Below, piece after piece: positions 1 to 64,000 of a DNA stretch of 64,000 bases. This DNA comes from Mesorhizobium loti (GTDB lineage Bacteria > Pseudomonadota > Alphaproteobacteria > Rhizobiales > Rhizobiaceae). Made by a program: the position numbers and the translations under genes. The stretch is from contig NZ_LPWA01000142.1 in NCBI RefSeq assembly GCF_001510895.1, positions 62,001 to 126,000 of the forward strand, read 5' to 3'. The notes below the pieces were generated by a model. The model saw nothing but the letters and a program-made list of their open reading frames with translations. It was not told the origin of the DNA and made no database searches. Each line of letters begins with the position of its first letter. Positions within the stretch are counted from its first letter, which is position 1.

Positions 1-671
1 GATCCGGCGACCTCGGCTACACTGCGCGTATAGGGCGCGCAGCTCGCGACGATGACCACGTCGCCCCGGTCGAGCTGCGACAGCGCTTCGGCGACGCCGA
101 GGCGCGGCGCGTCCAGGAGCGCTACGTCGGAGCGCACCATTCCGAGGCAATAGGTGAGAAAGCTTGCCAGTGAATGGAATTGGCGAACGCCGTGGACGCG
201 CACGCGGCGCGCGTTTGCCAGCAGCCTTGTCGCGCCCTTCAGCGACCCACTGTCCAACTGTCCAAGGAACCCGTCGACATTGGCAGCCGTCTCCCGCGCC
301 AGGTGCTCGAAAACCTCGACCTCGGCATCGCGGGCCGACGGCGTCGCCATGAGCCGACCGGCCTGGCGGCTGTAGAAATACTGCTGATCGTCGGCGATGG
401 CCTTGCGGAAGACGGCCTGGAAATCGCTGAAGCCTTCGAAGCCGAGCCGCTTCGCCAGCCTGGTCAGGGTCGACGGATTGATGCCGAACTGATTGGCGAG
501 TTCCGAGATGGTGCGGACCGCGGATTGCTCGGGCGCTTCCACCAGCTTGGCGAACACGTCATGCGCCTTTGAGCCGAGCGAAAAGCCTGCCTCGTCGCGG
601 CCGACCGAGAGCGCGAGCGCTCTCAGATCCTCGATGGTGCGTGGCGGCTCCGCAACGGCTTCCTCTGGCAT
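1..671 (-). CDS. RpiR/MurR-family transcriptional regulator, 3' end outside window
   Basis: About 223 codons are visible, from an ATG at 671 with AGGAG eight bases upstream, running off the window start. The first ~85 residues are the RpiR helix-turn-helix domain (recognition region FGINPSTLTRLAKRLGF). After it comes the start of a SIS sugar-isomerase-like sensor domain (ANARRVRVHGVRQFHS and VVIVASCAPYTRS). RpiR proteins bind a sugar phosphate or other small metabolite through SIS and control adjacent catabolic genes. It begins 15 bases after the C45 gene and is probably the last gene of the transporter operon. A second, distinct RpiR gene lies at 5014. The ligand cannot be told from sequence. 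Confidence 0.88.
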   Translation of the reverse strand, partial: MPEEAVAEPPRTIEDLRALALSVGRDEAGFSLGSKAHDVFAKLVEAPEQSAVRTISELANQFGINPSTLTRLAKRLGFEGFSDFQAVFRKAIADDQQYFYSRQAGRLMATPSARDAEVEVFEHLARETAANVDGFLGQLDSGSLKGATRLLANARRVRVHGVRQFHSLASFLTYCLGMVRSDVALLDAPRLGVAEALSQLDRGDVVIVASCAPYTRSVAEVAG

Positions 672-686
672 CGCCCCTGCTCCTGT

Positions 687-1745
687 TCACCTCGCGACAG
701 GGACCAGCCCATCCCGCATGTCGAAGCGAGCTGCTTCATGCGCTTCATCGTAGACAGCCCACTCGACCTTGTCAGCCCCGACGCAAAAGACAGCACTTGC
801 AAGCGTGTTCTCGACATCGCTGTCGGCCGGGTCGGTGCGGTAGATCGGCAGTTCCGGGTCGGCCGCGTCCCACAATATGCCGCGCGCGCGGCCTTGCGGG
901 TCCGACTGGAGCGTTTGGCCGAGCAGCAGTTCGCCCCGACGCTGACGCACGCCGGACGAGCCGGTGACGACCTGCGACATGCGTCCGGTGTCGGCATGGA
1001 TGAGATGGTTCGAGTGGACGCGCGCGGTTTCGACCCGGTCGACGGACAGCGCTTGTGCGGTGAATTCGACGCTGAGAAGCCGCTCGTCTCCGGCTTGCGC
1101 CAGGGTCAGGTGGAAGGCTCCGGCGCGCGGCGCCGATCTGAGGAGGGCCACCGCCTCGTCGAGACCGGGCGCATCGAGCATCGCGCGGGCAAGAACCATG
1201 CGCGGCGTGCCGGCGCCCCCCGCCAGAGGCCTGATGTTGTTGACCGTTTGGATCAGGCCCTTTGACGTTGTCGCGAACGTATGTCCCGGCAGCGAGCCGG
1301 GATAGATGAAGGCGGTGAATTCATTGCCGCCTTCCGACGCTACATGGGCCAGCGCGCAGTGGCCGGCAAAATCCGGATCGCCATCCTCGTTGTGGCCGAT
1401 GACGTGCGGGGAACCGGGCAATTGCACGGTCGTGCAGCCATCCGGCGCCATCGCCCAGATGTCGCCGCGGCAGTTCCACAGGAAAACGTCCTCGAACGGC
1501 AATTCGAGTCCGGCGGCGAGGCCTTGCAACTCGGCCCAATAGCGCGGAAACCGTTCCCGCACGATCGTCGCCATCATGCCGATGCGGGGATCGGCGCGGC
1601 GCGCGGTCAACTCGCGCCATGCGGCTGACGTGCGGAAATGGTCGTGCAGGGCTGCTCGGCCAAAGCGCCCGAGAGCAGCTCCTACATCATATGGCGAACC
1701 CGCGACATCGATGAAGGAAAGTCGGCGGAGCGCGTCATGCGACAT
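687..1745 (-). CDS. C45 family autoproteolytic acyltransferase/hydrolase
   Basis: 352 residues, related to the acyl-CoA:6-aminopenicillanate acyltransferase (peptidase C45) family. These Ntn hydrolases self-cleave before a nucleophilic Cys and then hydrolyse or transfer an acyl group on an amide. The likely nucleophile is Cys104 in APDGCTTVQL, followed by the family-like stretches HNEDGD and FIYPGSLPGH. There is no signal peptide, so it is probably cytosolic. Its start overlaps the end of the ABC ATPase gene by 11 bases, indicating one transcript. In this context it may remove an N-acyl group from an imported amino compound. That role is inference; the family covers varied amidases. Confidence 0.82.
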   Translation of the reverse strand: MSHDALRRLSFIDVAGSPYDVGAALGRFGRAALHDHFRTSAAWRELTARRADPRIGMMATIVRERFPRYWAELQGLAAGLELPFEDVFLWNCRGDIWAMAPDGCTTVQLPGSPHVIGHNEDGDPDFAGHCALAHVASEGGNEFTAFIYPGSLPGHTFATTSKGLIQTVNNIRPLAGGAGTPRMVLARAMLDAPGLDEAVALLRSAPRAGAFHLTLAQAGDERLLSVEFTAQALSVDRVETARVHSNHLIHADTGRMSQVVTGSSGVRQRRGELLLGQTLQSDPQGRARGILWDAADPELPIYRTDPADSDVENTLASAVFCVGADKVEWAVYDEAHEAARFDMRDGLVPVAR

Positions 1746-2463
1746 GCTGCAAAAACTCTTTCAAGCGAGGGTTTTGCGGGTTCGCAAGCAGTTCCCGCGG
1801 CTCGCCGTCAACGGCGATCTTGCCGCCTTCCATGAAAATCAGCCTGGTCCCGACCTTGCGGGCAAAGGCCATCTCGTGGGTGACGACGATCATCGTCATG
1901 CCTTCCTCGGCCAGTGCCTGCATCACCCGCAGCACTTCATGCCTCAACTCCGGATCGAGCGCCGAGGTCGGCTCGTCGAACAGCATCAGCTTCGGCTTGA
2001 CGGCAAGCGCGCGGGCGATCGCGACCCGTTGCTGCTGGCCGCCGGAAAGCTCGCTCGGATAGTGATGCGCCCTGTCGGCAAGGCCGACCTTGGCAAGCAT
2101 TTCCAGCGCCTGCTTTCGCGCCTCCTGCCGCGGTTCGTGGCGCACACGACGCGGGCCGAAGGCGACGTTTTCCAGGGCCGTCATCTGCGGAAAGAGGTTG
2201 AACTGCTGGAAGACCATGCCGGCTTCCTGGCGGATCAGTCGGACCATGCGGCCGCCGGACTTGACGCTGATGCCATCGACGACGAGGTCTCCGCCATTGA
2301 TCTCCTCCAGCGCGTTGATGCAGCGAAGCAGCGTCGACTTGCCGGAGCCGGAGGGACCGATCAGGACCACCTTCTCGCCGGGCTCGATCGACAGGTCGAC
2401 CTGGTCGAGGATGGTGACCTGGCCGAAGCGCTTCGTGACCTTCCTGAACTCCACGATGCTCAC
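1735..2463 (-). CDS. Polar amino acid ABC transporter, ATP-binding subunit
   Basis: 242 residues. Walker A is GPSGSGKST, the Q-loop lies in [11 protein letters not shown], the ABC signature is LSGGQQQR, Walker B is [13 protein letters not shown] and the switch His is in VVTHEM. This is the GlnQ/HisP class that energises uptake of polar amino acids or opines. I start it at GTG 2463 because that codon overlaps the permease stop as GTGA, the usual sign of translational coupling; an open frame continues upstream but only shadows the permease. It forms a complex with the adjacent permease and serves the binding protein at 3191-3943. Confidence 0.95.
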
Positions 2464-3116
2464 AGGATGCGCATCCTCTTTTCGGTCAGCCTGAGGATCA
2501 GGGTGAGCGTGCCGGTCATGATCAGGTAGAACATCGCCACGGCCGACCAGATTTCGACGGCGCGGAAGTTGGCCGCCATGATTTCCTGGCCTTGCCGGGT
2601 GAGTTCGCCGACGCCGATGACGATGAACAGCGACGTATCCTTCAAGCTGACGATGAACTGGTTGCCGAGCGCCGGAATCATGCGGCGGAAGGCGAGTGGG
2701 CCGATGATGTAGAGAAGCACTTTCCAGAACGGCAGGCCGAGCGCTAGGCCGGCTTCGCGCAGCCCGCGATGGACGGAGAGAAACGAGCCGCGCACGATCT
2801 CGGCGATATAGGCTCCGGCATTGATGATGATCGCCATGATGGCGGCCGCCAGCGGGTTTATGCGGACATTGGCGAGGATCGGCAGCGCGAAATAGATGAA
2901 CATCACCTGCACGATGATCGGAGTGCCGCGGATGAGCTCGACATAGAGGAAGGCCATGGCGTTGAGCACGGTATTGCCATAGGCCCGCGCCAGCCCGGCG
3001 GCGAAACCGATCACCAGCCCGCCGGCGAGCCCTGCCAGGGCGATCAGCACGGTGAGGCGGGCGCCTTTCAAGAGCTCGGGCAGAGCCTGCCAGATAACGG
3101 ACCAGTCGAAATCCAT
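2460..3116 (-). CDS. Polar amino acid ABC transporter, permease subunit
   Basis: 218 residues, inner-membrane protein of the HisM/GlnP family (His/Glu/Gln/Arg/opine permeases). Several hydrophobic segments are visible, beginning with [20 protein letters not shown]. The cytoplasmic EAA-like coupling loop is recognisable around [17 protein letters not shown]. Only one permease gene is present, so the channel is probably a homodimer rather than the HisQM heterodimer. It lies 74 bases after the binding protein and overlaps the ATPase gene. The substrate is not determinable from the sequence; the neighbours suggest an amino acid or acylated amine. Confidence 0.94.
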
Positions 3117-3190
3117 GAGAGCTTTCCTTCAAGCAAGGCGCGCCGGCCACGCCGGCGCGCGCCATGAGATCCCGGGGAGAACCCCGGTGA

Positions 3191-3943
3191 TCAGCTCTTC
3201 GGAGGCTCGGTGCCGAACCACTTCTTGTAGATGGTGGCGTAGGTGCCGTCGCCCTTCAGCTTGGCGATCGAAGCGTTGACCTTGGCGACGAGCTCGCTGC
3301 CCTTCGGAAAGGCGATGCCATATTGCTGCGCCATCATCTGCGGGCCAACGGTCTTCACTTTCCCCTGGCCGTTGGTCTTGATGTAGTAGAGCACGTTCGG
3401 GGTGTCGTGCATGGCGGCATCCGCGCGTCCGGTCGCGACTTCGAGATAGGCGTTGTCGCTATTCGGGAACAGGCGCAGCTCCGTGCCCTTGAAATGCTCC
3501 TTGGCGTAGTCGGTCGCCGACGTGCCGGTCTTCACGGCAAGCGTCTTGCCGACGAGGTCCTCCGGACCCTTGATCGTGCTGTTGACCGGCACCATCAGCA
3601 GGAAGCCGCTGTCGTAATAGCCGTCCGAAAAGTCGATGACCTTCTTGCGCTCGTCCTTGATGGTGATGCCGGCCAGGCCGACGTCGACCTGCTTGGTCTG
3701 CAGCGCCGGGATGATGCCGTTGAAATCCATCGGCTGCAGCGTGTAGGTCACGCCGATATCCTTGGCGATTGCCGCCCACAGGTCGATATCGAAGCCGACA
3801 TATTTGTCGCCCTCCTTGAACTCGAACGGAACGAAGGCTGTGTCCGTTGCCACGATCAGATCGTCGGCAACGGCGGGCTGGCCGAGGACGAGCGTTGCCG
3901 CGACGGCCGCGGCGGCGGTGAGGCTTGCAAATGCGAACTTCAT
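3191..3943 (-). CDS. Polar amino acid ABC transporter, periplasmic binding protein
   Basis: 250 residues of the bacterial solute-binding protein family 3. ATG 3943 is chosen because GGGGAA lies about ten bases upstream and the protein then opens with a clean signal peptide ([20 protein letters not shown], cleavage near AVADD). The mature N-terminus [18 protein letters not shown] and the central [20 protein letters not shown] are typical of glutamine/histidine/arginine binders, as is the ligand loop with [13 protein letters not shown]. First gene of the transporter operon; the 163-base gap before it holds an AT-rich likely promoter. It sets the specificity of the locus, which cannot be named from sequence alone. 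Confidence 0.95.
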
Positions 3944-4031
3944 TTTTCGGGTTCCCCTTTTTGTTGGAATTGCGGTGGGAACCCTAGCACCGCTATCGCC
4001 ATATCGCAAATCTAAAATGCAATATGACAAT

Positions 4032-4041
4032 AAATGCATTT
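4032..4041. promoter_or_regulatory. Palindrome in AT-rich upstream region of the binding-protein gene
   Basis: A perfect ten-base palindrome (AAATGCATTT) lies in an AT-rich stretch about 90 bases upstream of the binding-protein start, next to further ATGCAATAT-like words. It resembles the TGCA-containing halves of the dyad at 4947-4986, so the same RpiR protein might bind both. This is inference only. Confidence 0.3.
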
Positions 4042-4106
4042 GAAATTTGCGTGATATGAGTATGGTTGGATACGCCGTTGATGCCCGCGTCTGGGCTCAA
4101 CGCGCT

Positions 4107-4934
4107 CTAGGCAGCGGCCCATTGGCCTCGCAATGTGTCCGCGTCGGCGAGGGCCAGCCCGCAGGCTTCGACTGCCCGCTTCGTAGCCGCGACGAGATCC
4201 TGATTTCCGGAAGCCAGCTTCCCATCAGGCAGGAAAAGATTGTTCTCGAAGCCGACGCGCGCATGCCCGCCGAGGAGCGCAGCGGCGGTCACGCATGCCG
4301 TCTCCTGGCCGCCGAAGGCGCAAACCATCCAATACCTGGATGCCGTAATGCCCGGCGCCAGGAACGGCAGCAGGTCGGCGGGGCTGGACCTCTGCCCGGC
4401 CGTGTAGCGGCCGAGCACATAGAGAACCGGCAGGTTGTCGATGGGGATCATGCCCCGACCCGCGAGCGCTGCCAGGTACGACGCCTCTTCCGGGGAATAG
4501 AGGATGATCTGCGGCGCGATCTTTTCCGCGCGCAGCGTTTCAAGGAACGAAGCGAAAGCCGTCTCGTGCGTTTGGTCGGGCAGGAGTTCGCGCAAGGCGA
4601 GCGAAACCGCCTCGGGGCGCGCCTCCAAGACGACCCGCATCTGCTGTTCGGGCCGGTAGATGCCCAGGGCCTCGCTAGTGATCTGGACGACGAGCCTTTC
4701 GCCGACGCGAGTCCTGATCGCGGCGGTTGCGGCCCGATAGGCTTCCGCGTCGAGCAGATGGCGACCGTCACGGTCGCGAACGTGGACATGGATCATGGCG
4801 GCGCCCGCGTCGAGCGAGGCTGCGGCCGCATGTGCCAGCTCATCCGGGGTGATCGGCAAAGCCGGATGATCGGCTTTCGTGCGCCGGCCGCCATTTGGCG
4901 CCACGGCGATCGCAACGCGGTTTTGGTCCAACAT
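4107..4934 (-). CDS. Beta-keto acid cleavage enzyme (BKACE, DUF849)
   Basis: 275 residues of the BKACE family, the prototype being 3-keto-5-aminohexanoate cleavage enzyme of lysine fermentation. Members condense a beta-keto acid with acetyl-CoA to give acetoacetate and a new acyl-CoA, using an active-site divalent metal held by a His-X-His pair; here that is MIHVHVRD. Also seen are the N-terminal VAIAVAPNGGRR and the C-terminal GGHARVGFENNLFLPDG. I start at ATG 4934, preceded by GGAG at six bases, rather than an upstream in-frame ATG at 4955. It is divergent from the RpiR-aminotransferase pair and may act on that aminotransferase's product. The exact substrate is unknown. Confidence 0.9.
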   Translation of the reverse strand: MLDQNRVAIAVAPNGGRRTKADHPALPITPDELAHAAAASLDAGAAMIHVHVRDRDGRHLLDAEAYRAATAAIRTRVGERLVVQITSEALGIYRPEQQMRVVLEARPEAVSLALRELLPDQTHETAFASFLETLRAEKIAPQIILYSPEEASYLAALAGRGMIPIDNLPVLYVLGRYTAGQRSSPADLLPFLAPGITASRYWMVCAFGGQETACVTAAALLGGHARVGFENNLFLPDGKLASGNQDLVAATKRAVEACGLALADADTLRGQWAAA

Positions 4935-4946
4935 AGATGGCTCCAT

Positions 4947-4986
4947 TTGTTGCAAAATATAAATATATGCTACATATATTGCACAA
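4947..4986. promoter_or_regulatory. Nested dyad in the BKACE / RpiR divergent promoter
   Basis: Outer arms are TTGTTGCAA (4947-4955) and TTGCACAA (4979-4986), near-complementary. Inside them is a perfect inverted repeat with eight-base arms AATATATG and CATATATT (4962-4980) around CTA. The site sits 13 bases from the BKACE start and 27 bases from the RpiR start, which fits an operator for the adjacent RpiR protein controlling both directions. Confidence 0.6.
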
Positions 4987-5013
4987 CCATGCGTTCGCGT
5001 CTATGGTTGCGGC

Positions 5014-5904
5014 ATGATCCGCGCACCGCTCACCGATGCCATTATCGAGGCCTTCGACACGCTGCCTTCGCAGTTGCAGGACGCAGCCCGCTATCTTCTC
5101 GACAATCCCGAGGACGTCGCGCTGCTGTCGATGCGCGAGCAGGCGCGCCGCGCTGGCCTGCAGCCCTGGACGATGGTGCGCCTGGCAAAGCGGCTGGGCT
5201 TCGACGGCTACGAGCCGCTGCGCTCGCTCTACGCCAATGCCATGCGGCAGGGCGAGCTCGGCTTTGCCGGCAAGGCCGGCGCGCAGCTTGCTCGGCAAAG
5301 CGAGGTCGGAGACCGGGCATTGGCCGCCGAAATGATCAAGTCGCTGTCGGCGCAGATCGCCGAGCTTGGCCAATCGGACCGGCTCGATACTCTCGCCGCG
5401 GCGGCCGAGCGGCTCCATGCCGCGCGACGGATATTCTGCCTCGGCCTCCGCTCCAGCCATCCGGTCGTCGCGCATTTCGCCTACGTCATGTCATTCCTTG
5501 GCGAGAAGGCGATGATGCTGGACTGCGCATCGGGAACCGGCACCGACGCCATCCGTCTGGCGACCGCGGAGGACATCCTGCTTGCGGTCAGCGTCGCTCC
5601 CTACACCAGGCTCACCGTCGATCTTGCCCGCCGCGCCGCCGCCAACGGCGTGCCGGTGGTCGCACTCACCGACAGCGCCGTCTCGCCGCTTGCCGGTCTG
5701 GCTGCGCTGTCGGTGCTGGTTCCGACGGAAAGCCCGTCCTTCTTCCATGCCATGTCGCCCGCCTTCGTCGTCGGCGAGATCCTCGCGGCGCTGATTGCAG
5801 GCAAGGGCGGGGAAAAGGCGCTTGCCGCCATCCGCCGCACCGAAGACCAGCTGTCCCAGTTCAACATCCACATCTTGCCGCCGCGCGGCCGGAGGAAAGC
5901 ATGA
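5014..5904 (+). CDS. RpiR/MurR-family transcriptional regulator
   Basis: 296 residues. The N-terminal helix-turn-helix domain (residues ~1-80) contains LLSMREQARRAGLQPWTMVRLAKRLGF split over two helices. A SIS domain follows (~residues 125-260), with RRIFCLGLRSSHPV and DILLAVSVAPYTR. These proteins sense a metabolite through SIS and usually regulate the genes beside them. It is transcribed divergently from BKACE across the dyad at 4947-4986 and overlaps the aminotransferase start by ATGA, so it is co-expressed with that enzyme. It differs clearly from the RpiR gene at 1-671, giving the locus two regulators of one family. Confidence 0.92.
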   Translation: MIRAPLTDAIIEAFDTLPSQLQDAARYLLDNPEDVALLSMREQARRAGLQPWTMVRLAKRLGFDGYEPLRSLYANAMRQGELGFAGKAGAQLARQSEVGDRALAAEMIKSLSAQIAELGQSDRLDTLAAAAERLHAARRIFCLGLRSSHPVVAHFAYVMSFLGEKAMMLDCASGTGTDAIRLATAEDILLAVSVAPYTRLTVDLARRAAANGVPVVALTDSAVSPLAGLAALSVLVPTESPSFFHAMSPAFVVGEILAALIAGKGGEKALAAIRRTEDQLSQFNIHILPPRGRRKA

Positions 5905-7226
5905 CCCATATCCTGCATCGCCAGATCCACGCCTCGCTCCCCATAGCCAGTGGCGGCAAGGGGATCGAGCTCTTCGACGCCAGCGGGCGCGGCTATATCG
6001 ACGCGTCTGGCGGCGCCGCCGTTTCGTCTCTCGGCCACGGCCATCCAGACATCCTCGCCGCCATGCACAGGCAGGCCGACAAGCTGGCCTACGCCCATAC
6101 CAGCTTCTTCACCAGCGATGTCGCCGAAGCCCTGGCCGACCGGCTCGTCGTCGACGCGCCGGCCGGCATCAGCCACGCCTATTTCGTCTCCGGCGGTTCG
6201 GAAGCGGTTGAGGCGGCGCTCAAGATGGCGCGGCAGTATTTCGTCGAGATCGGTGAGCCGCAGCGCCGCCACATCATCGCGCGCAGGCAAAGCTATCACG
6301 GCAACACGCTCGGCGCGCTTGCGACCGGCGGCAATGAATGGCGGCGCGCGCAGTTCCGGCCGCTGCTCATCGAGACCCACCACATCGACCCATGCTTCGC
6401 CTATCGCTTCCAGGAGGCCGGCGAGAGCGACGAGGATTATGCCGCGCGTGCAGCGCAGGCGCTGGAGGACAGGATCCTCGAGCTCGGGCCCGAGACGGTC
6501 ATGGCCTTCGTTGCCGAAACCGTCGTCGGCGCGACGGCGGGCGCGGTGCCTCCTGTGGCGGATTACTTTCGCCGTATCCGCGACATCTGCGATCGTTACG
6601 GCGTCCTCCTGATCCTCGATGAGGTGATGTGCGGCATGGGCCGCACCGGAACGCTTCATGCCTGCGAGCAGGATGGCGTTGCTCCCGACCTGATGACGAT
6701 CGCCAAGGGGCTGGGCGGCGGCTATCAGCCGATCGGCGCGGTCTTGCTGAGCCGGAAGATATTCGACGCCTTCGCGAATGGCTCGGGACTGTTCCAGCAC
6801 GGGCACACCTATATCTGCCACCCGATGGCTTGTGCTGCCGCCCTTGCGGTTCAGGAGGTCATCGCCCGCGACAGGCTGCTCGAGAACGTAAAGGCAATGG
6901 GCGCGCATCTGGCGCGCCGGCTCGGCGAGCGGTTCGGGAACCATCCCAATATCGGCGACATTCGCGGGCGCGGCCTGTTCATGGGCGTCGAACTGGTGGA
7001 GGACCGTTCGACCAGGCAGCCCTTCGATCCGAAACGGAAGCTGCATGCACGGATCAAGAAGGCCGCCATGGCGAACGGCCTTCTTGTCTATCCCATGGGG
7101 GGAACGATCGACGGAGCCAATGGCGACCACGTGCTGCTGGCGCCGCCGTTCATATGCGACATTGCGGCCATCGACGCGATTGTCGAGCGGCTCGACGATG
7201 CCATCGGCGAGGCGTTACGCGGCTAG
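5901..7226 (+). CDS. Class III pyridoxal-phosphate aminotransferase
   Basis: 441 residues, omega-amino acid/beta-amino acid type aminotransferase. The PLP Lys is K269 in LMTIAKGLGGGYQP, the ring-nitrogen Asp is D240 in LLILDEVMCGMGRTG, and the phosphate-binding segment is FVSGGSEAVE (~residues 95-104). The frame is open far upstream, but ATG 5901 overlaps the regulator stop (ATGA) and gives the family's normal length. Class III enzymes move terminal or beta amino groups to pyruvate or 2-oxoglutarate. Beside BKACE, a beta-amino acid donor yielding a beta-keto acid would make a coherent pathway; this is inferred. Confidence 0.93.
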   Translation: MTHILHRQIHASLPIASGGKGIELFDASGRGYIDASGGAAVSSLGHGHPDILAAMHRQADKLAYAHTSFFTSDVAEALADRLVVDAPAGISHAYFVSGGSEAVEAALKMARQYFVEIGEPQRRHIIARRQSYHGNTLGALATGGNEWRRAQFRPLLIETHHIDPCFAYRFQEAGESDEDYAARAAQALEDRILELGPETVMAFVAETVVGATAGAVPPVADYFRRIRDICDRYGVLLILDEVMCGMGRTGTLHACEQDGVAPDLMTIAKGLGGGYQPIGAVLLSRKIFDAFANGSGLFQHGHTYICHPMACAAALAVQEVIARDRLLENVKAMGAHLARRLGERFGNHPNIGDIRGRGLFMGVELVEDRSTRQPFDPKRKLHARIKKAAMANGLLVYPMGGTIDGANGDHVLLAPPFICDIAAIDAIVERLDDAIGEALRG

Positions 7227-7270
7227 CGCAAATTGTCGAAGTGAGACCGCCTCGCCAGGGTGGTGCCGGC

Positions 7271-8092
7271 TCAGAAGATCTCGTTGGTGAGCTGCCTTAC
7301 CGGACCGAGCAGGATCGAACCCGTCGGCACGCCGTTGTCGATCGGGATGGCCCGGCGCTCCGGCATGTCGGCCACCGGCTCGCCGATATCCGCTGTCACG
7401 ACAACAGGGGTCTTGTTCGGCACACGGTCGTAGAGGTCGATGATGTCCTGGTTGATCAGGCGCACGCAGCCCGACGAGACCGACTTGCCGATCGACCACC
7501 ATTCCGGCGAGCCGTGCAGGCGGTAGAGCGTGTCTTGATTGCCCTGGAACAGATAGAGCGCGCGGGCGCCGAGCGGGTTCTTCAGTCCGCCTTGCATGCC
7601 GCCATTCTTGGCACTGAATTGCGTCAGTTCCGGTTGGCGGGCGACCATCTCGTCCGGCGGCGTCCATTTCGGCCACTTCTGCTTCCACTGCACCACGGCG
7701 TCGCCCGACCATTCGAAGCCGGCGCGGCCGAGGCCGACGCCGTAGCGGATCGCCTGGCCGCCCTCGCGCACCAGATAGAGGAAGTGGTTGGTGGTATCGA
7801 CCACGATGGTGCCCGGCCGCTGTCCGGTCGGATCGGGGACGATCTGGCGCAAGAATCTGTGGTCGATCTTGTTCACCGGGATGGCCGGCAGGTCGAAGCC
7901 ATTGTCCGACATCGGCCCGTACATCGTCTCATAGTCGCCGAGCGGCGGCTCGACATAGGCCGGCGGTGGCGGCTGGACGGGTTCGGGACCTGGACCCGTG
8001 GTCGAGCAGGCGGAAACCGCGGCCGAAGCAGCGCCGAGGGCCGTGAGATTGAGGAAGCCACGGCGGCTGATGCGGAAGGAAGCGTCTGACAT
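7271..8092 (-). CDS. L,D-transpeptidase (YkuD), Tat-type lipoprotein
   Basis: 273 residues. The N-terminus has a twin-arginine motif (SRRGFLNL) and a hydrophobic segment ending in a lipobox-like AVSAC, suggesting Tat export and lipid anchoring. A Pro-rich linker (~residues 32-50) precedes the YkuD domain with the catalytic motif HGSPEWW...SSGCVRL, in which the Cys is the nucleophile. Such enzymes make 3-3 peptidoglycan crosslinks or attach proteins to the wall, a major activity in Rhizobiales. AAGG lies six bases before ATG 8092. It converges on the aminotransferase with 44 bases between them and no clear terminator. Confidence 0.93.
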   Translation of the reverse strand: MSDASFRISRRGFLNLTALGAASAAVSACSTTGPGPEPVQPPPPAYVEPPLGDYETMYGPMSDNGFDLPAIPVNKIDHRFLRQIVPDPTGQRPGTIVVDTTNHFLYLVREGGQAIRYGVGLGRAGFEWSGDAVVQWKQKWPKWTPPDEMVARQPELTQFSAKNGGMQGGLKNPLGARALYLFQGNQDTLYRLHGSPEWWSIGKSVSSGCVRLINQDIIDLYDRVPNKTPVVVTADIGEPVADMPERRAIPIDNGVPTGSILLGPVRQLTNEIF

Positions 8093-8265
8093 GGTTGCCT
8101 TTTCTAGGTCTTAATTTGCAAGAAAGCATGAATCCGCCAGGCTGGCCGCCGGCAGCTCCAATAACAGTCGGCGGCGATAGGCGGTTCCAATTCTGGCCTC
8201 AGGGTGGACAAACGAAGGCGAAGCTGTGACCGCGACACATCTGTTGCGCTGCAGCAACAGCAAGG

Positions 8266-8928
8266 TCAGGTGCCTGCCAAAAGACCTTCCAGCGAGGGCA
8301 GGATCAGCCCTGGCGGAAAGTCCCGGTATTCGTCCGGCTGGTTGGTGCGGTTGATCCAGACGGTGCGGAAGCCGAACTTGGTGGCGCCCGCGACGTCCCA
8401 GCGGTTGGAGGACTGGAACGACACCGCCTCGGGATAGAGCCGCCAGCCGGTGACCACCATGTCGTAGACCGACGGGTCGGTCTTGAAGCGCTTGATCTCG
8501 TCGACCGAGAAGACATCGTCCAGGATCTGGTCGAGGGCCGCGGATTTTACCGCGGCCCGCAGCATTTCCGGCGAGCCGTTGGACAGGATCGCGAGCTTCG
8601 CGCCGGATGCCTTGAGCGCCTTCAGCACCGCCGGCACTTCCGGATAGCAGTCGAGTCGCCAATAGGCTTCGAGCAGCCTGGCTCTTAACGCCGGGTCGGC
8701 CGAAGGCACCTTGCGCAGCGCGAAGTCCAGCGCCTGCTCGGTCAACTGCCAGAAATCGGCGTAGGCGCCCATCAGCGTCCTGACCCAGGAATATTCGAGC
8801 TGCTTGGCGCGCCAGATTTCGGAAAGCATTTGGCCGTCCGGGCCGATCTCGCCGGCATGGCGGCGCACGGCCGCGTGCACGTCGAACAACGTGCCATAGG
8901 CGTCGAAGACATAGGCCGCATGGTGCAT
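8266..8928 (-). CDS. Haloacid dehalogenase, type II (HAD superfamily)
   Basis: 220 residues. Motif I is VFDAYGTLFDV with the nucleophilic Asp, motif II is LAILSNGSPEML and the motif III Lys is near RFKTDPSVYDMV. The final acidic-loop region is SFQSSNRWDVAGATKFGFRTVWINR, read as two adjacent parts, typical of (S)-2-haloacid dehalogenases that hydrolyse 2-haloalkanoates to 2-hydroxyacids. ATG 8928 gives the standard family N-terminus; a TTG 54 bases upstream is also in frame. No Shine-Dalgarno is obvious. The natural substrate may be another small organic acid. Confidence 0.87.
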   Translation of the reverse strand: MHHAAYVFDAYGTLFDVHAAVRRHAGEIGPDGQMLSEIWRAKQLEYSWVRTLMGAYADFWQLTEQALDFALRKVPSADPALRARLLEAYWRLDCYPEVPAVLKALKASGAKLAILSNGSPEMLRAAVKSAALDQILDDVFSVDEIKRFKTDPSVYDMVVTGWRLYPEAVSFQSSNRWDVAGATKFGFRTVWINRTNQPDEYRDFPPGLILPSLEGLLAGT

Positions 8929-9081
8929 GAGGAGAAGTTTTGCGGCGCGCCGGCTTGCCGCGCAAGCGTTGATTGCGGTCAAGTGCCTCTGGCCTCAACG
9001 ATTTTTGCCGATGTCGGTTGACGGCGGCTGTCAAAGCATCGTCCTATGGCGGCCTGAAATCATCCATACGGACGGCAAACG

Positions 9082-9959
9082 ATGACACTGGCGGCGGCGG
9101 CGCAGTCCGCGACATGGACCTATGTGGACGGCGACTGGTACCAGGGCAACGTCGCCATTCTCGGACCGCGCAGCCATGCCATGTGGCTGGGCACCAGCGT
9201 CTTCGACGGCGCTCGCTGGTTCGAGGGCGTGGCACCCGACCTCGACCGCCACGCCGCACGCGTCAACGCCTCGGCGATCGCGCTTGGCCTGAAGCCTTCC
9301 ATGACGACGGAAGAGATCGTCGGGCTGACCTGGGATGCCTGAAGAAATTCGACGGCAAGACCGCCGTCTATATCAGGCCGATGTACTGGGCCGAGCATGG
9401 CGGCTATATGGGCGTGCCGGCCGATCCGTCCTCGACCCGCTTCTGCCTCTGCCTCTATGAATCGCCGATGATTCCGCCTTCCGGCTTTTCGATCGGCGTC
9501 TCGCCGTTCCGGCGGCCGACCATCGAGACCATGCCGACCAACGCCAAGGCCGGCTGCCTCTATCCCAACAATGGCCGCGCCATCCTCGAGGCCAAGATGC
9601 GCGGTTTCGACAACGCGCTGGTGCTGGACATGCTGGGCAATGTCGCCGAAACCGGCACCTCCAATATTTTCCTGGTCAAGGACGGCCATGTGATGACGCC
9701 GGCGGCCAACGGCACGTTCCTCTCCGGCATCACCCGCTCGCGCACGATCAACCTGCTCGGCGATTACGGCTTCAGAACCACGGAGAAGGCGCTCTCGATC
9801 CGCGAGTTTCTCGAAGCGGACGAGATCTTTTCGACCGGCAACCATTCGAAAGTGGTGCCGGTCACCCGCATCGAGGACCGCAGTCTTCAGCCCGGACCGG
9901 TGGCCAAGAAGGCGCGCGAGCTCTACTGGGATTGGGCGCATTCGACTTCCGCCGCCTGA
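9082..9959 (+). CDS. Branched-chain amino acid aminotransferase family (class IV), frameshifted
   Basis: About 292 residues if one base is restored. The first part (9082-9339) holds GPRSHAMWLGTSVFDGARWFEG. The second (from about 9340) holds KAGCLYPNNGRAILEAKMRGFDNALVLD, read in segments, with the PLP Lys in NAKAGCLYPN and the cofactor loop AETGTSNIFLVKDG. The frame breaks at 9337-9341, where adding one C turns GATGCCTGA into GATGCCCTGAAG and restores LKKFDGKTAVYIRP. Class IV enzymes transaminate Val/Ile/Leu or D-amino acids. Conservation on both sides argues for a sequence error rather than a decayed gene. Confidence 0.85.
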
Positions 9960-10066
9960 GCGGATAAAAAGGCGATCGGCGCTTCATTCCGGAGTTGCCC
10001 CAATCCATTCCAGACCTATCTTAGTCCGGTAGTCGCACCGGACTTTTTCCTGAGGGAGTACCATCC

Positions 10067-10669
10067 ATGGCTTTTGAGTTGCCCGCTTTGCCTTACGATT
10101 ATGAGGCCTTGCAGCCTTACATGTCGAAGGAGACGCTGGAGTATCACCACGACAAGCACCACAAGGCCTATGTCGACAACGGCAACAAGCTGGCCGCCGA
10201 GGCTGGAATGGGCGACCTGTCGGTCGAAGAGGTCGTGAAGCAGTCCTTCGGCAAGAATGCCGGGCTCTTCAACAATGCCGCCCAGCACTACAACCACATC
10301 CATTTCTGGAAATGGATGAAGAAGGGCGGCGGCGGCAACAAGCTGCCGGGCGCGTTGCAGAAGGCCGTCGACAGCGATCTCGGCGGCTACGACAAGTTCA
10401 AGGCGGACTTCATTGCCGCCGGCACCACCCAGTTCGGCTCCGGCTGGGCCTGGCTCTCGGTCAAGGACGGCAAGCTCGCGATCTCGAAGACCCCCAATGG
10501 CGAGAACCCGCTGGTCCATGGCGCTTCGCCGATCCTCGGCGTCGATGTGTGGGAGCACTCCTACTACATCGACTACCGCAACGCCCGCCCGAAATATCTC
10601 GAAGCCTTCGTCGATAGCCTCATCAACTGGGACTATGTCCTGGAGCTTTATGAGAAGGCGAAAGGCTGA
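10067..10669 (+). CDS. sodB: Superoxide dismutase, Fe/Mn family
   Basis: 200 residues, the usual length. Metal ligands are visible as His in YHHDKHHKAYVD, His in AAQHYNHIHFWKWM, and Asp and His in DVWEHSYYIDYRN. The GGGGNKLPG and TTQFGSGWAWL stretches are characteristic. There is no signal peptide, so it is cytosolic; it converts superoxide to hydrogen peroxide and oxygen. Rhizobial members may use Mn, Fe or either, so the metal is not assigned. GAGGGAG lies before ATG 10067, and a strong intrinsic terminator follows at 10681-10706. Single-gene transcription unit. Confidence 0.96.
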   Translation: MAFELPALPYDYEALQPYMSKETLEYHHDKHHKAYVDNGNKLAAEAGMGDLSVEEVVKQSFGKNAGLFNNAAQHYNHIHFWKWMKKGGGGNKLPGALQKAVDSDLGGYDKFKADFIAAGTTQFGSGWAWLSVKDGKLAISKTPNGENPLVHGASPILGVDVWEHSYYIDYRNARPKYLEAFVDSLINWDYVLELYEKAKG

Positions 10670-10680
10670 CCAATTCGAAG

Positions 10681-10706
10681 AAAAGCCCCGGCATGCCGGG
10701 GCTTTT
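10681..10706 (+). terminator. Rho-independent terminator of sodB
   Basis: A perfect inverted repeat AAAAGCCCCGG / CCGGGGCTTTT around a short centre, followed by TCTTTTTC. It begins 12 bases after the sodB stop codon. Confidence 0.93.
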
Positions 10707-10799
10707 CTTTTTCGGCCGGCGCAACACGTTCATCCTGGCGGGGAAAATCACTGGAGGGTCGAAGGAATATTTCCGCCGCGACGTCCGTTAACGTCTAGA

Positions 10800-10887
10800 G
10801 CAATTCCAGGAAAAGTGTGGAGCGGTTTTCCGTCCGGAATTGCGCCAACAAGGAGATTGAGCATTTCACCGTGAAACGGTGAAATGC
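10800..10887 (+). repeat. Composite hairpin repeat, subfamily A plus second hairpin
   Basis: Hairpin 1 (10800-10843): outer stem GCAATTCC/GGAATTGC, inner stem GGAAAA/TTTTCC, eleven-base loop GTGTGGAGCGG. A spacer with CAACAAGGAG follows. Hairpin 2 (10861-10887) has perfect twelve-base arms, GCATTTCACCGT and its complement, around GAA. It lies in the sodB to cytochrome c' gap. Related copies are at 19079, 19694, 25051, 27688, 45701, 56667 and 63391. Confidence 0.85.
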
Positions 10888-10924
10888 CTTGGTCGCACAC
10901 TCTCTTCATCATGGAGCCAATTGA

Positions 10925-11362
10925 ATGAGAAAGCTCGTCCTCGCCATCTCTATGCTCGCTTTTGCCGGTTCGGCCGCCTTTGCCGATCCGATCAAGGATC
11001 GCCAGGCCCTGATGAAGGAGCGCGGCAAGCTCGCCGGCCAATTATCGAAGGTCGTCAAGGGCGAGGACGATTTCGACGCGGCCGCGGTGCTGACGACACT
11101 CAAGGCCTTGCAGGCCAATGCCGAGAAATTCGATGCCGACACATTGTTCCCGGCCGGCAGCGACAAAGGCGACACCACGGCTGCGCCGAAGATCTGGCAA
11201 GATACGGCCGGCTTCAAGGCCAGCGCGGACAAGTTGCTGACCGACGTCAAAGCCGCGGTCGCCTCGCCGCCGGCCGATGTCGATGCGCTGAAGGCGCAGC
11301 TCAACACGATCGGCGGCGACTGCGGCACCTGCCATCAGAGCTATAGAATCAAGAAGGGCTGA
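10925..11362 (+). CDS. Cytochrome c' (class II c-type cytochrome)
   Basis: 145 residues with a signal peptide (MRKLVLAISMLAFAGSAAFA) and one C-terminal heme motif CGTCHQSYR near residues 133-137, the layout of class II cytochromes c'. The mature protein is predicted to be a four-helix bundle (DRQALMKERGKLAGQLSKVV is the first helix). Cytochromes c' are periplasmic and bind NO or act as electron carriers. GGAG lies nine bases before ATG 10925. A diheme cytochrome begins 9 bases after the stop, so the two are probably one operon. Heme attachment would use the Ccm system encoded at 39104-43145. Confidence 0.92.
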   Translation: MRKLVLAISMLAFAGSAAFADPIKDRQALMKERGKLAGQLSKVVKGEDDFDAAAVLTTLKALQANAEKFDADTLFPAGSDKGDTTAAPKIWQDTAGFKASADKLLTDVKAAVASPPADVDALKAQLNTIGGDCGTCHQSYRIKKG

Positions 11363-11371
11363 TCGCCCGCT

Positions 11372-12307
11372 ATGGCCTGGCTGAAGAAACTCGTCGGCGC
11401 CGTCATCGTGCTGGGCGGCGCCGGATGGGCGCTGTCGGCGCCCGTCAGGCTTGATGCCGCGGCCGTCGCGCAGCTCAGGCCTGGCGACGCGGCCAGGGGC
11501 AAGCGCATCTTCAATGCCGGCGGCTGCACGTCCTGCCATGCCAAACCGGGGTCGAAGGGTGACGCCCGCCTGGAACTTGCCGGCGGGCTGGAGCTGAAGA
11601 CGCCGTTCGGCATCTTCGTGCCGCCCAACATCTCGCAGGATCAAAAGGACGGCATCGGTGCCTGGAGCGAGGAAGACCTTGCCAATGCGATGCTGAAGGG
11701 CGTCTCGCCCTCCGGGGAGCATTTCTATCCGGCCTTTCCATACGCCTCATACGCGCGCATGAAGCCGGCCGATGTCGCCGACCTCTATGCCTTCATGAAG
11801 ACGCTGCCGGCGGTCACCGGCAAGGCGCCCGGCCACAAGCTCGCCTTCCCCTTCAATATCCGTCGCGGCATTGGCCTGTGGAAACTGCTCTATCTCAGCC
11901 CCGACCCGGTGATCGCCTTGCCCGAGGGCGCGCCGGACAAGGTGCTGGCCGGCCGCTATCTGGTCGAGGGACCCGGCCATTGTGGCGAATGCCACAGCCC
12001 GCGCGACTTTGCGGGCGGCGTGAAGAAGGCCGAGTGGCTGGCGGGTGCTGTCGCCGCCGAAGGCTCGGGCATCGTGCCCAACCTCACCCCGCAGGGCGGC
12101 ACCAAGGACTGGTCGGAGGGCGATATCGCCAACTATCTCGAAACCGGCTTCACGCCCGATTTCGACTCCGTCGGCGGCGCCATGGTCGAGGTGCAGCGCA
12201 ACATGGCTCAGTTGACGGCCGACGATCGCGCCGCGATCGCAGCCTATCTCAAGGCCGTCCCGCCGCATCCCAACGGCTATCCGGCGCGCAAGAAGCCAGC
12301 GGGCTGA
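11372..12307 (+). CDS. Diheme cytochrome c, membrane anchored
   Basis: 311 residues. A hydrophobic N-terminal segment (LVGAVIVLGGAGWAL) acts as an uncleaved anchor or signal. Two CXXCH sites, CTSCH (~residue 53) and CGECH (~residue 206), lie in two class I cytochrome domains, each with a later Met-rich region as possible axial ligand. The protein resembles the cytochrome subunits of alcohol and aldehyde dehydrogenases and passes electrons in the periplasm. No dehydrogenase flavin or PQQ subunit is adjacent; the partner next door is cytochrome c'. Tight spacing to that gene supports co-expression. Confidence 0.9.
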   Translation: MAWLKKLVGAVIVLGGAGWALSAPVRLDAAAVAQLRPGDAARGKRIFNAGGCTSCHAKPGSKGDARLELAGGLELKTPFGIFVPPNISQDQKDGIGAWSEEDLANAMLKGVSPSGEHFYPAFPYASYARMKPADVADLYAFMKTLPAVTGKAPGHKLAFPFNIRRGIGLWKLLYLSPDPVIALPEGAPDKVLAGRYLVEGPGHCGECHSPRDFAGGVKKAEWLAGAVAAEGSGIVPNLTPQGGTKDWSEGDIANYLETGFTPDFDSVGGAMVEVQRNMAQLTADDRAAIAAYLKAVPPHPNGYPARKKPAG

Positions 12308-12435
12308 TAAGACGCGTATCGCCCAAAAAGCATGCCGCGGTTGGGAACACGGGCAAACGACCGCATATTAGTTGACTTAAATAATCATGTATTATAGGCG
12401 CTTCGGCCAGTTTCCTGGCAGACCGAAGCTTGGCC

Positions 12436-15030
12436 ATGCACTCTCTCGACCTCGTGTCCGAATTTACCCGTGGCGAGCAGCGCGCAGCGCTTCTCTTCGC
12501 CGATGGGCGCAGCCTCTCCTACGCCGAGCTTGACGAGCTTGCGGGGCGCTTCGCCACGCGGCTGGGGCAAGGGGAAAAGCAGCTCGTGGCCATCTCGGCG
12601 GAAGCCTCCGAACATGCGGTCGTCGCCTATCTTGGAGCCCTGCTGACGGGCCATGCGGTGGCCATGCTGCCGCCTTGCGACAAAAGGCTCTGGGACGACT
12701 TCCTGGCGGCCTTCCGGCCGGATTTCACCTACCGGCCAGCCGATGGCCGCTGGCGTCTGGTTGAGGAGGCCCAGCCCGCACGGGACACTGAACCGCTGCA
12801 CCCGGATCTCGCGCTGCTGCTGATGACGTCCGGCAGCTCGGGCGCGCCAAGGCGGTCAGGCTCTCCTATGCCAATCTCGAAGCCAATGCGCGCTCGATCG
12901 CAACCTATCTCGAGCTCTCGTCCACCGACCGGGCCGCGCTGGTGCTGCCGCTGCATTATTCCTACGGACTGTCGGTCCTCAATTCGCACCTGATTGCCGG
13001 CGGCAGCATCCTCTTCCCCGGCGTCTCGGTCATGGACGGCGATTTCCTCAACACAGTCGCCGATGGCGGCTGCACGAATCTGTCCGGCGTCCCGTATTCT
13101 TACGAACTGCTGGAAAGAGTGCGTTTCCGCGACGCCGAGCTCAAGGCTTTGCGCATGATGACGGTGGCTGGCGGACAGCTCGGTCCCGACCTCATCCGCC
13201 TGTACCGGGACACATGCGCGCCAGAGGTGGCAGCCTCTTCGTCATGTATGGCCAGACGGAGGCCACAGCACGCATCGCTTTCGTGCCGCCGGAGAGCCTT
13301 CTCGACAGGGAGGAGCGGATCGGTGTGGCCGTCCCCGGCGGCAGCCTTGGCCTTGTCGATGCCGACGGAGAGCCGATTAGCCGGTCGGGCATCCCGGGAG
13401 AACTCGTCTATCGCGGCCCGAATGTGATGATGGGTTACGGTGCGCGGCGCTGCGACCTCGCGCGCGGCGCCGAACTCGCAGCCCTCAACACCGGCGACAT
13501 TGCGGTGCGGGACGAACAGGGTTTCTTCCGCATCGTCGGGCGCAAAAGCCGCTTCGCCAAGATTGCCGGCCTCAGGATCGGCTTCGATATCATGGAGCAG
13601 GCGCTGGCGCGGGCAGGTATCGCCGCTGTCGTGCTTGGCGACGATCGAGGGCTGCAGGCCTATGTGACCGATGCTGACACGGCTGGGAGGGCGCAGCGCG
13701 TCCTCGCCGACACCAGCCGTCTCCCGGCCAACCTCGTTTGCGTCACGCCGCGCGAGGATTTTCCCCGGCTTGCCGCGGGTAAGATCGACTACGCCTGCCT
13801 TGAGCGGGAGATGCTGAAAAGGCGGACGGAAATCCGCTCGGAGGCGGGTAGCGTGGTGGGCGCCTACGCCCGCGTGTTCTATCCGCTCGCCGCTGGCCGC
13901 AACGACAGCTTCGTCTCTCTCGGCGGAGATTCCCTTCGCTTCCTGCAACTGATCCTGGAACTCGAACGCCTCGGCATGGAGCTGCCGGAAGGCTGGGAGC
14001 GCATGAGCATTGCAGAACTTTGCAACCGCTACGGGGCCGCGCGGGCCCCCGAGCGAAAGCATGCAAGCGAGCTGCCGGCCGATTTGGTGCTGAGGGTCAT
14101 CGCGATCCTGCTTGTGGTGGTGCATCACGAGACGCTGTGGCCTATTCCCGGCGGCTCCGGCGTCATGATGCTGCTCGTCGGCTTCAGCCTGGCGCGCTTC
14201 CAGTCGGCTCATTTCCTTGCCGGCCGGATCCGGCAGGCGCTGAGGCCTGCGATCGATGTCCTGATCCCGTATTTTCTCATCGTCGCCGCCTACGCGGTCG
14301 GCTGGCGGGCTGTCCCTTGGGCCTCGATAACGCTTACCGGGAATTTCGGCTTTGCCGAACCGGAACGCGGCGAGATGATCCCTTACCTTTACTGGTTCAT
14401 CGAGGCCTATGCGCAGACCCTTCTCGCCTTCGCCCTCATCTTTGCCGTTCCAGGTGTGCGCGAGTTCGCCCGGGCTCGGCCGTTTGCCTCCTCGCTCGGC
14501 CTTTTGGGGTTTGCCGTCGCCGCGCGCGTCTTCATCCCGCCGTTCGTGGACATCGGCAATCGCCAGATCTTCGCCATCTACTGGGTCTTCCACCTTGCCG
14601 TCTTCGCTGGTGCGCCGGTCTCGCCGACACTCCCCTAAGGAAGCTCGTCGTGGCCGCGTTTGCCGCCGCCGTGCTCGGCTACCTGGCCTTTTGGGAGACG
14701 GTCTGGGTGGGCACGACGGTCAAATATCTGATGGTCTTCGCGGCGCTCTTGGTTCTTCTCTACATGCCGCGCGTCCGCTTGCCATCCGGAGTTGGGCGAG
14801 TGGTCAAGCAGGTCGCCGTCGCCGCGTTCCCGATCTACCTGTTCCACCGCTTCGTCCCGGAGCTGTTGATGGCCCCCGTTGCAGGCGCGCTGCCGCCTCC
14901 TGTCTTCCAACTGCTTGCGATTGCCGGCGGCATTTGCATAGGCATCGTCGCCGGCAAAGTCTTGGCAGGCATGCGAAACCTGCGCGGCAGATTTGCCATG
15001 GGGCGCCAGCCGAAATTGCGCTCTGCCTGA
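12436..15030 (+). CDS. Adenylation domain - carrier domain - acyltransferase 3 fusion, three frameshifts
   Basis: About 865 residues once three single-base losses (near 12848, 13213 and 14613) are restored. Residues ~1-460 form an AMP-binding ligase: LLMTSGSSGAPK (P-loop), YGQTEA, GELVYRGPNVMMGY, NTGDIAVRDEQGFFRIVGR and AAGKIDY with the catalytic Lys. Residues ~470-540 form a carrier domain with SLGGDSLRFLQL, whose Ser would carry phosphopantetheine. From ~555 onward is a multi-helix acyltransferase-3 domain beginning LRVIAILLVVVHHETLW. It could activate an acid, load it in cis and pass it across the inner membrane. ATG 12436 and TTG 12430 are both possible starts. Acid and acceptor are unknown. 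Confidence 0.8.
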
Positions 15031-15065
15031 ACGCCTCGGCCGCGGTCGGGCCAAGCCGCTCGTCG

Positions 15066-15455
15066 TTACGGGTGGCGGTCGCCCAGGAAGTCGAAGCCGT
15101 TTTCGAAAAAGTGATTGTAGTCGCAGGTCAGTTCCTCGCCGGGCACGATGTCGCGCAAGGCATAGGCCTCTTCCGGAGAGGAGATATCACAATTCGGGTC
15201 GTCGGCGTGGTTCATGTAGCGGGCGTCATCCGCCTCGAAGACGATGAAGTTGGGATCGCGCCGGTCCGGATAGGAATAGCGGTCGAGATAGGACTTAACC
15301 GGGCCGGATTCGCCCTCGTAGGTTTCTACCGGAATGCGACGGTCGAACCTTGGATCGAGCTTCCAGATCAATGTGCCTCGCCGAATGTGGTGTTTGGCGA
15401 AGACGCCGATGCCCTGGATAGGCGATTTGTCGAGATAGACGTCGACGAGCAGCAT
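15066..15455 (-). CDS. SET domain protein (putative protein-lysine methyltransferase)
   Basis: 129 residues, essentially a stand-alone SET domain. It shows an N-terminal KSPIQGIGVFAKHHIRRGT strand region, the YMNHADDPNCDI motif (RFxNHxxxPN type) and GEELTCDYNHFF, which build the pseudoknot binding S-adenosylmethionine and lysine. ATG 15455 is chosen because AAGG precedes it; an open frame continues 63 bases upstream. Bacterial SET proteins methylate lysines on ribosomal, DNA-binding or unknown proteins; no target is evident here. It lies between the acyltransferase fusion (convergent) and oligopeptidase B (same strand, 100 bases upstream). Confidence 0.85.
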   Translation of the reverse strand: MLLVDVYLDKSPIQGIGVFAKHHIRRGTLIWKLDPRFDRRIPVETYEGESGPVKSYLDRYSYPDRRDPNFIVFEADDARYMNHADDPNCDISSPEEAYALRDIVPGEELTCDYNHFFENGFDFLGDRHP

Positions 15456-15555
15456 GACGAACCTTGCGAATGTATGGGGCGCGGCCCGAAAAGACCGCGA
15501 CCAAAAACGACGGCGCATTGCGTAGCGCGCGGCCCTCGCGATTGCGAGGGAAAAA

Positions 15556-17667
15556 TCAGGTCTTGCCGGTCACTTTCAAGGCATAGGCGTAGATGTACGC
15601 GATCTCCTCCAGCCGCGAGAACCGGCCCGACGCGCCGGCATGGCCGGACTCCATGTTGATCTTGAACAGCACCGGATTGTCGCCCGCCTTACGCTCGCGC
15701 AGCCGCGCCACCCATTTGGCCGGCTCCCAATAGGTGACGCGCGGATCGGTGAGCCCGGCCAGCGCCAGGATCGGTGGATAGTCGAGCGCCACGACATTGT
15801 CGTAGGGCGAATAGGCCGCGATCGTGTTGTAATCGTCGGCGGAAGCGATGGGGTTGCCCCATTCCGGCCATTCCGGCGGCGTCAGCGGCAAGCTGGCGTC
15901 GAGCATGGTGGTGAGCACGTCGACGAACGGTACCTCGGCTACGATGCCTCCGAAACTTTCGGGCGCCATGTTGGCGATCGCCCCCATCAGCATGCCGCCG
16001 GCCGAGCCGCCTTGGGCGACGATGCGGTCGTGTTGCGTGTAACGCTCGGCCACCAGATGGCGCGCGCAGGCGATGAAGTCGGTGAAGGTATTCATCTTGT
16101 GCGCCCGCTTGCCGTCGTCGTACCAGCCATAGCCCTTGTCCTTGCCGCCGCGTATATGCGCGATGGCGAAGACGAAGCCGCGATCGACGAGCGAGAACCA
16201 GTTGGTGTTGAACGCCGCCGGCACCGCGATGCCGTAGGAGCCGTAGCCGTAAAGCAGGCAGGGGGCCGAGCCGTCGAGGGCTGTGTCGCGGTGGTGCAGA
16301 AGCGAGATCGGCACCAGTTCGCCGTCGGCGGCAGGCGCCATCAGCCGACGTGTGACATAGCGCTCCGGATCGTGGCCCGAAGGCACTTCCTGCGTCTTCA
16401 AAAGTACGCGGTCGCGGGTGCGCATGTTGTAGTCGAACACCTGCGCCGGCGTCGTCATCGACGAATAGGTGAAGCGCATCACCTCGGTGTCGTATTCGTA
16501 GGAGCCGGAGAGACCGAGCGAAAAGGCCTCCTCGTCGAAGGAAATGAAATGCTCCTCGCCGCTCGAACGGTCGCGCACGACGATGCGCGGCAGGCCTTCC
16601 TTGCGCTCCAGCCTGACCATGTGGTGCTTGAAGCCGAGCACCGACAGGATCAGCCGGCCGGGTTCGTGCGGCACCAGTTCCTTCCAGTTGGCGCGCACCG
16701 GATCTTCGGCCGGCGCGGTCATGATCTTGAAGTCCTTGGCGCCGTCGGCATTGGTGAGGATGAAGAAGACATCGCCGCCTTCCTCCAGATCATATTGCAG
16801 GCCGGCTTCGCGAACCGCCACCAGCGTCGGCTCGACGAACGGTCCGTCGGCGCGCAGAAGCCTGTATTCCGATGTCTCGTGATCGTTGATGCCGATCATG
16901 ATCCAGTCGTTGGAGCGAGTGCCGCTGACATCCATGAAGAAACCCGGGTCGGTCTCCTCATAGATCAGCTGGTCGTTTTCAAGCCTGTCGCCAAGTGCAT
17001 GGAAGAACACTTTCGACGGGCGGTGGCTGTCGTCGAGGCGGGTATAGAAGAAGCCGTCGTCGCCGGCGTTCCATACACCGCCGCCGCCCGTATCAGGGAT
17101 CTGGTCGGCCAGTTCCTTGCCGCTGGCGACATCGCGCACGCGCAGCGTGAAGAATTCCGAGCCCTTGTCGTCGAACGCCCAGAGCAGCTTCCTGTGATCG
17201 GCCGAATGGTCGACGCCGCCGAGACGGAAATAGGGCTTGCCTTCGGCTTCCACGTCGCCGTCGAGCAGGATCTCCTCTGTGCCGCCATCGCGCGGCGTGC
17301 GGAAGTAGCGCGGCTGCTCGCCGCCCTGCCGGAAGGACGAGCCATAGGCGTAGGGACCGTCCTTCATCGGCACGGTGGAGTCGTCTTCCTTGATGCGCCC
17401 CTTCATCTCGGCGAACAGCTTGGCCCGCAGTTCGGCCGTGTCGGCCATCAGCGCCGCCTGGTAGGCATTCTCGGCCTCGAGATGGGCGCGGATCGCGCCG
17501 TCGAGGAGCGATGGATCCCTGAACATCGCCTGCCAGTTGTCGGCGCGCATCCAGGCATAGTCGTCGGTGCGGGTGATGCCGTGATGCACATCGAAGACAG
17601 GGCGTTTCTCGGGCCGCGGCGGGTTGGCGGTCGGGAAGGCGGCCAGGAAGGTGGAAGGTCTGGTCAT
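15556..17667 (-). CDS. ptrB: Oligopeptidase B (S9A serine peptidase)
   Basis: 703 residues. The N-terminal half is the seven-bladed propeller (e.g. FRTPRDGGTEEILLDGDVEA read in pieces). The C-terminal alpha/beta-hydrolase domain has Ser in GGSAGGMLMG, Asp in LAGLTDPRVTYWEP and His in ESGHAGASGRF. Such enzymes cleave short peptides after Arg or Lys in the cytosol. ATG 17667 yields the usual start (MTRPSTFLAAFP); an upstream in-frame ATG at 17712 adds 15 unlikely residues. No signal peptide. Single gene, divergent from the small exported protein at 17790. Confidence 0.93.
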   Translation of the reverse strand: MTRPSTFLAAFPTANPPRPEKRPVFDVHHGITRTDDYAWMRADNWQAMFRDPSLLDGAIRAHLEAENAYQAALMADTAELRAKLFAEMKGRIKEDDSTVPMKDGPYAYGSSFRQGGEQPRYFRTPRDGGTEEILLDGDVEAEGKPYFRLGGVDHSADHRKLLWAFDDKGSEFFTLRVRDVASGKELADQIPDTGGGGVWNAGDDGFFYTRLDDSHRPSKVFFHALGDRLENDQLIYEETDPGFFMDVSGTRSNDWIMIGINDHETSEYRLLRADGPFVEPTLVAVREAGLQYDLEEGGDVFFILTNADGAKDFKIMTAPAEDPVRANWKELVPHEPGRLILSVLGFKHHMVRLERKEGLPRIVVRDRSSGEEHFISFDEEAFSLGLSGSYEYDTEVMRFTYSSMTTPAQVFDYNMRTRDRVLLKTQEVPSGHDPERYVTRRLMAPAADGELVPISLLHHRDTALDGSAPCLLYGYGSYGIAVPAAFNTNWFSLVDRGFVFAIAHIRGGKDKGYGWYDDGKRAHKMNTFTDFIACARHLVAERYTQHDRIVAQGGSAGGMLMGAIANMAPESFGGIVAEVPFVDVLTTMLDASLPLTPPEWPEWGNPIASADDYNTIAAYSPYDNVVALDYPPILALAGLTDPRVTYWEPAKWVARLRERKAGDNPVLFKINMESGHAGASGRFSRLEEIAYIYAYALKVTGKT

Positions 17668-17789
17668 TACGTCTCGCTGTGGAATTTGCCCGAAATTTTG
17701 CTTGAATGGCAAATGAACACGCCGCTCAGCAGCGGTTCAAGGGGCGCGGTTCAAGGTGCTCTACAGAAAGTAAGTTGAAGGGGGAAAAG

Positions 17790-18158
17790 ATGAAATCCTA
17801 TGTTCGCGCCGCTGCGGCTTTTGTTGTCGCTTCGACAGTGCTGGCTTTTTCCGGTCAGTCTCATGCAACCGTATTCGCCGCCTGGCAAGTGGCGGGCGTG
17901 CCGTTCGGCGACACGCTCAACGCACGCAAATATCCGTCAAACACATCGCAAAAGCAGGCCGCCTATCCGAATGGTGCCGTCTTGCAGATGACCGGCCGCT
18001 GCACGGGCGGGATAGATTTGCTCGACATTGCCGGCCAGCCGCACTGGAAGCAGCGGCAGGCGATCCGCTATCGCTGGTGCGAGGTCTGGCACGATCCGGC
18101 GCAGGACGGTCATTTCGTCACCGGCTGGGTCTACGGCAAATATATCGTGCCCTATTGA
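17790..18158 (+). CDS. Exported SH3-like small protein
   Basis: 122 residues. A signal peptide (MKSYVRAAAAFVVASTVLAF, cleavage near SHATV) precedes a compact domain. The pattern GVPFGDTLNARKYPS, MTGRCTGGIDL and WCEVWHDPAQDGHFVTGWVYGKYI resembles bacterial SH3b domains found in envelope proteins that bind peptidoglycan. ATG 17790 is supported by GGGGGA seven bases upstream. Two Cys residues could form a periplasmic disulfide. Function not established; a cell-wall or host-interaction role is only a guess. Confidence 0.72.
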   Translation: MKSYVRAAAAFVVASTVLAFSGQSHATVFAAWQVAGVPFGDTLNARKYPSNTSQKQAAYPNGAVLQMTGRCTGGIDLLDIAGQPHWKQRQAIRYRWCEVWHDPAQDGHFVTGWVYGKYIVPY

Positions 18159-18570
18159 GAGATCTGTCGCGGCCGCCCGCGTTGCCCGCTCCACGCGAGG
18201 ATGAGTGTTCTTGCAGCCTGTGGTCTGCAGGATTCTTCGTGCCGGCGGCCAAGCATTTGTCAAGCATTAACGACCTTCTTTGGCGCTGCCCGAGGTGTAA
18301 AGCGTATTTGACGTTGCGTCAGGCCGATCTGGTCCGGCCAGAAAAATCTCGCTAAGTTACACGGCGCACGAATTTTTGAAGCTGAATCGGCAATATTTTA
18401 TGAATATCGCCGAATATAGTTCAATAGGCGAATTGACTTACTTGCAGCATAGCGTCATTAAGATAACGCGACGCGAATCGCAGAGGCTTGCCTATATGAA
18501 ATTCGCGCGATGCCCAATCCCAGAAAAAGGGCGCAGTCTAGAAACAAACTCTCGTTGGGGCCTGAACACA
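18159..18570 (+). other. Long non-coding leader region upstream of mucR
   Basis: 411 bases without a convincing gene. The last ~220 bases are distinctly AT-rich against the GC-rich surroundings, including an imperfect inverted repeat at 18388-18412 (CGGCAATATT / AATATCGCCG around TTATG). One frame is open from 18376 in phase with mucR, but its residues do not look like a protein domain. The region probably holds the mucR promoter. MucR/Ros proteins are known to repress their own genes through AT-rich sites, so autoregulation here is plausible. Confidence 0.6.
18388..18412. promoter_or_regulatory. Inverted repeat in mucR upstream region
   Basis: Arms CGGCAATATT (18388-18397) and AATATCGCCG (18403-18412) match at nine of ten positions around a five-base centre, inside AT-rich DNA 160 bases before the mucR ATG. 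It may be an operator, possibly for MucR itself; no direct evidence. Confidence 0.4.
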
Positions 18571-18999
18571 ATGGATATCGTCGAAACACCTTCAAGCAAT
18601 AGTGACGCGCTAATCGAGCTGACCGCCGATGTCGTCGCGGCCTATGTCAGCAACAACCCGGTGCCGGTCGGCGAGCTGCCGAACCTGATCGCCGATGTCC
18701 ATGCCGCGCTCGGCCGCGTCGGCGGCACGAGCGAGCAGCCGTCGGCCGAGAAGCAGAAGCCGGCCGTCAACCCGAAGCGCTCCGTGCATGACGACTACAT
18801 CGTCTGTCTCGAAGACGGCAAGAAGTTCAAGTCGCTGAAGCGCCACCTGATGACCCATTACAACCTCACCCCGGAAGAATACCGCGAGAAGTGGGGCCTG
18901 GATGCCAACTATCCGATGGTCGCTCCGAACTACGCTGCCGCCCGTTCGCAGCTTGCCAAGAAGATGGGCCTCGGCCGTAAGCCCAAGAGCCGCCGATAG
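18571..18999 (+). CDS. mucR: MucR/Ros-family transcriptional regulator
   Basis: 142 residues of the prokaryotic zinc-finger regulator family. N-terminal helices ([22 protein letters not shown], read as two parts) serve oligomerisation. The finger lies at ~residues 75-105 with [21 protein letters not shown], where Cys, Asp and two His would hold zinc. Then comes [23 protein letters not shown], split here by the DNA-contact region. In rhizobia MucR controls exopolysaccharide, motility and cell-cycle genes by binding AT-rich DNA. The Cys-X2-Asp form matches MucR rather than the Cys2His2 Ros. ATG 18571 gives the family start. A terminator follows at 19025. Confidence 0.95.
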
Positions 19000-19024
19000 G
19001 CGGATATCGGACCAAGCAAATTCG

Positions 19025-19048
19025 ACGGCGCCCTAGCGGCGCCGTTTT
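19025..19048 (+). terminator. Rho-independent terminator of mucR
   Basis: ACGGCGCC (19025-19032) and GGCGCCGT (19038-19045) pair perfectly around CTAGC and run into TTTT. It starts 25 bases after the mucR stop. Confidence 0.9.
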
Positions 19049-19078
19049 GCTTTCCGGCGTGGCTGTTTGAAAGGTAAT

Positions 19079-19177
19079 GCATGTCGCCCAAAAGTGCGCA
19101 GCGGTTTTGGGAAACGACATACATCAAAAACAAAGATTGAAAGCGCGTCGCCTGAGTCAGTTTCAGCGCGACGCTTT
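19079..19177 (+). repeat. Composite hairpin repeat, subfamily C plus second hairpin
   Basis: Hairpin 1 (about 19079-19122): outer stem GCATGTCG / CGACATAC with one mismatch, inner stem CCCAAAA/TTTTGGG, loop GTGCGCAGCGG. After an A-rich spacer (AAACAAAGATTG) an imperfect inverted repeat spans 19140-19177 (AAAGCG...CGCTTT), whose right end overlaps the sufE stop codon. It lies between convergent mucR and sufE. Confidence 0.75.
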
Positions 19178-19603
19178 AGGCGGTCTGCTTCAGCGCCGCG
19201 TCAGCGTCGCGTTTGATGCGCTTGACCATCGAGCGCAGGCCGTTGGCGCGCTGCGGCGACAAATGCTCGTCGAGGCCGAGCTCTTTCAGCGTCACTTCCG
19301 CGTCGGTGCTCTGGATCTGGCTGGCCGGCGGCCCGAGAACAGCGCCAGCATGATGGCGACGAGGCCGCGCACGATATGGGCGTCCGAATCCCCCTGGAAG
19401 CTGATCACCGGATCGACGCCCGGTCCCTGCTCGGTCGTCAGCCATACCTGGCTGACGCAGCCCGGCACCTTATTGGCCGGAATGCGTTCGGCCTCGGGAA
19501 AAGGCGGCAGCGCCTCGCCAAGCTCGATCACATAGCGGTAGCGGTCTTCCCACTCGTCGAGCAGGGAGAAATCGTCGCGGATCGTTTCGATCGAGGTCGT
19601 CAT
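19176..19603 (-). CDS. sufE: SufE-family cysteine desulfurase activator, frameshifted
   Basis: About 142 residues after restoring one base. SufE accepts persulfide sulfur from SufS for Fe-S cluster assembly; its acceptor Cys is in ANKVPGCVSQVWL (~residue 50). The N-terminal part IETIRDDFSLLDEWEDRYRY, split here by annotation only, and the C-terminal TDAEVTLKELGLDEHLSPQR fit the family. The frame breaks near 19328, where GGCCGCCGGCC lacks one C of an expected CCC. ATG 19603 is preferred; ATG 19612 is also in frame. No other suf gene is adjacent. The stop lies inside the repeat at 19079-19177. Confidence 0.86.
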
Positions 19604-19693
19604 TGCCCGCATATAGTGACCCGGCGCCGCCGCGTCACGGAAAAAGAAAGACGCCGCGGGCGTCGAGAGGTCGGACGGGCCCGCGGCGTTAGA

Positions 19694-19761
19694 GCAATTC
19701 CAGGAAAAGTGTGAAGCGGTTGGGCTCGGCGACTTCGCCGTAGCCTTCCGTCCGGAATTGC
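19694..19761 (+). repeat. Hairpin repeat, subfamily A, carrying an inserted hairpin
   Basis: Outer arms GCAATTCC (19694) and GGAATTGC (ending 19761) and the loop start GTGTGAAGCGG match the other A copies. About 24 extra bases, themselves able to fold (GGCTCGGCG / CGCCGTAGCC), interrupt the GGTTTTCCG segment. Located between sufE and the DUF5330 gene. Confidence 0.8.
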
Positions 19762-19801
19762 GCCCAAAACTAAAGAGCCGAGCGAACGGCTGAAAAGAAT
19801 C

Positions 19802-20194
19802 TCAGTTCTTCGCCGTCAGCATCACCGGGATGTTGACCTTGGCGGGTAGCACGATGTCTTCGGCGACGCTGCCGGTGGTCTCGGCGGAAGTCTCCACAAC
19901 CTTCGCCTCGGGCGCGGCCGACTTCTCGGACTGCTGGTCGTCAAGCATGGCCGCGGCGATCTTGGCTGTTTCCTGGGCGCGGACGGTGATGGTGTGCATG
20001 GCCGATTTGCCGGTCTCGCAGACATCCGGCTTGCGCTCGCAGATGCCGGCAATGTCGCCGACCGCCTCGCGCGCCGCAAACAGCGCCTGGATCGGTCCGA
20101 CAGCCTCGCGGCCATCCTCGTCGGGGCCGACGCTGAGCGGCAGCGCCAGAAGCACCAGCGAAAACCAGAAAGCCATCCTGATTAGAAAACCCAT
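19802..20194 (-). CDS. DUF5330-like small membrane-anchored protein
   Basis: 130 residues. One N-terminal hydrophobic segment (LIRMAFWFSLVLLALPLSV) anchors or exports it. The middle ALFAAREAVGDIAGICERKPDVCETG carries two Cys that could form a periplasmic disulfide, and the C-terminal third is low-complexity (Glu, Ala, Val, Thr). I recall such proteins as conserved in Rhizobiales near sufE and divJ under DUF5330, without known function. ATG 20194 fits because the membrane segment then starts at residue 3; an open frame runs 72 bases further upstream. Confidence 0.75.
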   Translation of the reverse strand: MGFLIRMAFWFSLVLLALPLSVGPDEDGREAVGPIQALFAAREAVGDIAGICERKPDVCETGKSAMHTITVRAQETAKIAAAMLDDQQSEKSAAPEAKVVETSAETTGSVAEDIVLPAKVNIPVMLTAKN

Positions 20195-20661
20195 CTCAAT
20201 GCCTCTCGTCCGTGACCGGATCATGCATCTATCGGCATGACCTCTTTTATGGCGCGATAATGGCACAGGCGCGCAAAAGACGGCTTGGGCCGAATCCGCG
20301 AATTTTCTTCAAATTTTAGGCAAATTCGAAGGATTGGTTTTCGAGATTGATTTCATTCAAATCTCATCGATTGCATTAACTTTATGATAACCATCTATAT
20401 ACTTGTTTTAAAACGGAAATTTTAAAACGAAGAGGCGTTGGCTCGGACTTTTCAAGAGGCCCGGCGCGCTGGCTGCGGCTAACGCTCCATTTACCATGGC
20501 GGCAGATCGACGGGCTTTGCGGTGCCGGCGTCCCAATATTTGCCGTGGGCAGGGCGCTCGCCTCGTCTGCCTTATCCATTCCTTAAACGCTGAATGCGAG
20601 TTTCAAGCCAATCAAGAGTCACCTGCAAAGCAGGGCTGTTTCACGACCGGGTACGCGTGCG
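20195..20661. other. Intergenic region with AT-rich core upstream of divJ-like gene
   Basis: 467 bases between divergent genes with no gene I can support. The part 20290-20435 is strongly AT-rich. It holds two direct copies of TTTTAAAACG fourteen bases apart (20406 and 20420) and two CtrA-box-like words described separately. Promoters for both the DUF5330 gene and the kinase probably lie here. Confidence 0.55.
20376..20394 (+). promoter_or_regulatory. CtrA-box-like site upstream of divJ-like gene
   Basis: TTAA, seven bases, ATAACCAT: one mismatch from the TTAA-N7-TTAA CtrA consensus. A second weaker match (CTAA-N7-TTTACCAT) is at 20479-20497. Such matches occur by chance in AT-rich DNA, but both sit upstream of a cell-cycle kinase gene. 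Confidence 0.4.
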
Positions 20662-22464
20662 TTGAGTTCGATTACGGCCAGATACGTTCAATTGCCCGGC
20701 GCGGTTGCCGCCGGCTGCGAACGCATGGTTCATCCGACCGTCACGGGCGAGGCTGAGCGCCTGCTCCAGCGCCGCTTCATCGGCGTCATGCTCGCCGCTC
20801 CGTTTCTCGCCGCGGGCGCGGCGGTGACGCTGGTCACCTCAAGTCTCGGTGCGGCCGTTACCGTGGGCGCGATCTTCGCCGCCTTCGGCCTATGCTGGTT
20901 CGCAGCGCTTCTGGTTGCGGCCACCGGCCACATGGCGCTCGCCGGCCGAGCCGCGGTTGCCATGGGTGCTCGCGCTTGCTGGCGCAATCGCCGCGGCGGG
21001 CGGTCTGGCCTCGCCGGTAGCGCTGCTTGCCGTCGCTTTGCCGATCGAGGCCTGGTGGATCGCTGGATCGCGGCGCGCGGCGTTGTCGGCCGGGCTGGCG
21101 GCGCTCGCCGCCATTCTGCTGCAGCCCTTCGCGAACCAGTTCCTGCCGCTCGGCGCGACCGGGATCGCCACCTGGCACTGGCTGCTGCCGCTTGCCTGGG
21201 CGCTCACGCTGTTGCCGCGCGCGGCGGCGTTCGCCAACCCGTCCAAAGCGCGCCGGGCAGAGCCTGCGGCCGACCGTCTCGAGGAGATCATCGACGCGTC
21301 GTGCTGCGCGTCGGCCGCCAGGGCGAGGTCCTCGATGCCTCGGCCAAGGCGCGTTCCATTCTGAAGCTGGCGCCGGAGCTCTTGCTCGGCACAGGCTTGT
21401 TCGAGCGTGTCCATCTTTCCGACCGCGTCGCCTATCTCACCGCGCTTGCGGATATGCGCGAGGGTGCCCCAAAGCGCCGGCTCGACCTGCGCGTCCGGCT
21501 GCCGCGCGACGGCGGCGGCTCGGCCGACAATTTCCGCCCGTTCCGCCTGGAATTGATGCGTGGTGAGTTCGAACCGGAGGTCTTCACACTGGTGCTGCGC
21601 GAGAACGACGACGTCGCTGCTCTGCGCGAAGAGCTTGCCGCGGCGAGGGACGCGGCGGCTGCCGCCGAAGTGGCCAAGGGCCGTTTCCTGGCGGTGGTCA
21701 GCCATGAGCTGCGCACGCCGCTCAACGCCATCATCGGCTTCTCCGACATGCTGCTGCACGAGATGTTCGGCGCCTTCCGCGATCCTCGCCAGAAGGAATA
21801 TGTCGCCCTGGTCAGGGAGTCCGGCCAGCACCTCCTATCCGTCGTCACCTCGATCCTCGATGTTTCGCGCATCGAGGCCGGCGCCTATGCGACGGAGCTC
21901 GAACCGTTCCGCTTCGTCGAGGCGGTCGATATGTGCCGCTCGATGATGCGGCCGCTGGCCGACGCCAAGAGCATCGCGCTCGCCGCACAGGTCGCGCCGG
22001 ACGCCGGCGAGATCAATGCCGACCGCCGCGCCGTGCAGCAAATCCTGATCAATCTCGTTTCGAACGCGGTGAAGTTCACGCCTGACGGCGGCAGTGTGGT
22101 GATCGGCGCCAAGCGCGTCGGTTCGCGGCTGCATTTCTGGGTGAGCGACACCGGCATCGGCATCGCCGAGGAGGATATGGCCAATCTCGGCAAGCCGTTC
22201 ATGCAGATCCAGAACGACTATACGCGCCGTTTCGAGGGAACCGGGCTCGGCCTGTCGCTGGTCAAGGGTCTTGTGGCGCTGCACGAGGGCACGATGTCGA
22301 TCGAGAGCGCCCCGGGCGAGGGCACCACGGTTACGGTCAGCCTGCCGGTGAACGGGCCGAAGCGGCGTTCGGGCGCGCCGGTCGGCGTGCTGCCGATGCC
22401 GGTTTCAAAGCCGAAGGGGGATGCAGATGGGGACAGCAATGGCTCGCTCCGCAAGACGGCCTAA
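20662..22464 (+). CDS. divJ: DivJ-like sensor histidine kinase, two frame disturbances
   Basis: About 600 residues. The N-terminal ~200 hold several membrane helices (LAAPFLAAGAAVTLVTSSLG, then ALAAILLQPFANQFL). A PAS-like region follows (LRVGRQGEVLDASAKAR), then HisKA with the phospho-acceptor His in AVVSHELRTPLNAIIGFSDM and a HATPase domain (NLVSNAVKFTPDGG, DTGIGI, FEGTGLGLSLVKG). Order after mucR-sufE matches divJ in Sinorhizobium as I recall, a kinase acting on DivK. The frame gains one base (or loses two) near 20950 and loses one near 21300. TTG 20662 is the likely start; the first ATG is 20725. It overlaps the next gene. Confidence 0.8.
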   Translation: MSSITARYVQLPGAVAAGCERMVHPTVTGEAERLLQRRFIGVMLAAPFLAAGAAVTLVTSSLGAAVTVGAIFAAFGLCWFAALLVAATGHMALAGRAAVAMGARACWRNRRGGRSGLAGSAACRRFADRGLVDRWIAARGVVGRAGGARRHSAAALREPVPAARRDRDRHLALAAAACLGAHAVAARGGVRQPVQSAPGRACGRPSRGDHRRVVLRVGRQGEVLDASAKARSILKLAPELLLGTGLFERVHLSDRVAYLTALADMREGAPKRRLDLRVRLPRDGGGSADNFRPFRLELMRGEFEPEVFTLVLRENDDVAALREELAAARDAAAAAEVAKGRFLAVVSHELRTPLNAIIGFSDMLLHEMFGAFRDPRQKEYVALVRESGQHLLSVVTSILDVSRIEAGAYATELEPFRFVEAVDMCRSMMRPLADAKSIALAAQVAPDAGEINADRRAVQQILINLVSNAVKFTPDGGSVVIGAKRVGSRLHFWVSDTGIGIAEEDMANLGKPFMQIQNDYTRRFEGTGLGLSLVKGLVALHEGTMSIESAPGEGTTVTVSLPVNGPKRRSGAPVGVLPMPVSKPKGDADGDSNGSLRKTA

Positions 22465-23226
22465 GGTGGTCGAACCCGAACGCGGCGTCCTTGCCGAGGG
22501 CGCCGTGGCGGTGGGTCAAGTGATCTCGCGCAATCCAGTTCTGGTCGGGGGTTCGACCGCCTTCCTCGTAACGCTCTTCTACGTTTCGGCCAACGCACTC
22601 TGGTACCAGCCTTTCCCGCATACCGGCGCCTTCTTCGCCACTAGGAGCATCGAGAATTTCCCCCACGCCATCTCCGACGAGCCTGAGACCACAATCAACA
22701 TCGTGCGGCAGGCGCCGGCGCAGCCGGCCGTCAAGTCCGACCCGGTCGTCCAGCAGGTGCAGGGCATATTGAAGGATCTCAATTTTTACGACGGCACGGT
22801 CGACGGCCTCACCGGGCCCGCCACGCGCAAGGCCATCCAGGCCTATCAGCTCAAGGTCGGCTTGCCGGGATCGGGCGAGATCGACGGCGCGCTGCTCGAT
22901 CAGCTCGGCGCCCGGCAGACGACCGCGGCCATCCCGCATCCCGCGCCGCGGCCGGCAACCGCGGCCCCAGCGGCCGCGCCAGTGCCGGCTCCAATCCCGG
23001 TCTCGGCTCCCGCCAATGGCGCAACGCAGACGTCTGATGCCCGCATCGTCAAGATCCAGGCCGGCCTGAAGCCTTCGGCAACAACGACATGCAGCTCGAT
23101 GGCAAGGTCGGCGCCCGTACCAAGTCCGCGATCAAGGAATTCCAGGCGCTCTTCGGTCTGCCCGAGACCGGCGAGCCGGACGAAGCGGTCTACGTCAAGA
23201 TGCGCGAGATCGGCCTTACCAACTGA
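22439..23226 (+). CDS. Peptidoglycan-binding domain protein, membrane anchored, frameshifted
   Basis: About 262 residues. A single membrane helix (VLVGGSTAFLVTLFYVSANA) is followed by a periplasmic part with two PG_binding_1 repeats: VQGILKDLNFYDGTVDGLTG, and a C-terminal one ending KSAIKEFQALFGLPETGEP. A Pro/Ala-rich linker separates them. The frame breaks at about 23070, where one G restores GLKAFGNNDMQLDGKVGART. ATG 22439 has GGGGA upstream; its start lies inside the end of the kinase gene, so the two are co-transcribed. It may tether the envelope to a cell-cycle signal, which is inference. Confidence 0.82.
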
Positions 23227-23296
23227 CCGATCGTAGGCCGTTCCGGTTCTTTTGCCGATGCTGTAAGGAACCGCGCATGCCATCCGGAACCTTGCC

Positions 23297-23643
23297 ATGC
23301 GCGTGACCACCGATCTGTGGGTTTCAGCCCTTGTGCGCCGCGTGTTCGGGGCCGGCGGCTTTGCCGCCGTGGTTAAGCGCGGCGCGACCGAAGCGGGCGC
23401 GTCTTCGTGCTGTCGCGCGGCCGGCTGGGGGAGGTTGCCCTGTACGGGCCGGCGCCGCAGACGAGCTACGATTCGGCCAAGCCCGACGAGCGCTTCTTCA
23501 CCTTGCTCAATTCCAGCGATGATAATTCGGCATTCGATGTGCTGCTGGAAAAGGAAAAGAGGTTCGATCCGGATATCTGGGTGGTCGAGATCGAGGCAGG
23601 CGCCGTTCCGATCGAGGAACTTGTCTCAGTGGCGACGGAATAG
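23297..23643 (+). CDS. DUF1491 family protein, frameshifted
   Basis: About 115 residues after restoring one base at 23400 (GCGGGCGC then GTCTTC). The N-terminal MRVTTDLWVSALVRRVFGAG and C-terminal DERFFTLLNSSDDNSAFDVL and FDPDIWVVEIEAG are typical of DUF1491, a short alphaproteobacterial family of unknown function, often beside the peptidoglycan-binding gene found just upstream. No signal peptide or membrane segment. It converges on the DUF2336 gene with 12 bases between the stops. Confidence 0.8.
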
Positions 23644-23655
23644 GCGGTTCAAAGC

Positions 23656-24663
23656 TCAGGATGCCTTGAGGTCGGCGGTCGCCTTGTCGCTGTTCGACGC
23701 CTGGCGCTCGGCGCTTGTCGTCTCGGCGGCGTTGCCGCGGATCGCCCGCGACAGGGTCTCGGCCTTCCAGGCCCGCACCTTGTCGAGCGCTGCTTCGCGA
23801 TGCAGCAGCCGGTAGCGGTCGAGGAACAGCCGGATCGCCTGCGGATGCGGGAACTCCGCAGGATAGACCGCGACCGCGATGAGGAAAGCCCTGTCCTCGC
23901 TGAGGTCGAGCGCCTTGAGCGCCGCCAGCAGCGCGGCGTAGCTCGGTTGCTCGGTCACCGAGCGGGCCGTGGTGAAATCGACGTCGAGCGCATCGGCAAG
24001 CGCTGTCTGGAAGAAGGCGGCGTTGCCGGTCAGCGCCGTCTCGCGCAGCTTCACATAGGTTGGCTGGCCGAGGAACAGGTTGACGGCGACGCCTTCGGCG
24101 GCGGGCCGCATCATCGACCGCAGGCGGCGCCTCGCATCCTCCCCGGCTTTGCCGGGAAGCGGTTGTTTGTCTTCTGCTGCGTCGGCGGGCGCCGGTTTCA
24201 CCGGCGCGAGCTTGGTGACCGTCTCCGGCGGCCGCGTCTTGACCAGCGTCGGCCTCTCCAGCGCGCGGATCAGCTGGGCGATGGTCGCATTGAGCGCCTT
24301 GCGGCGGGCGATCGCGCGCGCGTGCGGCAGGCCATGACGGCCGATCAGCGCGATGAGGTCGATGTCGCTCAGTGCATTCGAGCGGGTGAGCAGCGGCGCC
24401 GCGATCTCGACCGGCTCCTCGGCCAGCCGCCGCACCAGCGCGGCCGGCGCATATTCGCATTCGGAAAGGGCGGCGGCGACATAGCGGCGCGATTCGACCG
24501 ACACCTCGTCGAACAGCGGCAGCGTCAGGTCCTCGAGCTGGGCGATCTCGCGACGCGACGGGCGCGTCAGCGAGCAGAAGGCCGACACGGCGGCGCGGAA
24601 CAGCCTTTCGGCTTTTCCAGCTTCGGTCCGGATAGCGATTTGCCTGAAATCCGAAGATGACAC
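23656..24663 (-). CDS. DUF2336 domain protein
   Basis: About 335 residues, all-helical in appearance. DUF2336 proteins resemble HEAT-like repeats; visible repeats are LFRAAVSAFCSLTRPSRREI, ALSECEYAPAALVRRLAEEP and LTRSNALSDIDLIALIGRHG. A charged Pro/Ala/Lys linker lies in the middle (~residues 160-195). The start is uncertain: GTG 24663 begins just before the conserved SSDFRQIAIRTEAGKAERL, but a TTG at 24741 is also in frame and neither has a clear ribosome site. The biochemical role of this family is unknown; it is common in alphaproteobacteria. Confidence 0.75.
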   Translation of the reverse strand: MSSSDFRQIAIRTEAGKAERLFRAAVSAFCSLTRPSRREIAQLEDLTLPLFDEVSVESRRYVAAALSECEYAPAALVRRLAEEPVEIAAPLLTRSNALSDIDLIALIGRHGLPHARAIARRKALNATIAQLIRALERPTLVKTRPPETVTKLAPVKPAPADAAEDKQPLPGKAGEDARRRLRSMMRPAAEGVAVNLFLGQPTYVKLRETALTGNAAFFQTALADALDVDFTTARSVTEQPSYAALLAALKALDLSEDRAFLIAVAVYPAEFPHPQAIRLFLDRYRLLHREAALDKVRAWKAETLSRAIRGNAAETTSAERQASNSDKATADLKAS

Positions 24664-24763
24664 GGAGGATACGCCCGATACTCGACACAGACCTGGCCCC
24701 GCGCAATCCGGCCGGGCCGGTTTCGCGTCTCCAGGCAACAAAGATCAAATTAGCCGCGATCCG

Positions 24764-24780
24764 TTAGCGCTCCGTTAACC
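24764..24780. promoter_or_regulatory. CtrA-box-like site between DUF2336 gene and small protein gene
   Basis: TTAG, seven bases, TTAACC: one mismatch to the CtrA consensus, placed in the divergent promoter region about 72 bases before the small protein start and 100 before the DUF2336 start. Low-specificity match. Confidence 0.35.
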
Positions 24781-24851
24781 CTCTGCCCGCCTTAATCAAC
24801 TTTGGAGGCGTTGCGTTGTGCTCCGGTCAAACCGAGAGGAATGCGCGAACC

Positions 24852-25037
24852 ATGGGCATGGTCCTGTCTTTTGTGCCGAGAACGGCACCGGTCAATCGAG
24901 TAAATCACGCTACCGATACGGCGGCGGTCATCATCTTCCCCGGCGTTCGCTACGAGCAGCAGTCGCAGGTCGGTGGAGCACGCTCGGAAAGCCCGGACAA
25001 ACCGGGTTCGCCGCGTCCCCCTGTCCCGCACCACTGA
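24852..25037 (+). CDS. Small conserved hypothetical protein
   Basis: 61 residues. ATG 24852 gives MGMVLSFVPRTAP, and the centre reads AVIIFPGVRYEQ. I recall small rhizobial proteins with the same opening and IIFPGVRYE core, which is why I accept this short frame. AGAGGA lies about 13 bases upstream. No signal peptide, membrane segment or known domain. A CtrA-like word lies in its upstream region. A subfamily A repeat starts 14 bases after the stop. Function unknown; an alternative in-frame start lies 36 bases upstream. Confidence 0.6.
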   Translation: MGMVLSFVPRTAPVNRVNHATDTAAVIIFPGVRYEQQSQVGGARSESPDKPGSPRPPVPHH

Positions 25038-25050
25038 TCAGTTCGACAGA

Positions 25051-25095
25051 GCAATTCCAACAAAAGTGTGTGAGCGGTTTTCCGTCCGGAATTGC
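25051..25095 (+). repeat. Hairpin repeat, subfamily A
   Basis: Outer stem GCAATTCC/GGAATTGC is intact; the inner stem is reduced (CAAAA against TTTTC) and the loop is one base longer (GTGTGTGAGCGG). It sits between the convergent small protein and DUF1254 genes. Confidence 0.8.
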
Positions 25096-25104
25096 GGCAA
25101 AGCG

Positions 25105-25653
25105 CTAGTAGTCCTGCAGCTCGCAGGCGCTCTGCTCTAGGAAGCGCGACACGATCGGCTTCCAGCTGTCGTCCGGCACGAAGGCGCGGACCACGAGTAT
25201 GCCTTCCTCGATCGGTGCCTCGACGAAGATCGCTCCTTGAAGCTCCTCCGGAAGATCGCGCCTTACGTCGATCATCTGCGCCGGCGTCAGCACCACGGCA
25301 TCGAGCTTCTCGCTGTTCGCGTTGTGGTCGTTGAAGGAATAGATGTTGTGGCCGCTGCGGTCATAAACCGAAGCCGACCAGAACGGCACGTCGCCCGGCG
25401 CCCGGATCCGGACCAGCCCGTCGGCAAGATTGAAGCGGCAGGCAGCGGCGTAGAACATGGGGTCGACCGACTTCACCACCGGCGCGCCGCCGGCCTCGGC
25501 GTCCAGTCGCGCCATCTTGTAGAGGTCGGAGGCCATCGCCAGCCGCGACCAGGCATCGCGTTCGGAAAATTCCGGCACCAGGAGCAGCACCACGATATGC
25601 ACGATGCCGGCGCCGAGCAGGCCGAGGATGAGCGCGTGCAGCAGTCTACGCAT
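25105..25653 (-). CDS. DUF1254 domain membrane protein
   Basis: 182 residues with one N-terminal membrane helix (ALILGLLGAGIVHIVVLLLV). The rest is a periplasmic DUF1254-like domain: VDPMFYAAACRFNLADGLVR, FWSASVYDRSGHNIYSFNDH and RDLPEELQGAIFVEAPIEEG. It overlaps the upstream DUF1214 gene by eight bases. The two domains are parts of one larger protein in many bacteria, so these neighbours probably form a complex at the inner membrane. The biochemical function is unknown. Confidence 0.85.
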   Translation of the reverse strand: MRRLLHALILGLLGAGIVHIVVLLLVPEFSERDAWSRLAMASDLYKMARLDAEAGGAPVVKSVDPMFYAAACRFNLADGLVRIRAPGDVPFWSASVYDRSGHNIYSFNDHNANSEKLDAVVLTPAQMIDVRRDLPEELQGAIFVEAPIEEGILVVRAFVPDDSWKPIVSRFLEQSACELQDY

Positions 25654-26230
25654 TGCAGCCTGCCTTCAGGATGCGCGGCAGCGTCACGTCGGAAAGCCCG
25701 GTGCTCGAGGCGATCGGCGTATCGTAGAAGGTCAGCACGAAATACATCTTGCCGAAGCCGCTGGTGAGCAGCCAGTTGCCGGGGGCAGGGCGGCTGCCGA
25801 CGGAGATGACGACCGAATTGTCGGGCTGCCGCAGCACCTCGTAGGATTGCAGCGCCGCCTGTCTCGCCTTGCCGGTGTCGATGACGCCGAGTGAGTGGTC
25901 GGCGGCGTAGAGCGTCCAGAACCGAGCCGTCGGATAGCTGCCCTCGATCGTGTAGGCGCATTGCCGCCTCAGCGGCTCGCCGGCGTCGTCGCGCTCGGCG
26001 ACGAAGGAGAGCCCTTCCGCCCGGCCGAGCGCCAGCACGCCCTCGCGCGCCACGCGCGCCTTCGAGTAGGGGTCGGCCGCCTGGGTGCCGATTTCGGGAA
26101 AGGCGGTCCATTGGCCGATGCGGATCGCGCCGACGCCGTCCTGCGCGTTGAGCGCGTACCAGACGCTGCCGCCGCCAAGGCCGATGGCCATGGCAAGCGA
26201 AAGCAGCGTGAGGAATGCGTTTCTGAGCAT
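25646..26230 (-). CDS. DUF1214 domain membrane protein
   Basis: 194 residues. N-terminal membrane helix (LTLLSLAMAIGLGGGSVWYA), then a periplasmic DUF1214 domain with LRRQCAYTIEGSYPTARFWT, LYAADHSLGVIDTGKARQAA and a closing GNWLLTSGFGKMYFVLTFYD. Cys residues in RRQCAY and at the C-terminus (KAGCNA) could pair. It is translated into the DUF1254 gene through an overlap. Together they split what is one DUF1254-DUF1214 protein elsewhere. No function is assigned. Confidence 0.86.
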   Translation of the reverse strand: MLRNAFLTLLSLAMAIGLGGGSVWYALNAQDGVGAIRIGQWTAFPEIGTQAADPYSKARVAREGVLALGRAEGLSFVAERDDAGEPLRRQCAYTIEGSYPTARFWTLYAADHSLGVIDTGKARQAALQSYEVLRQPDNSVVISVGSRPAPGNWLLTSGFGKMYFVLTFYDTPIASSTGLSDVTLPRILKAGCNA

Positions 26231-26485
26231 GAAGAGCCGGAACAGAGGAGGTTATTCGGGATATCGCGGCGCGGGGTCCCGTGGCAAGCCGGCTTGCTCC
26301 AAGGCGCGGCGATATTCGGGTGATGCCGGCCTGCGAATGGCGGCGTCCCGGTGCTCACCCACTCATCTTCGATGCCTCCTGCGGCGCCGACCATGGCCCA
26401 TCCAACCACTGACTTGTCAGGCTGGTTCGCACGGAGCTGATGCCCGTGCTTGAAGCCGCCGCCATTTCGTTCCACATCGATCGGG

Positions 26486-27679
26486 ATGAAGGGCGAGACA
26501 GAAGAACGACGCTGGAATTTAGCGTGGGCCTTGCCCGCATCGCTGATCCTGCATGCGCTCATCGCAGCGTTTCTGATCTACAGCCTGCCGAGGCCTGCCC
26601 AACAGCCGGATCAGGAACAGCCGATCAATGTCGCGCTTGTGCCTCCGCCCGAGCAGCCGAAACCGAAGCCTCCGCCCGCACCGCAGCCAAAGGAACCCAA
26701 GGCCGAAAGGTCGCCAGAACCTAAGGTTGAAAAACCGCTCGAGCAGAAGGTTGAAAAGCCGCCGCCGGAAAAGCAGCCGCCGAAGCCACCGCCAATTGCG
26801 GTGCTAAAGCCCGTTTTCCGGTACGGCGACAAGGATACCGGCCCGAGGAAATCCCTGGATGGAGGCGGTGATCGAGACAACACGCCGTCGCCGGCCCAGA
26901 ATAGCGATTCGAAGCCGCCTGCCGCGCCGAAGCCTGCAGAAAACCAATCCGCCGCGCCGGCAGACTCCGATCAGCGGGCAGATCCAAACCAGGCGGACGC
27001 GAAACCGGTGACCGCCGCGGCGGATGCCAAGCCTGCACAAAGTGAGGAGAAGCAGGCAACCCAAGACACGGATAAACAGCAGACAGACAAACAAGAGGCG
27101 GGAGCGCAAAACGCCGAAAAGCAAACAACCGTGGCGCCAACGCCATTAGATGCTGAGAGCGACGGTAAGGTCGAACTTCCAGCCGCGGCCGAAAAGCCAA
27201 AGCCCAAACCCGCGAATGCGCTGAAGTTCAGGCCTGCAAAGGCTCCGAAATCCAGAAGCAGAAGCGTCGGGACGCCGGGTTCCACTAACGCCGCCGCTGC
27301 TGCATCGCCGATCTATTCGGGCCTTCCGGGGGTTCGAAAGCTCTACTCGCCGGGCGCCACCGGCGATGCGCTGGCCACGAGCTCCATGAGCGGCGTGCCT
27401 CGCGATCAGCGGGTTGCCAACCTTTGCGGCAGCGTTTTGAACCAGGAATTGCAGGACGCCTCTTATTCTCCCAAATGGCTGCCATCTATTCCGCTGAAGG
27501 CGGGCAATGTTCTTAGCCCTCCGGAGGCCGCCTTCAGCACGGCAACCACATGGTACCGCCTAAGCTTCCGGTGCGAGGTCGACGCTGACGCGACGAGGGT
27601 CCTGTCGTTCAACTTCCGTGTCGGCGCTGAGATCCCGCAAGGCGAATGGACCCGTCTCAGATTGCCCAGTCTCCACTAA
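26486..27679 (+). CDS. DUF930 protein with TonB-like anchor and long Pro/Lys/Glu linker
   Basis: 397 residues. A membrane helix (~residues 18-35, LILHALIAAFLIYSLP) is followed by a ~250-residue linker extremely rich in Pro, Lys, Glu, Ala and Gln (PKPKPPPAPQPKEP), as in TonB and TolA. The C-terminal ~110 residues match DUF930: RVANLCGSVLNQELQDASYS, LSFRCEVDADATRVLSFNFR. The topology is inner-membrane anchored, with a spacer spanning the periplasm and a globular end. Two Cys (NLCGS, FRCEV) may be disulfide-bonded. No ExbB/ExbD genes are nearby. ATG 26486 is preferred. Confidence 0.82.
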   Translation: MKGETEERRWNLAWALPASLILHALIAAFLIYSLPRPAQQPDQEQPINVALVPPPEQPKPKPPPAPQPKEPKAERSPEPKVEKPLEQKVEKPPPEKQPPKPPPIAVLKPVFRYGDKDTGPRKSLDGGGDRDNTPSPAQNSDSKPPAAPKPAENQSAAPADSDQRADPNQADAKPVTAAADAKPAQSEEKQATQDTDKQQTDKQEAGAQNAEKQTTVAPTPLDAESDGKVELPAAAEKPKPKPANALKFRPAKAPKSRSRSVGTPGSTNAAAAASPIYSGLPGVRKLYSPGATGDALATSSMSGVPRDQRVANLCGSVLNQELQDASYSPKWLPSIPLKAGNVLSPPEAAFSTATTWYRLSFRCEVDADATRVLSFNFRVGAEIPQGEWTRLRLPSLH

Positions 27680-27687
27680 AATTAAAG

Positions 27688-27730
27688 CATGTCTCCCGAA
27701 AGGGGGAACCGGTTCGGGACAAAGACGTGC
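27688..27730 (+). repeat. Hairpin repeat, subfamily D
   Basis: Outer stem GCATGTCT / AGACGTGC with one wobble, inner stem CCCGAA/TTCGGG, loop with GGGGGAACCGG. It begins eight bases after the DUF930 stop and precedes the convergent PBP gene end. Confidence 0.7.
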
Positions 27731-27736
27731 CTAGAC

Positions 27737-29893
27737 CTAAAGCGCCGACAGCGTCTCCGGCGGGGTGGGGGCGTTTAGAACCGGAGCTGCCTGGAACGCC
27801 TTGGTCATGTCCCGCAGCGTCTGGGTTGTACGGCTGGAGAGCACCGGCGGGCGCTCGGCCTCCGCCTGCGCCGCGCTATCCGCGGCCTCCTTCTTGGCCG
27901 CTTCCTCGGCCTTGGCCGCCACCTCCGGGTCGACGAACGGATGATCGATGCCGGGGATCGGTTTCAGGTCGATGTTCTGATGCGCATAGACCATCAGCCG
28001 CTGCCAGACCATTGCCGGCAGCGAACCGCCGGTCATCTTGTTGGTCGGCGTGAAGTCGTCATTGCCGAGCCAGACGGCGGCTGTGTAGTTGCCCGTGAAG
28101 CCGACGAACCAGGCATCGCGGTAGGATTGCGTCGTGCCGGTCTTGCCGGCGACGACGATGTTGGGAAGCTGCGCGCGCCTAGCCGTACCAATGACCGGCA
28201 CCGCCGCAAGCATCGTGTTCATATAATGCAGCGCTTTTTCCGACAGCACCCGGTGCGGCGGTGGCGCGTCCTTGGTCCAGTCATAGACCACGTCGCCGGT
28301 GCGGGTGACGAGCTGGGTGATGCCGTGACGCGAGCCGACGAAGCCGTTCTGCGCGAACACGCTGTAGCCCGTCGCCTGGTCCATCACCGTCATGAGGGAT
28401 GTGCCGAGCACCATGGTCTTGTGCGATTCAAGCGTCGACTCGACACCCATCGATTCGGCCATCGCCTTGATGGGGCCGATGCCGAGATAGTCCTTGGCAA
28501 GGCGCACCGGCACCGTGTTGATCGACTTGGCGATCGCCGTGAGCAGCGTGACATTGCCTGCCGATCCGCCGCTGTAGTTGTGCGGTGACCAGTTGCCCCA
28601 GCTGACGGCGCCGCCGGAAATCACCGAGTCCGGCGTGAAGCCGTGTTCCATCGCGGTGGCGTAGACATAAGGCTTGAACGACGAGCCGGTCTGGCGCAGC
28701 GCCTTGGTGGCGCGGTTGAACTGGCTGGCACCGTAGTCGCGGCCGCCGACTATGGCGCGCACCGCGCCATTGGTCTCGATCACCACCACCGCGCCCTCGG
28801 TGACGTTGTATTCCTTGCCGAACTGGCGAAGGTGGAACTCGACCGACTCTTCGGCCGCCTTCTGGATATTGGCGTCGAAAGTGGTGTGGGCGACCAGCGA
28901 ATGCTGGCCAGGCTTGGCGATCTTCTTGACCTCGTCGAAGGCCCAGTCGAGGAAATAGTCGGGGCTCTTCTGCTCGCCGCGGTCGACGACATCGGCCGGA
29001 TGCAGCCGCGCCTGCAGCACTTGGCCTTCGGTCATGAAGCCGGAATCGACCAGGTTGGAGAGCACCACATTGGCGCGCGCGCGGGCGGCCGGCAGGTTGA
29101 TATGCGGGGCATATTTGGTCGGCGCCTTGAACAGGCCGGCAAGCATCGCCGCCTCGGCGAGATTCAGGTCCTTGACGCTCTTGCCGAAATAGAAATCCGC
29201 CGCTGCTTCGATGCCGAACGTGCCGCCGCCCATATAGGCGCGATCGAGATAGAGCTGCAGGATCTCCTTCTTGGAGAGGTTTGCCTCCAGCCATAGCGAC
29301 AGAAATGCTTCCTTGATCTTGCGCTCCAAGGTGCGCTCGTTGGACAGGAACAGGTTCTTGGCGAGCTGCTGGGTGATACTCGAGCCGCCCTGGACCACCG
29401 AATTGGCGCGCACATTCTCGAAGATCGCGCGCGACAGGCCGAGCACGTCGATGCCGTAATGGTCGAAGAAGCGCCGGTCCTCGGTCGCCAGCACCGCCTT
29501 GATGACGATGTCCGGCATCTCGTCGACCGGCACGGAATCGCGCTGGATGATGCCGCGCTGACCGATCTCGTTGCCGTAGCGGTCGAGGAAGGTGACGGCG
29601 AAGTCGCCCTGGTTGCGCCAGTCGCCGCCGGTGATCTCGAAGGCCGGCATTGCCAGCGCCAGCAGCACCACGAAGCCGCCGGCACCCATGGTGAAGCTTT
29701 CGCTCAGCACCTCGATGATGGCGCGCCGCCAGCCATGCAGGCGGAAGCGGCGGGAAAAGATGGTTGCCGCTTCCCAGAATTCGCGCGCCTTGAAGCTGAT
29801 CTCGTAGAGGGAGGAATCGAGCCACGCGTCGACAGCAAGAGCCGCGGAGGCGATCCGGCCTCTTCTCTTGCGTGGTTTCGAAGGACTTGCCAT
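27737..29893 (-). CDS. Bifunctional penicillin-binding protein 1A family
   Basis: 718 residues. A basic cytoplasmic tail (SKPRKRRGRIAS) leads to a membrane helix (FVVLLALAMPAFEI). The GT51 glycosyltransferase domain follows, with catalytic Glu in ATEDRRFFDHYGID and GGSSITQQLAKNLFL. The transpeptidase domain has SXXK as TGSSFKPY, SXN as AKSINTVP and KTG as VAGKTGTTQ. It polymerises and crosslinks peptidoglycan in the periplasm. A charged Ala/Glu tail closes the protein. ATG 29893 has GGAAG upstream; an open frame extends 90 bases further. Single gene on its strand. Confidence 0.95.
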   Translation of the reverse strand: MASPSKPRKRRGRIASAALAVDAWLDSSLYEISFKAREFWEAATIFSRRFRLHGWRRAIIEVLSESFTMGAGGFVVLLALAMPAFEITGGDWRNQGDFAVTFLDRYGNEIGQRGIIQRDSVPVDEMPDIVIKAVLATEDRRFFDHYGIDVLGLSRAIFENVRANSVVQGGSSITQQLAKNLFLSNERTLERKIKEAFLSLWLEANLSKKEILQLYLDRAYMGGGTFGIEAAADFYFGKSVKDLNLAEAAMLAGLFKAPTKYAPHINLPAARARANVVLSNLVDSGFMTEGQVLQARLHPADVVDRGEQKSPDYFLDWAFDEVKKIAKPGQHSLVAHTTFDANIQKAAEESVEFHLRQFGKEYNVTEGAVVVIETNGAVRAIVGGRDYGASQFNRATKALRQTGSSFKPYVYATAMEHGFTPDSVISGGAVSWGNWSPHNYSGGSAGNVTLLTAIAKSINTVPVRLAKDYLGIGPIKAMAESMGVESTLESHKTMVLGTSLMTVMDQATGYSVFAQNGFVGSRHGITQLVTRTGDVVYDWTKDAPPPHRVLSEKALHYMNTMLAAVPVIGTARRAQLPNIVVAGKTGTTQSYRDAWFVGFTGNYTAAVWLGNDDFTPTNKMTGGSLPAMVWQRLMVYAHQNIDLKPIPGIDHPFVDPEVAAKAEEAAKKEAADSAAQAEAERPPVLSSRTTQTLRDMTKAFQAAPVLNAPTPPETLSAL

Positions 29894-30055
29894 TCCAGAC
29901 TTCCGCCCCAACGCGCTTTCGACCGAAACCGCATTGACAGTTTCGGGCGCCACCCCTGCAAGACTAATCGACCATTTTAGCACCGCTCACAAGAGCAGCG
30001 AAGCCACACCCAAGCTTTGTTGAACGCTAAGGTTGATTGTGCGTCAGCCGCGACA

Positions 30056-30694
30056 TCACCGCGCCGCGATGAAGCGCATGAAATGCGCCACATCCGCATC
30101 GGTCGGCTCCTGGCCGGTGAAGGAGCGCAGATAGGCGGCGAGATGGCTGACCCTGGCCTCGACCGGTTCCTTGAGGTCGAGAACGTAGTAACCGATCTGC
30201 ATATAGTAGAGGACGCGGGCGCGGATGAAGGCGTCCTCGTCGTCATAGCCGTGCCGGCGATACATGTCGCGGATAGCGGTGAGGCGCTCGTCGTCGGCCT
30301 GGTCGATCATGCGCCGCACGTCGTCCGAGCGCCTCGCCCATTCGCGCACGGCGAAGTCGAGCCTTGGGTCGAACAAGCGCTCATCAGCCCAGCATTCGAA
30401 GACGTTCATCACGCCCATGATGATGGTCTCGGACGGGCGCCGGGCACGCTCGACGATCGCCGTGGTGTTGGTGTCGTGCCAATGTTTCAGCAACTGGTCG
30501 AGCAGATCCTGCCGGCTTTCGAAATACCAGTAGAAGCTCGAGCGCGACACGCCGAGCTTCTGGCCGAGCGAAAGCACGCGCACGCTCTCGATGCCGTCCG
30601 AAATCAGCGTCTCGAGCGCCAGATTGATCCAGTCCGAGCGGGTGACCTTGATGTTGCCGGGCGTCGGTTCGGCCTGGGGTGCGGTCATGATCAT
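30056..30694 (-). CDS. TetR/AcrR-family transcriptional regulator
   Basis: 212 residues. The N-terminal helix-turn-helix spans ~residues 17-63 (NLALETLISDGIESVRVLSL, then KLGVSRSSFYWYFESRQDLL). The remaining two-thirds is the ligand-binding helical domain, ending AAYLRSFTGQEPTDADVAHF. It is divergent from the FAD/GcvT gene across a symmetric dyad at 30734-30765, so it most likely represses that operon and itself, released by a methylated amine or its breakdown product. ATG 30694 and 30688 are both possible. Confidence 0.9.
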   Translation of the reverse strand: MIMTAPQAEPTPGNIKVTRSDWINLALETLISDGIESVRVLSLGQKLGVSRSSFYWYFESRQDLLDQLLKHWHDTNTTAIVERARRPSETIIMGVMNVFECWADERLFDPRLDFAVREWARRSDDVRRMIDQADDERLTAIRDMYRRHGYDDEDAFIRARVLYYMQIGYYVLDLKEPVEARVSHLAAYLRSFTGQEPTDADVAHFMRFIAAR

Positions 30695-30733
30695 GGCCGC
30701 ACAATACGCACGGCACCGAACTCTTCGCAAGTT

Positions 30734-30765
30734 CTGGACAGAAGTGTCTAGACACATATGTCCAG
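30734..30765. promoter_or_regulatory. Symmetric operator dyad for the TetR regulator
   Basis: Outer arms CTGGACA (30734-30740) and TGTCCAG (30759-30765) and a central ten-base palindrome TGTCTAGACA (30745-30754) share one axis with four-base spacers on each side. It lies 40 bases upstream of the TetR start and 41 bases before the GTG start of the dehydrogenase gene. Confidence 0.78.
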
Positions 30766-30806
30766 GAGATGTATCATAACAGCCTCCAAACGAGAGGGAG
30801 AGGCTC

Positions 30807-33217
30807 GTGAAATCGCATTACCGGGCAGTGGTCATCGGGGGAGGCGTGGTCGGCGCCTCGGTGCTCTATCACTTGACGCGGTTCGCTGGAGCGATGTTGC
30901 GCTCATCGAGCGCGCCGAGCTGACCGCGGGCTCGACCTGGCACGCGGCCGCCGGCTTCCATGCGCTCAACGCCGACCCCAATGTCGCGGCGCTGCAGGAC
31001 TACACGATAAAACTCTATCGGGAGATCGAGGCCGAATCCGGCCAGAATGCCGGGCTGCACATGACCGGCGGCGTCAACATGGCAAGCGACCCGCAGCGCT
31101 GGGAGTGGCTGAAATCGGCCTGGGCGGTGTTCCAGTCGGTCGGCATCGAGACGGCGCGGCTGGTGACGCCCGAGGAGATCAAGGAAATCTGTCCGATCGT
31201 CGATGTCAGCGACGTGCTGGGCGGCCTCTACGATTCCAACGAGGGCCATCTCGACCCCTACGGCACGACGCATGCCTATGCGGGTGCCGCGAAAAAGCGC
31301 GGCGCCGATGTGATCCTGCGCAACCGCGTCGTCGAGCTGAAGCAGCGAGCCGACGGCGGCTGGGATGTCGTCACCGAGAAGGGCACGATCGTCGCCGAGC
31401 ATGTCGTCAATGCCGGCGGCTTGTGGGCCAAGCAGGTCGGGTTGATGGCCGGCGCCGACCTGCCGGTGACGCCGATGGAGCACCACTATTTCGTCACCGA
31501 GGACATTCCGGAAGTCGCCGCTCTCGACAAGGAGCTCGGCCTCGCCGTCGATCTCGATGGCTTCTCCTATCTGCGGCAGGAGCGGAAAGGCGTGCTGCTC
31601 GGCGTCTACGAGCAGAACCCGAAACACTGGAACATGGACGGCGCGCCCTGGGACTACGGCATCGAGCTGATCCCGGAGGACATCGACCGCATCAGCCCCG
31701 AGCTTTCCAAGGCCTATCAGCGCTTTCCCTGCCTGGCGAAGGCCGGCATCCGCAAATGGGTGAATGGCGCTTTCACCTTCACGCCGGACGGCAATCCGCT
31801 GGTCGGCCCGGTGCGCGGCTTGAAGAACTATTGGGTCGCCTGCGGCGTCATGGCCGGCTTCAGCCAGGGCGGCGGCGTCGGCAAATCGCTGGCCGAATGG
31901 ATGATCTATGGCGAGCCGCAGGCCGACATCTTCGGCATGGACATTGCGCGCTACGGCGCCTTCGCCGCCAACCGCGAATATCTCAAGCAGACGACGGGCC
32001 AGTTCTACGCGCGCCGCTTCGTCATGACCTTCCCCAACGAGCGGCTGCCGGCGGGCCGGCCGCTGAAGCGTCCGGGCGCCTATGACGGCATGAGCGCCGC
32101 AGGCTGCGAGTGGACGGCATCCTGGGGTCTGGAAATCCCAGCCTATTTCGCGCCGATGGGGTTCCGCGAGGAGACGACGCTGAAGCGCTCCAACGCCTTC
32201 GACATCGTCGGTGACGAGGTGCTGCAGGTGCGCCACGCCGCCGGCCTGGTCGATACGACGGCCTTCTCGCGCTACGCCGTGTCCGGTCCTGGCGCCGAGG
32301 CCTGGCTCGACCGGCTGCTCGCTTGCAGGCTGCCGAGGCCGGGCCGTGCAAAGCTCGCGCCGATGCTCGGCCACGATGGCAGGCTGAAGGGCGATCTCAC
32401 CGTGCTCAACTGGGGCGGCGGCGAATACTGGATCATGGGCTCCTACTATTTGCGCGAGTTCCACATGCGCTGGTTCGAGGCGCATAGGGCGGACGGCGTC
32501 TCCGTCACCGACATCTCGGACGCGGTGTCCGGCTTTCTCGTCACCGGGCCGAACGCACGCAAGATCGTCGAACGTACCACCCATCAAGACGTCTCCGCCA
32601 AAACCCTGCCGTTCATGGCCTGCGCCAAGTTCGACATCGGTATGGTGCGCGCCCGCGTCGCCCGCCTGTCCATCGCCGGCGAACTCGGCTTCGAGATCAA
32701 TTGCCCGGCCACCCTGCATGCGACCCTGCGCGAGACGCTGCTTGCCGCCGGCGAGGATCTCGGCCTCGCCGAGATCGGCTACTACGCACTCAACGCGCTT
32801 CGGCTGGAGAAGAGTTTCGGCATCTGGTCGCGCGAGTTCACACAAGGCTACACGCCCGGCCAGACCGGGCTCGACCGCTTCATCGCTTTCGACAAGGGCG
32901 ATTTCATCGGCCGCGAGGCAGCGCTCAGGGAGCGCAGCGCGGGCGTCGCGCGGCGGATCGTGACGCTGGAAGTCGATGCGGTCGACGCCGACGCCAGCGG
33001 CTTCGAGCCGGTCTGGCACAAGGGCCGGCGCGTCGGCTTCGTCACCTCCGGCGGCTATGGCTACACCGTCGGCAAGAGCGTCGCCCTGGCGTTGCTGGAT
33101 GACGATTTCGCCGGGGAGGGGACGGAACTTTCCGTACACATTGTCGGCGTCGAACGGCCGGCACGCGTCGTCGCGGCCTCGCCTTATGACCCCAAAGGCG
33201 AGGCAATGCGGCAATAG
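30807..33217 (+). CDS. FAD-dependent oxidoreductase with GcvT domain (dimethylglycine/sarcosine dehydrogenase type), frameshifted
   Basis: About 803 residues. The N-terminal DAO domain has the FAD motif VVIGGGVVGASVLYHL and GSTWHAAAGFHAL, whose first His position carries covalent FAD in dimethylglycine dehydrogenase. The C-terminal ~400 residues are GcvT-like folate-binding domains (FREETTLKRSNAFDIVG, GLVDTTAFSRYAVSGPGA, LRLEKSFGIWSREFTQGYTP). Such enzymes oxidatively demethylate N-methyl amines and pass formaldehyde units to tetrahydrofolate. GTG 30807 has GAGAGGGAGAGG upstream. One G is missing near 30884, restoring LTRFGWSDVALIER. The mttB homologue follows after 12 bases. Confidence 0.88.
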
Positions 33218-33229
33218 GGAGGAACGGGC

Positions 33230-34783
33230 ATGATTGACGAGGCCGCACGCGATCTGAGGCGCGAACGCCGGCGCGGACGCTCCGGCGAGGCGGGCAGCGA
33301 GTCGAGCCGCCGCCCGAACTATCGCTCGCTGAAGAACCAGTTCCTCCCGCAGCCGGTCTTTTCCGACGATCAGGTCGCGGCGATCCACGACACGGCGCTG
33401 CGCGTGCTGGAGGAACTCGGCATCAAGGTGCTGCTGCCGGAAGCGCGCGCTATCTTTGCGCGCGCCGGCGCACTGGTCGACGAGGACAGCCAGGTGGTGA
33501 AGATCGGCCGCGATGTGGTGACGGCGGCGCTTGCGTCGGCGCCGCGCTCGATCCCGGCGCGGGCCGGTGGCCGTTCCCGCGATCTCGATCTGGAACTGGG
33601 CACGATGACCTTTCTCGCTGGCTGCGGTGCCCCCAACGTCACCGATCTCGAGCGCGGCCGGCGGCCGGGCACGCTTCAAGCCTTCGAGGATTTCATCCGG
33701 CTGGTGCAGCATTTCGATGTGCTGCATATGCTCGGCCCTTGCGTTGAGCCGCAAGATGTCGACACCCGCTTCCGCCACTATGCCACCGGGCGGGCGCAAC
33801 TGACGCTGTCCGACAAGGTGCCCTTCGTCTTCGCGCGCGGCACACCGCAGGTCGAGGATAGCTTCGAGATGGTCCGCCTGGCGCGCGATCTCTCCAGGGA
33901 CGAGTTCCTGGCCGGCGCCTATTGCTACACGGTCATCAACACCAATTCGCCGCGCCAGCTCGACATCCCGATGGCGCAGGGCATCATCGACTTCGCCAGA
34001 GCCGGCCAGATATCGATCATCACGCCCTTCTGCCTGGCGGGCGCCATGGCGCCGATCACGGTTGCCGGTGCGCTGACGTTGCAGCACGCGGAAGCGCTGG
34101 CCGGCTTGACGCTCGCCCAGCTCGCGCGCCCCGGCGCGCCGGTGGTTTACGGCTCCTTCTCCTCCAATGTCGACATGAAGTCGGGCGCCCCGGCCTTCGG
34201 CACTCCGGAGCACGTCAAGGCCACACTCGGCGCCGGCCAGCTCGCGCGTTTCACCGGCTTGCCCTGGCGCTCCGGCGGCGGCAGCGCCGCCAACATCTCC
34301 GATGCGCAGGCCGCGCATGAGACGCAGTTCGCGCTGTGGGGCTCGGTGCTGGCCGGTGCGACCGTCTGCATCCACGCCGCCGGCTGGCTGGAAGGCGGAT
34401 TGAGCGTTTCCTTCGAGAAGCTGATCACCGACATCGAGGCCTTGCAGACGGTCGCCGAGCTTTGCGCGAAGACCCCGGGCGACGAGGATGCGATTGGCTT
34501 CGAGGCCATCGCCGAGGTGCAGCCAGGCGGCCATTTCTTCTCGGCCGCCCACACAATGACGCGCTACCGCACCGCCTTCTACGAGCCGCTGGTCGCCGAC
34601 TGGTCGAATTTCGGCAACTGGACGCAATCCGGCGGCAAGACCGCCACCGAGCGCGCCACCGGCATCTGGAAGCGGATCCTTTCCGATTTCCAGCCGCCGC
34701 AATCCGCTGCCGCCACAGCCGGTGTGCTCGACGAGTTCATCGCGCGGCGCACCGAGGAGGGTGGTGCTGCGCCGGTGTCGTGA
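33230..34783 (+). CDS. Trimethylamine methyltransferase (MttB) superfamily protein, non-pyrrolysine
   Basis: 517 residues. A basic N-terminal tail (RRERRRGRSGE) precedes the MttB fold, with ALRVLEELGIKVLLPEAR, FLAGCGAPNVTDLERGRRPG and YGSFSSNVDMKSGAPAFGTP. The frame has no internal UAG, so it is not the pyrrolysine enzyme; family members without it include glycine betaine methyltransferase. Those transfer methyl to a corrinoid protein, but no corrinoid-protein or activase gene is visible in the window. Twelve bases separate it from the GcvT-type dehydrogenase, so the pair probably acts on the same methylated amine. Substrate unknown. Confidence 0.9.
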   Translation: MIDEAARDLRRERRRGRSGEAGSESSRRPNYRSLKNQFLPQPVFSDDQVAAIHDTALRVLEELGIKVLLPEARAIFARAGALVDEDSQVVKIGRDVVTAALASAPRSIPARAGGRSRDLDLELGTMTFLAGCGAPNVTDLERGRRPGTLQAFEDFIRLVQHFDVLHMLGPCVEPQDVDTRFRHYATGRAQLTLSDKVPFVFARGTPQVEDSFEMVRLARDLSRDEFLAGAYCYTVINTNSPRQLDIPMAQGIIDFARAGQISIITPFCLAGAMAPITVAGALTLQHAEALAGLTLAQLARPGAPVVYGSFSSNVDMKSGAPAFGTPEHVKATLGAGQLARFTGLPWRSGGGSAANISDAQAAHETQFALWGSVLAGATVCIHAAGWLEGGLSVSFEKLITDIEALQTVAELCAKTPGDEDAIGFEAIAEVQPGGHFFSAAHTMTRYRTAFYEPLVADWSNFGNWTQSGGKTATERATGIWKRILSDFQPPQSAAATAGVLDEFIARRTEEGGAAPVS

Positions 34784-34924
34784 GTCCGAAAACGTAATAA
34801 TTTCGAGACTTTCGCATTTCACGCCACAGTCAAAGCGATTCGCGGTCTGGCATCGGATCGCGAGCGTGGTTACGTTGCTGACCAGGTTGGCGACGAGCCG
34901 AAGGCTGTTTGCGATGGACTGTAA

Positions 34925-35332
34925 ATGACGGCGCCTGGCGATTTGATGCAGGCCTTGTTCCTGCGACTGAAGACCGATGCGTCGCTGTCGGCGCTGCTCG
35001 GCGGCGCCGGGCTGCTCGAACAGGCGAGCGACAAGGCGGCCTTTCCCAACGTGACTTACGGCCGCACCAGCGCTTTCGATCTCGAAACCGGCGCCGATAA
35101 CAACGACGACCAACTCATCACGCTGCATGTCTGGTCGAAGGCGCAGGGTGAAGCCGAGACGCGGCTCATCATGGACAGCATCAGGGCGCGCCTCGATGGC
35201 GCGGCACTTTCCATCGGCCCGCGCGGCCAGACCCGCCTGTCGCTGGAATTCGCCGAGGCGCGCTACGACGAGGACCTCGCGGTCCATCACGGGCTGCTGC
35301 GCTTTCGCGCGCTGACCCAGGAAAGTGCTTGA
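34925..35332 (+). CDS. DUF3168 protein (phage tail-completion gp17-like)
   Basis: 135 residues. LMQALFLRLKTDASLSALLG at the N-terminus and DDQLITLHVWSKAQGEAETR in the middle are typical of DUF3168, a family of phage and gene-transfer-agent head-tail joining or tail-completion proteins. No capsid, portal, terminase or tail gene is near, so it stands alone. Base composition matches its neighbours, so there is no sign of recent entry. It could be an orphan part of a gene transfer agent encoded elsewhere, or a domesticated remnant. ATG 34925 gives the family start. Confidence 0.82.
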   Translation: MTAPGDLMQALFLRLKTDASLSALLGGAGLLEQASDKAAFPNVTYGRTSAFDLETGADNNDDQLITLHVWSKAQGEAETRLIMDSIRARLDGAALSIGPRGQTRLSLEFAEARYDEDLAVHHGLLRFRALTQESA

Positions 35333-35347
35333 GAGAACGGCCCAACC

Positions 35348-35734
35348 CTAAAGTTGAGCCTGGATGGCGGCCTTGTCGATGACCGACCAGACCTCGCGTA
35401 TCCGCCCATCCTGGAATTCATAAAAGACGTTCTCGGCGAAAGAGACGCGCTTGCCGTTCACCGGCAGGCCGAACAGCACGCCCTTGGGCCTGCAGTCGAA
35501 ATGCAGACGGGCCGCCACGCGGGGCGGTTCCGATACCAGAAGCTCGATGTTGAAGCTGAGATCGGGAATGGACTGAAAATCGCCTTCCAGCATCCGGCGG
35601 TAGCCTGAAAGCCCGACCGTCTCGCCGTTATACTGCACCTCCTCGCCGACGAAGCGGCCGAGATTGTCCCAATCCTGCTCGTTGAGGCAGGCGATGTAGC
35701 CTTTGTAGCGGTCGGCAAGGTCCTCGCTCGTCAT
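35348..35734 (-). CDS. SnoaL-like / ester cyclase family protein
   Basis: 128 residues with the cone-shaped NTF2-like fold pattern: DLADRYKGYIACLNEQDWDN, then FQSIPDLSFNIELLVSEPPR, AARLHFDCRPKGVLFGLPVN and a closing YEFQDGRIREVWSVIDKAAI. The SnoaL group includes polyketide cyclases and many proteins of unknown role that bind small hydrophobic ligands. ATG 35734 is preceded by GGGAG. It converges with the DUF3168 gene with 15 bases between the stops. No metabolic neighbour clarifies its substrate. Confidence 0.8.
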   Translation of the reverse strand: MTSEDLADRYKGYIACLNEQDWDNLGRFVGEEVQYNGETVGLSGYRRMLEGDFQSIPDLSFNIELLVSEPPRVAARLHFDCRPKGVLFGLPVNGKRVSFAENVFYEFQDGRIREVWSVIDKAAIQAQL

Positions 35735-35955
35735 TGGCGTTCTCCCATGGTCGTCCTGCTTCACGGCGCTAACTAGAGCACAATACTGGACGCGAAAACC
35801 GTAGCGGCGCCGGTGATTTTCCGGCTATGAATTCAGGGCTTGGCCTGAGGGGGCCACGGCAGCAAAAACAAAATACTATGGGGCATGGCGGGCATGGATT
35901 TTTGGCCGTTCACCGTTCATTTCACGTTCAGCACAGATGCGTTAGAACCGTGATC

Positions 35956-36255
35956 ATGAAAACGTTCCGCTCCCATATCCGCTCCGCGACGCTGGCGCTT
36001 GCCGCAGCCGGCCTTTTTGCGTCGCAGGCGATCGCCATGCCGGTCGTCCAGCCGTCGGTCGAGCAGCCGGTCGTGCTTGCCGCCAACGACTGCTACGCGA
36101 TCGGCCAGCAGGTCGCCGCGCAGAATGGCGGCACGCTCGCCAAGGCCTCGCAGGCGACGCGCGGCGGCCAGCAGGTCTGCGTCATTGTCGTGCTGGTGCC
36201 TGGCAAGGAGGGCCAGCGCCCGCGTCGCTCCGAGATCGTGGTGCCGCTCAACTGA
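35956..36255 (+). CDS. feuN: Small periplasmic protein upstream of feuPQ (FeuN-like)
   Basis: 99 residues: signal peptide (SATLALAAAGLFASQAIAMP), then a short domain with NDCYAIGQQVAAQNGGTLAK and GGQQVCVIVVLVPGKEGQRP, carrying two Cys. It lies 81 bases upstream of the feuP-like response regulator in the same direction. In Sinorhizobium meliloti, feuN sits at this place and encodes a small periplasmic inhibitor of the kinase FeuQ. I assign the name from position and export signal, not from certain homology. Frames continue upstream, but ATG 35956 begins the clear signal peptide. Confidence 0.6.
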   Translation: MKTFRSHIRSATLALAAAGLFASQAIAMPVVQPSVEQPVVLAANDCYAIGQQVAAQNGGTLAKASQATRGGQQVCVIVVLVPGKEGQRPRRSEIVVPLN

Positions 36256-36336
36256 CGCCATCTTCCTTTCCAAGGGCTAGGTTTCCCAGGCCGGCGGAAT
36301 CGGCCTATATCTCCACCCCTCAACAGGCTCGAAACC

Positions 36337-37002
36337 ATGCGCGTGCTCGTCGTCGAGGATGACAAGGATCTCAACCGCCAGCTGGCGGATGCGCTGGTCG
36401 ACGCCGGCTATGTCGTCGACCGTGCCTATGACGGCGAGGAGGGGCATTTCCTCGGCGACACCGAGCCTTACGACGCCGTCGTCCTCGATATCGGCCTGCC
36501 GCAGATGGACGGCATCAGCGTCGTCGAGCGCTGGCGCCGTGGCGGCCGCAAGATGCCGGTGCTGATCCTGACCGCGCGCGATCGCTGGAGCGACAAGGTG
36601 GCCGGCATCGATGCCGGCGCCGACGATTATGTCACCAAGCCTTTCCACATCGAGGAAGTGCTGGCCAGGGTGAGGGCACTGATCCGCCGCGCCGCCGGCC
36701 ATGCCTCCTCGGAACTCACCTGCGGTCCGCTCAGGCTCGACACCAAGGCCTCCAAGGCCGATGTCAACGGCGTGCCGCTGAAGCTCACCTCGCACGAGTT
36801 CCGCTTGCTCGCTTATCTGATGCACCATATGGGCGAGGTGGTGTCGCGCACCGAGCTGGTCGAGCATCTCTACGATCAGGATTTCGACCGCGATTCCAAC
36901 ACCATCGAGGTGTTTGTCGGGCGGCTTCGCAAGAAGATGGGCATCGACATGATCGAAACCGTGCGTGGCATGGGCTATCGCATGCGAGAGCCGGAGGCGT
37001 GA
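36337..37002 (+). CDS. feuP: Response regulator, OmpR/PhoB class (FeuP-like)
   Basis: 221 residues. Receiver domain: acidic pair in MRVLVVEDDKD, phospho-acceptor Asp in DAVVLDIGLPQMDG and Lys in YVTKPFH. The winged-helix DNA-binding domain follows (LKLTSHEFRLLAYLMHHMGE, and the recognition region RDSNTIEVFVGRLRKKMG). FeuP in Sinorhizobium is needed for osmoadaptation and symbiosis through export of cyclic beta-glucan. The match to FeuP is from memory of its sequence and the arrangement feuN-feuP-feuQ. feuQ begins 22 bases after the stop. Confidence 0.88.
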   Translation: MRVLVVEDDKDLNRQLADALVDAGYVVDRAYDGEEGHFLGDTEPYDAVVLDIGLPQMDGISVVERWRRGGRKMPVLILTARDRWSDKVAGIDAGADDYVTKPFHIEEVLARVRALIRRAAGHASSELTCGPLRLDTKASKADVNGVPLKLTSHEFRLLAYLMHHMGEVVSRTELVEHLYDQDFDRDSNTIEVFVGRLRKKMGIDMIETVRGMGYRMREPEA

Positions 37003-37024
37003 CGCGGAACCGCTCAAGCCGACG

Positions 37025-38410
37025 ATGACAGCGTGGCTTTCAAGGCTGCGGCTCTGGCCGCGCTCGCTAACCTTCCGCGTCATCGCCTTTTCGACGATCT
37101 GGGCGATCGTGACGCTGGTCGTCATCTTTACCCTCATCACCACGCTCTACCGCCAGGCCAGCGAGCGCGGCTTCGACAGCCTGCTTTCGGCGCATCTGTT
37201 CAACCTGATCGGCTCCGTCGGCATCTCCGATAACGGCGCGCTCACCGGCTCGCCCGACCTTGGCGACCTGCGCTTCTCCGAGCCGAATTCCGGCTGGTAC
37301 TGGTCCGTGGAGCCGGCCTCCGAAGGCGTTCACGGCGAAATCCATTCCTCTTCGATGACGACCTCGATCCTGTCGCCAAGCGTTGCCGAGGTGCCCTTCA
37401 ACGCGAACTTCCAGCGCAGTTACGCGACAGAGGGCATCAAGGGCGAGGAGCTCGAAGTCTTCGAGAGCGAGTTCGTGCTCGATGCCAAGAACCGCGCCGC
37501 GCGCTTCCGCGTCATGGGCAACCACAGCGAGCTGGAACGGGAAATCGCCAGCTTCCAGCGCCGCCTGCTCACCTATCTGTCGCTGTTCGGCGTCGGCATG
37601 ATCGCCATCAACGCCATAGCCATCCTGCTTGGCTTGCAGCCCTTGCGCCGGGTGCGCAATGCGCTGGCGATGGTGCGCGAGGGCACGGCGCAGCGGCTCG
37701 ACGGACGTTTTCCTGCCGAGATCGAGCCTCTGGCCAGCGAGACCAACGCGCTGATCGAGAACAACAAGCGCATCGTCGAGCGTTCCCGAACCCAGGTCGG
37801 CAATCTTGCCCACTCGCTGAAGACGCCGCTTGCCGTGCTGATCAACGAGGGCCGCGCGCTCGGCGGCGCCACGGGCCAGCTCATCGCCGAGCAGGCTGCC
37901 TCGATGCAAAAGCAGGTCGATCATTATCTGCAGCGCGCCCGCGTCGCCGCCCAGCGCGACAGCGTCGTCTTCCGCACGCCGGTGAAGCCATTGGCCGAGC
38001 GCATGGTGCGCGTGCTGCAAAAACTCAACCCGCAGACGAAGCTGACGCTGTCGCCGCCGGCCGAGATCGTCTTTGCCGGTGAGCGCGAGGATCTCGAGGA
38101 ATTGCTCGGCAATCTGCTCGACAACGCCATGAAATGGGCAAAGAGCGCCGTCGCCGTCTCGGTCGCGGCTGTTGCGGGAAGCCCCGGCCTGTTCGAAATC
38201 GTTATAGAGGATGACGGGCCGGGCATTCCCGAGGACAGCGCGCGGGAAGTGTTGAAGCGTGGCAAAAGACTCGACGAGACGAAGCCGGGAACCGGGCTTG
38301 GGCTTGCCATTGTCGCCGACCTCGTGAACGAGTATGGAGGCGCCCTGGCGCTGGAACGGTCCGGCATGGGCGGCTTGAGGGCGGTGGTGAGATTGCGGAG
38401 CCTTCAGTAA
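37025..38410 (+). CDS. feuQ: Sensor histidine kinase (FeuQ-like)
   Basis: 461 residues, PhoQ-like layout: membrane helix 1 (~residues 18-38, AFSTIWAIVTLVVIFTLITT), a periplasmic sensor of ~150 residues, helix 2 (YLSLFGVGMIAINAIAILLG), a HAMP-type linker, then HisKA with His in NLAHSLKTPLAVLINEGRAL and HATPase with NLLDNAMKWAK, EDDGPGIP and GTGLGLAIVADL. It should phosphorylate the adjacent FeuP-like regulator. The periplasmic region is where a FeuN-type inhibitor would act. ATG 37025 is chosen over an upstream in-frame start because it gives a normal short cytoplasmic lead. Confidence 0.88.
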   Translation: MTAWLSRLRLWPRSLTFRVIAFSTIWAIVTLVVIFTLITTLYRQASERGFDSLLSAHLFNLIGSVGISDNGALTGSPDLGDLRFSEPNSGWYWSVEPASEGVHGEIHSSSMTTSILSPSVAEVPFNANFQRSYATEGIKGEELEVFESEFVLDAKNRAARFRVMGNHSELEREIASFQRRLLTYLSLFGVGMIAINAIAILLGLQPLRRVRNALAMVREGTAQRLDGRFPAEIEPLASETNALIENNKRIVERSRTQVGNLAHSLKTPLAVLINEGRALGGATGQLIAEQAASMQKQVDHYLQRARVAAQRDSVVFRTPVKPLAERMVRVLQKLNPQTKLTLSPPAEIVFAGEREDLEELLGNLLDNAMKWAKSAVAVSVAAVAGSPGLFEIVIEDDGPGIPEDSAREVLKRGKRLDETKPGTGLGLAIVADLVNEYGGALALERSGMGGLRAVVRLRSLQ

Positions 38411-38556
38411 TGTTTTCTATCGATTGTCGTGCGGCCGGCTGCGGCCAAATTTCCGACAAATATCAACACTATGGGCTCGCCATCCTCCCCGATGGCGCGG
38501 CCCCCAATCCATCTCACTCAAGAAGTCCATCCCGCTCAAGAGAACCGGTTGCTGGC

Positions 38557-38993
38557 ATGAAGATTCGCGTCGCGCTCGTTTCCGCCCTGATGGCCGTTTC
38601 GGGCTGCACCACCCTGGGCCGGAGCGGTCCGACCTCCCCGGTCACGCCCGTCGCCACGCCGCCGGCTGGCGGCAAGGTGGGAACCAGCATCGTCGCGCCA
38701 TGAATGGCGGGCTGGTCGGTGGATCGATCGGCTCGGGCCTGAGCGACGCCGAGAAGCGCAAGGGTCTCGAGGCGGAATACAAGGCGCTGGAATACACCGC
38801 CAGCGGTCAGAAGGTGACATGGAAGGGCGACAGCTCGTCCCATTACGGCGAAGTCGTCGCCGCCCAGCCCTACCGGGTCGGCTCGCAGGACTGCCGCCAG
38901 TATACCCACACCGTTTATACCAGCGGCGCGGGAGTCACGGCGCGCGGCACCGCCTGCCGCAATGCCGACGGCAGCTGGACGCCGCTGACCTAA
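38557..38993 (+). CDS. RT0821/Lpp0805-like surface lipoprotein, frameshifted
   Basis: About 145 residues after restoring one base near 38694 (a G, giving GTC GGC GCC ATG). Signal peptide with lipobox LMAVSGC, then a Pro/Thr spacer, a Gly-rich NGGLVGGSIGSGLSDAEKRK segment, and the domain ALEYTASGQKVTWKGDSSSH, YGEVVAAQPYRVGSQDCRQY, ARGTACRNADGSW. Similar outer-membrane or periplasmic lipoproteins are widespread in alphaproteobacteria; some are 17-kDa-antigen relatives. Two Cys may pair. It sits between feuQ and the cytochrome c maturation genes. Confidence 0.8.
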
Positions 38994-39103
38994 TTTAGGC
39001 AAGCCGGCGCGATATTGATCGAGGTGGGCCGGCGCATCTGCCGTCAAAGCGTCGCACGAAGGTCGTGTTGGCAGGGCAGGGCTCTGCCGTTATTGAAATA
39101 GCC

Positions 39104-40240
39104 ATGCTGTTCTGGGTCATAGCCGCAATCCTTACGCTGGGCGCCAGCCTGGCGGTGCTTTTGCCGCTGGCCGGCGGCAGGAAAGGCGCGTCTGCGGCCG
39201 GCGATCACGACCTCGAAGTCTATCGCGACCAGCTTTCCGAGCTCGATCGTGACATGGCGCGCGGCCTGATCCAGCCGGGCGAGGCCGAGGAAGCACGCGC
39301 CGAGATCGGCCGCCGCATCCTGCGTCTCGGCTCGGGCAGCCAGTCGGGCACGCAGGCGCCGAGCCCCTCGCGCGCCGCTAGGCTGGTTGCCACCGCCGCC
39401 GTGCTGGCGGTGCCGCTGGTGAGCTGGGGGCTTTACGGCGCGCTCGGCTCGCCCGACCTGCCGTCGCAGCCGCTGGCCGAGCGGCTTGCCAAGAACCCGG
39501 CCGATTCCTCGGTCGACGAGCTGGTCGCGCGCGCCGAGGCGCATCTCGCCGCCAATCCGTCCGACGGCAAGGGCTGGGACGTGCTGGCGCCGGTCTATCT
39601 GCGCCTGCAGCGCTTCCCCGATGCGATAACCGCCTATCGCAATGCCATCCGCCTCGACGGCGACAGCGCCGTCCGCCAGGCCGGTCTCGGCGAGGCGATC
39701 GCCAACGCCGCCGGCGGCATCGTGTCGGCCGAGGCTCAAGGTGCCTTCGAGGCGGCGCTGAAGCTCGATCCCGCCAACGCCAAGGCGAGTTTCTATCTGG
39801 CGATGGGCCTTGCCCAGGAAGGCAAGAAGGCTGAAGCCGCGGCCGCCTGGCAAAAGATGCTCGGCCAGCTAGCGCCGGATTCGCCCTGGCGCAGCGCCGT
39901 TCAGCAGGCGCTCGCCGAGACCGCCGAGCCTCCGGTCGCGGCAGGCAAACCTGCGAACGGCCCGGATGCTCAGGCTGTCGAGGCGGCGCAGCAGATGTCG
40001 CCGCAGGACCGGCAGGCGATGATCGAGACCATGGTCGCTGGGCTGGACGATCGGCTGAAGCAAAATCCGCGCGACGAGGAAGGATGGATGCGGCTCATTC
40101 GTTCCTATGTCGTGCTGGGCAAGGCCGATCAGGCGCGCGACACGCTCGGCCGTGCCGTCGCCGCCTTTGGCGCCGATAGCGAGCAAGCCAAGAAATTCAC
40201 CGCCTTTGCCGCCTCCCTCGGCGTGACGGCGACGGAGTAA
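39104..40240 (+). CDS. ccmI: Cytochrome c maturation protein CcmI (CycH)
   Basis: 378 residues. N-terminal membrane helix ([20 protein letters not shown]), a cytoplasmic leucine-zipper-like loop ([20 protein letters not shown]), a second helix ([20 protein letters not shown]), then a periplasmic domain with TPR repeats ([40 protein letters not shown]). CcmI holds apocytochrome c for the CcmFH heme ligation complex. The first gene of ccmI-ccmE-ccmF-ccmH, three bases before ccmE. ATG 39104 is favoured over TTG 39065. Confidence 0.93.
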
Positions 40241-40243
40241 GAG

Positions 40244-40687
40244 ATGACGCGCAAGCAGAAGCGATTGTCGGTGATTCTGGCGGGGCTGGCCTTCCTCGGC
40301 GCTGCCGCCGGACTGACATTCTACGCGCTCGGCCAGAAGGCCTCCTATTTCTACATGCCGACTGATCTCGCAACCGCAACGGTGCAGCCTGGGCAGCGCA
40401 TCCGCCTCGGCGGCCTGGTCGAGAAAGGTACGATCGTGCGCGGGCAGGGCGCCACCGTCGCCTTCTCGGTCACCGACAAGCAGAAGTCGGTCAAGGTCAC
40501 CTATACCGGCATCCTGCCCGATCTCTTCCGCGAGGATCAGGGCGTGATCACCGAGGGCGCGTTCGGCCCGGACGGCGTCTTCGTCGCCGACAGCGTGCTC
40601 GCCAAGCATGACGAGCGCTATATGCCCAAGGAGGTCGCCGACGGCCTGAAGGCAAAGGGCGTCTGGCAGGAAAGCAAGAGCGAGTGA
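40244..40687 (+). CDS. ccmE: Heme chaperone CcmE (CycJ)
   Basis: 147 residues. One membrane anchor ([20 protein letters not shown]) and a periplasmic OB-fold domain with [20 protein letters not shown] and [20 protein letters not shown]. The covalent heme-binding His lies in [11 protein letters not shown] near the C-terminus. CcmE takes heme from CcmC and hands it to CcmF. No ccmABC genes are in the window, as usual in rhizobia where they are elsewhere. The stop overlaps a possible GTG start of ccmF. Confidence 0.96.
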
Positions 40688-42681
40688 CCACGATGGTTGA
40701 AACCGGACATTTCGCGCTCGTCCTCGCCTTCGCGCTGTCGCTGGTGCAGATGCTGGTGCCTCTCGTGGGCGCTCGCACCGGCAATCAGCGGCTGATGGCG
40801 GTCGGCGGTCCGGTCGCGGTCACCGGCTTCGCGCTCACCGCGCTCTCCTTCACGGCGCTGGCCACCGCCTATGCCGGCTCCGACTTCTCGGTCGCGAGTG
40901 TCTGGGAGAATTCGCATTCCTTGCAGCCGATGATCTACAAGATCACCGGCACCTGGGGGAACCATGAAGGCTCGATGCTGCTCTGGGTGCTGATCCTGAC
41001 CTTCTTTGGCGCGCTTGTCGCCGTCTTCGGCAACAATCTTCCGGCGACGCTCAAGGCCAATGTGATCGCCGTGCAAGGCATGATCGGCGCCGCCTTCTTC
41101 CTGTTCATCCTGGCGACGTCCAACCCCTTCATCCGGCTCAACCCGGCGCCCATCGAAGGCCGCGACCTCAATCCGATCCTTCAGGATCTCGGCCTCGCCA
41201 TCCATCCGCCGCTGCTCTATCTCGGCTATGTCGGTTTCTCGATCTGCTTCTCCTTCTCGGTCGCTGCCCTGATCGAAGGCCGCATCGACGCGTCCTGGGC
41301 GCGCTGGGTGCGGCCCTGGACGCTGGTCGCCTGGATGTTCCTCACCGGCGGCATCGCCATGGGGTCCTACTGGGCCTATTACGAGCTCGGCTGGGGCGGC
41401 TTCTGGTTCTGGGACCCGGTCGAGAACGCCTCTTTCATGCCATGGCTTGCGGGCACCGCGCTGCTCCATTCGGCGATCGTCATGGAAAAGCGCTCGGCGT
41501 TGAAGATCTGGACGCTGCTGCTTGCCATCCTCACCTTCTCGCTGTCGCTGCTCGGCACCTTCCTGGTCCGCTCCGGCGTGCTGACATCCGTGCACGCCTT
41601 CGCAACCGATCCTGCACGGGGCGTCTTCATCCTCTGCATCCTGACGCTGTTCATCGGTGGCTCGCTGGCGCTGTTTGCGCTGCGTGCGTCGCGGCTGACG
41701 GCCGGCGGCCTGTTCCATCCGATCTCGCGCGAGGGCGCGCTGGTTCTCAACAACCTCTTCCTGACCACGGCTACCGCGACGGTGTTTGTCGGCACGCTTT
41801 ACCCGCTGGCGCTGGAAGCCATCACCGGCGGCAAGATCTCGGTCGGCGCGCCCTTCTTCGACCTGACCTTCGGCCCGCTGATGCTGCCGCTGCTCGCCAT
41901 CGTGCCCTTCGGCCCGTTGCTCGCCTGGAAGCGCGGCGACGTGTTCGCCGCCTCGCAGCGCCTGATGGCGGCCTTCGCGCTGGCGCTTGCCGCGATGCTG
42001 GTCACCGGCCTGTTGATCGACGGCGCTTCGGTCTTCGCGGCGCTTGGCGTCGGCCTGGCCGTCTGGCTGGTCGCCGGCGCGTTGACCGATCTTGCCGTCA
42101 AGTCCGGCGTCGGCTCGGTGACACCGGCGATTATGTTTCGCCGCTTTGCTGGCCTGCCGCGCTCGGTTTTCGGCACCGCGCTCGCCCATCTCGGGCTGGG
42201 GCTCACCTTGCTTGGCATCGTCGGCACGCTGTCCTTCGGCACCGAGAAGATCCTCACCATGCGCCCGGGCGAGACGGTGGAACTGTCGGTCTACACGCTG
42301 CGCTTCGAGGGGCTGCTTCCACTGAAAGGCCCGAACTTTACTGAGGATCGCGGCCGCTTCCTGCTGATCTCCGATGGCAATGCCGATGGCGAGATCACGT
42401 CCGCCAAGAGGTTCTATCCGGTGCGGCAGACGGTGACGACCGAGTCCGGCATCAGGACGCTGGGCTTGAGCCAGCTTTATCTGTCACTGGGCGACGAGGG
42501 CAATGACGGCTCCGTCGTCGTGCGCCTGTGGTGGAAGCCGCTGGTGACACTGATCTGGGGCGGCGGCCTGGTGATGATGGCGGGTGCGGCCATGTCGCTG
42601 CTCGATCGTCGCCTGCGTGTCGGCGCGCCCGCGAGGCGCCGCAAGCCGGCCGCCGCTGCCGCATCGGCGAGCCCGACATGA
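40684..42681 (+). CDS. ccmF: Cytochrome c heme lyase subunit CcmF (CycK)
   Basis: 665 residues, inner-membrane protein with about 14-15 helices. The tryptophan-rich heme-handling motif is [19 protein letters not shown]; conserved loops include [13 protein letters not shown] and [13 protein letters not shown]. CcmF receives heme from CcmE and, with CcmH and CcmI, attaches it to CXXCH sites such as those of the cytochromes at 10925-12307. The GTG at 40684 overlaps the ccmE stop (GTGA); ATG 40693, three codons later, is an equally likely start and matches the family N-terminus. Confidence 0.95.
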
Positions 42682-43145
42682 GGGCGAAGTTTTCGCTCGC
42701 CTCGCTGATCTTCCTGCTGGCTCTGGTCTTCGCCGGCACGGCACAGGCGGTGAAGCCTGACGAGGTGTTGCCCGATCCGGCGCTGGAGGCGAGGGCGCGT
42801 GCGCTCTCCGAAGGCTTGCGCTGCATGGTCTGCCAGAACCAGTCGATCGATGAGTCCGATGCCGACCTGGCGCGCGACCTGCGCGTCCTCGTGCGCCAGC
42901 GTCTCGTCGCCGGCGACACCGACCAGCAGGTGATGGACTATATCGTCTCGCGCTACGGCGAGTTCGTGCTGTTGAAGCCGCGCTTCAGCCTGCGCAACGC
43001 GCTTTTGTGGGGCACGCCGGTGCTTCTGCTGCTCGCCGGCGGCATTTTCATCGTGATGAGCGCCCGCTCGCGCCGCCCGGCGCCGGATAGTGCCCTGAGC
43101 GCCGAGGAACAGGCGGCGCTGGACAAGATGCTGCGCCGCGACTGA
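42678..43145 (+). CDS. ccmH: Cytochrome c maturation protein CcmH (CycL)
   Basis: 155 residues. Signal peptide ([14 protein letters not shown]), then the redox-active [20 protein letters not shown] with the Cys-X2-Cys pair near residues 49-52, and a C-terminal membrane helix ([20 protein letters not shown]). CcmH keeps the apocytochrome heme-binding cysteines reduced for ligation. ATG 42678 overlaps the ccmF stop as ATGA. Last of the four-gene ccm cluster; degP follows after a 134-base gap that probably carries its own promoter. Confidence 0.96.
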
Positions 43146-43279
43146 TTGAGCCGGCCGCACGGTCAACATTACAAAATTTTCATGTACCGGAAATGGCGCC
43201 GTAATGTGCGCCGCTCTAATCCTCATGCCCGAGGATGCTTCGCCTGAGCGCATCCCTTCGAAAGAGGAAACGAAAACCC

Positions 43280-44827
43280 ATGAACATTGCCCCCATTTCA
43301 TATTCCCGCACCCGCAAGCGCCTGATGGCCGCCGTCGCTTCCCTGGCCCTCGTCGGCACGGCCGGCGCAGGTATGCTCGCAACCGGCACCGCCCCCGTGC
43401 TGGCTGACGCGGTGCGCGTCGAGGCCCCGCAGGTCCCGAGTTTCGCCGACGTGGTCGAGCACGTCTCGCCGGCGGTCGTCAGCGTCAAGGTCAAGGCCAA
43501 AATCCAGCCGACGGCCGATGACGGCTCCGACGATCAGAACGGCTTCGACAACCTGCCCGACAATCCGCAGCTGCGCCGCTTCTTCAAGGAGTTCCGCGGC
43601 TTCGGCGATCAGGGCGGCCAGCAGTTCGGCATGCGGCCCTTCGGCCATCGCAACCATGGCAATGGCGAGCCGCGTCCGGTCGCTCAAGGCTCGGGCTTCT
43701 TCATTTCCGAGGACGGCTATCTCGTCACGAACAATCACGTCGTTTCTGAAGGTTCGGACTTCACCGTGGTCACCAACGACGGCAAGGAGCTTGACGCCAA
43801 GCTGATCGGCACCGATCCGCGCACCGACCTTGCCGTGTTGAAGGTCGATGGCGGCGGCAAGTTCACCTATGTCGACTTCGCCGACGACTCCAAGATCCGC
43901 ATCGGCGACTGGGTGGTGGCCGTCGGCAATCCGTTCGGCCTCGGCGGCACCGTCACCGCAGGCATCGTCTCGGCCCGTGGCCGCGACATCGGCGCCGGCC
44001 CCTATGACGACTTCATCCAGATCGACGCCTCGGTCAACCGCGGCAATTCGGGCGGTCCGACCTTCAACCTCAACGGCCAGGTGATCGGCATCAACACCGC
44101 CATCTTCTCGCCGTCGGGCGGCAGCGTCGGCATCGCCTTCGACATTCCGGCCTCGACCGCCAAGCAGGTTGTGGAAGACCTGATGAAGAACGGCTCCGTC
44201 CAGCGCGGCTGGCTCGGCGTCGAGATCCAGCCGGTCACCTCCGACATCGCCGAGTCGCTCGGCCTGAAGTCGGACAAGGGCGCGCTGGTTTCGAGCGCCC
44301 AGGATGCGGGTCCAGGCAAGAAGGCCGGCATCACCGCCGGTGACGTCATCACCCAGGTCGACGGCAAGGATGTCGCTTCGCCGAAGGAACTCGCCCGCAT
44401 GATCGGCGCCTATGCGCCGGGCAAGTCGGTCGACGTTACCGTCTGGCGCAACGGCAAGAACGAGACGGTCAAGGTCGATCTCGGCACGCTGCCTTCGAGC
44501 GACAAGCAGGCCTCGAACGACGACAACAACAAGCAGGCCGCCCCCGCCAAGCCCGATACGCTTGCCGATCTCGGCCTCACCGTCACCAAGTCGGAAAACG
44601 GCAAGGGCCTGGTGGTCACCGATGTCGACCCGGACAGCGACGCGGCCGATCACGGCATCCAGCCCGGCGATGTCATCACCTCGATCAACTCGGCCGAGGT
44701 GAACAACACCGACGACGTCTCCAAGGCGATGACCGACGCCACCAAGGCAGGCCGCAAGGCCGTGCTGATGCAGATCACCCGCGACGACGCGAACCGCTTC
44801 GTCGCGCTGCCGGTCGGCAAGGGCTGA
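43280..44827 (+). CDS. degP: DegP/HtrA family periplasmic serine protease
   Basis: 515 residues. Exported by an N-terminal signal (LMAAVASLALVGTAGAGMLA, cleavage near VLADA). Catalytic His in VTNNHVVSEG, Asp in DPRTDLAVLKV, Ser in NRGNSGGPTF. Two PDZ domains follow (WLGVEIQPVTSDIAESLGLK; GLVVTDVDPDSDAADHGIQP), separated by an Asp/Asn/Lys-rich linker (~residues 410-425). It degrades or refolds damaged envelope proteins. AGAGGA precedes ATG 43280. The position after ccmH and before the two-component pair matches rhizobial degP1. Confidence 0.95.
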   Translation: MNIAPISYSRTRKRLMAAVASLALVGTAGAGMLATGTAPVLADAVRVEAPQVPSFADVVEHVSPAVVSVKVKAKIQPTADDGSDDQNGFDNLPDNPQLRRFFKEFRGFGDQGGQQFGMRPFGHRNHGNGEPRPVAQGSGFFISEDGYLVTNNHVVSEGSDFTVVTNDGKELDAKLIGTDPRTDLAVLKVDGGGKFTYVDFADDSKIRIGDWVVAVGNPFGLGGTVTAGIVSARGRDIGAGPYDDFIQIDASVNRGNSGGPTFNLNGQVIGINTAIFSPSGGSVGIAFDIPASTAKQVVEDLMKNGSVQRGWLGVEIQPVTSDIAESLGLKSDKGALVSSAQDAGPGKKAGITAGDVITQVDGKDVASPKELARMIGAYAPGKSVDVTVWRNGKNETVKVDLGTLPSSDKQASNDDNNKQAAPAKPDTLADLGLTVTKSENGKGLVVTDVDPDSDAADHGIQPGDVITSINSAEVNNTDDVSKAMTDATKAGRKAVLMQITRDDANRFVALPVGKG

Positions 44828-45024
44828 TCTGAAAGAATTTTCCTTGCGGCGGTTTCAACACCCCCGAGCCGCCGCCGGGAAAACATGGGGCCGAGCACGT
44901 CAGTCAGTCACCGTGTTTCGCTCCTGGCGGCAGCGGGTTTCCCATCATCCGCTGCCGCTTTAACTGAAAGACCAAGGCAATGGCCGCCCCTCAATCTTCC
45001 AGTGAAATCGCGTATAACGGCTCC

Positions 45025-45699
45025 ATGAAGATTCTCGTCATGGAAGACGATCGCGAGGCGGCGGACTACCTTAAGAAGGCCTTCGCCGAGGCGGGTCATA
45101 CCGCCCACGTCGCCGGCGACGGCGAGACCGGTTTCGCGCTTGCCGATGCCGGCGACTACGACGTGATGGTGGTCGACCGCATGATGCCGCGCCGCGACGG
45201 GCTTTCGGTGATCGCAGCGCTTCGCTCGCGCGGCAACACCACGCCGGTGCTGATCCTGTCGGCGCTGGGCGAGGTCGACGACCGCGTCACCGGGTTGCGC
45301 GCCGGCGGTGACGATTATCTGACCAAGCCTTACGCCTTTTCCGAATTGCTCGCCCGCGTCGAGGTGCTCAACCGTCGCGCCGGCGCACGGGAGTCCGAGA
45401 CCGTGTACCGCGTTGGCGACCTCGAGCTCGACCGTCTGTCCCATTCGGTCAAGCGCGCCGGCCTCGAGATCACGCTGCAGCCGCGAGAGTTCCGCCTGCT
45501 CGAATATCTGATGCGCCATTCCGGCCAGGTGGTGACGCGCACCATGCTGCTCGAGAATGTCTGGGACTATCATTTCGATCCGCAGACCAACGTCATCGAC
45601 GTCCACGTCTCGCGGCTGCGCGGCAAGATCGAAAAAGGCTTCGACAAGCCGATCCTGCATACGATCCGCGGCGCCGGCTACATGCTGAAGGGCGGCTAG
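45025..45699 (+). CDS. Response regulator, OmpR class
   Basis: 224 residues. Receiver: MKILVMEDDREAADYLKKAF, Asp in DVMVVDRMMPRRDG, Lys in YLTKPYAFSEL. Winged-helix output: LQPREFRLLEYLMRHSGQVV and TNVIDVHVSRLRGKIEKG. Partner of the kinase at 45809. An upstream in-frame ATG (44980) would add 15 residues; 45025 starts at the conserved receiver. The pair follows degP, and similar two-component genes downstream of DegP may sense envelope stress, which is inference. A subfamily B repeat starts one base after the stop. Confidence 0.92.
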   Translation: MKILVMEDDREAADYLKKAFAEAGHTAHVAGDGETGFALADAGDYDVMVVDRMMPRRDGLSVIAALRSRGNTTPVLILSALGEVDDRVTGLRAGGDDYLTKPYAFSELLARVEVLNRRAGARESETVYRVGDLELDRLSHSVKRAGLEITLQPREFRLLEYLMRHSGQVVTRTMLLENVWDYHFDPQTNVIDVHVSRLRGKIEKGFDKPILHTIRGAGYMLKGG

Positions 45700-45700
45700 G

Positions 45701-45800
45701 GCATGATCCCGAAAAAGTGGGAAGCGGTTTTCGGAAAAGATCATGCTACAACAAGGAGTTAGATCAGGATGACGATTCAACTAATCGTCATCCTGATCTA
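45701..45800 (+). repeat. Composite hairpin repeat, subfamily B plus second hairpin, inside a two-component operon
   Basis: Hairpin 1 (45701-45746): outer stem GCATGATC/GATCATGC, inner stem CCGAAAA/TTTTCGG, loop with GTGGGAAGCGG. Spacer with CAACAAGGAG. Hairpin 2: perfect 18-base arms 45760-45777 and 45783-45800 around five bases. The element fills the gap from the regulator stop to the kinase ribosome site. Confidence 0.88.
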
Positions 45801-45808
45801 GGGAGCAA

Positions 45809-47278
45809 ATGGCTCTTTCCCTGCCGGCCATCATGAGGACGACGGCGGCCCGGCTTTCGGCGCTTTATCTTCTGCTTTTCGCGCTCTGCGCCGTGCTGCT
45901 GGTCTTCTACATGACGTCGCTGTCGGCGCGCATGCTGACGGCGCAGACCCAGGAGACAATCAACGACGAGGTGCTGGGCCTCGCTAACGCCTACCAGCGT
46001 GGTGGTCTGCCGGTGCTGGTGCGCGTCGTCGAGGCCCGTTCCCGCCAGCCCGGCGCCAACCTCTATTTGATCGCCGACGCCAACGGCCAGATCCTGACCG
46101 GCAACGTGCAGAGCCTGGAACCTGGGGTCATCGAGACCGAGGGTTGGACCACCGAGCCCTTTTCCTACCAGCGCTTCGGCGAGGGCGAGCTCGACCGGTT
46201 GCGCAGCGGAGACCAGACCGCGCCTTCGACCGGTACAGGCGGCGCGCAATCCGAAGGCGAGAAAGGCCATAACGCAATCGCGCTGGTGCTGCGACTGCCC
46301 AACCAGATGATCATGCTGGTCGGCCGCGACCTCGGCGAGCCCGAGCGCTTCCGCGCCGTCATCCGCCGCTCGCTGATGCTGGCGCTCGGCATGATGGGGC
46401 TCGGCGGGCTCTTGATCTGGTTCTTCGTCGGGCGCGCGGCGCTGAAGCGCATCGACAGCGTCTCGGAGGCGAGCCGCCGCATCATGGGCGGCGACCTTGG
46501 CGGACGCCTGCCGGTGACCGGCGCCGGCGACGAATTCGACCGCCTGTCGGAAAACCTCAACACGATGCTCGCCCGCATCGCCATGCTGAACGAAGGCCTG
46601 AAGCAGGTCTCCGACAACATCGCTCATGACCTGAAGACGCCGCTGACCAGGCTGCGCAACCGCGCCGAGGCTGCACTTGCCGGCAAGCACAAGACGACCG
46701 ACTACCGCCAGGCGCTGGAGGGCACGATTAGCGAATCCGACCAGCTCATCAAGACGTTCAACGCCATCCTGATGATCTCGCGGCTGGAGGCCGGTTATTC
46801 CTCCGAGACGGCCGGCCCGGTCGACCTCGCCGCCACGGTGAGCGATGTCGTCGAGCTCTACGAGCCGGTGGCGGAGGAGGCGGGAGTTGTGCTGGAAGCC
46901 ACGGTGCCGGAAGCCGTCACCATCAACGGCAACCGCGAGCTGATCGGCCAGGCGCTGTCGAACATCGTCGACAATGCGATCAAATACTCGACCGGCGCCA
47001 CGGAGAGCCCGAAAGTGCGCGTCACGCTGGAGCGTGCCGCCAGCGGGGTGAAGCTTTCCGTTTCCGACAACGGCCACGGCATTCCCGACGATGCCGACCG
47101 CGCCAGGGCCACCGAACGCTTCGTGCGGCTGGAAAAGAGCCGTTCGCAACCAGGCTCGGGCCTTGGCCTCAGTCTCGCCAAGGCGATCATGAGTTTCCAC
47201 AACGGCAGGCTTGATCTTCTGCCCGCCAATCCCGGATTGTCCGTAGTCATGAGTTTTCCGGCCCGGGAGACGCATTGA
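45809..47278 (+). CDS. Sensor histidine kinase
   Basis: 489 residues. Helix 1 (ALYLLLFALCAVLLVFYMTS), a periplasmic sensor of ~140 residues, helix 2 (LMLALGMMGLGGLLIWFFVG), HAMP (RRIMGGDLGGRLPVTGAGDE), HisKA with His in NIAHDLKTPLTRLRNRAEAA, and HATPase with NIVDNAIKYSTG, DNGHGIP and GSGLGLSLAKAI. Partner of the regulator at 45025. GGGAG stands just before ATG 45809, directly after the hairpin repeat, so the repeat forms part of the leader of this gene. The stop overlaps the glnE start by one base. Confidence 0.92.
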   Translation: MALSLPAIMRTTAARLSALYLLLFALCAVLLVFYMTSLSARMLTAQTQETINDEVLGLANAYQRGGLPVLVRVVEARSRQPGANLYLIADANGQILTGNVQSLEPGVIETEGWTTEPFSYQRFGEGELDRLRSGDQTAPSTGTGGAQSEGEKGHNAIALVLRLPNQMIMLVGRDLGEPERFRAVIRRSLMLALGMMGLGGLLIWFFVGRAALKRIDSVSEASRRIMGGDLGGRLPVTGAGDEFDRLSENLNTMLARIAMLNEGLKQVSDNIAHDLKTPLTRLRNRAEAALAGKHKTTDYRQALEGTISESDQLIKTFNAILMISRLEAGYSSETAGPVDLAATVSDVVELYEPVAEEAGVVLEATVPEAVTINGNRELIGQALSNIVDNAIKYSTGATESPKVRVTLERAASGVKLSVSDNGHGIPDDADRARATERFVRLEKSRSQPGSGLGLSLAKAIMSFHNGRLDLLPANPGLSVVMSFPARETH

Positions 47279-50255
47279 TGGCGGCGAGGATGGCAAAGAA
47301 AAAGATCGAAACCGAATGGCAACTCCACCCGACGCTGGCGCTTCGCCCGCTGGATGGCGACCGCGCCCGGCGGGAATTGTCCGAGATCGCGGACGCAGCC
47401 GAGGAAGACGGCCTGACGCGTCTCGCCGCATTCCTCGCGGGCAAGGGGCCGCTGCAGGATCTGCTCGCCGCCATCTTCGACCTGTCGCCGTTCCTGCGCG
47501 ATACGGCGCGCCGCCGGCCGGCCATTCTCGACACGCTGTTCGACCGGACGATCGAAGCGCGGCTCAGCGATATCGGCGAGGCGATCGATCGCGCGGCGCG
47601 GGCCGAGACTGTTTCGGAATCGAGCCTGATGATGGCGCTCAGGCAATGGAAGGCCGAGGCGCATTTCCTGATCGCGCTCGCCGACCTTTCAGGCGAGGCC
47701 GAAACCGCGCTGACGGTGCGCCGTCTCAGCGACCTGGCGGACGCCTCGACACGCGCCGCCGTCGATTTCCTGCTGCTCGACGCGCATGGACAGGGCAAGC
47801 TCAAGCTGCCCGATACAAAGGACCCCGCGCGCGGCTCGGGCTGGATCCTGCTCGGCATGGGCAAGCTCGGCGCGCACGAGCTGAATTTCTCCTCCGACAT
47901 CGATCTTGTCGTCTTCTTCGATCCGGAAGCGCCGGCCGTCATCGACCCGCTCGACGCGACGGAGCTGTTCTCGCGCCTTACCCGCCGGCTCGTGCGCATC
48001 CTGCAGGACCGCACCGAGCACGGCTATGTCTTCCGCACCGATCTGAGGCTCCGGCCTGATCCCGGCTCGACGCCGTTGGCCATCCCGGTCGAGGCGGCGC
48101 TCCACTATTACGAGGGTCGCGGCCAGAACTGGGAGCGCGCCGCCATGATCAAGGCGCGGCCGGTGGCGGGCGACTTCGCGGCCGGCGCAGTCTTCCTCAA
48201 GGAATTGCAGCCCTATGTATGGCGCAAATACATGGACTATGCCGCGATCGCCGACGTCCACTCGATCAAGCGCCAGATCCACGCCCACAAGGGCCATGGT
48301 GAGATCGCTGTGAAAGGCCACAACGTCAAGGTCGGCCGTGGCGGCATCCGCGAGATCGAGTTCTTCGTCCAGACGCAGCAGTTGATTGCTGGCGGCCGCT
48401 TCCCGGAATTGCGCGGCCGAGAGACGGTGCCGATGCTCGGCCAACTCGCCGCGCGCGGCTGGATCACCGCCGATGCGCGCGAGGCGCTCGCCCGGCAATA
48501 CTGGTTCCTGCGCCGTGTCGAGCACGCCATACAGATGGTGGCCGACGAGCAGACGCATATTCTGCCGGAGGATGACGAGGAGCTGGAGCGCATCGCGCTC
48601 ATGCTCGGCTTTTCCGGCGAGGCGGAGTTTGCCGAGGCTTCCGCGACTCGCTGCAGCAGGTCGAGCGTCACTATGCGGCGCTTTTCGAGACAGCGCCCGA
48701 ACTCTCGGCCGGCATCGGCAATCTGGTCTTTACCGGCGATGTCGACGATCCCGACACGCTGCGGACCTTGCATGGCCTCGGCTTCCAGCGGCCGAGCGAC
48801 ATCTGCCGCGTCATCCGCGGCTGGCATTTCGGCCGCTACCGCGTCACCCAGTCGGCCGAGGCGCGCGAGCGGCTGACGGAGCTGACGCCGGCGCTCTTGA
48901 AGGCCTTCGGCCAGACGCGCCGCGCCGACGAGGCGCTGATGCGCTTCGACGAATTCCTGGCCGGCCTGCCGGCCGGCATCCAGCTGTTCTCGCTGCTGCA
49001 GTCGAACCCTGCGCTGCTCAAGCTGATGGCGACGATCATGGGTGCCGCGCCGCGGCTTGCCGCCATCATCACGCGCCGCCCGCATGTCTTCGACGGCCTG
49101 CTCGATCCGGCGCTGCTGACCGAGCTGCCGGACCGAGCTTATCTATCGGCGCGGCTTGCGGCCTTCATCGAGGGCGACCGCGCCTATGAGGACGTGCTCG
49201 ATCGCCTGCGCATCTTCGCCTCCGAGCAGAAATTCCTGATCGGCGTGCGCCTGCTGGCTGGCTCGATCGATCCCGCGCGGGCGGGGCGCGCCTTCTCGGA
49301 CCTCGCCGACCTCACCATCGAGGCGGCGCTTCACGCGGTGATCGCCGAGTTCGCGCTGCGCCATGGCAGGATTGCCGGGGCCAGGGTGGCGCTGCTCGGC
49401 ATGGGCAAGCTCGGCAGCCGCGAGCTCACCGCGGGATCCGACGTCGACCTCATCCTGCTCTACGACCACGACGCGGATGCGGAGGAATCCGACGGGGATA
49501 AACCGCTGGCGCCGTCGCATTACTATACCCGCATGACGCAGCGGCTGATCGCCGCCGTCTCAGCACCTACCGCCGAAGGCGTGCTTTACGAGCTCGACCT
49601 TCGCCTGCGCCCCTCCGGCAACAAGGGGCCGGTCGCCACCCATGTCGACGCCTTCAAGAAATATCAACGCCAGGACGCCTGGACCTGGGAGCACATGGCG
49701 CTGGCCAGAGCCCGCGCCGTCGGCGGCGATGCCGAACTTTGCGCCGAGGTCGAGGAGGATGTCGCGGTGGTGCTGGCGCAGCCGCGAGACGGCACCAAGG
49801 TGAAGGCAAAAGCCTCCGAGATGCGGGCGCTGATCGAGAAGGAAAAGCCGCCTCGCGATCTCTGGGACATCAAGCTGATCCCGGGCGGCCTCATCGACCT
49901 CGAATTCATCGCGCAGGTCGCTGTCATCACCGGCGCTATCGAGCCCGGCCGTCGGGCGACCGCGACGGCGGATGTGCTGGCGCGGCTCGCGCCGCAATTC
50001 GCTGTAGCCGATGTCAGGCAGGAACTTTGCGACGCCTGGCGGCTCTATATGGCGCTCACCCAGATGATCAGGCTTTGCCTCACCGGTGAGTTTCAGCGCG
50101 ACGATGTCCCGCCGGGGCTTTCGGATCTGCTTCTGGCGGTCACCGACCTGCCGGATTTCGGTGTGCTGGAAGCACATCTCAAGGAAACGTCGCGGAAGGT
50201 CAGGAAGGATTTCGACCTTCTGCTTCGCGCGGGCGCGCCGATCTCGCGAGCTTGA
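47278..50255 (+). CDS. glnE: Glutamine synthetase adenylyltransferase/adenylyl-removing enzyme GlnE, frameshifted
   Basis: About 992 residues when one T near 48640 is restored (GAG GCT TTC CGC). Two nucleotidyltransferase domains are seen: the N-terminal removing domain with GWILLGMGKLGAHELNFSSD and DIDLVVFF, and the C-terminal adding domain with LLGMGKLGSRELTAGSDVDL. Each is followed by helical parts (RLRPDPGSTPLAIP; LRLRPSGNKGPVATH). GlnE adenylylates and deadenylylates glutamine synthetase in response to PII and glutamine, so it is central to nitrogen control. ATG 47278 overlaps the kinase stop (TGATG). Confidence 0.92.
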
Positions 50256-50261
50256 TCGAAA

Positions 50262-52582
50262 TCAGGCCGCCGCCTTCACAGTGCCGGGCGGCTTCTTCAG
50301 CGGGATGCGCACCGACACGATGGTGCCGACGCCTTCGGTCGAGCGGATCTTCAGCGCGCCGCCCTGCAGTTCGGCCAGTGAGCGCGAGATGGCCAGCCCG
50401 AGGCCCGAGCCCGTATGGTTCTTGGAGAACTGGTTCTGCACCTGCTCGAACGGTCGCCCGAGCTTGCTCAGCGCCTGCTTCGGGATACCGCAGCCATTGT
50501 CCTCGATGGTGAGCACCAGCGCGCCCGAGGCGCTGCGTGCCCGGACCATGATATGGCCGCCCTGTCCGGTAAACTTCACCGCGTTGGAGAGAAGGTTGAT
50601 GGCGATCTGCTTGATCGCGCGGCGGTCGGCATAAAGCCGCATCGCATCGGCGATGCGCGTCTCCACCGTGATCGACTTTTCCGCCGCCTGCAGCGAGATG
50701 ACGCGAACCGTCTCCTTGATCAGCGGGCAGAGGTCGATCTCCTCGCTCTCCATCGAGAACTGGCCGGCCTCGATCTTCGACATGTCGAGTATGTCGTTGA
50801 TGACGCCGAGCAGGTATTTGCCGCTGCCGTTGATATCGGCGGCATATTCCTCGTAGCGCGGCGAGCCGAGCGGCCCGAACAGGCCCTGTTCCATCAGCTC
50901 GGAAAAACCGATGATGGCGTTGAGCGGCGTGCGCAATTCATGCGACATGTTGGCAAGGAATTCGGACTTCGCCCGATTGGCCGCCTCGGCGCGCTCCGTC
51001 TCCTTCATGTATTTGCGATTGAGCTCGACCAGCTCCTTGGCGCGTTCCTCCTCGGCGCGGCGGGCGAGGCTGAGATCGTGGATCGTCGCCATCAGACGCC
51101 GCTCGCTGTCGACCAGCTTTTCCTGGTGCAGCTTGATCTGGGTGATGTCGGAGCCGACCGAGACGATGCCGCCGTCCCTGGTCCTGAGCTCGTTGACCTG
51201 CAGCCAGCGGCCGTCGGCGAGCTGGCGCTCCAGCGTGACGCCGCCATGCGGACCGTTGGCATTGGCAAGCCTCCGCTCCGAGGCGAAGGCGAGCATGCGC
51301 TCCTCCAGCATGTCGCGGGTCGCACCCGGCATCACGTCGCGGTCCGAGAGCCCGTTGTCCTTCTGGAATTTGGAGTTGCACATGATCAGCCGCTCGGCGG
51401 CATCCCACAGCACGAAGGATTCGTTGATGTTCTCGATCGCGGTCCTCAGCCGCATGTCCGCCGCTTCCGAGCGCAGCGCCAGGTGCCGCTGCTCGGTGAC
51501 GTCGACGGCGATGCCGATCAGCTGGATCTCCGGCGCCTCCGGATCGATCACCTGGGCGCGGGCGCGCATCCACACCCACTGCCCGTCGGCATGGCGCATA
51601 CGGAATACTTGGTCGATATGGTCGATCTCGCGTTCGACGATGCGGTTGGCGAGCTCGAAGAGATCGCGTCGTCGGGATGGATGATCTCGTCGACCTCGCC
51701 GAACGCCAGCATCGTGTCGCAGGGCTCGTAGCCCAGCATGTCGTACATCGAGCGCGACCAGTACATCTTGCCGCGCACCATGTCCCAGTCCCACAACCCG
51801 CAGCGGCCGCGCACCAGCGCCATGTCGATGCGCTGATGCGCCTCGAGATAGATGCGGTCGGCCGCCTGTGCACGCGCCGCCTGGCCGAAATAGGCATAGA
51901 GGATGACGATCAGCACGCCTGCCGTCAGCACGAACAGGGTGACGTTGAGCGACACCGTCTTGCGCCAGCTGTCGAACACCGCCTCCTTGGGCACGAGCAC
52001 CGCCGCGGCGTTCTTGCGGTCGCCCGTGAGGCTGACGGCGGCAAACCAGTCCTTCCCGCCGATGCTGACCTCCATCACGCCGGCGCGGTCGCCAAACATG
52101 AACAGCGGCTGGCCGCCGAGCACCAGGCTGTCCAGCGAGCGCCCCTGCCAGCCGGTCGACAATGGCGACACGGCGATGATCTTGAAGGCGCCGTCGGTGA
52201 TGGCCAGCACATGGCTGCGGCCCATGGCGCCCTGGCGGCTGGTGGTCTCCAGGAGATCCATGGCGTTGGTGCCCGCCACGTTCGGGTCGGCGCTGATCGC
52301 CTGCGCCATCTGTCCGGCGGCTAAGGCCAGCAGCGCCTTGGCGTCACGTTCGACCGCGTCGCGGTCGTTCACCAGCGACAGGAAACGAAGTGCTGCGATG
52401 ACGATCAGGAAGATGATGATCAGCGCCGGTATCGAGCGGCGCAGCAAAGGCTCCGCCGCCAGCAGCCGCTGGTAGGCGGGCTCGGCGATCAGGCGCGCGT
52501 TGCCGGAAAGCCCGTCGCCCCTTGCCTCGCGACGCGCAAAAACTTTCCCTCCGGGCGCGCCCCACGCGTCCGTCTTGGCCAT
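50262..52582 (-). CDS. pleC: PAS-domain sensor histidine kinase (PleC-like), frameshifted
   Basis: About 773 residues after restoring one base near 51669 (giving HPDDADLFELANRIVE). Two membrane helices (PALIIIFLIVIAALRFLSLV; VTLFVLTAGVLIVILYAYFG) flank a periplasmic sensor. PAS domains follow (CGLWDWDMVRGKMYWSRSMY; ENINESFVLWDAAERLIMCN), then HisKA with NMSHELRTPLNAIIGFSELM and HATPase (NLLSNAVKFTGQGG, EDNGCGIP, GSGLGLAISRSL). Its place between glnE and pepN matches PleC of Sinorhizobium as I recall, the phosphatase/kinase of DivK and PleD. ATG 52582 has GGGGAG upstream. It converges on glnE with six bases between. Confidence 0.83.
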
Positions 52583-52727
52583 AAATGGCACTCCCCGATT
52601 TGCCGCATACTTGACGATCCGGCTACGCCGCACGCCCGAATCGTCAGTAAAGAATCAAAGGTGATTCGCCTTGTCCAGAGGCGCGACCAAAAAAGATTAA
52701 AAGTTGATTGAAATTCGTCGGATCAGC

Positions 52728-52915
52728 TGATCTCCCCCCTCATGGGGGAGATGGCCGGCAGGCCAGAGGGGGGCGCGAAGGAACGCAGTGTTGTGCTATC
52801 TTGCGGCTGGTTCGATCGGATCAACCCCGTGTGAATGTTCAATTTTGCTGATAGGCTGGCGGGACAGCGCCCCCCTCTGCCCTGCCGGGCATCTCCCCCA
52901 CAAGGGGGGAGATTG
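52728..52915. repeat. RIME-like composite palindromic repeat, copy 1
   Basis: Two arms of about 50 bases in inverted orientation, each with a CTCCCCC...GGGGGAG palindrome and a GGCAGGCCAGAGGGGGGCGC-type extension, enclose about 85 bases. It occupies the gap upstream of pleC and downstream of pepN. Similar to the RIME elements described in rhizobia. Confidence 0.8.
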
Positions 52916-52920
52916 GCAAA

Positions 52921-55565
52921 TCACGCCAGCGTCCGCTCCACAATATCCCGCAGATCGGCCGACAGGTTCTCGGCGTTCGCAATCTGCAGCAGCGCCTGCC
53001 TTGCCTTGTCCTGCCGGATCGGTTCCAGCGAGCGCCACGAGCGCAGTGCCGTCGCCAGCCTTGCCGCCACCTGCGGGTTGCGCTTCTCGACCTCCAGCAC
53101 AGTCTCGGCGAAGAAGCGGTAGCCCTGGCCGTCGGCGCGGTGAAAGCCGGTCTGGTTGGCGCTGGCGAAGGTGCCGATCAGCGAGCGCACCCGGTTCGGA
53201 TTGGCGATCGAGAAGGCGGGGTGCTGCATCAGCGAACGCACCTTGTCGACGGTCGCCGCCCCGGGCACGCCGGCCTGCATCTGGAACCATTTGTCGAGCA
53301 CCAGCGCATCGCCGCGATACTTTGCTTCGAAGCTCGCCAGCGCCTCGTCCGCTTGGCGAGAGCCGGCGTGGCGGTGCGCCAGAACGGTGAGCGCCGCGGC
53401 GCGGTCGGTCATGTTGGTTGCCGCGCGGAAATGGGCGGCGGCAAGGGCCGCGCCCTCGGGCAGCAGCGAAAGGTAATCGAGCAGTGTGTTGCGCAGCGCC
53501 CGCCGCCCGGCGCTCGCGGCGTCGGGCGTGAACGGACCCTGGTCGGCGAGGCTGTCGTAGAGCGCCGAGAAGGTCTCGCGGTTCGCTTCGGCGATCGTCC
53601 GCGCCAGCGCCTCGCGGGCGGCAAAGATGGCATCAGGGTCGATGCCCTTGCCGATGTCGCGGGCGATGTCGGCCTCGCCGGGCAGCGACAGCGCCAGCGC
53701 CCGGTAAGCCGGCTCCAGTGTCTCGTCGGCGGCGATCCTGCCGGCAAGCTCGGCGAGCCGTGCCGCGAAGGCCGGCTCCTTGCCGCCCAGCACCTGGCGG
53801 AAGGCCGCGATCAGCGCATCGGTGAGCAGCGTGTTGAACGCCTGCCAGCGCGAGAAGGAGTCGCCGTCATGGCTGGCGAGGAAGAACTGGTCGTCGGTCT
53901 TCTGCTGCACCGAGAGCGTGATCGGCGCCGAAAAGCCGCGGTTGAGCGACACCGAAGGCCGTTCTGATACGCCTGAGAAACGCACCGTGTGCCGCCGCTT
54001 GCGGACATGGATGACGCCGTCCTCGACAGTGGCGCCCTCGACGGCTGCCCAAGCAACCGGCTTGCCGCCGGCGCCGACCAGGCCGAAGGCCAGCGGAATA
54101 TGCATCAGCCGCTTGCGGCTTTCCGACGGCGTCGGCGGCACCGACTGTTCGATCTCCAGCGTGAACGCCTTGGCCGCGGCATTGTAGGAGGAACTGACCG
54201 TCAGGTTCGGCGTGCCGGCCTGGTGGTACCAGAGCGCGAACTGCGCGAGATCCCGCCCCGAGACGTCCTCGAATACTTTCAAAAAGTCCTCGATGGTCGC
54301 CGCCTCGCCGTCATGCCGCTCGAAATAGAGGTCCATGCCGGCGCGGAAGGTCTCGGGCCCCAGAATGGTGCGGATCATGCGCACCACTTCCGAGCCCTTC
54401 TCGTAGACGGTCGCTGTGTAGAAATTGTTGATCTCGCGGTAGCGGCGCGGCCTGACCGGGTGCGCCAGCGGCCCCTGGTCCTCGGGGAATTGATGCGCGC
54501 GCAGCGTACGCACCTCGGCGATGCGTTTCACCGCCCGCGAACGCTGGTCGGCGGAGAATTCGTGGTCGCGGTAAACCGTCAGCCCTTCCTTCAGGCAGAG
54601 CTGGAACCAGTCGCGGCAAGTGATTCTGTTGCCAGTCCAATTGTGGAAATATTCATGCGCGATGATCGCCTCGATATTGGCGAAGTCGGCATCGGTCGCG
54701 GTTTCCTCGTCGGCCAGCACATATTTGTCGTTGAAGATGTTGAGACCCTTGTTCTCCATCGCGCCCATGTTGAAGTCGGAGACGGCGACGATGTTGAAGA
54801 CGTCGAGGTCGTATTCGCGGCCGAAGGCTTCCTCGTCCCACTTCATCGAGCGCTTCAGCGCATCCATCGCATAGCCGGCAAGCCTCTCCTTGCCGGGTTC
54901 GACATAGATGCCAAGCTCGACCTCGCGGCCGGACAAGGTGGTGAAGCTGCCCGCCACCTTGCCGAGCGCGCCAGCCACCAGCGCGAAGAGATAGGACGGC
55001 TTAGGGAAAGGATCGTGCCAGACGGCGAAGTGCCGGCCATCGGCGAGTACACCGCTTTCAACCGGGTTGCCGTTGGAGAGCAGCAGCGGCGCCTCGTTGT
55101 GGGGGGCCTCGATGCGCACCGTATAGACGGAGAGGATGTCCGGCCGGTCGAGGAAATAGGTGATGCGGCGAAAGCCTCGGCCTCACATTGCGTGCAATAG
55201 ACATTGTTGGAGCGGTAGAGGCCCATCAGCGCTTCGTTGTTTGCGGGCGCGATCTTGGTCTCGAGTCGCAGCTCGAAGCGCCGTGCCGCCGGCGGCTTCG
55301 GGATCGTCAGCTGGTCCGGCGTCGCCAGGTAGTCGGCCGGCGCCAGCGCATGCCCGTCGACGGCAACGCCGAGCAGCGTCAAGCCGTCGCCGTCGAGCAC
55401 CAGCGGCGCGGACATGGCGGCGCCTTCGCGCCGCTCGACGGTGAGCAAGGCAGTGACGCGCGTGGCATCCGGCGACAGACGGAAATCGAGACTGGTCCTC
55501 GGAATGAGATAGTCGCTGGGACGGTAGTCTTCGAGTTTGAAGACATGGCCGGTATCGGTGCGCAT
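52921..55565 (-). CDS. pepN: Aminopeptidase N (M1 family), frameshifted
   Basis: About 881 residues after restoring one G near 55170 (gives [20 protein letters not shown]). M1 motifs: exopeptidase GAMENKGLNIFNDKYVL, and zinc ligands HEYFHNW plus the later Glu in LKEGLTVYRD. The N-terminal domain includes LEDYRPSDYLIPRTSLDFRL. The length and the [12 protein letters not shown] segment mark the E. coli PepN type. It removes N-terminal residues from peptides in the cytosol. ATG 55565 is chosen as the family start. RIME copy 1 follows the stop. Confidence 0.93.
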
Positions 55566-55717
55566 TCCGTCGGTTTTCCTGTCGATTTTCGGGCGGACAG
55601 CGGACGTGCTGGTCCAAGAATTTTGAAGTCCGCGCTCTTTACACGAAACGGTCACTCGACAAAACTGCGCCGGGGTCTATTTCTGGGCTTCGTTTCCGAC
55701 CATCGTCACGAGGCAAG

Positions 55718-56665
55718 ATGACCGTCGATCAAGCCGTCGGCCACAACACGCTGCGCGGCATTGCGCTTAAGATCGTCTCCGTGGCGGTCTTCGTCAGCAT
55801 GCAGACCAGCATCAAGGCGGCCGGCGACGTGCCGGCCGGGCAGATCGTCTTCTTCCGCTCCTTCTTCGCCATCTTCCCGATCATCGCCTTCCTGGCGTTC
55901 AAGGGACAGCTTGGCACGGCCTTCACCACGAAACGGCCGTTCAACCACATCGCGCGCGGCATCGTCGGCGTCGGCGCCATGGGGCTCGGGTTCTTCGCGC
56001 TGACCAGGCTGCCGCTGCCGGAGGCGATCACGCTGAACTATGCCCAGCCGCTGCTGGTCGTGGTATTCTCCTCGGTTTTCCTCGGCGAGACGATCCGCGT
56101 CTATCGCTGGAGCGCGGTTGCCGTTGGTCTCGTCGGCGTGCTCATCATCTCGTGGCCGGAACTGACGCTGTTGAATTCCGACGAGGCGCTCGACGACCAG
56201 GAGGTGCTGGGCGTCATGGCGGCGCTGATTGCCGCGGCGATCTCGGCCGTCGCCATGCTTCTGGTGCGCAATCTCGTGCAGACCGAGAAGACGGCGACCA
56301 TCGTGCTGTGGTTCTCCTCGACCGCGAGCGTGCTGGCGCTGTTCACGCTGCCTTTCGGCTGGCAGGCGCTGACGCCGATGCAAGCCGCGCTGCTTGTCAT
56401 GGCCGGCTTCTGCGGCGGGCTCGGCCAGATCCTGATGACGGCCGCCTACCGCCACGCCGAGGCCTCGGTCGTGGCGCCCTTCGAATACACTTCGATGATC
56501 CTCGGCGTCCTCGTCGGCTATTTCGTCTTCGGCGACGTGACGTCGCTGAACACGCTGATCGGCGGCGTCATCGTGGTGGCTGCCGGCATCTTCATCATCT
56601 GGCGCGAACGGCAACTCGGCCTGGAGCGCACGCGGACGAGGCGGGCCGCGCCGCCACAGGGCTAG
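55718..56665 (+). CDS. DMT-superfamily (EamA) transporter
   Basis: 315 residues with ten hydrophobic segments arranged as two EamA repeats (first: IVSVAVFVSMQTSIKAAGDV to VYRWSAVAVGLVGVLIIS; second starting near LGVMAALIAAAISAVAMLLV). Conserved EAITLNYAQPLLVVVFSSVF and FEYTSMILGVLVGYFVFGDV are typical. Such proteins export amino acids, nucleotides or other metabolites; the substrate is unknown. ATG 55718 lies 152 bases from the divergent pepN start. A subfamily A repeat starts one base after the stop codon. Confidence 0.9.
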   Translation: MTVDQAVGHNTLRGIALKIVSVAVFVSMQTSIKAAGDVPAGQIVFFRSFFAIFPIIAFLAFKGQLGTAFTTKRPFNHIARGIVGVGAMGLGFFALTRLPLPEAITLNYAQPLLVVVFSSVFLGETIRVYRWSAVAVGLVGVLIISWPELTLLNSDEALDDQEVLGVMAALIAAAISAVAMLLVRNLVQTEKTATIVLWFSSTASVLALFTLPFGWQALTPMQAALLVMAGFCGGLGQILMTAAYRHAEASVVAPFEYTSMILGVLVGYFVFGDVTSLNTLIGGVIVVAAGIFIIWRERQLGLERTRTRRAAPPQG

Positions 56666-56666
56666 A

Positions 56667-56710
56667 GCAATTCCAGGAAAAGTGTGAAACGGTTTTCCGT
56701 CCGGAATTGC
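56667..56710 (+). repeat. Hairpin repeat, subfamily A
   Basis: Outer stem GCAATTCC/GGAATTGC, inner stem GGAAAA/TTTTCC, loop GTGTGAAACGG. Lies one base after the DMT transporter stop, before the convergent XRE gene end. Confidence 0.85.
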
Positions 56711-56724
56711 GTAAGAACAGAAGC

Positions 56725-57537
56725 CTACGAAGCGGCTGCTCGCTCCTTCGCCAACCTTACCAGCACCGTACGGGTCTGCTCATCCGCAGGGAAAAAAGAT
56801 TCGATCGCCAGTTCCGACAGCGTGACGTCGAGCGGCGTGCCGAACACGGTGATCGTGGTGATGAAGGACAGCACCGTGTCGCCATGCGCGAGCCTGAGCG
56901 GATGCACGATGCCGCTCGGTTCGACCGACGCCGGCCGGCTGCTCTTCAGCCCGGACGGATAGCCACGCAGCTCGCGTTCCAGCTCGATCAGCACCAGGTC
57001 GCCGGTGGCATCGTTCTGGTGCTTGAGGCGTTCAAGCAGATGCGCCCGCCATTCCGCCAGGTTGACGATGCGCGGCGCGACGCCGCCCGGATGCAGGCTG
57101 AGCCTGAGCACATTGACCGGCGGCTTGAGCAGCGACGGCTCCGAGACGTCGGCCAGGAACGGGCCAATCGCAGCGTTGGCGGAAACCAGGTTCCAATGCC
57201 GGTCGACCGCCAGCGCCGGGAAGGGCTCATGACCTTTGAGCACCGTTTCGACGGCCGCCATGGCCGGCGCGAGCGTCGCATCGGTGAGCGGTCTCTCGCT
57301 GAAGCTCGGCGCGAAGCCGGCAGCGAGCAGGAGCTGATTACGCTGGCGCAGGGGGATCGAAAGCTGCTCGGCCAGGTGCAGCACCATTTCGCGCGACGGC
57401 TGAGCGCGGCCGCTTTCGACGAAGGAGAGATGCCGCTGCGAGATATCGGCTTCCATGGCGAGGTCGAGCTGGCTCATACGCCGGCGCGTGCGCCATTCGC
57501 GAATGAGGCTGCCGGCGGAGATTTCGGATGTGGTCAT
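56725..57537 (-). CDS. XRE-type regulator with MmyB-like ligand-binding domain
   Basis: 270 residues. The N-terminal HTH_3 domain (residues ~12-65) reads LIREWRTRRRMSQLDLAMEA and ISQRHLSFVESGRAQPSREM. The C-terminal MmyB-like domain (~residues 105-265) contains PFPALAVDRHWNLVSANAAI and FHPL-type region GIVHPLRLAHGDTVLSFITT; it is a PAS-like fold binding fatty acids or other small molecules. In related regulators the target is usually a neighbouring dehydrogenase. Here the neighbours are a DMT transporter (convergent) and an uracil-DNA glycosylase, so the target is unclear. Confidence 0.9.
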   Translation of the reverse strand: MTTSEISAGSLIREWRTRRRMSQLDLAMEADISQRHLSFVESGRAQPSREMVLHLAEQLSIPLRQRNQLLLAAGFAPSFSERPLTDATLAPAMAAVETVLKGHEPFPALAVDRHWNLVSANAAIGPFLADVSEPSLLKPPVNVLRLSLHPGGVAPRIVNLAEWRAHLLERLKHQNDATGDLVLIELERELRGYPSGLKSSRPASVEPSGIVHPLRLAHGDTVLSFITTITVFGTPLDVTLSELAIESFFPADEQTRTVLVRLAKERAAAS

Positions 57538-57629
57538 GGGCGATGAGTAGGGCGGGGAGGGGCGGAGTTCAATTACCTCGGAGGTTATCGATCAGCGTCT
57601 ACGTTGGAGATTGGCGAAAGCCGAGGTGA

Positions 57630-57801
57630 CAGCCAATCTCCCTCCTTGTGGGGGAGATGCCTGGCAAGGCAGAGGGGGGCGTTGTCCCGCCGGCTTGTCC
57701 AATTGAGAACTGGCGCACCATGCGCGATTGCCGAGCTGGCGATCCTTCGCGCCCCCCTCTGTCCTGCCGGACATCTCCCCCACGAGGGGGGAGATCAGCT
57801 A
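57630..57801. repeat. RIME-like composite palindromic repeat, copy 2
   Basis: Same plan as copy 1: CTCC-rich palindromic arms at about 57635-57680 and 57755-57800 in inverted orientation. Its centre (TGTCCCGCCGGCTTGTC) resembles the reverse complement of copy 1's centre, so copies 1 and 2 lie in opposite orientation. Located downstream of the glycosylase gene. Confidence 0.8.
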
Positions 57802-58724
57802 ACCCTCAACCCCCTCAACTTTGCCTTCACCTCGAGAAAATCCCGCCACGCCAGCTTCTTATGCGCCGGCGTCCTGAGCAGATAGGCGGGGTGCAGCGTC
57901 GGCATGGCGGGAATTGCGATCCCGGAGGCGGTCGTATGCACACGCCAATTGCCGCGCAGCCTGAGAATCCCCTCGGTGGTGTTGAGCAGGGTCTTGGCCG
58001 ACGGCCCGCCGAGATTGACCAGCACTTTCGGATTGACCAGCTCGATCTGCCTTTCGATGAATGGGCGGCAGATCTCGGTCTCGTGCGGCGTCGGCGTGCG
58101 GTTGCCCGGCGGCCGCCACGGGATGACGTTGGCGATATAGGCCGATGTCCGGTCGAGCCCGATTGCCGCAAGCATCCGGTCGAGCAGCCGGCCGGAGCGG
58201 CCGACGAAGGGCAGGCCTTCGAGGTCCTCGTCGCGCCCCGGCGCTTCGCCGACCAGCATCAGATCGGCATCCGGGTTGCCGTCGGCGAAGACGAGGTTCT
58301 TCGCGGTGAATTTGAGGTTGCAGCCGTCGAAGGCCGCCATGTGCTGGCGCAATTCATCGAGCGTCGAGGCGCTTGCCGCGAGTTGCCGCGCGAGCAGCAC
58401 CTGCCCCTCATCGGGTACCGCGGCAGTGGCCGGCATCGTGCGCGCCGGCGCATCGGGCACATGGCTCGCGTCCAATCTGGGCGCAGGCGCCGGCCGCTCC
58501 GGTACCTGGTCTGAGCCGAGACTTGGCTGAGATGCTTGTCTTTCCGCAGGCCTGCTTTCACGGACGGGTGCGGCCGGCGCCGGTGCGCGCTCGGTCTGCT
58601 TTGGCCGGGCCTCCGCGAACCGGTTGATGGGCACGTCCTCGAGCGCCTCGTCGACGCCGGCGCTGGCATAGAAGGCCAGCAGCTCGGCGATATCGATCGG
58701 GTTGTTGGGGGAGGCGGCAGTCAT
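57795..58724 (-). CDS. Uracil-DNA glycosylase, family 4-like, with incomplete Fe-S ligand set
   Basis: 309 residues. A variable Pro/Ala-rich N-terminal ~110 residues precede the glycosylase domain: LMLVGEAPGRDEDLEGLPFV (uracil-binding motif), ANVIPWRPPGNRTPTPHETE and the final MPTLHPAYLLRTPA. Family 4 enzymes hold a 4Fe-4S cluster by four Cys. Here only DGCNLK and EICRPF are evident; the first Cys of the CXXC pair is absent and the CRPPGNR position reads WRPPGNR. A Bradyrhizobium enzyme of a related cluster-free class has been described, as I recall. It removes uracil from DNA for base excision repair. ATG 58724 fits. Confidence 0.87.
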   Translation of the reverse strand: MTAASPNNPIDIAELLAFYASAGVDEALEDVPINRFAEARPKQTERAPAPAAPVRESRPAERQASQPSLGSDQVPERPAPAPRLDASHVPDAPARTMPATAAVPDEGQVLLARQLAASASTLDELRQHMAAFDGCNLKFTAKNLVFADGNPDADLMLVGEAPGRDEDLEGLPFVGRSGRLLDRMLAAIGLDRTSAYIANVIPWRPPGNRTPTPHETEICRPFIERQIELVNPKVLVNLGGPSAKTLLNTTEGILRLRGNWRVHTTASGIAIPAMPTLHPAYLLRTPAHKKLAWRDFLEVKAKLRGLRVS

Positions 58725-58774
58725 GGCGCCACCATCGTCCGCGCGGCGGCATTTTGCAACCTTTGCGACGGCAT

Positions 58775-58922
58775 TCTCCCCCCTTGAGAGGGAGATGGCC
58801 GGCAGGCCAGAGGGGGTCGCCGCGCGTGAAACGCCAGCCTTCTTTCGCCCACACGGCACTGCGGCAGTTGAGGCGACCCCCTCTGTCGCCTCCGGCTGAT
58901 CTCCCCCTCGACGGGGGAGATC
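58775..58922. repeat. RIME-like composite palindromic repeat, copy 3
   Basis: Inverted arms with CTCCCCCCTTGAGAGGGAG and CTCCCCCTCGACGGGGGAG palindromes and GGCCAGAGGGGGTCGCC / GGCGACCCCCTCTG extensions. The centre differs from copies 1 and 2. Fills the gap between the hypothetical gene at 58921 and the glycosylase gene. Confidence 0.78.
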
Positions 58923-59559
58923 AGCCGGTCGGTATGCGCGGATCCTGCACCAGATAAAACGTCCAGCGCGGCGTGTAGTCGGTGATGAGGAAATCGAAGG
59001 TCGCCGTCTTCAACGGGTCGACCTTGCCGTTCTTGAACAGCAGCCGGTCGTACGGTTCGAACTGGCGGTCGAAATCGGCGAAACTGCTCGACCAGATATT
59101 GTCGGGCGTCTTGTTGCGTTGGTCGAAGGACAAGCCGTCGCCGAACACGCTCGGCTGGTCGAGGATTTCCTGCAGCTCGAACTGGAATTCCACCCAGGGC
59201 AGGGCGCTGTTATTGAGCACGTCGATGCGCATGTACATGATGCCGTTGGCGACATCGCCTGCCTTGCCGAAAGCCTCGATCGGCCTGGTGGCTCGAATGG
59301 TCAGCGTCACCGGCGTCGCCGAATTCAGCTCCTCGGTGATGACCAGCGGGTCTTCCTTGGTGCCTATTCCGGAAGCGCCGGTGATGCGGAAGCCGCCAAG
59401 CTCGTCGGAAAAGGAGTAGGCGCCGGCCGCCCACACCTTCTGCGGATCGGCTTGCGCCGGGGCGATCAGGAAGAGGAGCGGAAGAACCGCGCGGCAGAGC
59501 ACGCCGGGCGAGAAGAGTAAGCGCTTCGATGAAAAGCCGGATGGCTCGGGAGTGCGCAT
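58921..59559 (-). CDS. Exported conserved hypothetical protein
   Basis: 212 residues. Signal peptide (LCRAVLPLLFLIAPAQADPQ). The mature part is a beta-rich domain: SFSDELGGFRITGASGIGTK, DPLVITEELNSATPVTLTIR, MYMRIDVLNNSALPWVEFQF, and a closing FDFLITDYTPRWTFYLVQDP. I do not recognise a named family. The pattern of alternating hydrophobic strands suggests a periplasmic immunoglobulin-like or jelly-roll fold. It stands alone between RIME copy 3 and the divergent ETF-QO gene, sharing a 250-base upstream region. Confidence 0.72.
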   Translation of the reverse strand: MRTPEPSGFSSKRLLFSPGVLCRAVLPLLFLIAPAQADPQKVWAAGAYSFSDELGGFRITGASGIGTKEDPLVITEELNSATPVTLTIRATRPIEAFGKAGDVANGIMYMRIDVLNNSALPWVEFQFELQEILDQPSVFGDGLSFDQRNKTPDNIWSSSFADFDRQFEPYDRLLFKNGKVDPLKTATFDFLITDYTPRWTFYLVQDPRIPTG

Positions 59560-59810
59560 GGGGCCAAGTATTGCCGATAAGCAAGCCGTCGAACAATTAA
59601 AAACGTGCCACGCAGGCCTGGCCTTCCAACTGAATGGCCCTGGCCTATGCTTCGCTGTGGCCTACCCCAGGGCCGTTTCGTATGGAAAACCGCGACTTTT
59701 TGTCGAAATCGGCGTTGTCACACCAGCGCCGGTTTCGCGTCGCGAATTGATGCGCTATGCAGCGAGTGAGCCAGCAAAATGCAAGAATATGGCAAGCCAG
59801 TGAGGGGCAG

Positions 59811-61488
59811 ATGAGCGAGATCGAACGCGAGAGCATGGAATTCGACGTGGTGATCGTCGGCGCCGGTCCGGCCGGCCTCGCCGCGGCGATCCGTCTGAAG
59901 CAGCTCAACCCCGACCTGTCGGTCGTCGTGCTGGAAAAGGGCGGCGAGGTCGCGCCCACATCCTTTCCGGCGCCGTCGTCGACCCGATCGGCATCGACCG
60001 TCTTCTGCCGGGCTGGCGCGAGGAGGAGGACCATCCGTTCAAGACGCCGGTCACCGACGATCATTTCCTGGTGCTTGGCCCCGCCGGCTCGTTCCGCCTG
60101 CCCAACTTCCTGATGCCGCCGCTGATGAACAATCACGGCAACTACATCGTCTCGCTCGGCAATGTCTGCCGCTGGCTGGCGGCCAAGGCCGAAGCGCTCG
60201 GCGTCGAGATCTATCCGGGCTTTGCCGCGGCGAGCCTCGTCTACAACGAGGCGGGCGCCGTCACCGGCGTCATCACCGGCGACATGGGCGTCGAGAAGGA
60301 CGGCACGCATGGCCCGGCCTACGCGCCCGGCATGGCGCTGATGGGCAAGTATGTGCTGATCGGCGAAGGCGCGCGCGGCTCTTTGGCCAAGCAGCTGATC
60401 GCCAAATACAAACTTTCCGAGGCCGCGAACCCGGCAAATACGGCATCGGCCTCAAGGAGCTCTGGCAGGTCAAGCCGGAGAACCACAAACCAGGCCTGGT
60501 CCAGCATTCCTTCGGCTGGCCGCTCGACATGAAGACCGGCGGCGGCTCCTTCCTCTATCATCTCGAAGACAACCAGGTGGCGGTCGGCTTCGTCGTCCAC
60601 CTGAACTACAAGAACCCCTATCTGTCGCCCTTCGAGGAGTTCCAGCGCTTCAAGACGCATCCGGCGATCAAAGGCACTTTCGAAGGCGCCAAGCGCATCG
60701 GCTACGGCGCGCGCGCCATCACCGAAGGCGGCTGGCAGTCGGTGCCGAAGCTCTCCTTCCCGGGCGGCGTGCTGATGGGCTGCGCGGCCGGCTTCGTCAA
60801 CGTGCCGCGCATCAAGGGCTCGCACAACGCGGTGCTCTCCGGCATGCTTGCGGCCGAGAAAGTTGCGGACGCCATCGCCGCCGGTCGCGCCAATGACGAG
60901 TTGACCTCCTACGAGGAAGCCTGGCGCGGCAGCGATATCGGCAAGGACCTGAAGAAGGTCCGCAACGTCAAGCCGCTGTGGTCTCGCTTCGGCACCATCG
61001 TCGGCGTCGGCATCGGCGGTCTCGACATGTGGCTGAACACGCTGCTCGGCTTCTCGCCCTTCGGCACGCTGAAGCACGGCAAGGCCGACTACGCGACGCT
61101 CGAGCCGGCATCGAAGCATCAGAAGATCGCCTATCCGAAGCCGGATGGCGTGCTCACCTTCGACCGGCTCTCCTCGGTGTTTTTGTCCAACACCAACCAC
61201 GAGGAAAACGAACCGGTGCACCTCATCGTCGGCGACGCGGCGCTACAGCAGCGTTCCGAGCACGACGTCTTCGCCGGACCGTCGACCCGCTACTGCCCGG
61301 CCGGTGTCTATGAATGGGTGGACAAGGACGGCAACGCCGCCGCCGACCCCTCTGCGAAGGATGTGCGCTTCGTCATCAACGCGCAGAACTGCGTCCACTG
61401 CAAGACCTGCGACATCAAGGACCCGAACCAGAACATCAACTGGGTGCCGCCACAAGGCGGCGAAGGCCCGGTCTACCAGGGTATGTAG
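59811..61488 (+). CDS. Electron transfer flavoprotein-ubiquinone oxidoreductase, two frameshifts
   Basis: About 559 residues when single G losses near 59952 and 60421 are restored (VGAHILSGAVVDP; SEGREPGKYGIGLKELW). FAD motif VVIVGAGPAGLAAAIRL; ubiquinone-binding and membrane surface region GYGARAITEGGWQSVPKLSF; C-terminal 4Fe-4S ligands CPAGVYEW and CVHCKTCDIKDP. The enzyme passes electrons from ETF to ubiquinone, serving fatty-acid and amine dehydrogenases including dimethylglycine dehydrogenase. GAGGGG precedes ATG 59811. Two breaks in one essential-type gene support sequence error. Confidence 0.93.
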
Positions 61489-61584
61489 ACGGGGACGGCG
61501 CCTGGTTGCGCCAGCGCAACTCCAAGGCCGTTGAAACCACCGACCGCTTGTGTTTTCTTTCCGTGAGGATAGGGAGAGACGGCC

Positions 61585-62178
61585 ATGCGCCTGGCGGTTC
61601 TGACATGCCTTGTCGCCATCGGCGCGCTGTGCGCGCCGCAGGCTTCGGCCGGCACCAGGGTGCTGGTCCAGACGCGTAGCTATGACATTGCGGGCAATTC
61701 CGGCGCGGCGCTGATCGCGGCCATGGACGGCAGAGGCCCTAAGCACGGCTTCATGACACATGCCATCGCCCAGACCGCCTACACGGTCGACTGGGATCTC
61801 GGCGTCATCCAGGACAAAGGCTCGTGCCGGCTCAAGCAGGCAAACGGCACGCTCAATCTCTTCTACACTTTTCCGCGCGTCGCTTCGCCGGCGTCGCCGG
61901 CGCTGAAGAAGCGCTGGAACCGGTTCTTCGACGGCGTGCGCGCCCATGAACAAACCCATGGGCGTATCGCCAGGCAAATGATGCGCGCCACCGAGCGGTC
62001 GATCACCGGTCTCAAGGTCGCGGATGATCCTTACTGCTACGAGACGCGTCGCGAGGCACGCCGGCGCATCCAGGCCGCCTATGCCGAATACGAGGCCAGG
62101 CAAAATGCCTTCGATGCCCGCGAGCACCGCGACGGCGGCCATGTCGAGCATCTGGTCGCGGCGTTGATGAAGCCTTAG
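61585..62178 (+). CDS. DUF922 exported putative zinc protease
   Basis: 197 residues. Signal peptide (LAVLTCLVAIGALCAPQASA). The DUF922 domain has QTRSYDIAGNSGAALIAAMD, AQTAYTVDWDLGVIQDKGSC, and a HEXXH zinc site as VRAHEQTHGRIARQM (~residues 116-120), suggesting metallopeptidase activity in the periplasm. Two Cys (KGSC; DPYC) may form a disulfide. A GAGG-type ribosome site lies before ATG 61585. Function in rhizobia unknown. It lies 96 bases after ETF-QO and converges with the EEP-fold gene. Confidence 0.85.
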   Translation: MRLAVLTCLVAIGALCAPQASAGTRVLVQTRSYDIAGNSGAALIAAMDGRGPKHGFMTHAIAQTAYTVDWDLGVIQDKGSCRLKQANGTLNLFYTFPRVASPASPALKKRWNRFFDGVRAHEQTHGRIARQMMRATERSITGLKVADDPYCYETRREARRRIQAAYAEYEARQNAFDAREHRDGGHVEHLVAALMKP

Positions 62179-62231
62179 CGGCGCGATGCAGGACTGTTGA
62201 TGCTGGCAGGACAGCGCGAAGGATCGCTACG

Positions 62232-63278
62232 TCAACCCGGAGTCTTACCGAGGCGGACAAGAGAGGCCAGCGCCGTCTCATGCTCCTCCTTGGGCTCTCT
62301 GTCGTCGGGCCGCAGCGAGAACTCGACCAGCACCGGCAGATGATCCGAGCCGGTGTCCTCCAGCCGCGTCGCCGAACGGATCGTCACCGCGCCCTTGCTG
62401 AACACCTGGTCGATCGGCAGGCCGGCGAAGCGCCGCAGAAAGTCGGGCAGCGTCCTGTGCATCCAGGTCGGCCCGACCGACGGCATCACGGTCAGCTTGC
62501 CGGTCGAAGCGACGCGACGCACCGCAGCGCTCCACGGCACGGCGTTGCAGTCGCCGGCCATGATGGCGGTCTCGCCGAGCGCGGCAAGCGGCTCCGCCAG
62601 CTCGCCGATCTGCCAGTACTGCTCACGCGGCCAGGGCCAGCTCAGATGGATCGCAGCGACATCGACGCCGGTGCCGCCGAAATCGATGGTGGCGGTCGCC
62701 ATCGCGCCGCGCGGCTCGCAATGCGGCGCGGTGCCGGCGGCAAAGGGCCGCCGCGACAGCAGCGCGACGCCGAAAACGCCGTTGGGATAAGGGCACAGGA
62801 TCCGGTACGGATAGGCGCTGGTGATATAGCCGAGCTCGGTCGTCCACATCCCCGTCACCTCGTCGAGGGTGATCACGTCGGGATTGGTCCGGCCGATCAG
62901 CGACAGCACCTTCTTTGGTGTCGGATTGTCGAAGCGAAGGTTCATCTGCAGCAGGGTATAGACGATGCGGTCGGCGGGTTTGGCAATCGCTTGCTGCGGC
63001 CACAGCCTTGGCAGCGCGCTTACCGTCGTGGCGAAGCAGGCGATGGCGAAGAGCAGCACCGCTGCCGCCTGCAGCCGGTAGGAGCTGCCAAGCAGCGACA
63101 GCGCCAGCAGCGCCGTAAGCACGCTCAGATGAATGCGGAAATGCGAGAAGGAATCGAGCGCCGGATGCAGCGCGCCGAGGAACCCGGCCAGCAGCGCGGC
63201 CGAGAGTGCCATCATCGCCAGGAATGCCACCCCAGCCGTCATGTTCGAGCGCGCGCCGCCTGTTGTCATCTCGGTCAT
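62232..63278 (-). CDS. Endonuclease/exonuclease/phosphatase family membrane protein
   Basis: 348 residues. Three N-terminal membrane helices (FLAMMALSAALLAGFLGALH; LSVLTALLALSLLGSS; AVLLFAIACFATTVSALP) precede a periplasmic EEP domain. That domain shows QMNLRFDNPTPKKVLSLIGR, the metal Glu in DVITLDEVTGMW, HLSWPWPREQYW, the GDCN motif in IMAGDCNAVPWSAA, and catalytic His in TGSDHLPVLVEF. The family hydrolyses phosphodiesters or phosphomonoesters, e.g. phospholipid headgroups or DNA; the substrate is not known here. The start is 63278 or 63269. Confidence 0.88.
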   Translation of the reverse strand: MTEMTTGGARSNMTAGVAFLAMMALSAALLAGFLGALHPALDSFSHFRIHLSVLTALLALSLLGSSYRLQAAAVLLFAIACFATTVSALPRLWPQQAIAKPADRIVYTLLQMNLRFDNPTPKKVLSLIGRTNPDVITLDEVTGMWTTELGYITSAYPYRILCPYPNGVFGVALLSRRPFAAGTAPHCEPRGAMATATIDFGGTGVDVAAIHLSWPWPREQYWQIGELAEPLAALGETAIMAGDCNAVPWSAAVRRVASTGKLTVMPSVGPTWMHRTLPDFLRRFAGLPIDQVFSKGAVTIRSATRLEDTGSDHLPVLVEFSLRPDDREPKEEHETALASLVRLGKTPG

Positions 63279-63390
63279 GGCCTGCCGAATGCCGATGGCA
63301 TCTGTCTGGAGCAAGACAAGACCTCATCTCGCTCTACCTGCTTATCGGCCAAATTGCGGCCCGAGCAAGACGACGAATTGCCCCGTTGAA

Positions 63391-63434
63391 GCAATTCCAG
63401 GAAAAGTGCGTAGCGGTTTTCCGTCCGGAATTGC
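63391..63434 (+). repeat. Hairpin repeat, subfamily A
   Basis: Outer stem GCAATTCC/GGAATTGC, inner stem GGAAAA/TTTTCC, loop GTGCGTAGCGG. An A-rich CAAAAACAGATAGAG follows. It sits between two minus-strand genes, 29 bases past the AMP nucleosidase stop in the reading direction of that gene. Confidence 0.85.
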
Positions 63435-63462
63435 GCAAAAACAGATAGAGCTGCGCCGGTCG

Positions 63463-64000
63463 CTACTGGAAGGCCGTTTCTGAAAAACTCCTCAGCTTGC
63501 GCGAATGCAGCCGCTCCATCGGCATTTCAGCCAGCTTCTCCATCGCCCTGATACCGATGGTGAGGTGCTGCGCCACCTGGCGTTTGTAGAACTCGGTCGC
63601 CATGCCGGGCAGCTTCAACTCGCCATGCAGCGGCTTGTCGGAGACGCAGAGCAGCGTGCCGTAGGGCACGCGGAAGCGGAAGCCGTTGGCGGCGATCGTC
63701 GCCGATTCCATGTCGAGCGCGATCGCACGCGACTGCGACAGGCGCTGCACCGGTCCGCGCTGGTCGCGCAGTTCCCAGTTGCGGTTGTCGATGGTGGCGA
63801 CGGTGCCGGTGCGCATGATGCGCTTGAGGTCGTAGCCGGACAGCCCTGTCACTTCGGCCACCGCTTCCTGCAGCGCCACCTGGATCTCGGCAAGCGGCGG
63901 GATCGGCACCCAGACCGGCAAATCGTCGTCAAGCACATGGTCCTCACGCACATAGGCATGCGCCAGGACATAGTCGCCCAGCGCCTGCGTGTTGCGCAGG
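63463..64000 (-). CDS. amn: AMP nucleosidase, 5' part outside window
   Basis: About 179 C-terminal residues are visible; the gene enters from beyond the window end. The stretch LRNTQALGDYVLAHAYVRED, LDDDLPVWVPIPPLAEIQVA, GTVATIDNRNWELR, QSRAIALDMESATIAANGFR and GTLLCVSDKPLHGELKLPGM is the nucleoside-phosphorylase-like catalytic domain of Amn. ALDMESATIAANG carries the Glu that contacts ribose. The enzyme splits AMP into adenine and ribose 5-phosphate. The N-terminal regulatory domain is not seen. Confidence 0.9.
   Translation of the reverse strand, partial: LRNTQALGDYVLAHAYVREDHVLDDDLPVWVPIPPLAEIQVALQEAVAEVTGLSGYDLKRIMRTGTVATIDNRNWELRDQRGPVQRLSQSRAIALDMESATIAANGFRFRVPYGTLLCVSDKPLHGELKLPGMATEFYKRQVAQHLTIGIRAMEKLAEMPMERLHSRKLRSFSETAFQ

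Follow-up and report, generated by a model that had tools for sequence, protein, structure and literature searches.

Whether a uracil-DNA glycosylase (UDG) of the family-4 type can work without its iron-sulfur cluster, and what such an enzyme would do for its host, is the question raised by one gene in the window, i.e., the whole stretch of 64,000 nucleotides of Mesorhizobium loti DNA analysed here. Whether repair glycosylases carry their Fe-S cluster for structural or for functional reasons is a matter of debate. We consider it rather probable (roughly 0.8) that this gene encodes the alphaproteobacterial variant of family-4 UDG, a working enzyme free of the cluster that stands in for Ung, the family-1 glycosylase. 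Motif A, Asn199 and motif B would then excise uracil by family-4 chemistry without a 4Fe-4S cluster, while Phe132, Trp203 and two leftover cysteines, judging from homology, would pack the former cluster site.

The gene, its motifs and the four ligand positions

The features of the gene, with positions counted in the window, are as follows.

57795..58724, minus strand: UDG gene, 309 amino acids plus stop; matches TIGR00758 and PF03167
58617..58700, minus strand: N-terminal module, residues 9-36, a helix plus the motif LLAFYxxxGVDExLxDxPxxRF, from the ortholog alignment
58410..58607, minus strand: variable linker rich in Pro and Ala, residues 40-105, mostly predicted to be disordered (block pLDDT 42-77)
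57798..58409, minus strand: catalytic core, residues 106-309, from profile matches, predicted model and fold match
58329..58331, minus strand: Phe132 (TTC), first Fe-S position, Cys in canonical family 4
58320..58322, minus strand: Cys135 (TGC), second Fe-S position, retained
58236..58250, minus strand: motif A, GEAPG, residues 159-163, from sequence and ortholog alignment
58128..58130, minus strand: Asn199, the uracil-reading Asn by homology, invariant in the ortholog alignment
58116..58118, minus strand: Trp203 (TGG) of WRPPGNR, third Fe-S position, Cys in canonical family 4
58068..58070, minus strand: Cys219 (TGC), fourth Fe-S position, retained
57873..57893, minus strand: motif B, HPAYLLR, residues 278-284, from sequence and ortholog alignment
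57840..57860, minus strand: C-terminal helix KxxxWxD, residues 289-295, mostly retained even in orthologs with altered glycosylase motifs

The gene starts with ATG at 58724 and ends with the stop codon at 57795-57797; a longer frame starting with GTG and reaching 58859 is possible, and the ATG version is favoured since most close orthologs align from its residue 1. In profile searches the protein scores 120.4 for PF03167 (cut-off 24.3) and 197 bits for the family-4 profile TIGR00758 (UDG_fam4; cut-off 125.3). The latter is a weak test of membership, since L519, an ortholog whose motifs are altered, clears it too, with 141.5 bits. The motifs are those of family 4, with a GE(A/G)PG-type motif A (GEAPGRDED in full, residues 159-167) and a motif B that begins with HPA; a passage of PMC10359453 quotes the family-4 motif B as HPAAVL, and PMC10776899 describes the role of the uracil-reading Asn in UdgX and family 4. 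The core of an AlphaFold2 model built with 47 sequences has a pLDDT of about 98 and superposes on Thermus family-4 UDG (1ui1) with Z 29.1 and an rmsd of 1.2 Å over 182 residues at 44% identity, and identity to Thermus family 4 generally is 42-44%.

The original prediction had described intact glycosylase motifs together with the loss of two of the four Fe-S ligands, and the codons, read directly as Phe132, Cys135, Trp203 and Cys219, bear this out. The same F/C/W/C reading recurs in 80 of 80 close orthologs, nearly all of them from Mesorhizobium, which rules out a mutation specific to this gene, chance and sequencing error. Because two of the four ligands are missing, the protein probably folds without a 4Fe-4S cluster, as had also been proposed, and the confident core that superposes on the Thermus enzyme agrees with a family-4-like UDG of this kind. 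Since the four-cysteine set of family 4 is incomplete, the protein is filed here as a cluster-free sister lineage that would work like family 4. In PMC5295032, the cluster is credited with stabilising the family-4 enzyme and a loop, and Cys-to-Ser mutants of other family-4 UDGs are described as losing only about 40% of their activity, so that a cluster-free enzyme of family-4 type would be chemically unproblematic.

Upstream of the core, the N-terminal helix is modelled at residues 9-21 with low confidence (block pLDDT 47-67), and Gly23 of the module is present in 61 of 61 aligned orthologs. A profile of the N-terminal motif found no other convincing protein in the window genome (next best E 0.2). 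The extension had been noted as long and unusual; it is indeed long, but it is not peculiar to this protein, since the helix motif and the variable linker are common throughout the class.

Two genes neighbour the UDG gene upstream.

58921..59559, minus strand: 212-amino-acid protein between the UDG gene and ETF-QO, with a signal-like N-terminus by eye; present at 79 of the 80 loci of close orthologs
59757..61488, plus strand: ETF-QO gene, divergent neighbour of the UDG gene in many loci across the class

The 212-amino-acid protein has no Pfam or NCBIfam match, and the N-terminal part of ETF-QO was found in 53 of the 104 class loci with flanks. In the window, ETF-QO extends over three overlapping frames (59757-60113, 60071-60532 and 60529-61488), and is either frame-broken or affected by an assembly error. 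On the other side, the minus-strand piece 54855-55655 resembles, by similarity to the annotation of phage-labelled record L363, the start of an aminopeptidase N-like gene whose frame seems broken off; a Pfam search of this piece gave no match. As well, long palindromic intergenic repeats with 51-nt arms (84% complementary) flank the UDG gene at 57631-57800 and 58772-58925, such a repeat also being present at 52744-52899, and the UDG stop codon falls inside the end of one of them.

A class-wide Trp form in Alphaproteobacteria

The loss of two ligands with aromatic replacements is a class-wide trait of Alphaproteobacteria. Among 61 aligned diverse orthologs of the class, Trp203 is present in all 61, position 132 is Phe in 58 and Tyr in 3, and Cys135 and Cys219 are each retained in 58. 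In a wider class set of 189 sequences, which is non-random because it was enriched on purpose for odd, low-scoring and Ung-bearing genomes, the third position is Trp in 173 and Cys in one, a four-Cys gene (L439) that is counted both here and in the set of 149 motif-intact orthologs used below; the 189 also include four incomplete orthologs located at the ends of contigs (L208, L211, L222, L234), which were left out of the altered-ortholog and Ung-versus-family counts. Of 385 class genomes, 366 have a match to the UDG protein at E <=1e-3, some of the best matches being UdgX.

Outside the class, 19 of 20 family-4 genes from other classes of the phylum carry all four cysteines, and the remaining one (L187, genome G578) carries Ser where the third cysteine would be. 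The exact DNA pattern for WRPPGNR was found in 77 of 135 alphaproteobacterial genomes versus 4 of 263 genomes of other Pseudomonadota; these four matches lie in short non-UDG frames, which rules out WRPPGNR UDGs elsewhere in the Pseudomonadota sample. In a tree from which the Fe-S sites were left out, a single branch separates the Trp form from the four-Cys form with support values of 98/94, for a chosen subsample of 57 Trp-form and 17 four-Cys sequences and with a bootstrap that had not fully settled. When UdgX and phage sequences are included, the Trp form requires two changes and no longer makes up one side of a single branch. In GTDB family f92, whose four genomes each have two or three matches, the four-Cys family-4 gene L439 (G371) was observed alongside altered-motif Trp-form orthologs L440 and L442 (G293 and G090).

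Three phage UDGs from IMG/VR (L310, L338, L354) form a separate clade. They have WRPPGNR, and so Trp at the third position, in common with the Mesorhizobium protein, but none of the four Fe-S cysteines. Their Trp is an apparent second, independent replacement of the same kind, and because a separate clade carries it too, Trp may be a recurrent way to fill a lost cluster site. A viral scan with the UDG protein as single query found no relative. A phage carrier of the gene itself was considered and rejected: the best match labelled as phage, MW462191 at 60% identity, holds bacterial genes in bacterial order. In this record (L363, MW462191.1, labelled Bacteriophage sp.), pepN, ETF-QO and UDG follow the gene order of Alphaproteobacteria, and the contig seems to be bacterial and mislabelled.

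No mention of a cluster-free family-4 form was found in searches of an open-access library, including the accessible parts of PMC10359453, PMC8307549, PMC10776899, PMC5295032 and PMC1839093, which is not proof that the form is unpublished. A natural cluster-free version in most of a bacterial class would make the structural-versus-functional question about the cluster directly testable by comparison of orthologs, and the apparently independent phage parallel adds to this test case.

Motif state of the orthologs and the presence of Ung

The window genome carries four genes of the UDG superfamily (PF03167): besides the UDG described here there are a UdgX (KRRIH), a UDGb-like gene (GLAPG) and one of SQAPG type. 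Family-1 Ung (TIGR00628) gave no match at E 0.001 in this genome (G000), the UDG itself included, and the assembly is only 93% complete, so that an Ung gene could have been missed. Caulobacter was reported to have four COG1573-type UDGs, none similar to E. coli Ung, in a 2007 survey (PMC1839093). A further UDG-fold family, with a motif A of SQAPG or GQAPG type, occurs in several class genomes (L004, L260, L262, L264, L273, L389, L393). As well, the fourth UDG-fold gene of another genome (L265, G361), checked as a candidate relative of the Bradyrhizobium enzyme BdiUng, lacks the GQDP motif.

Across the class, Ung is present in 29 of 385 genomes (TIGR00628, E <1e-50; 27 above the cut-off and 2 below). 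Over all 385 genomes, the UDG match is absent or weak (none, or E >1e-40; a few matches are UdgX) in 14 of 29 Ung-bearing versus 37 of 356 Ung-less genomes (Fisher p 1.6e-6). Among the 120 GTDB families examined, a non-intact or missing ortholog was found in 9 of 14 Ung-bearing versus 13 of 106 Ung-less families (p 5e-5), where intact means G[ED][AG]PG, Asn199 and His278, and where the Ung-bearing genomes G180, G188, G244 and G325, which have no ortholog by profile, are counted as non-intact. The other five Ung-bearing families have intact motifs in their Ung-bearing genomes.

The pattern is sharpest in the GTDB family of the window genome itself, in which 34 of 121 genomes have Ung above the cut-off and the ortholog profile matches 120 of 121, two of them weakly. 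The motifs were read in 90 of these genomes, comprising all 34 Ung-bearing ones and 56 of the other 87; the two weak profile matches (G784, G829) and the genome with none (G846, 68% complete) were left out, and seven genomes with weak Ung-like matches below the cut-off count as Ung-less, with G762, G803, G844 and G848 among the 56. Ung-less genomes have intact glycosylase motifs in 48 of 56 cases and Ung-bearing ones in 2 of 34 (Fisher p 1e-14), a count in which intact also requires Arg284, so that the losses of motif B are partly a matter of definition; motif A alone is retained in 51 of 56 versus 2 of 34. The eight non-intact orthologs of Ung-less genomes include some that are only mildly altered. 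Because the genomes of the family are related and its tree holds only about four changes of Ung, and because one clade contains 27 of the 32 altered orthologs from Ung-bearing genomes, the association, strong by genome counts, is modest when independent events are counted, and a sign test on independent pairs is not significant (median p 1). Ung is also not the sole road to altered motifs, since altered orthologs occur in some Ung-less families, e.g., f29, f52 and f92 (the last with the four-Cys gene in G371).

In the window's own family, Ung-bearing genomes hold 32 altered orthologs; among these, motif A has become GPMPx in 14 and motif B HPQ(D/E) in 22, WRPPGNR is whole in 19 and Asn199 is kept in 17, and all 32 retain Gly23, Lys289 and Trp293. 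Class-wide, 28 orthologs selected for the loss of motif A and Asn199 retain, at residues outside that selection, Gly23 in 86%, Pro286 in 89%, Lys289 in 82% and Trp293 in 100%, versus Arg284 in 21% and Pro172 in 25%. The N- and C-terminal modules are conserved. Some altered genes adjoin ETF-QO as the intact ones do (L370, L373, L374, L375, L376, L392, L400), which supports their orthology. One protein with GPMPY and HPQDLV, UIJ95938.1 from Sinorhizobium meliloti pSymB, is annotated as a uracil-DNA glycosylase.

Since the motifs of the Mesorhizobium protein are intact, Ung was not detected in its genome and Ung-bearing orthologs tend to altered motifs, the protein probably serves this genome as its main enzyme for general uracil removal. 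Orthologs that coexist with Ung look like retained pseudoenzymes. Because the terminal helices are retained in most orthologs with an altered active site, the short N-terminal helix on its disordered tether, together with the C-terminal helix, would probably serve contact with a partner or a second role independent of glycosylase activity. A fuller scenario, which we advance tentatively and rate as somewhat short of an even bet, is that the UDG has two functions, uracil excision and a glycosylase-independent one, and that gain of Ung made the first of these redundant and let the motifs be rewritten, leaving a conserved pseudoenzyme still annotated as UDG. The rewriting would have changed GEAPG to GPMPx and HPAYLLR to HPQDLxx, in a clade resembling Sinorhizobium and its kin.

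The relation of motif state to Ung, as read in the window's own family, is a new pattern, and may serve as a natural experiment on how DNA repair enzymes become redundant and how pseudoenzymes arise among them. It also carries a warning that some annotated uracil-DNA glycosylases of Ung-bearing Alphaproteobacteria, such as the Sinorhizobium protein above, may not excise uracil. The original prediction was right about the loss of the cluster ligands, but it foresaw neither the class-wide clade nor the alteration of the motifs beside Ung.

Alternative readings and known uracil-DNA glycosylases

The two retained cysteines raise the possibility that, together with other residues, they hold a residual metal site, either a degenerate Fe-S cluster or zinc. 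In line with this, both are highly conserved and co-vary: among 149 motif-intact orthologs, both are present in 113, neither in 15 and one in 21 (Fisher p 6e-8, or 3e-7 with one ortholog per family), and orthologs L415 and L426 even combine three cysteines with Trp at the third position. Co-occurrence beyond chance would be compatible with a structural pair, a disulfide or a weak metal site. However, Trp and Phe do not serve as ligands of Fe-S clusters, the 15 orthologs without either cysteine keep their glycosylase motifs, and L415 and L426 nest within the Trp clade, next to a relative that reads F/C/W/C, which gives their third cysteine the look of a late regain and rules them out as ancestral three-Cys intermediates. 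A residual metal site is thus improbable, and packing of the former site by aromatic residues and cysteines is preferred. Still less credit is due to the view that the UDG is itself a non-catalytic protein with the UDG fold and that the UDGb-like or UdgX gene removes uracil. Altered catalytic motifs in 35 of 185 complete orthologs (of the enriched class set) and the three further UDG-superfamily genes of the window genome (UdgX, the UDGb-like one and a fourth with the UDG fold) would suit it, but the catalytic residues are all intact in this protein and in 48 of the 56 Ung-less family members, and UDGb is described as specific for dsDNA and UdgX as self-cross-linking in a passage of PMC10359453. 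Such a non-catalytic role is very unlikely beside that of a working glycosylase.

The remaining alternative is the one favoured by the original prediction, in which the protein would be another member of the cluster-free Bradyrhizobium class. Both share the UDG fold, and the Bradyrhizobium diazoefficiens enzyme BdiUng (5gn2), which is not known to bind an Fe-S cluster, is among the Foldseek matches. Yet 5gn2 is only 18% identical to the UDG with TM 0.34/0.39, far below the family-4 matches, which places the UDG outside the BdiUng class, and motif A of BdiUng is GQDPA rather than GEAPG. Comparison with the Thermus and Bradyrhizobium enzymes, which had been proposed as the check, therefore sets the protein close to the former and far from the latter, and membership in the BdiUng class, a separate one within the superfamily, can hardly be credited.

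Among known systems, the closest is family 4 (UdgA or UDGa; Thermus thermophilus 1ui0 and 1ui1, Thermotoga maritima 1vk2), which the UDG resembles in fold, GEAPG, the uracil-reading Asn, HPAYLLR and the TIGR00758 match, and from which it differs by Phe and Trp at two of the four Fe-S positions and by an N-terminal extension of about 105 residues made of a helix and a linker. UdgX of Mycobacterium smegmatis (6ail) is alike in core fold at 33% identity, but the UDG has neither its KRRIH loop nor its GEQPG. The window genome's own UdgX (L002, on another contig) has both of these hallmarks, together with Cys at the first, second and fourth positions.
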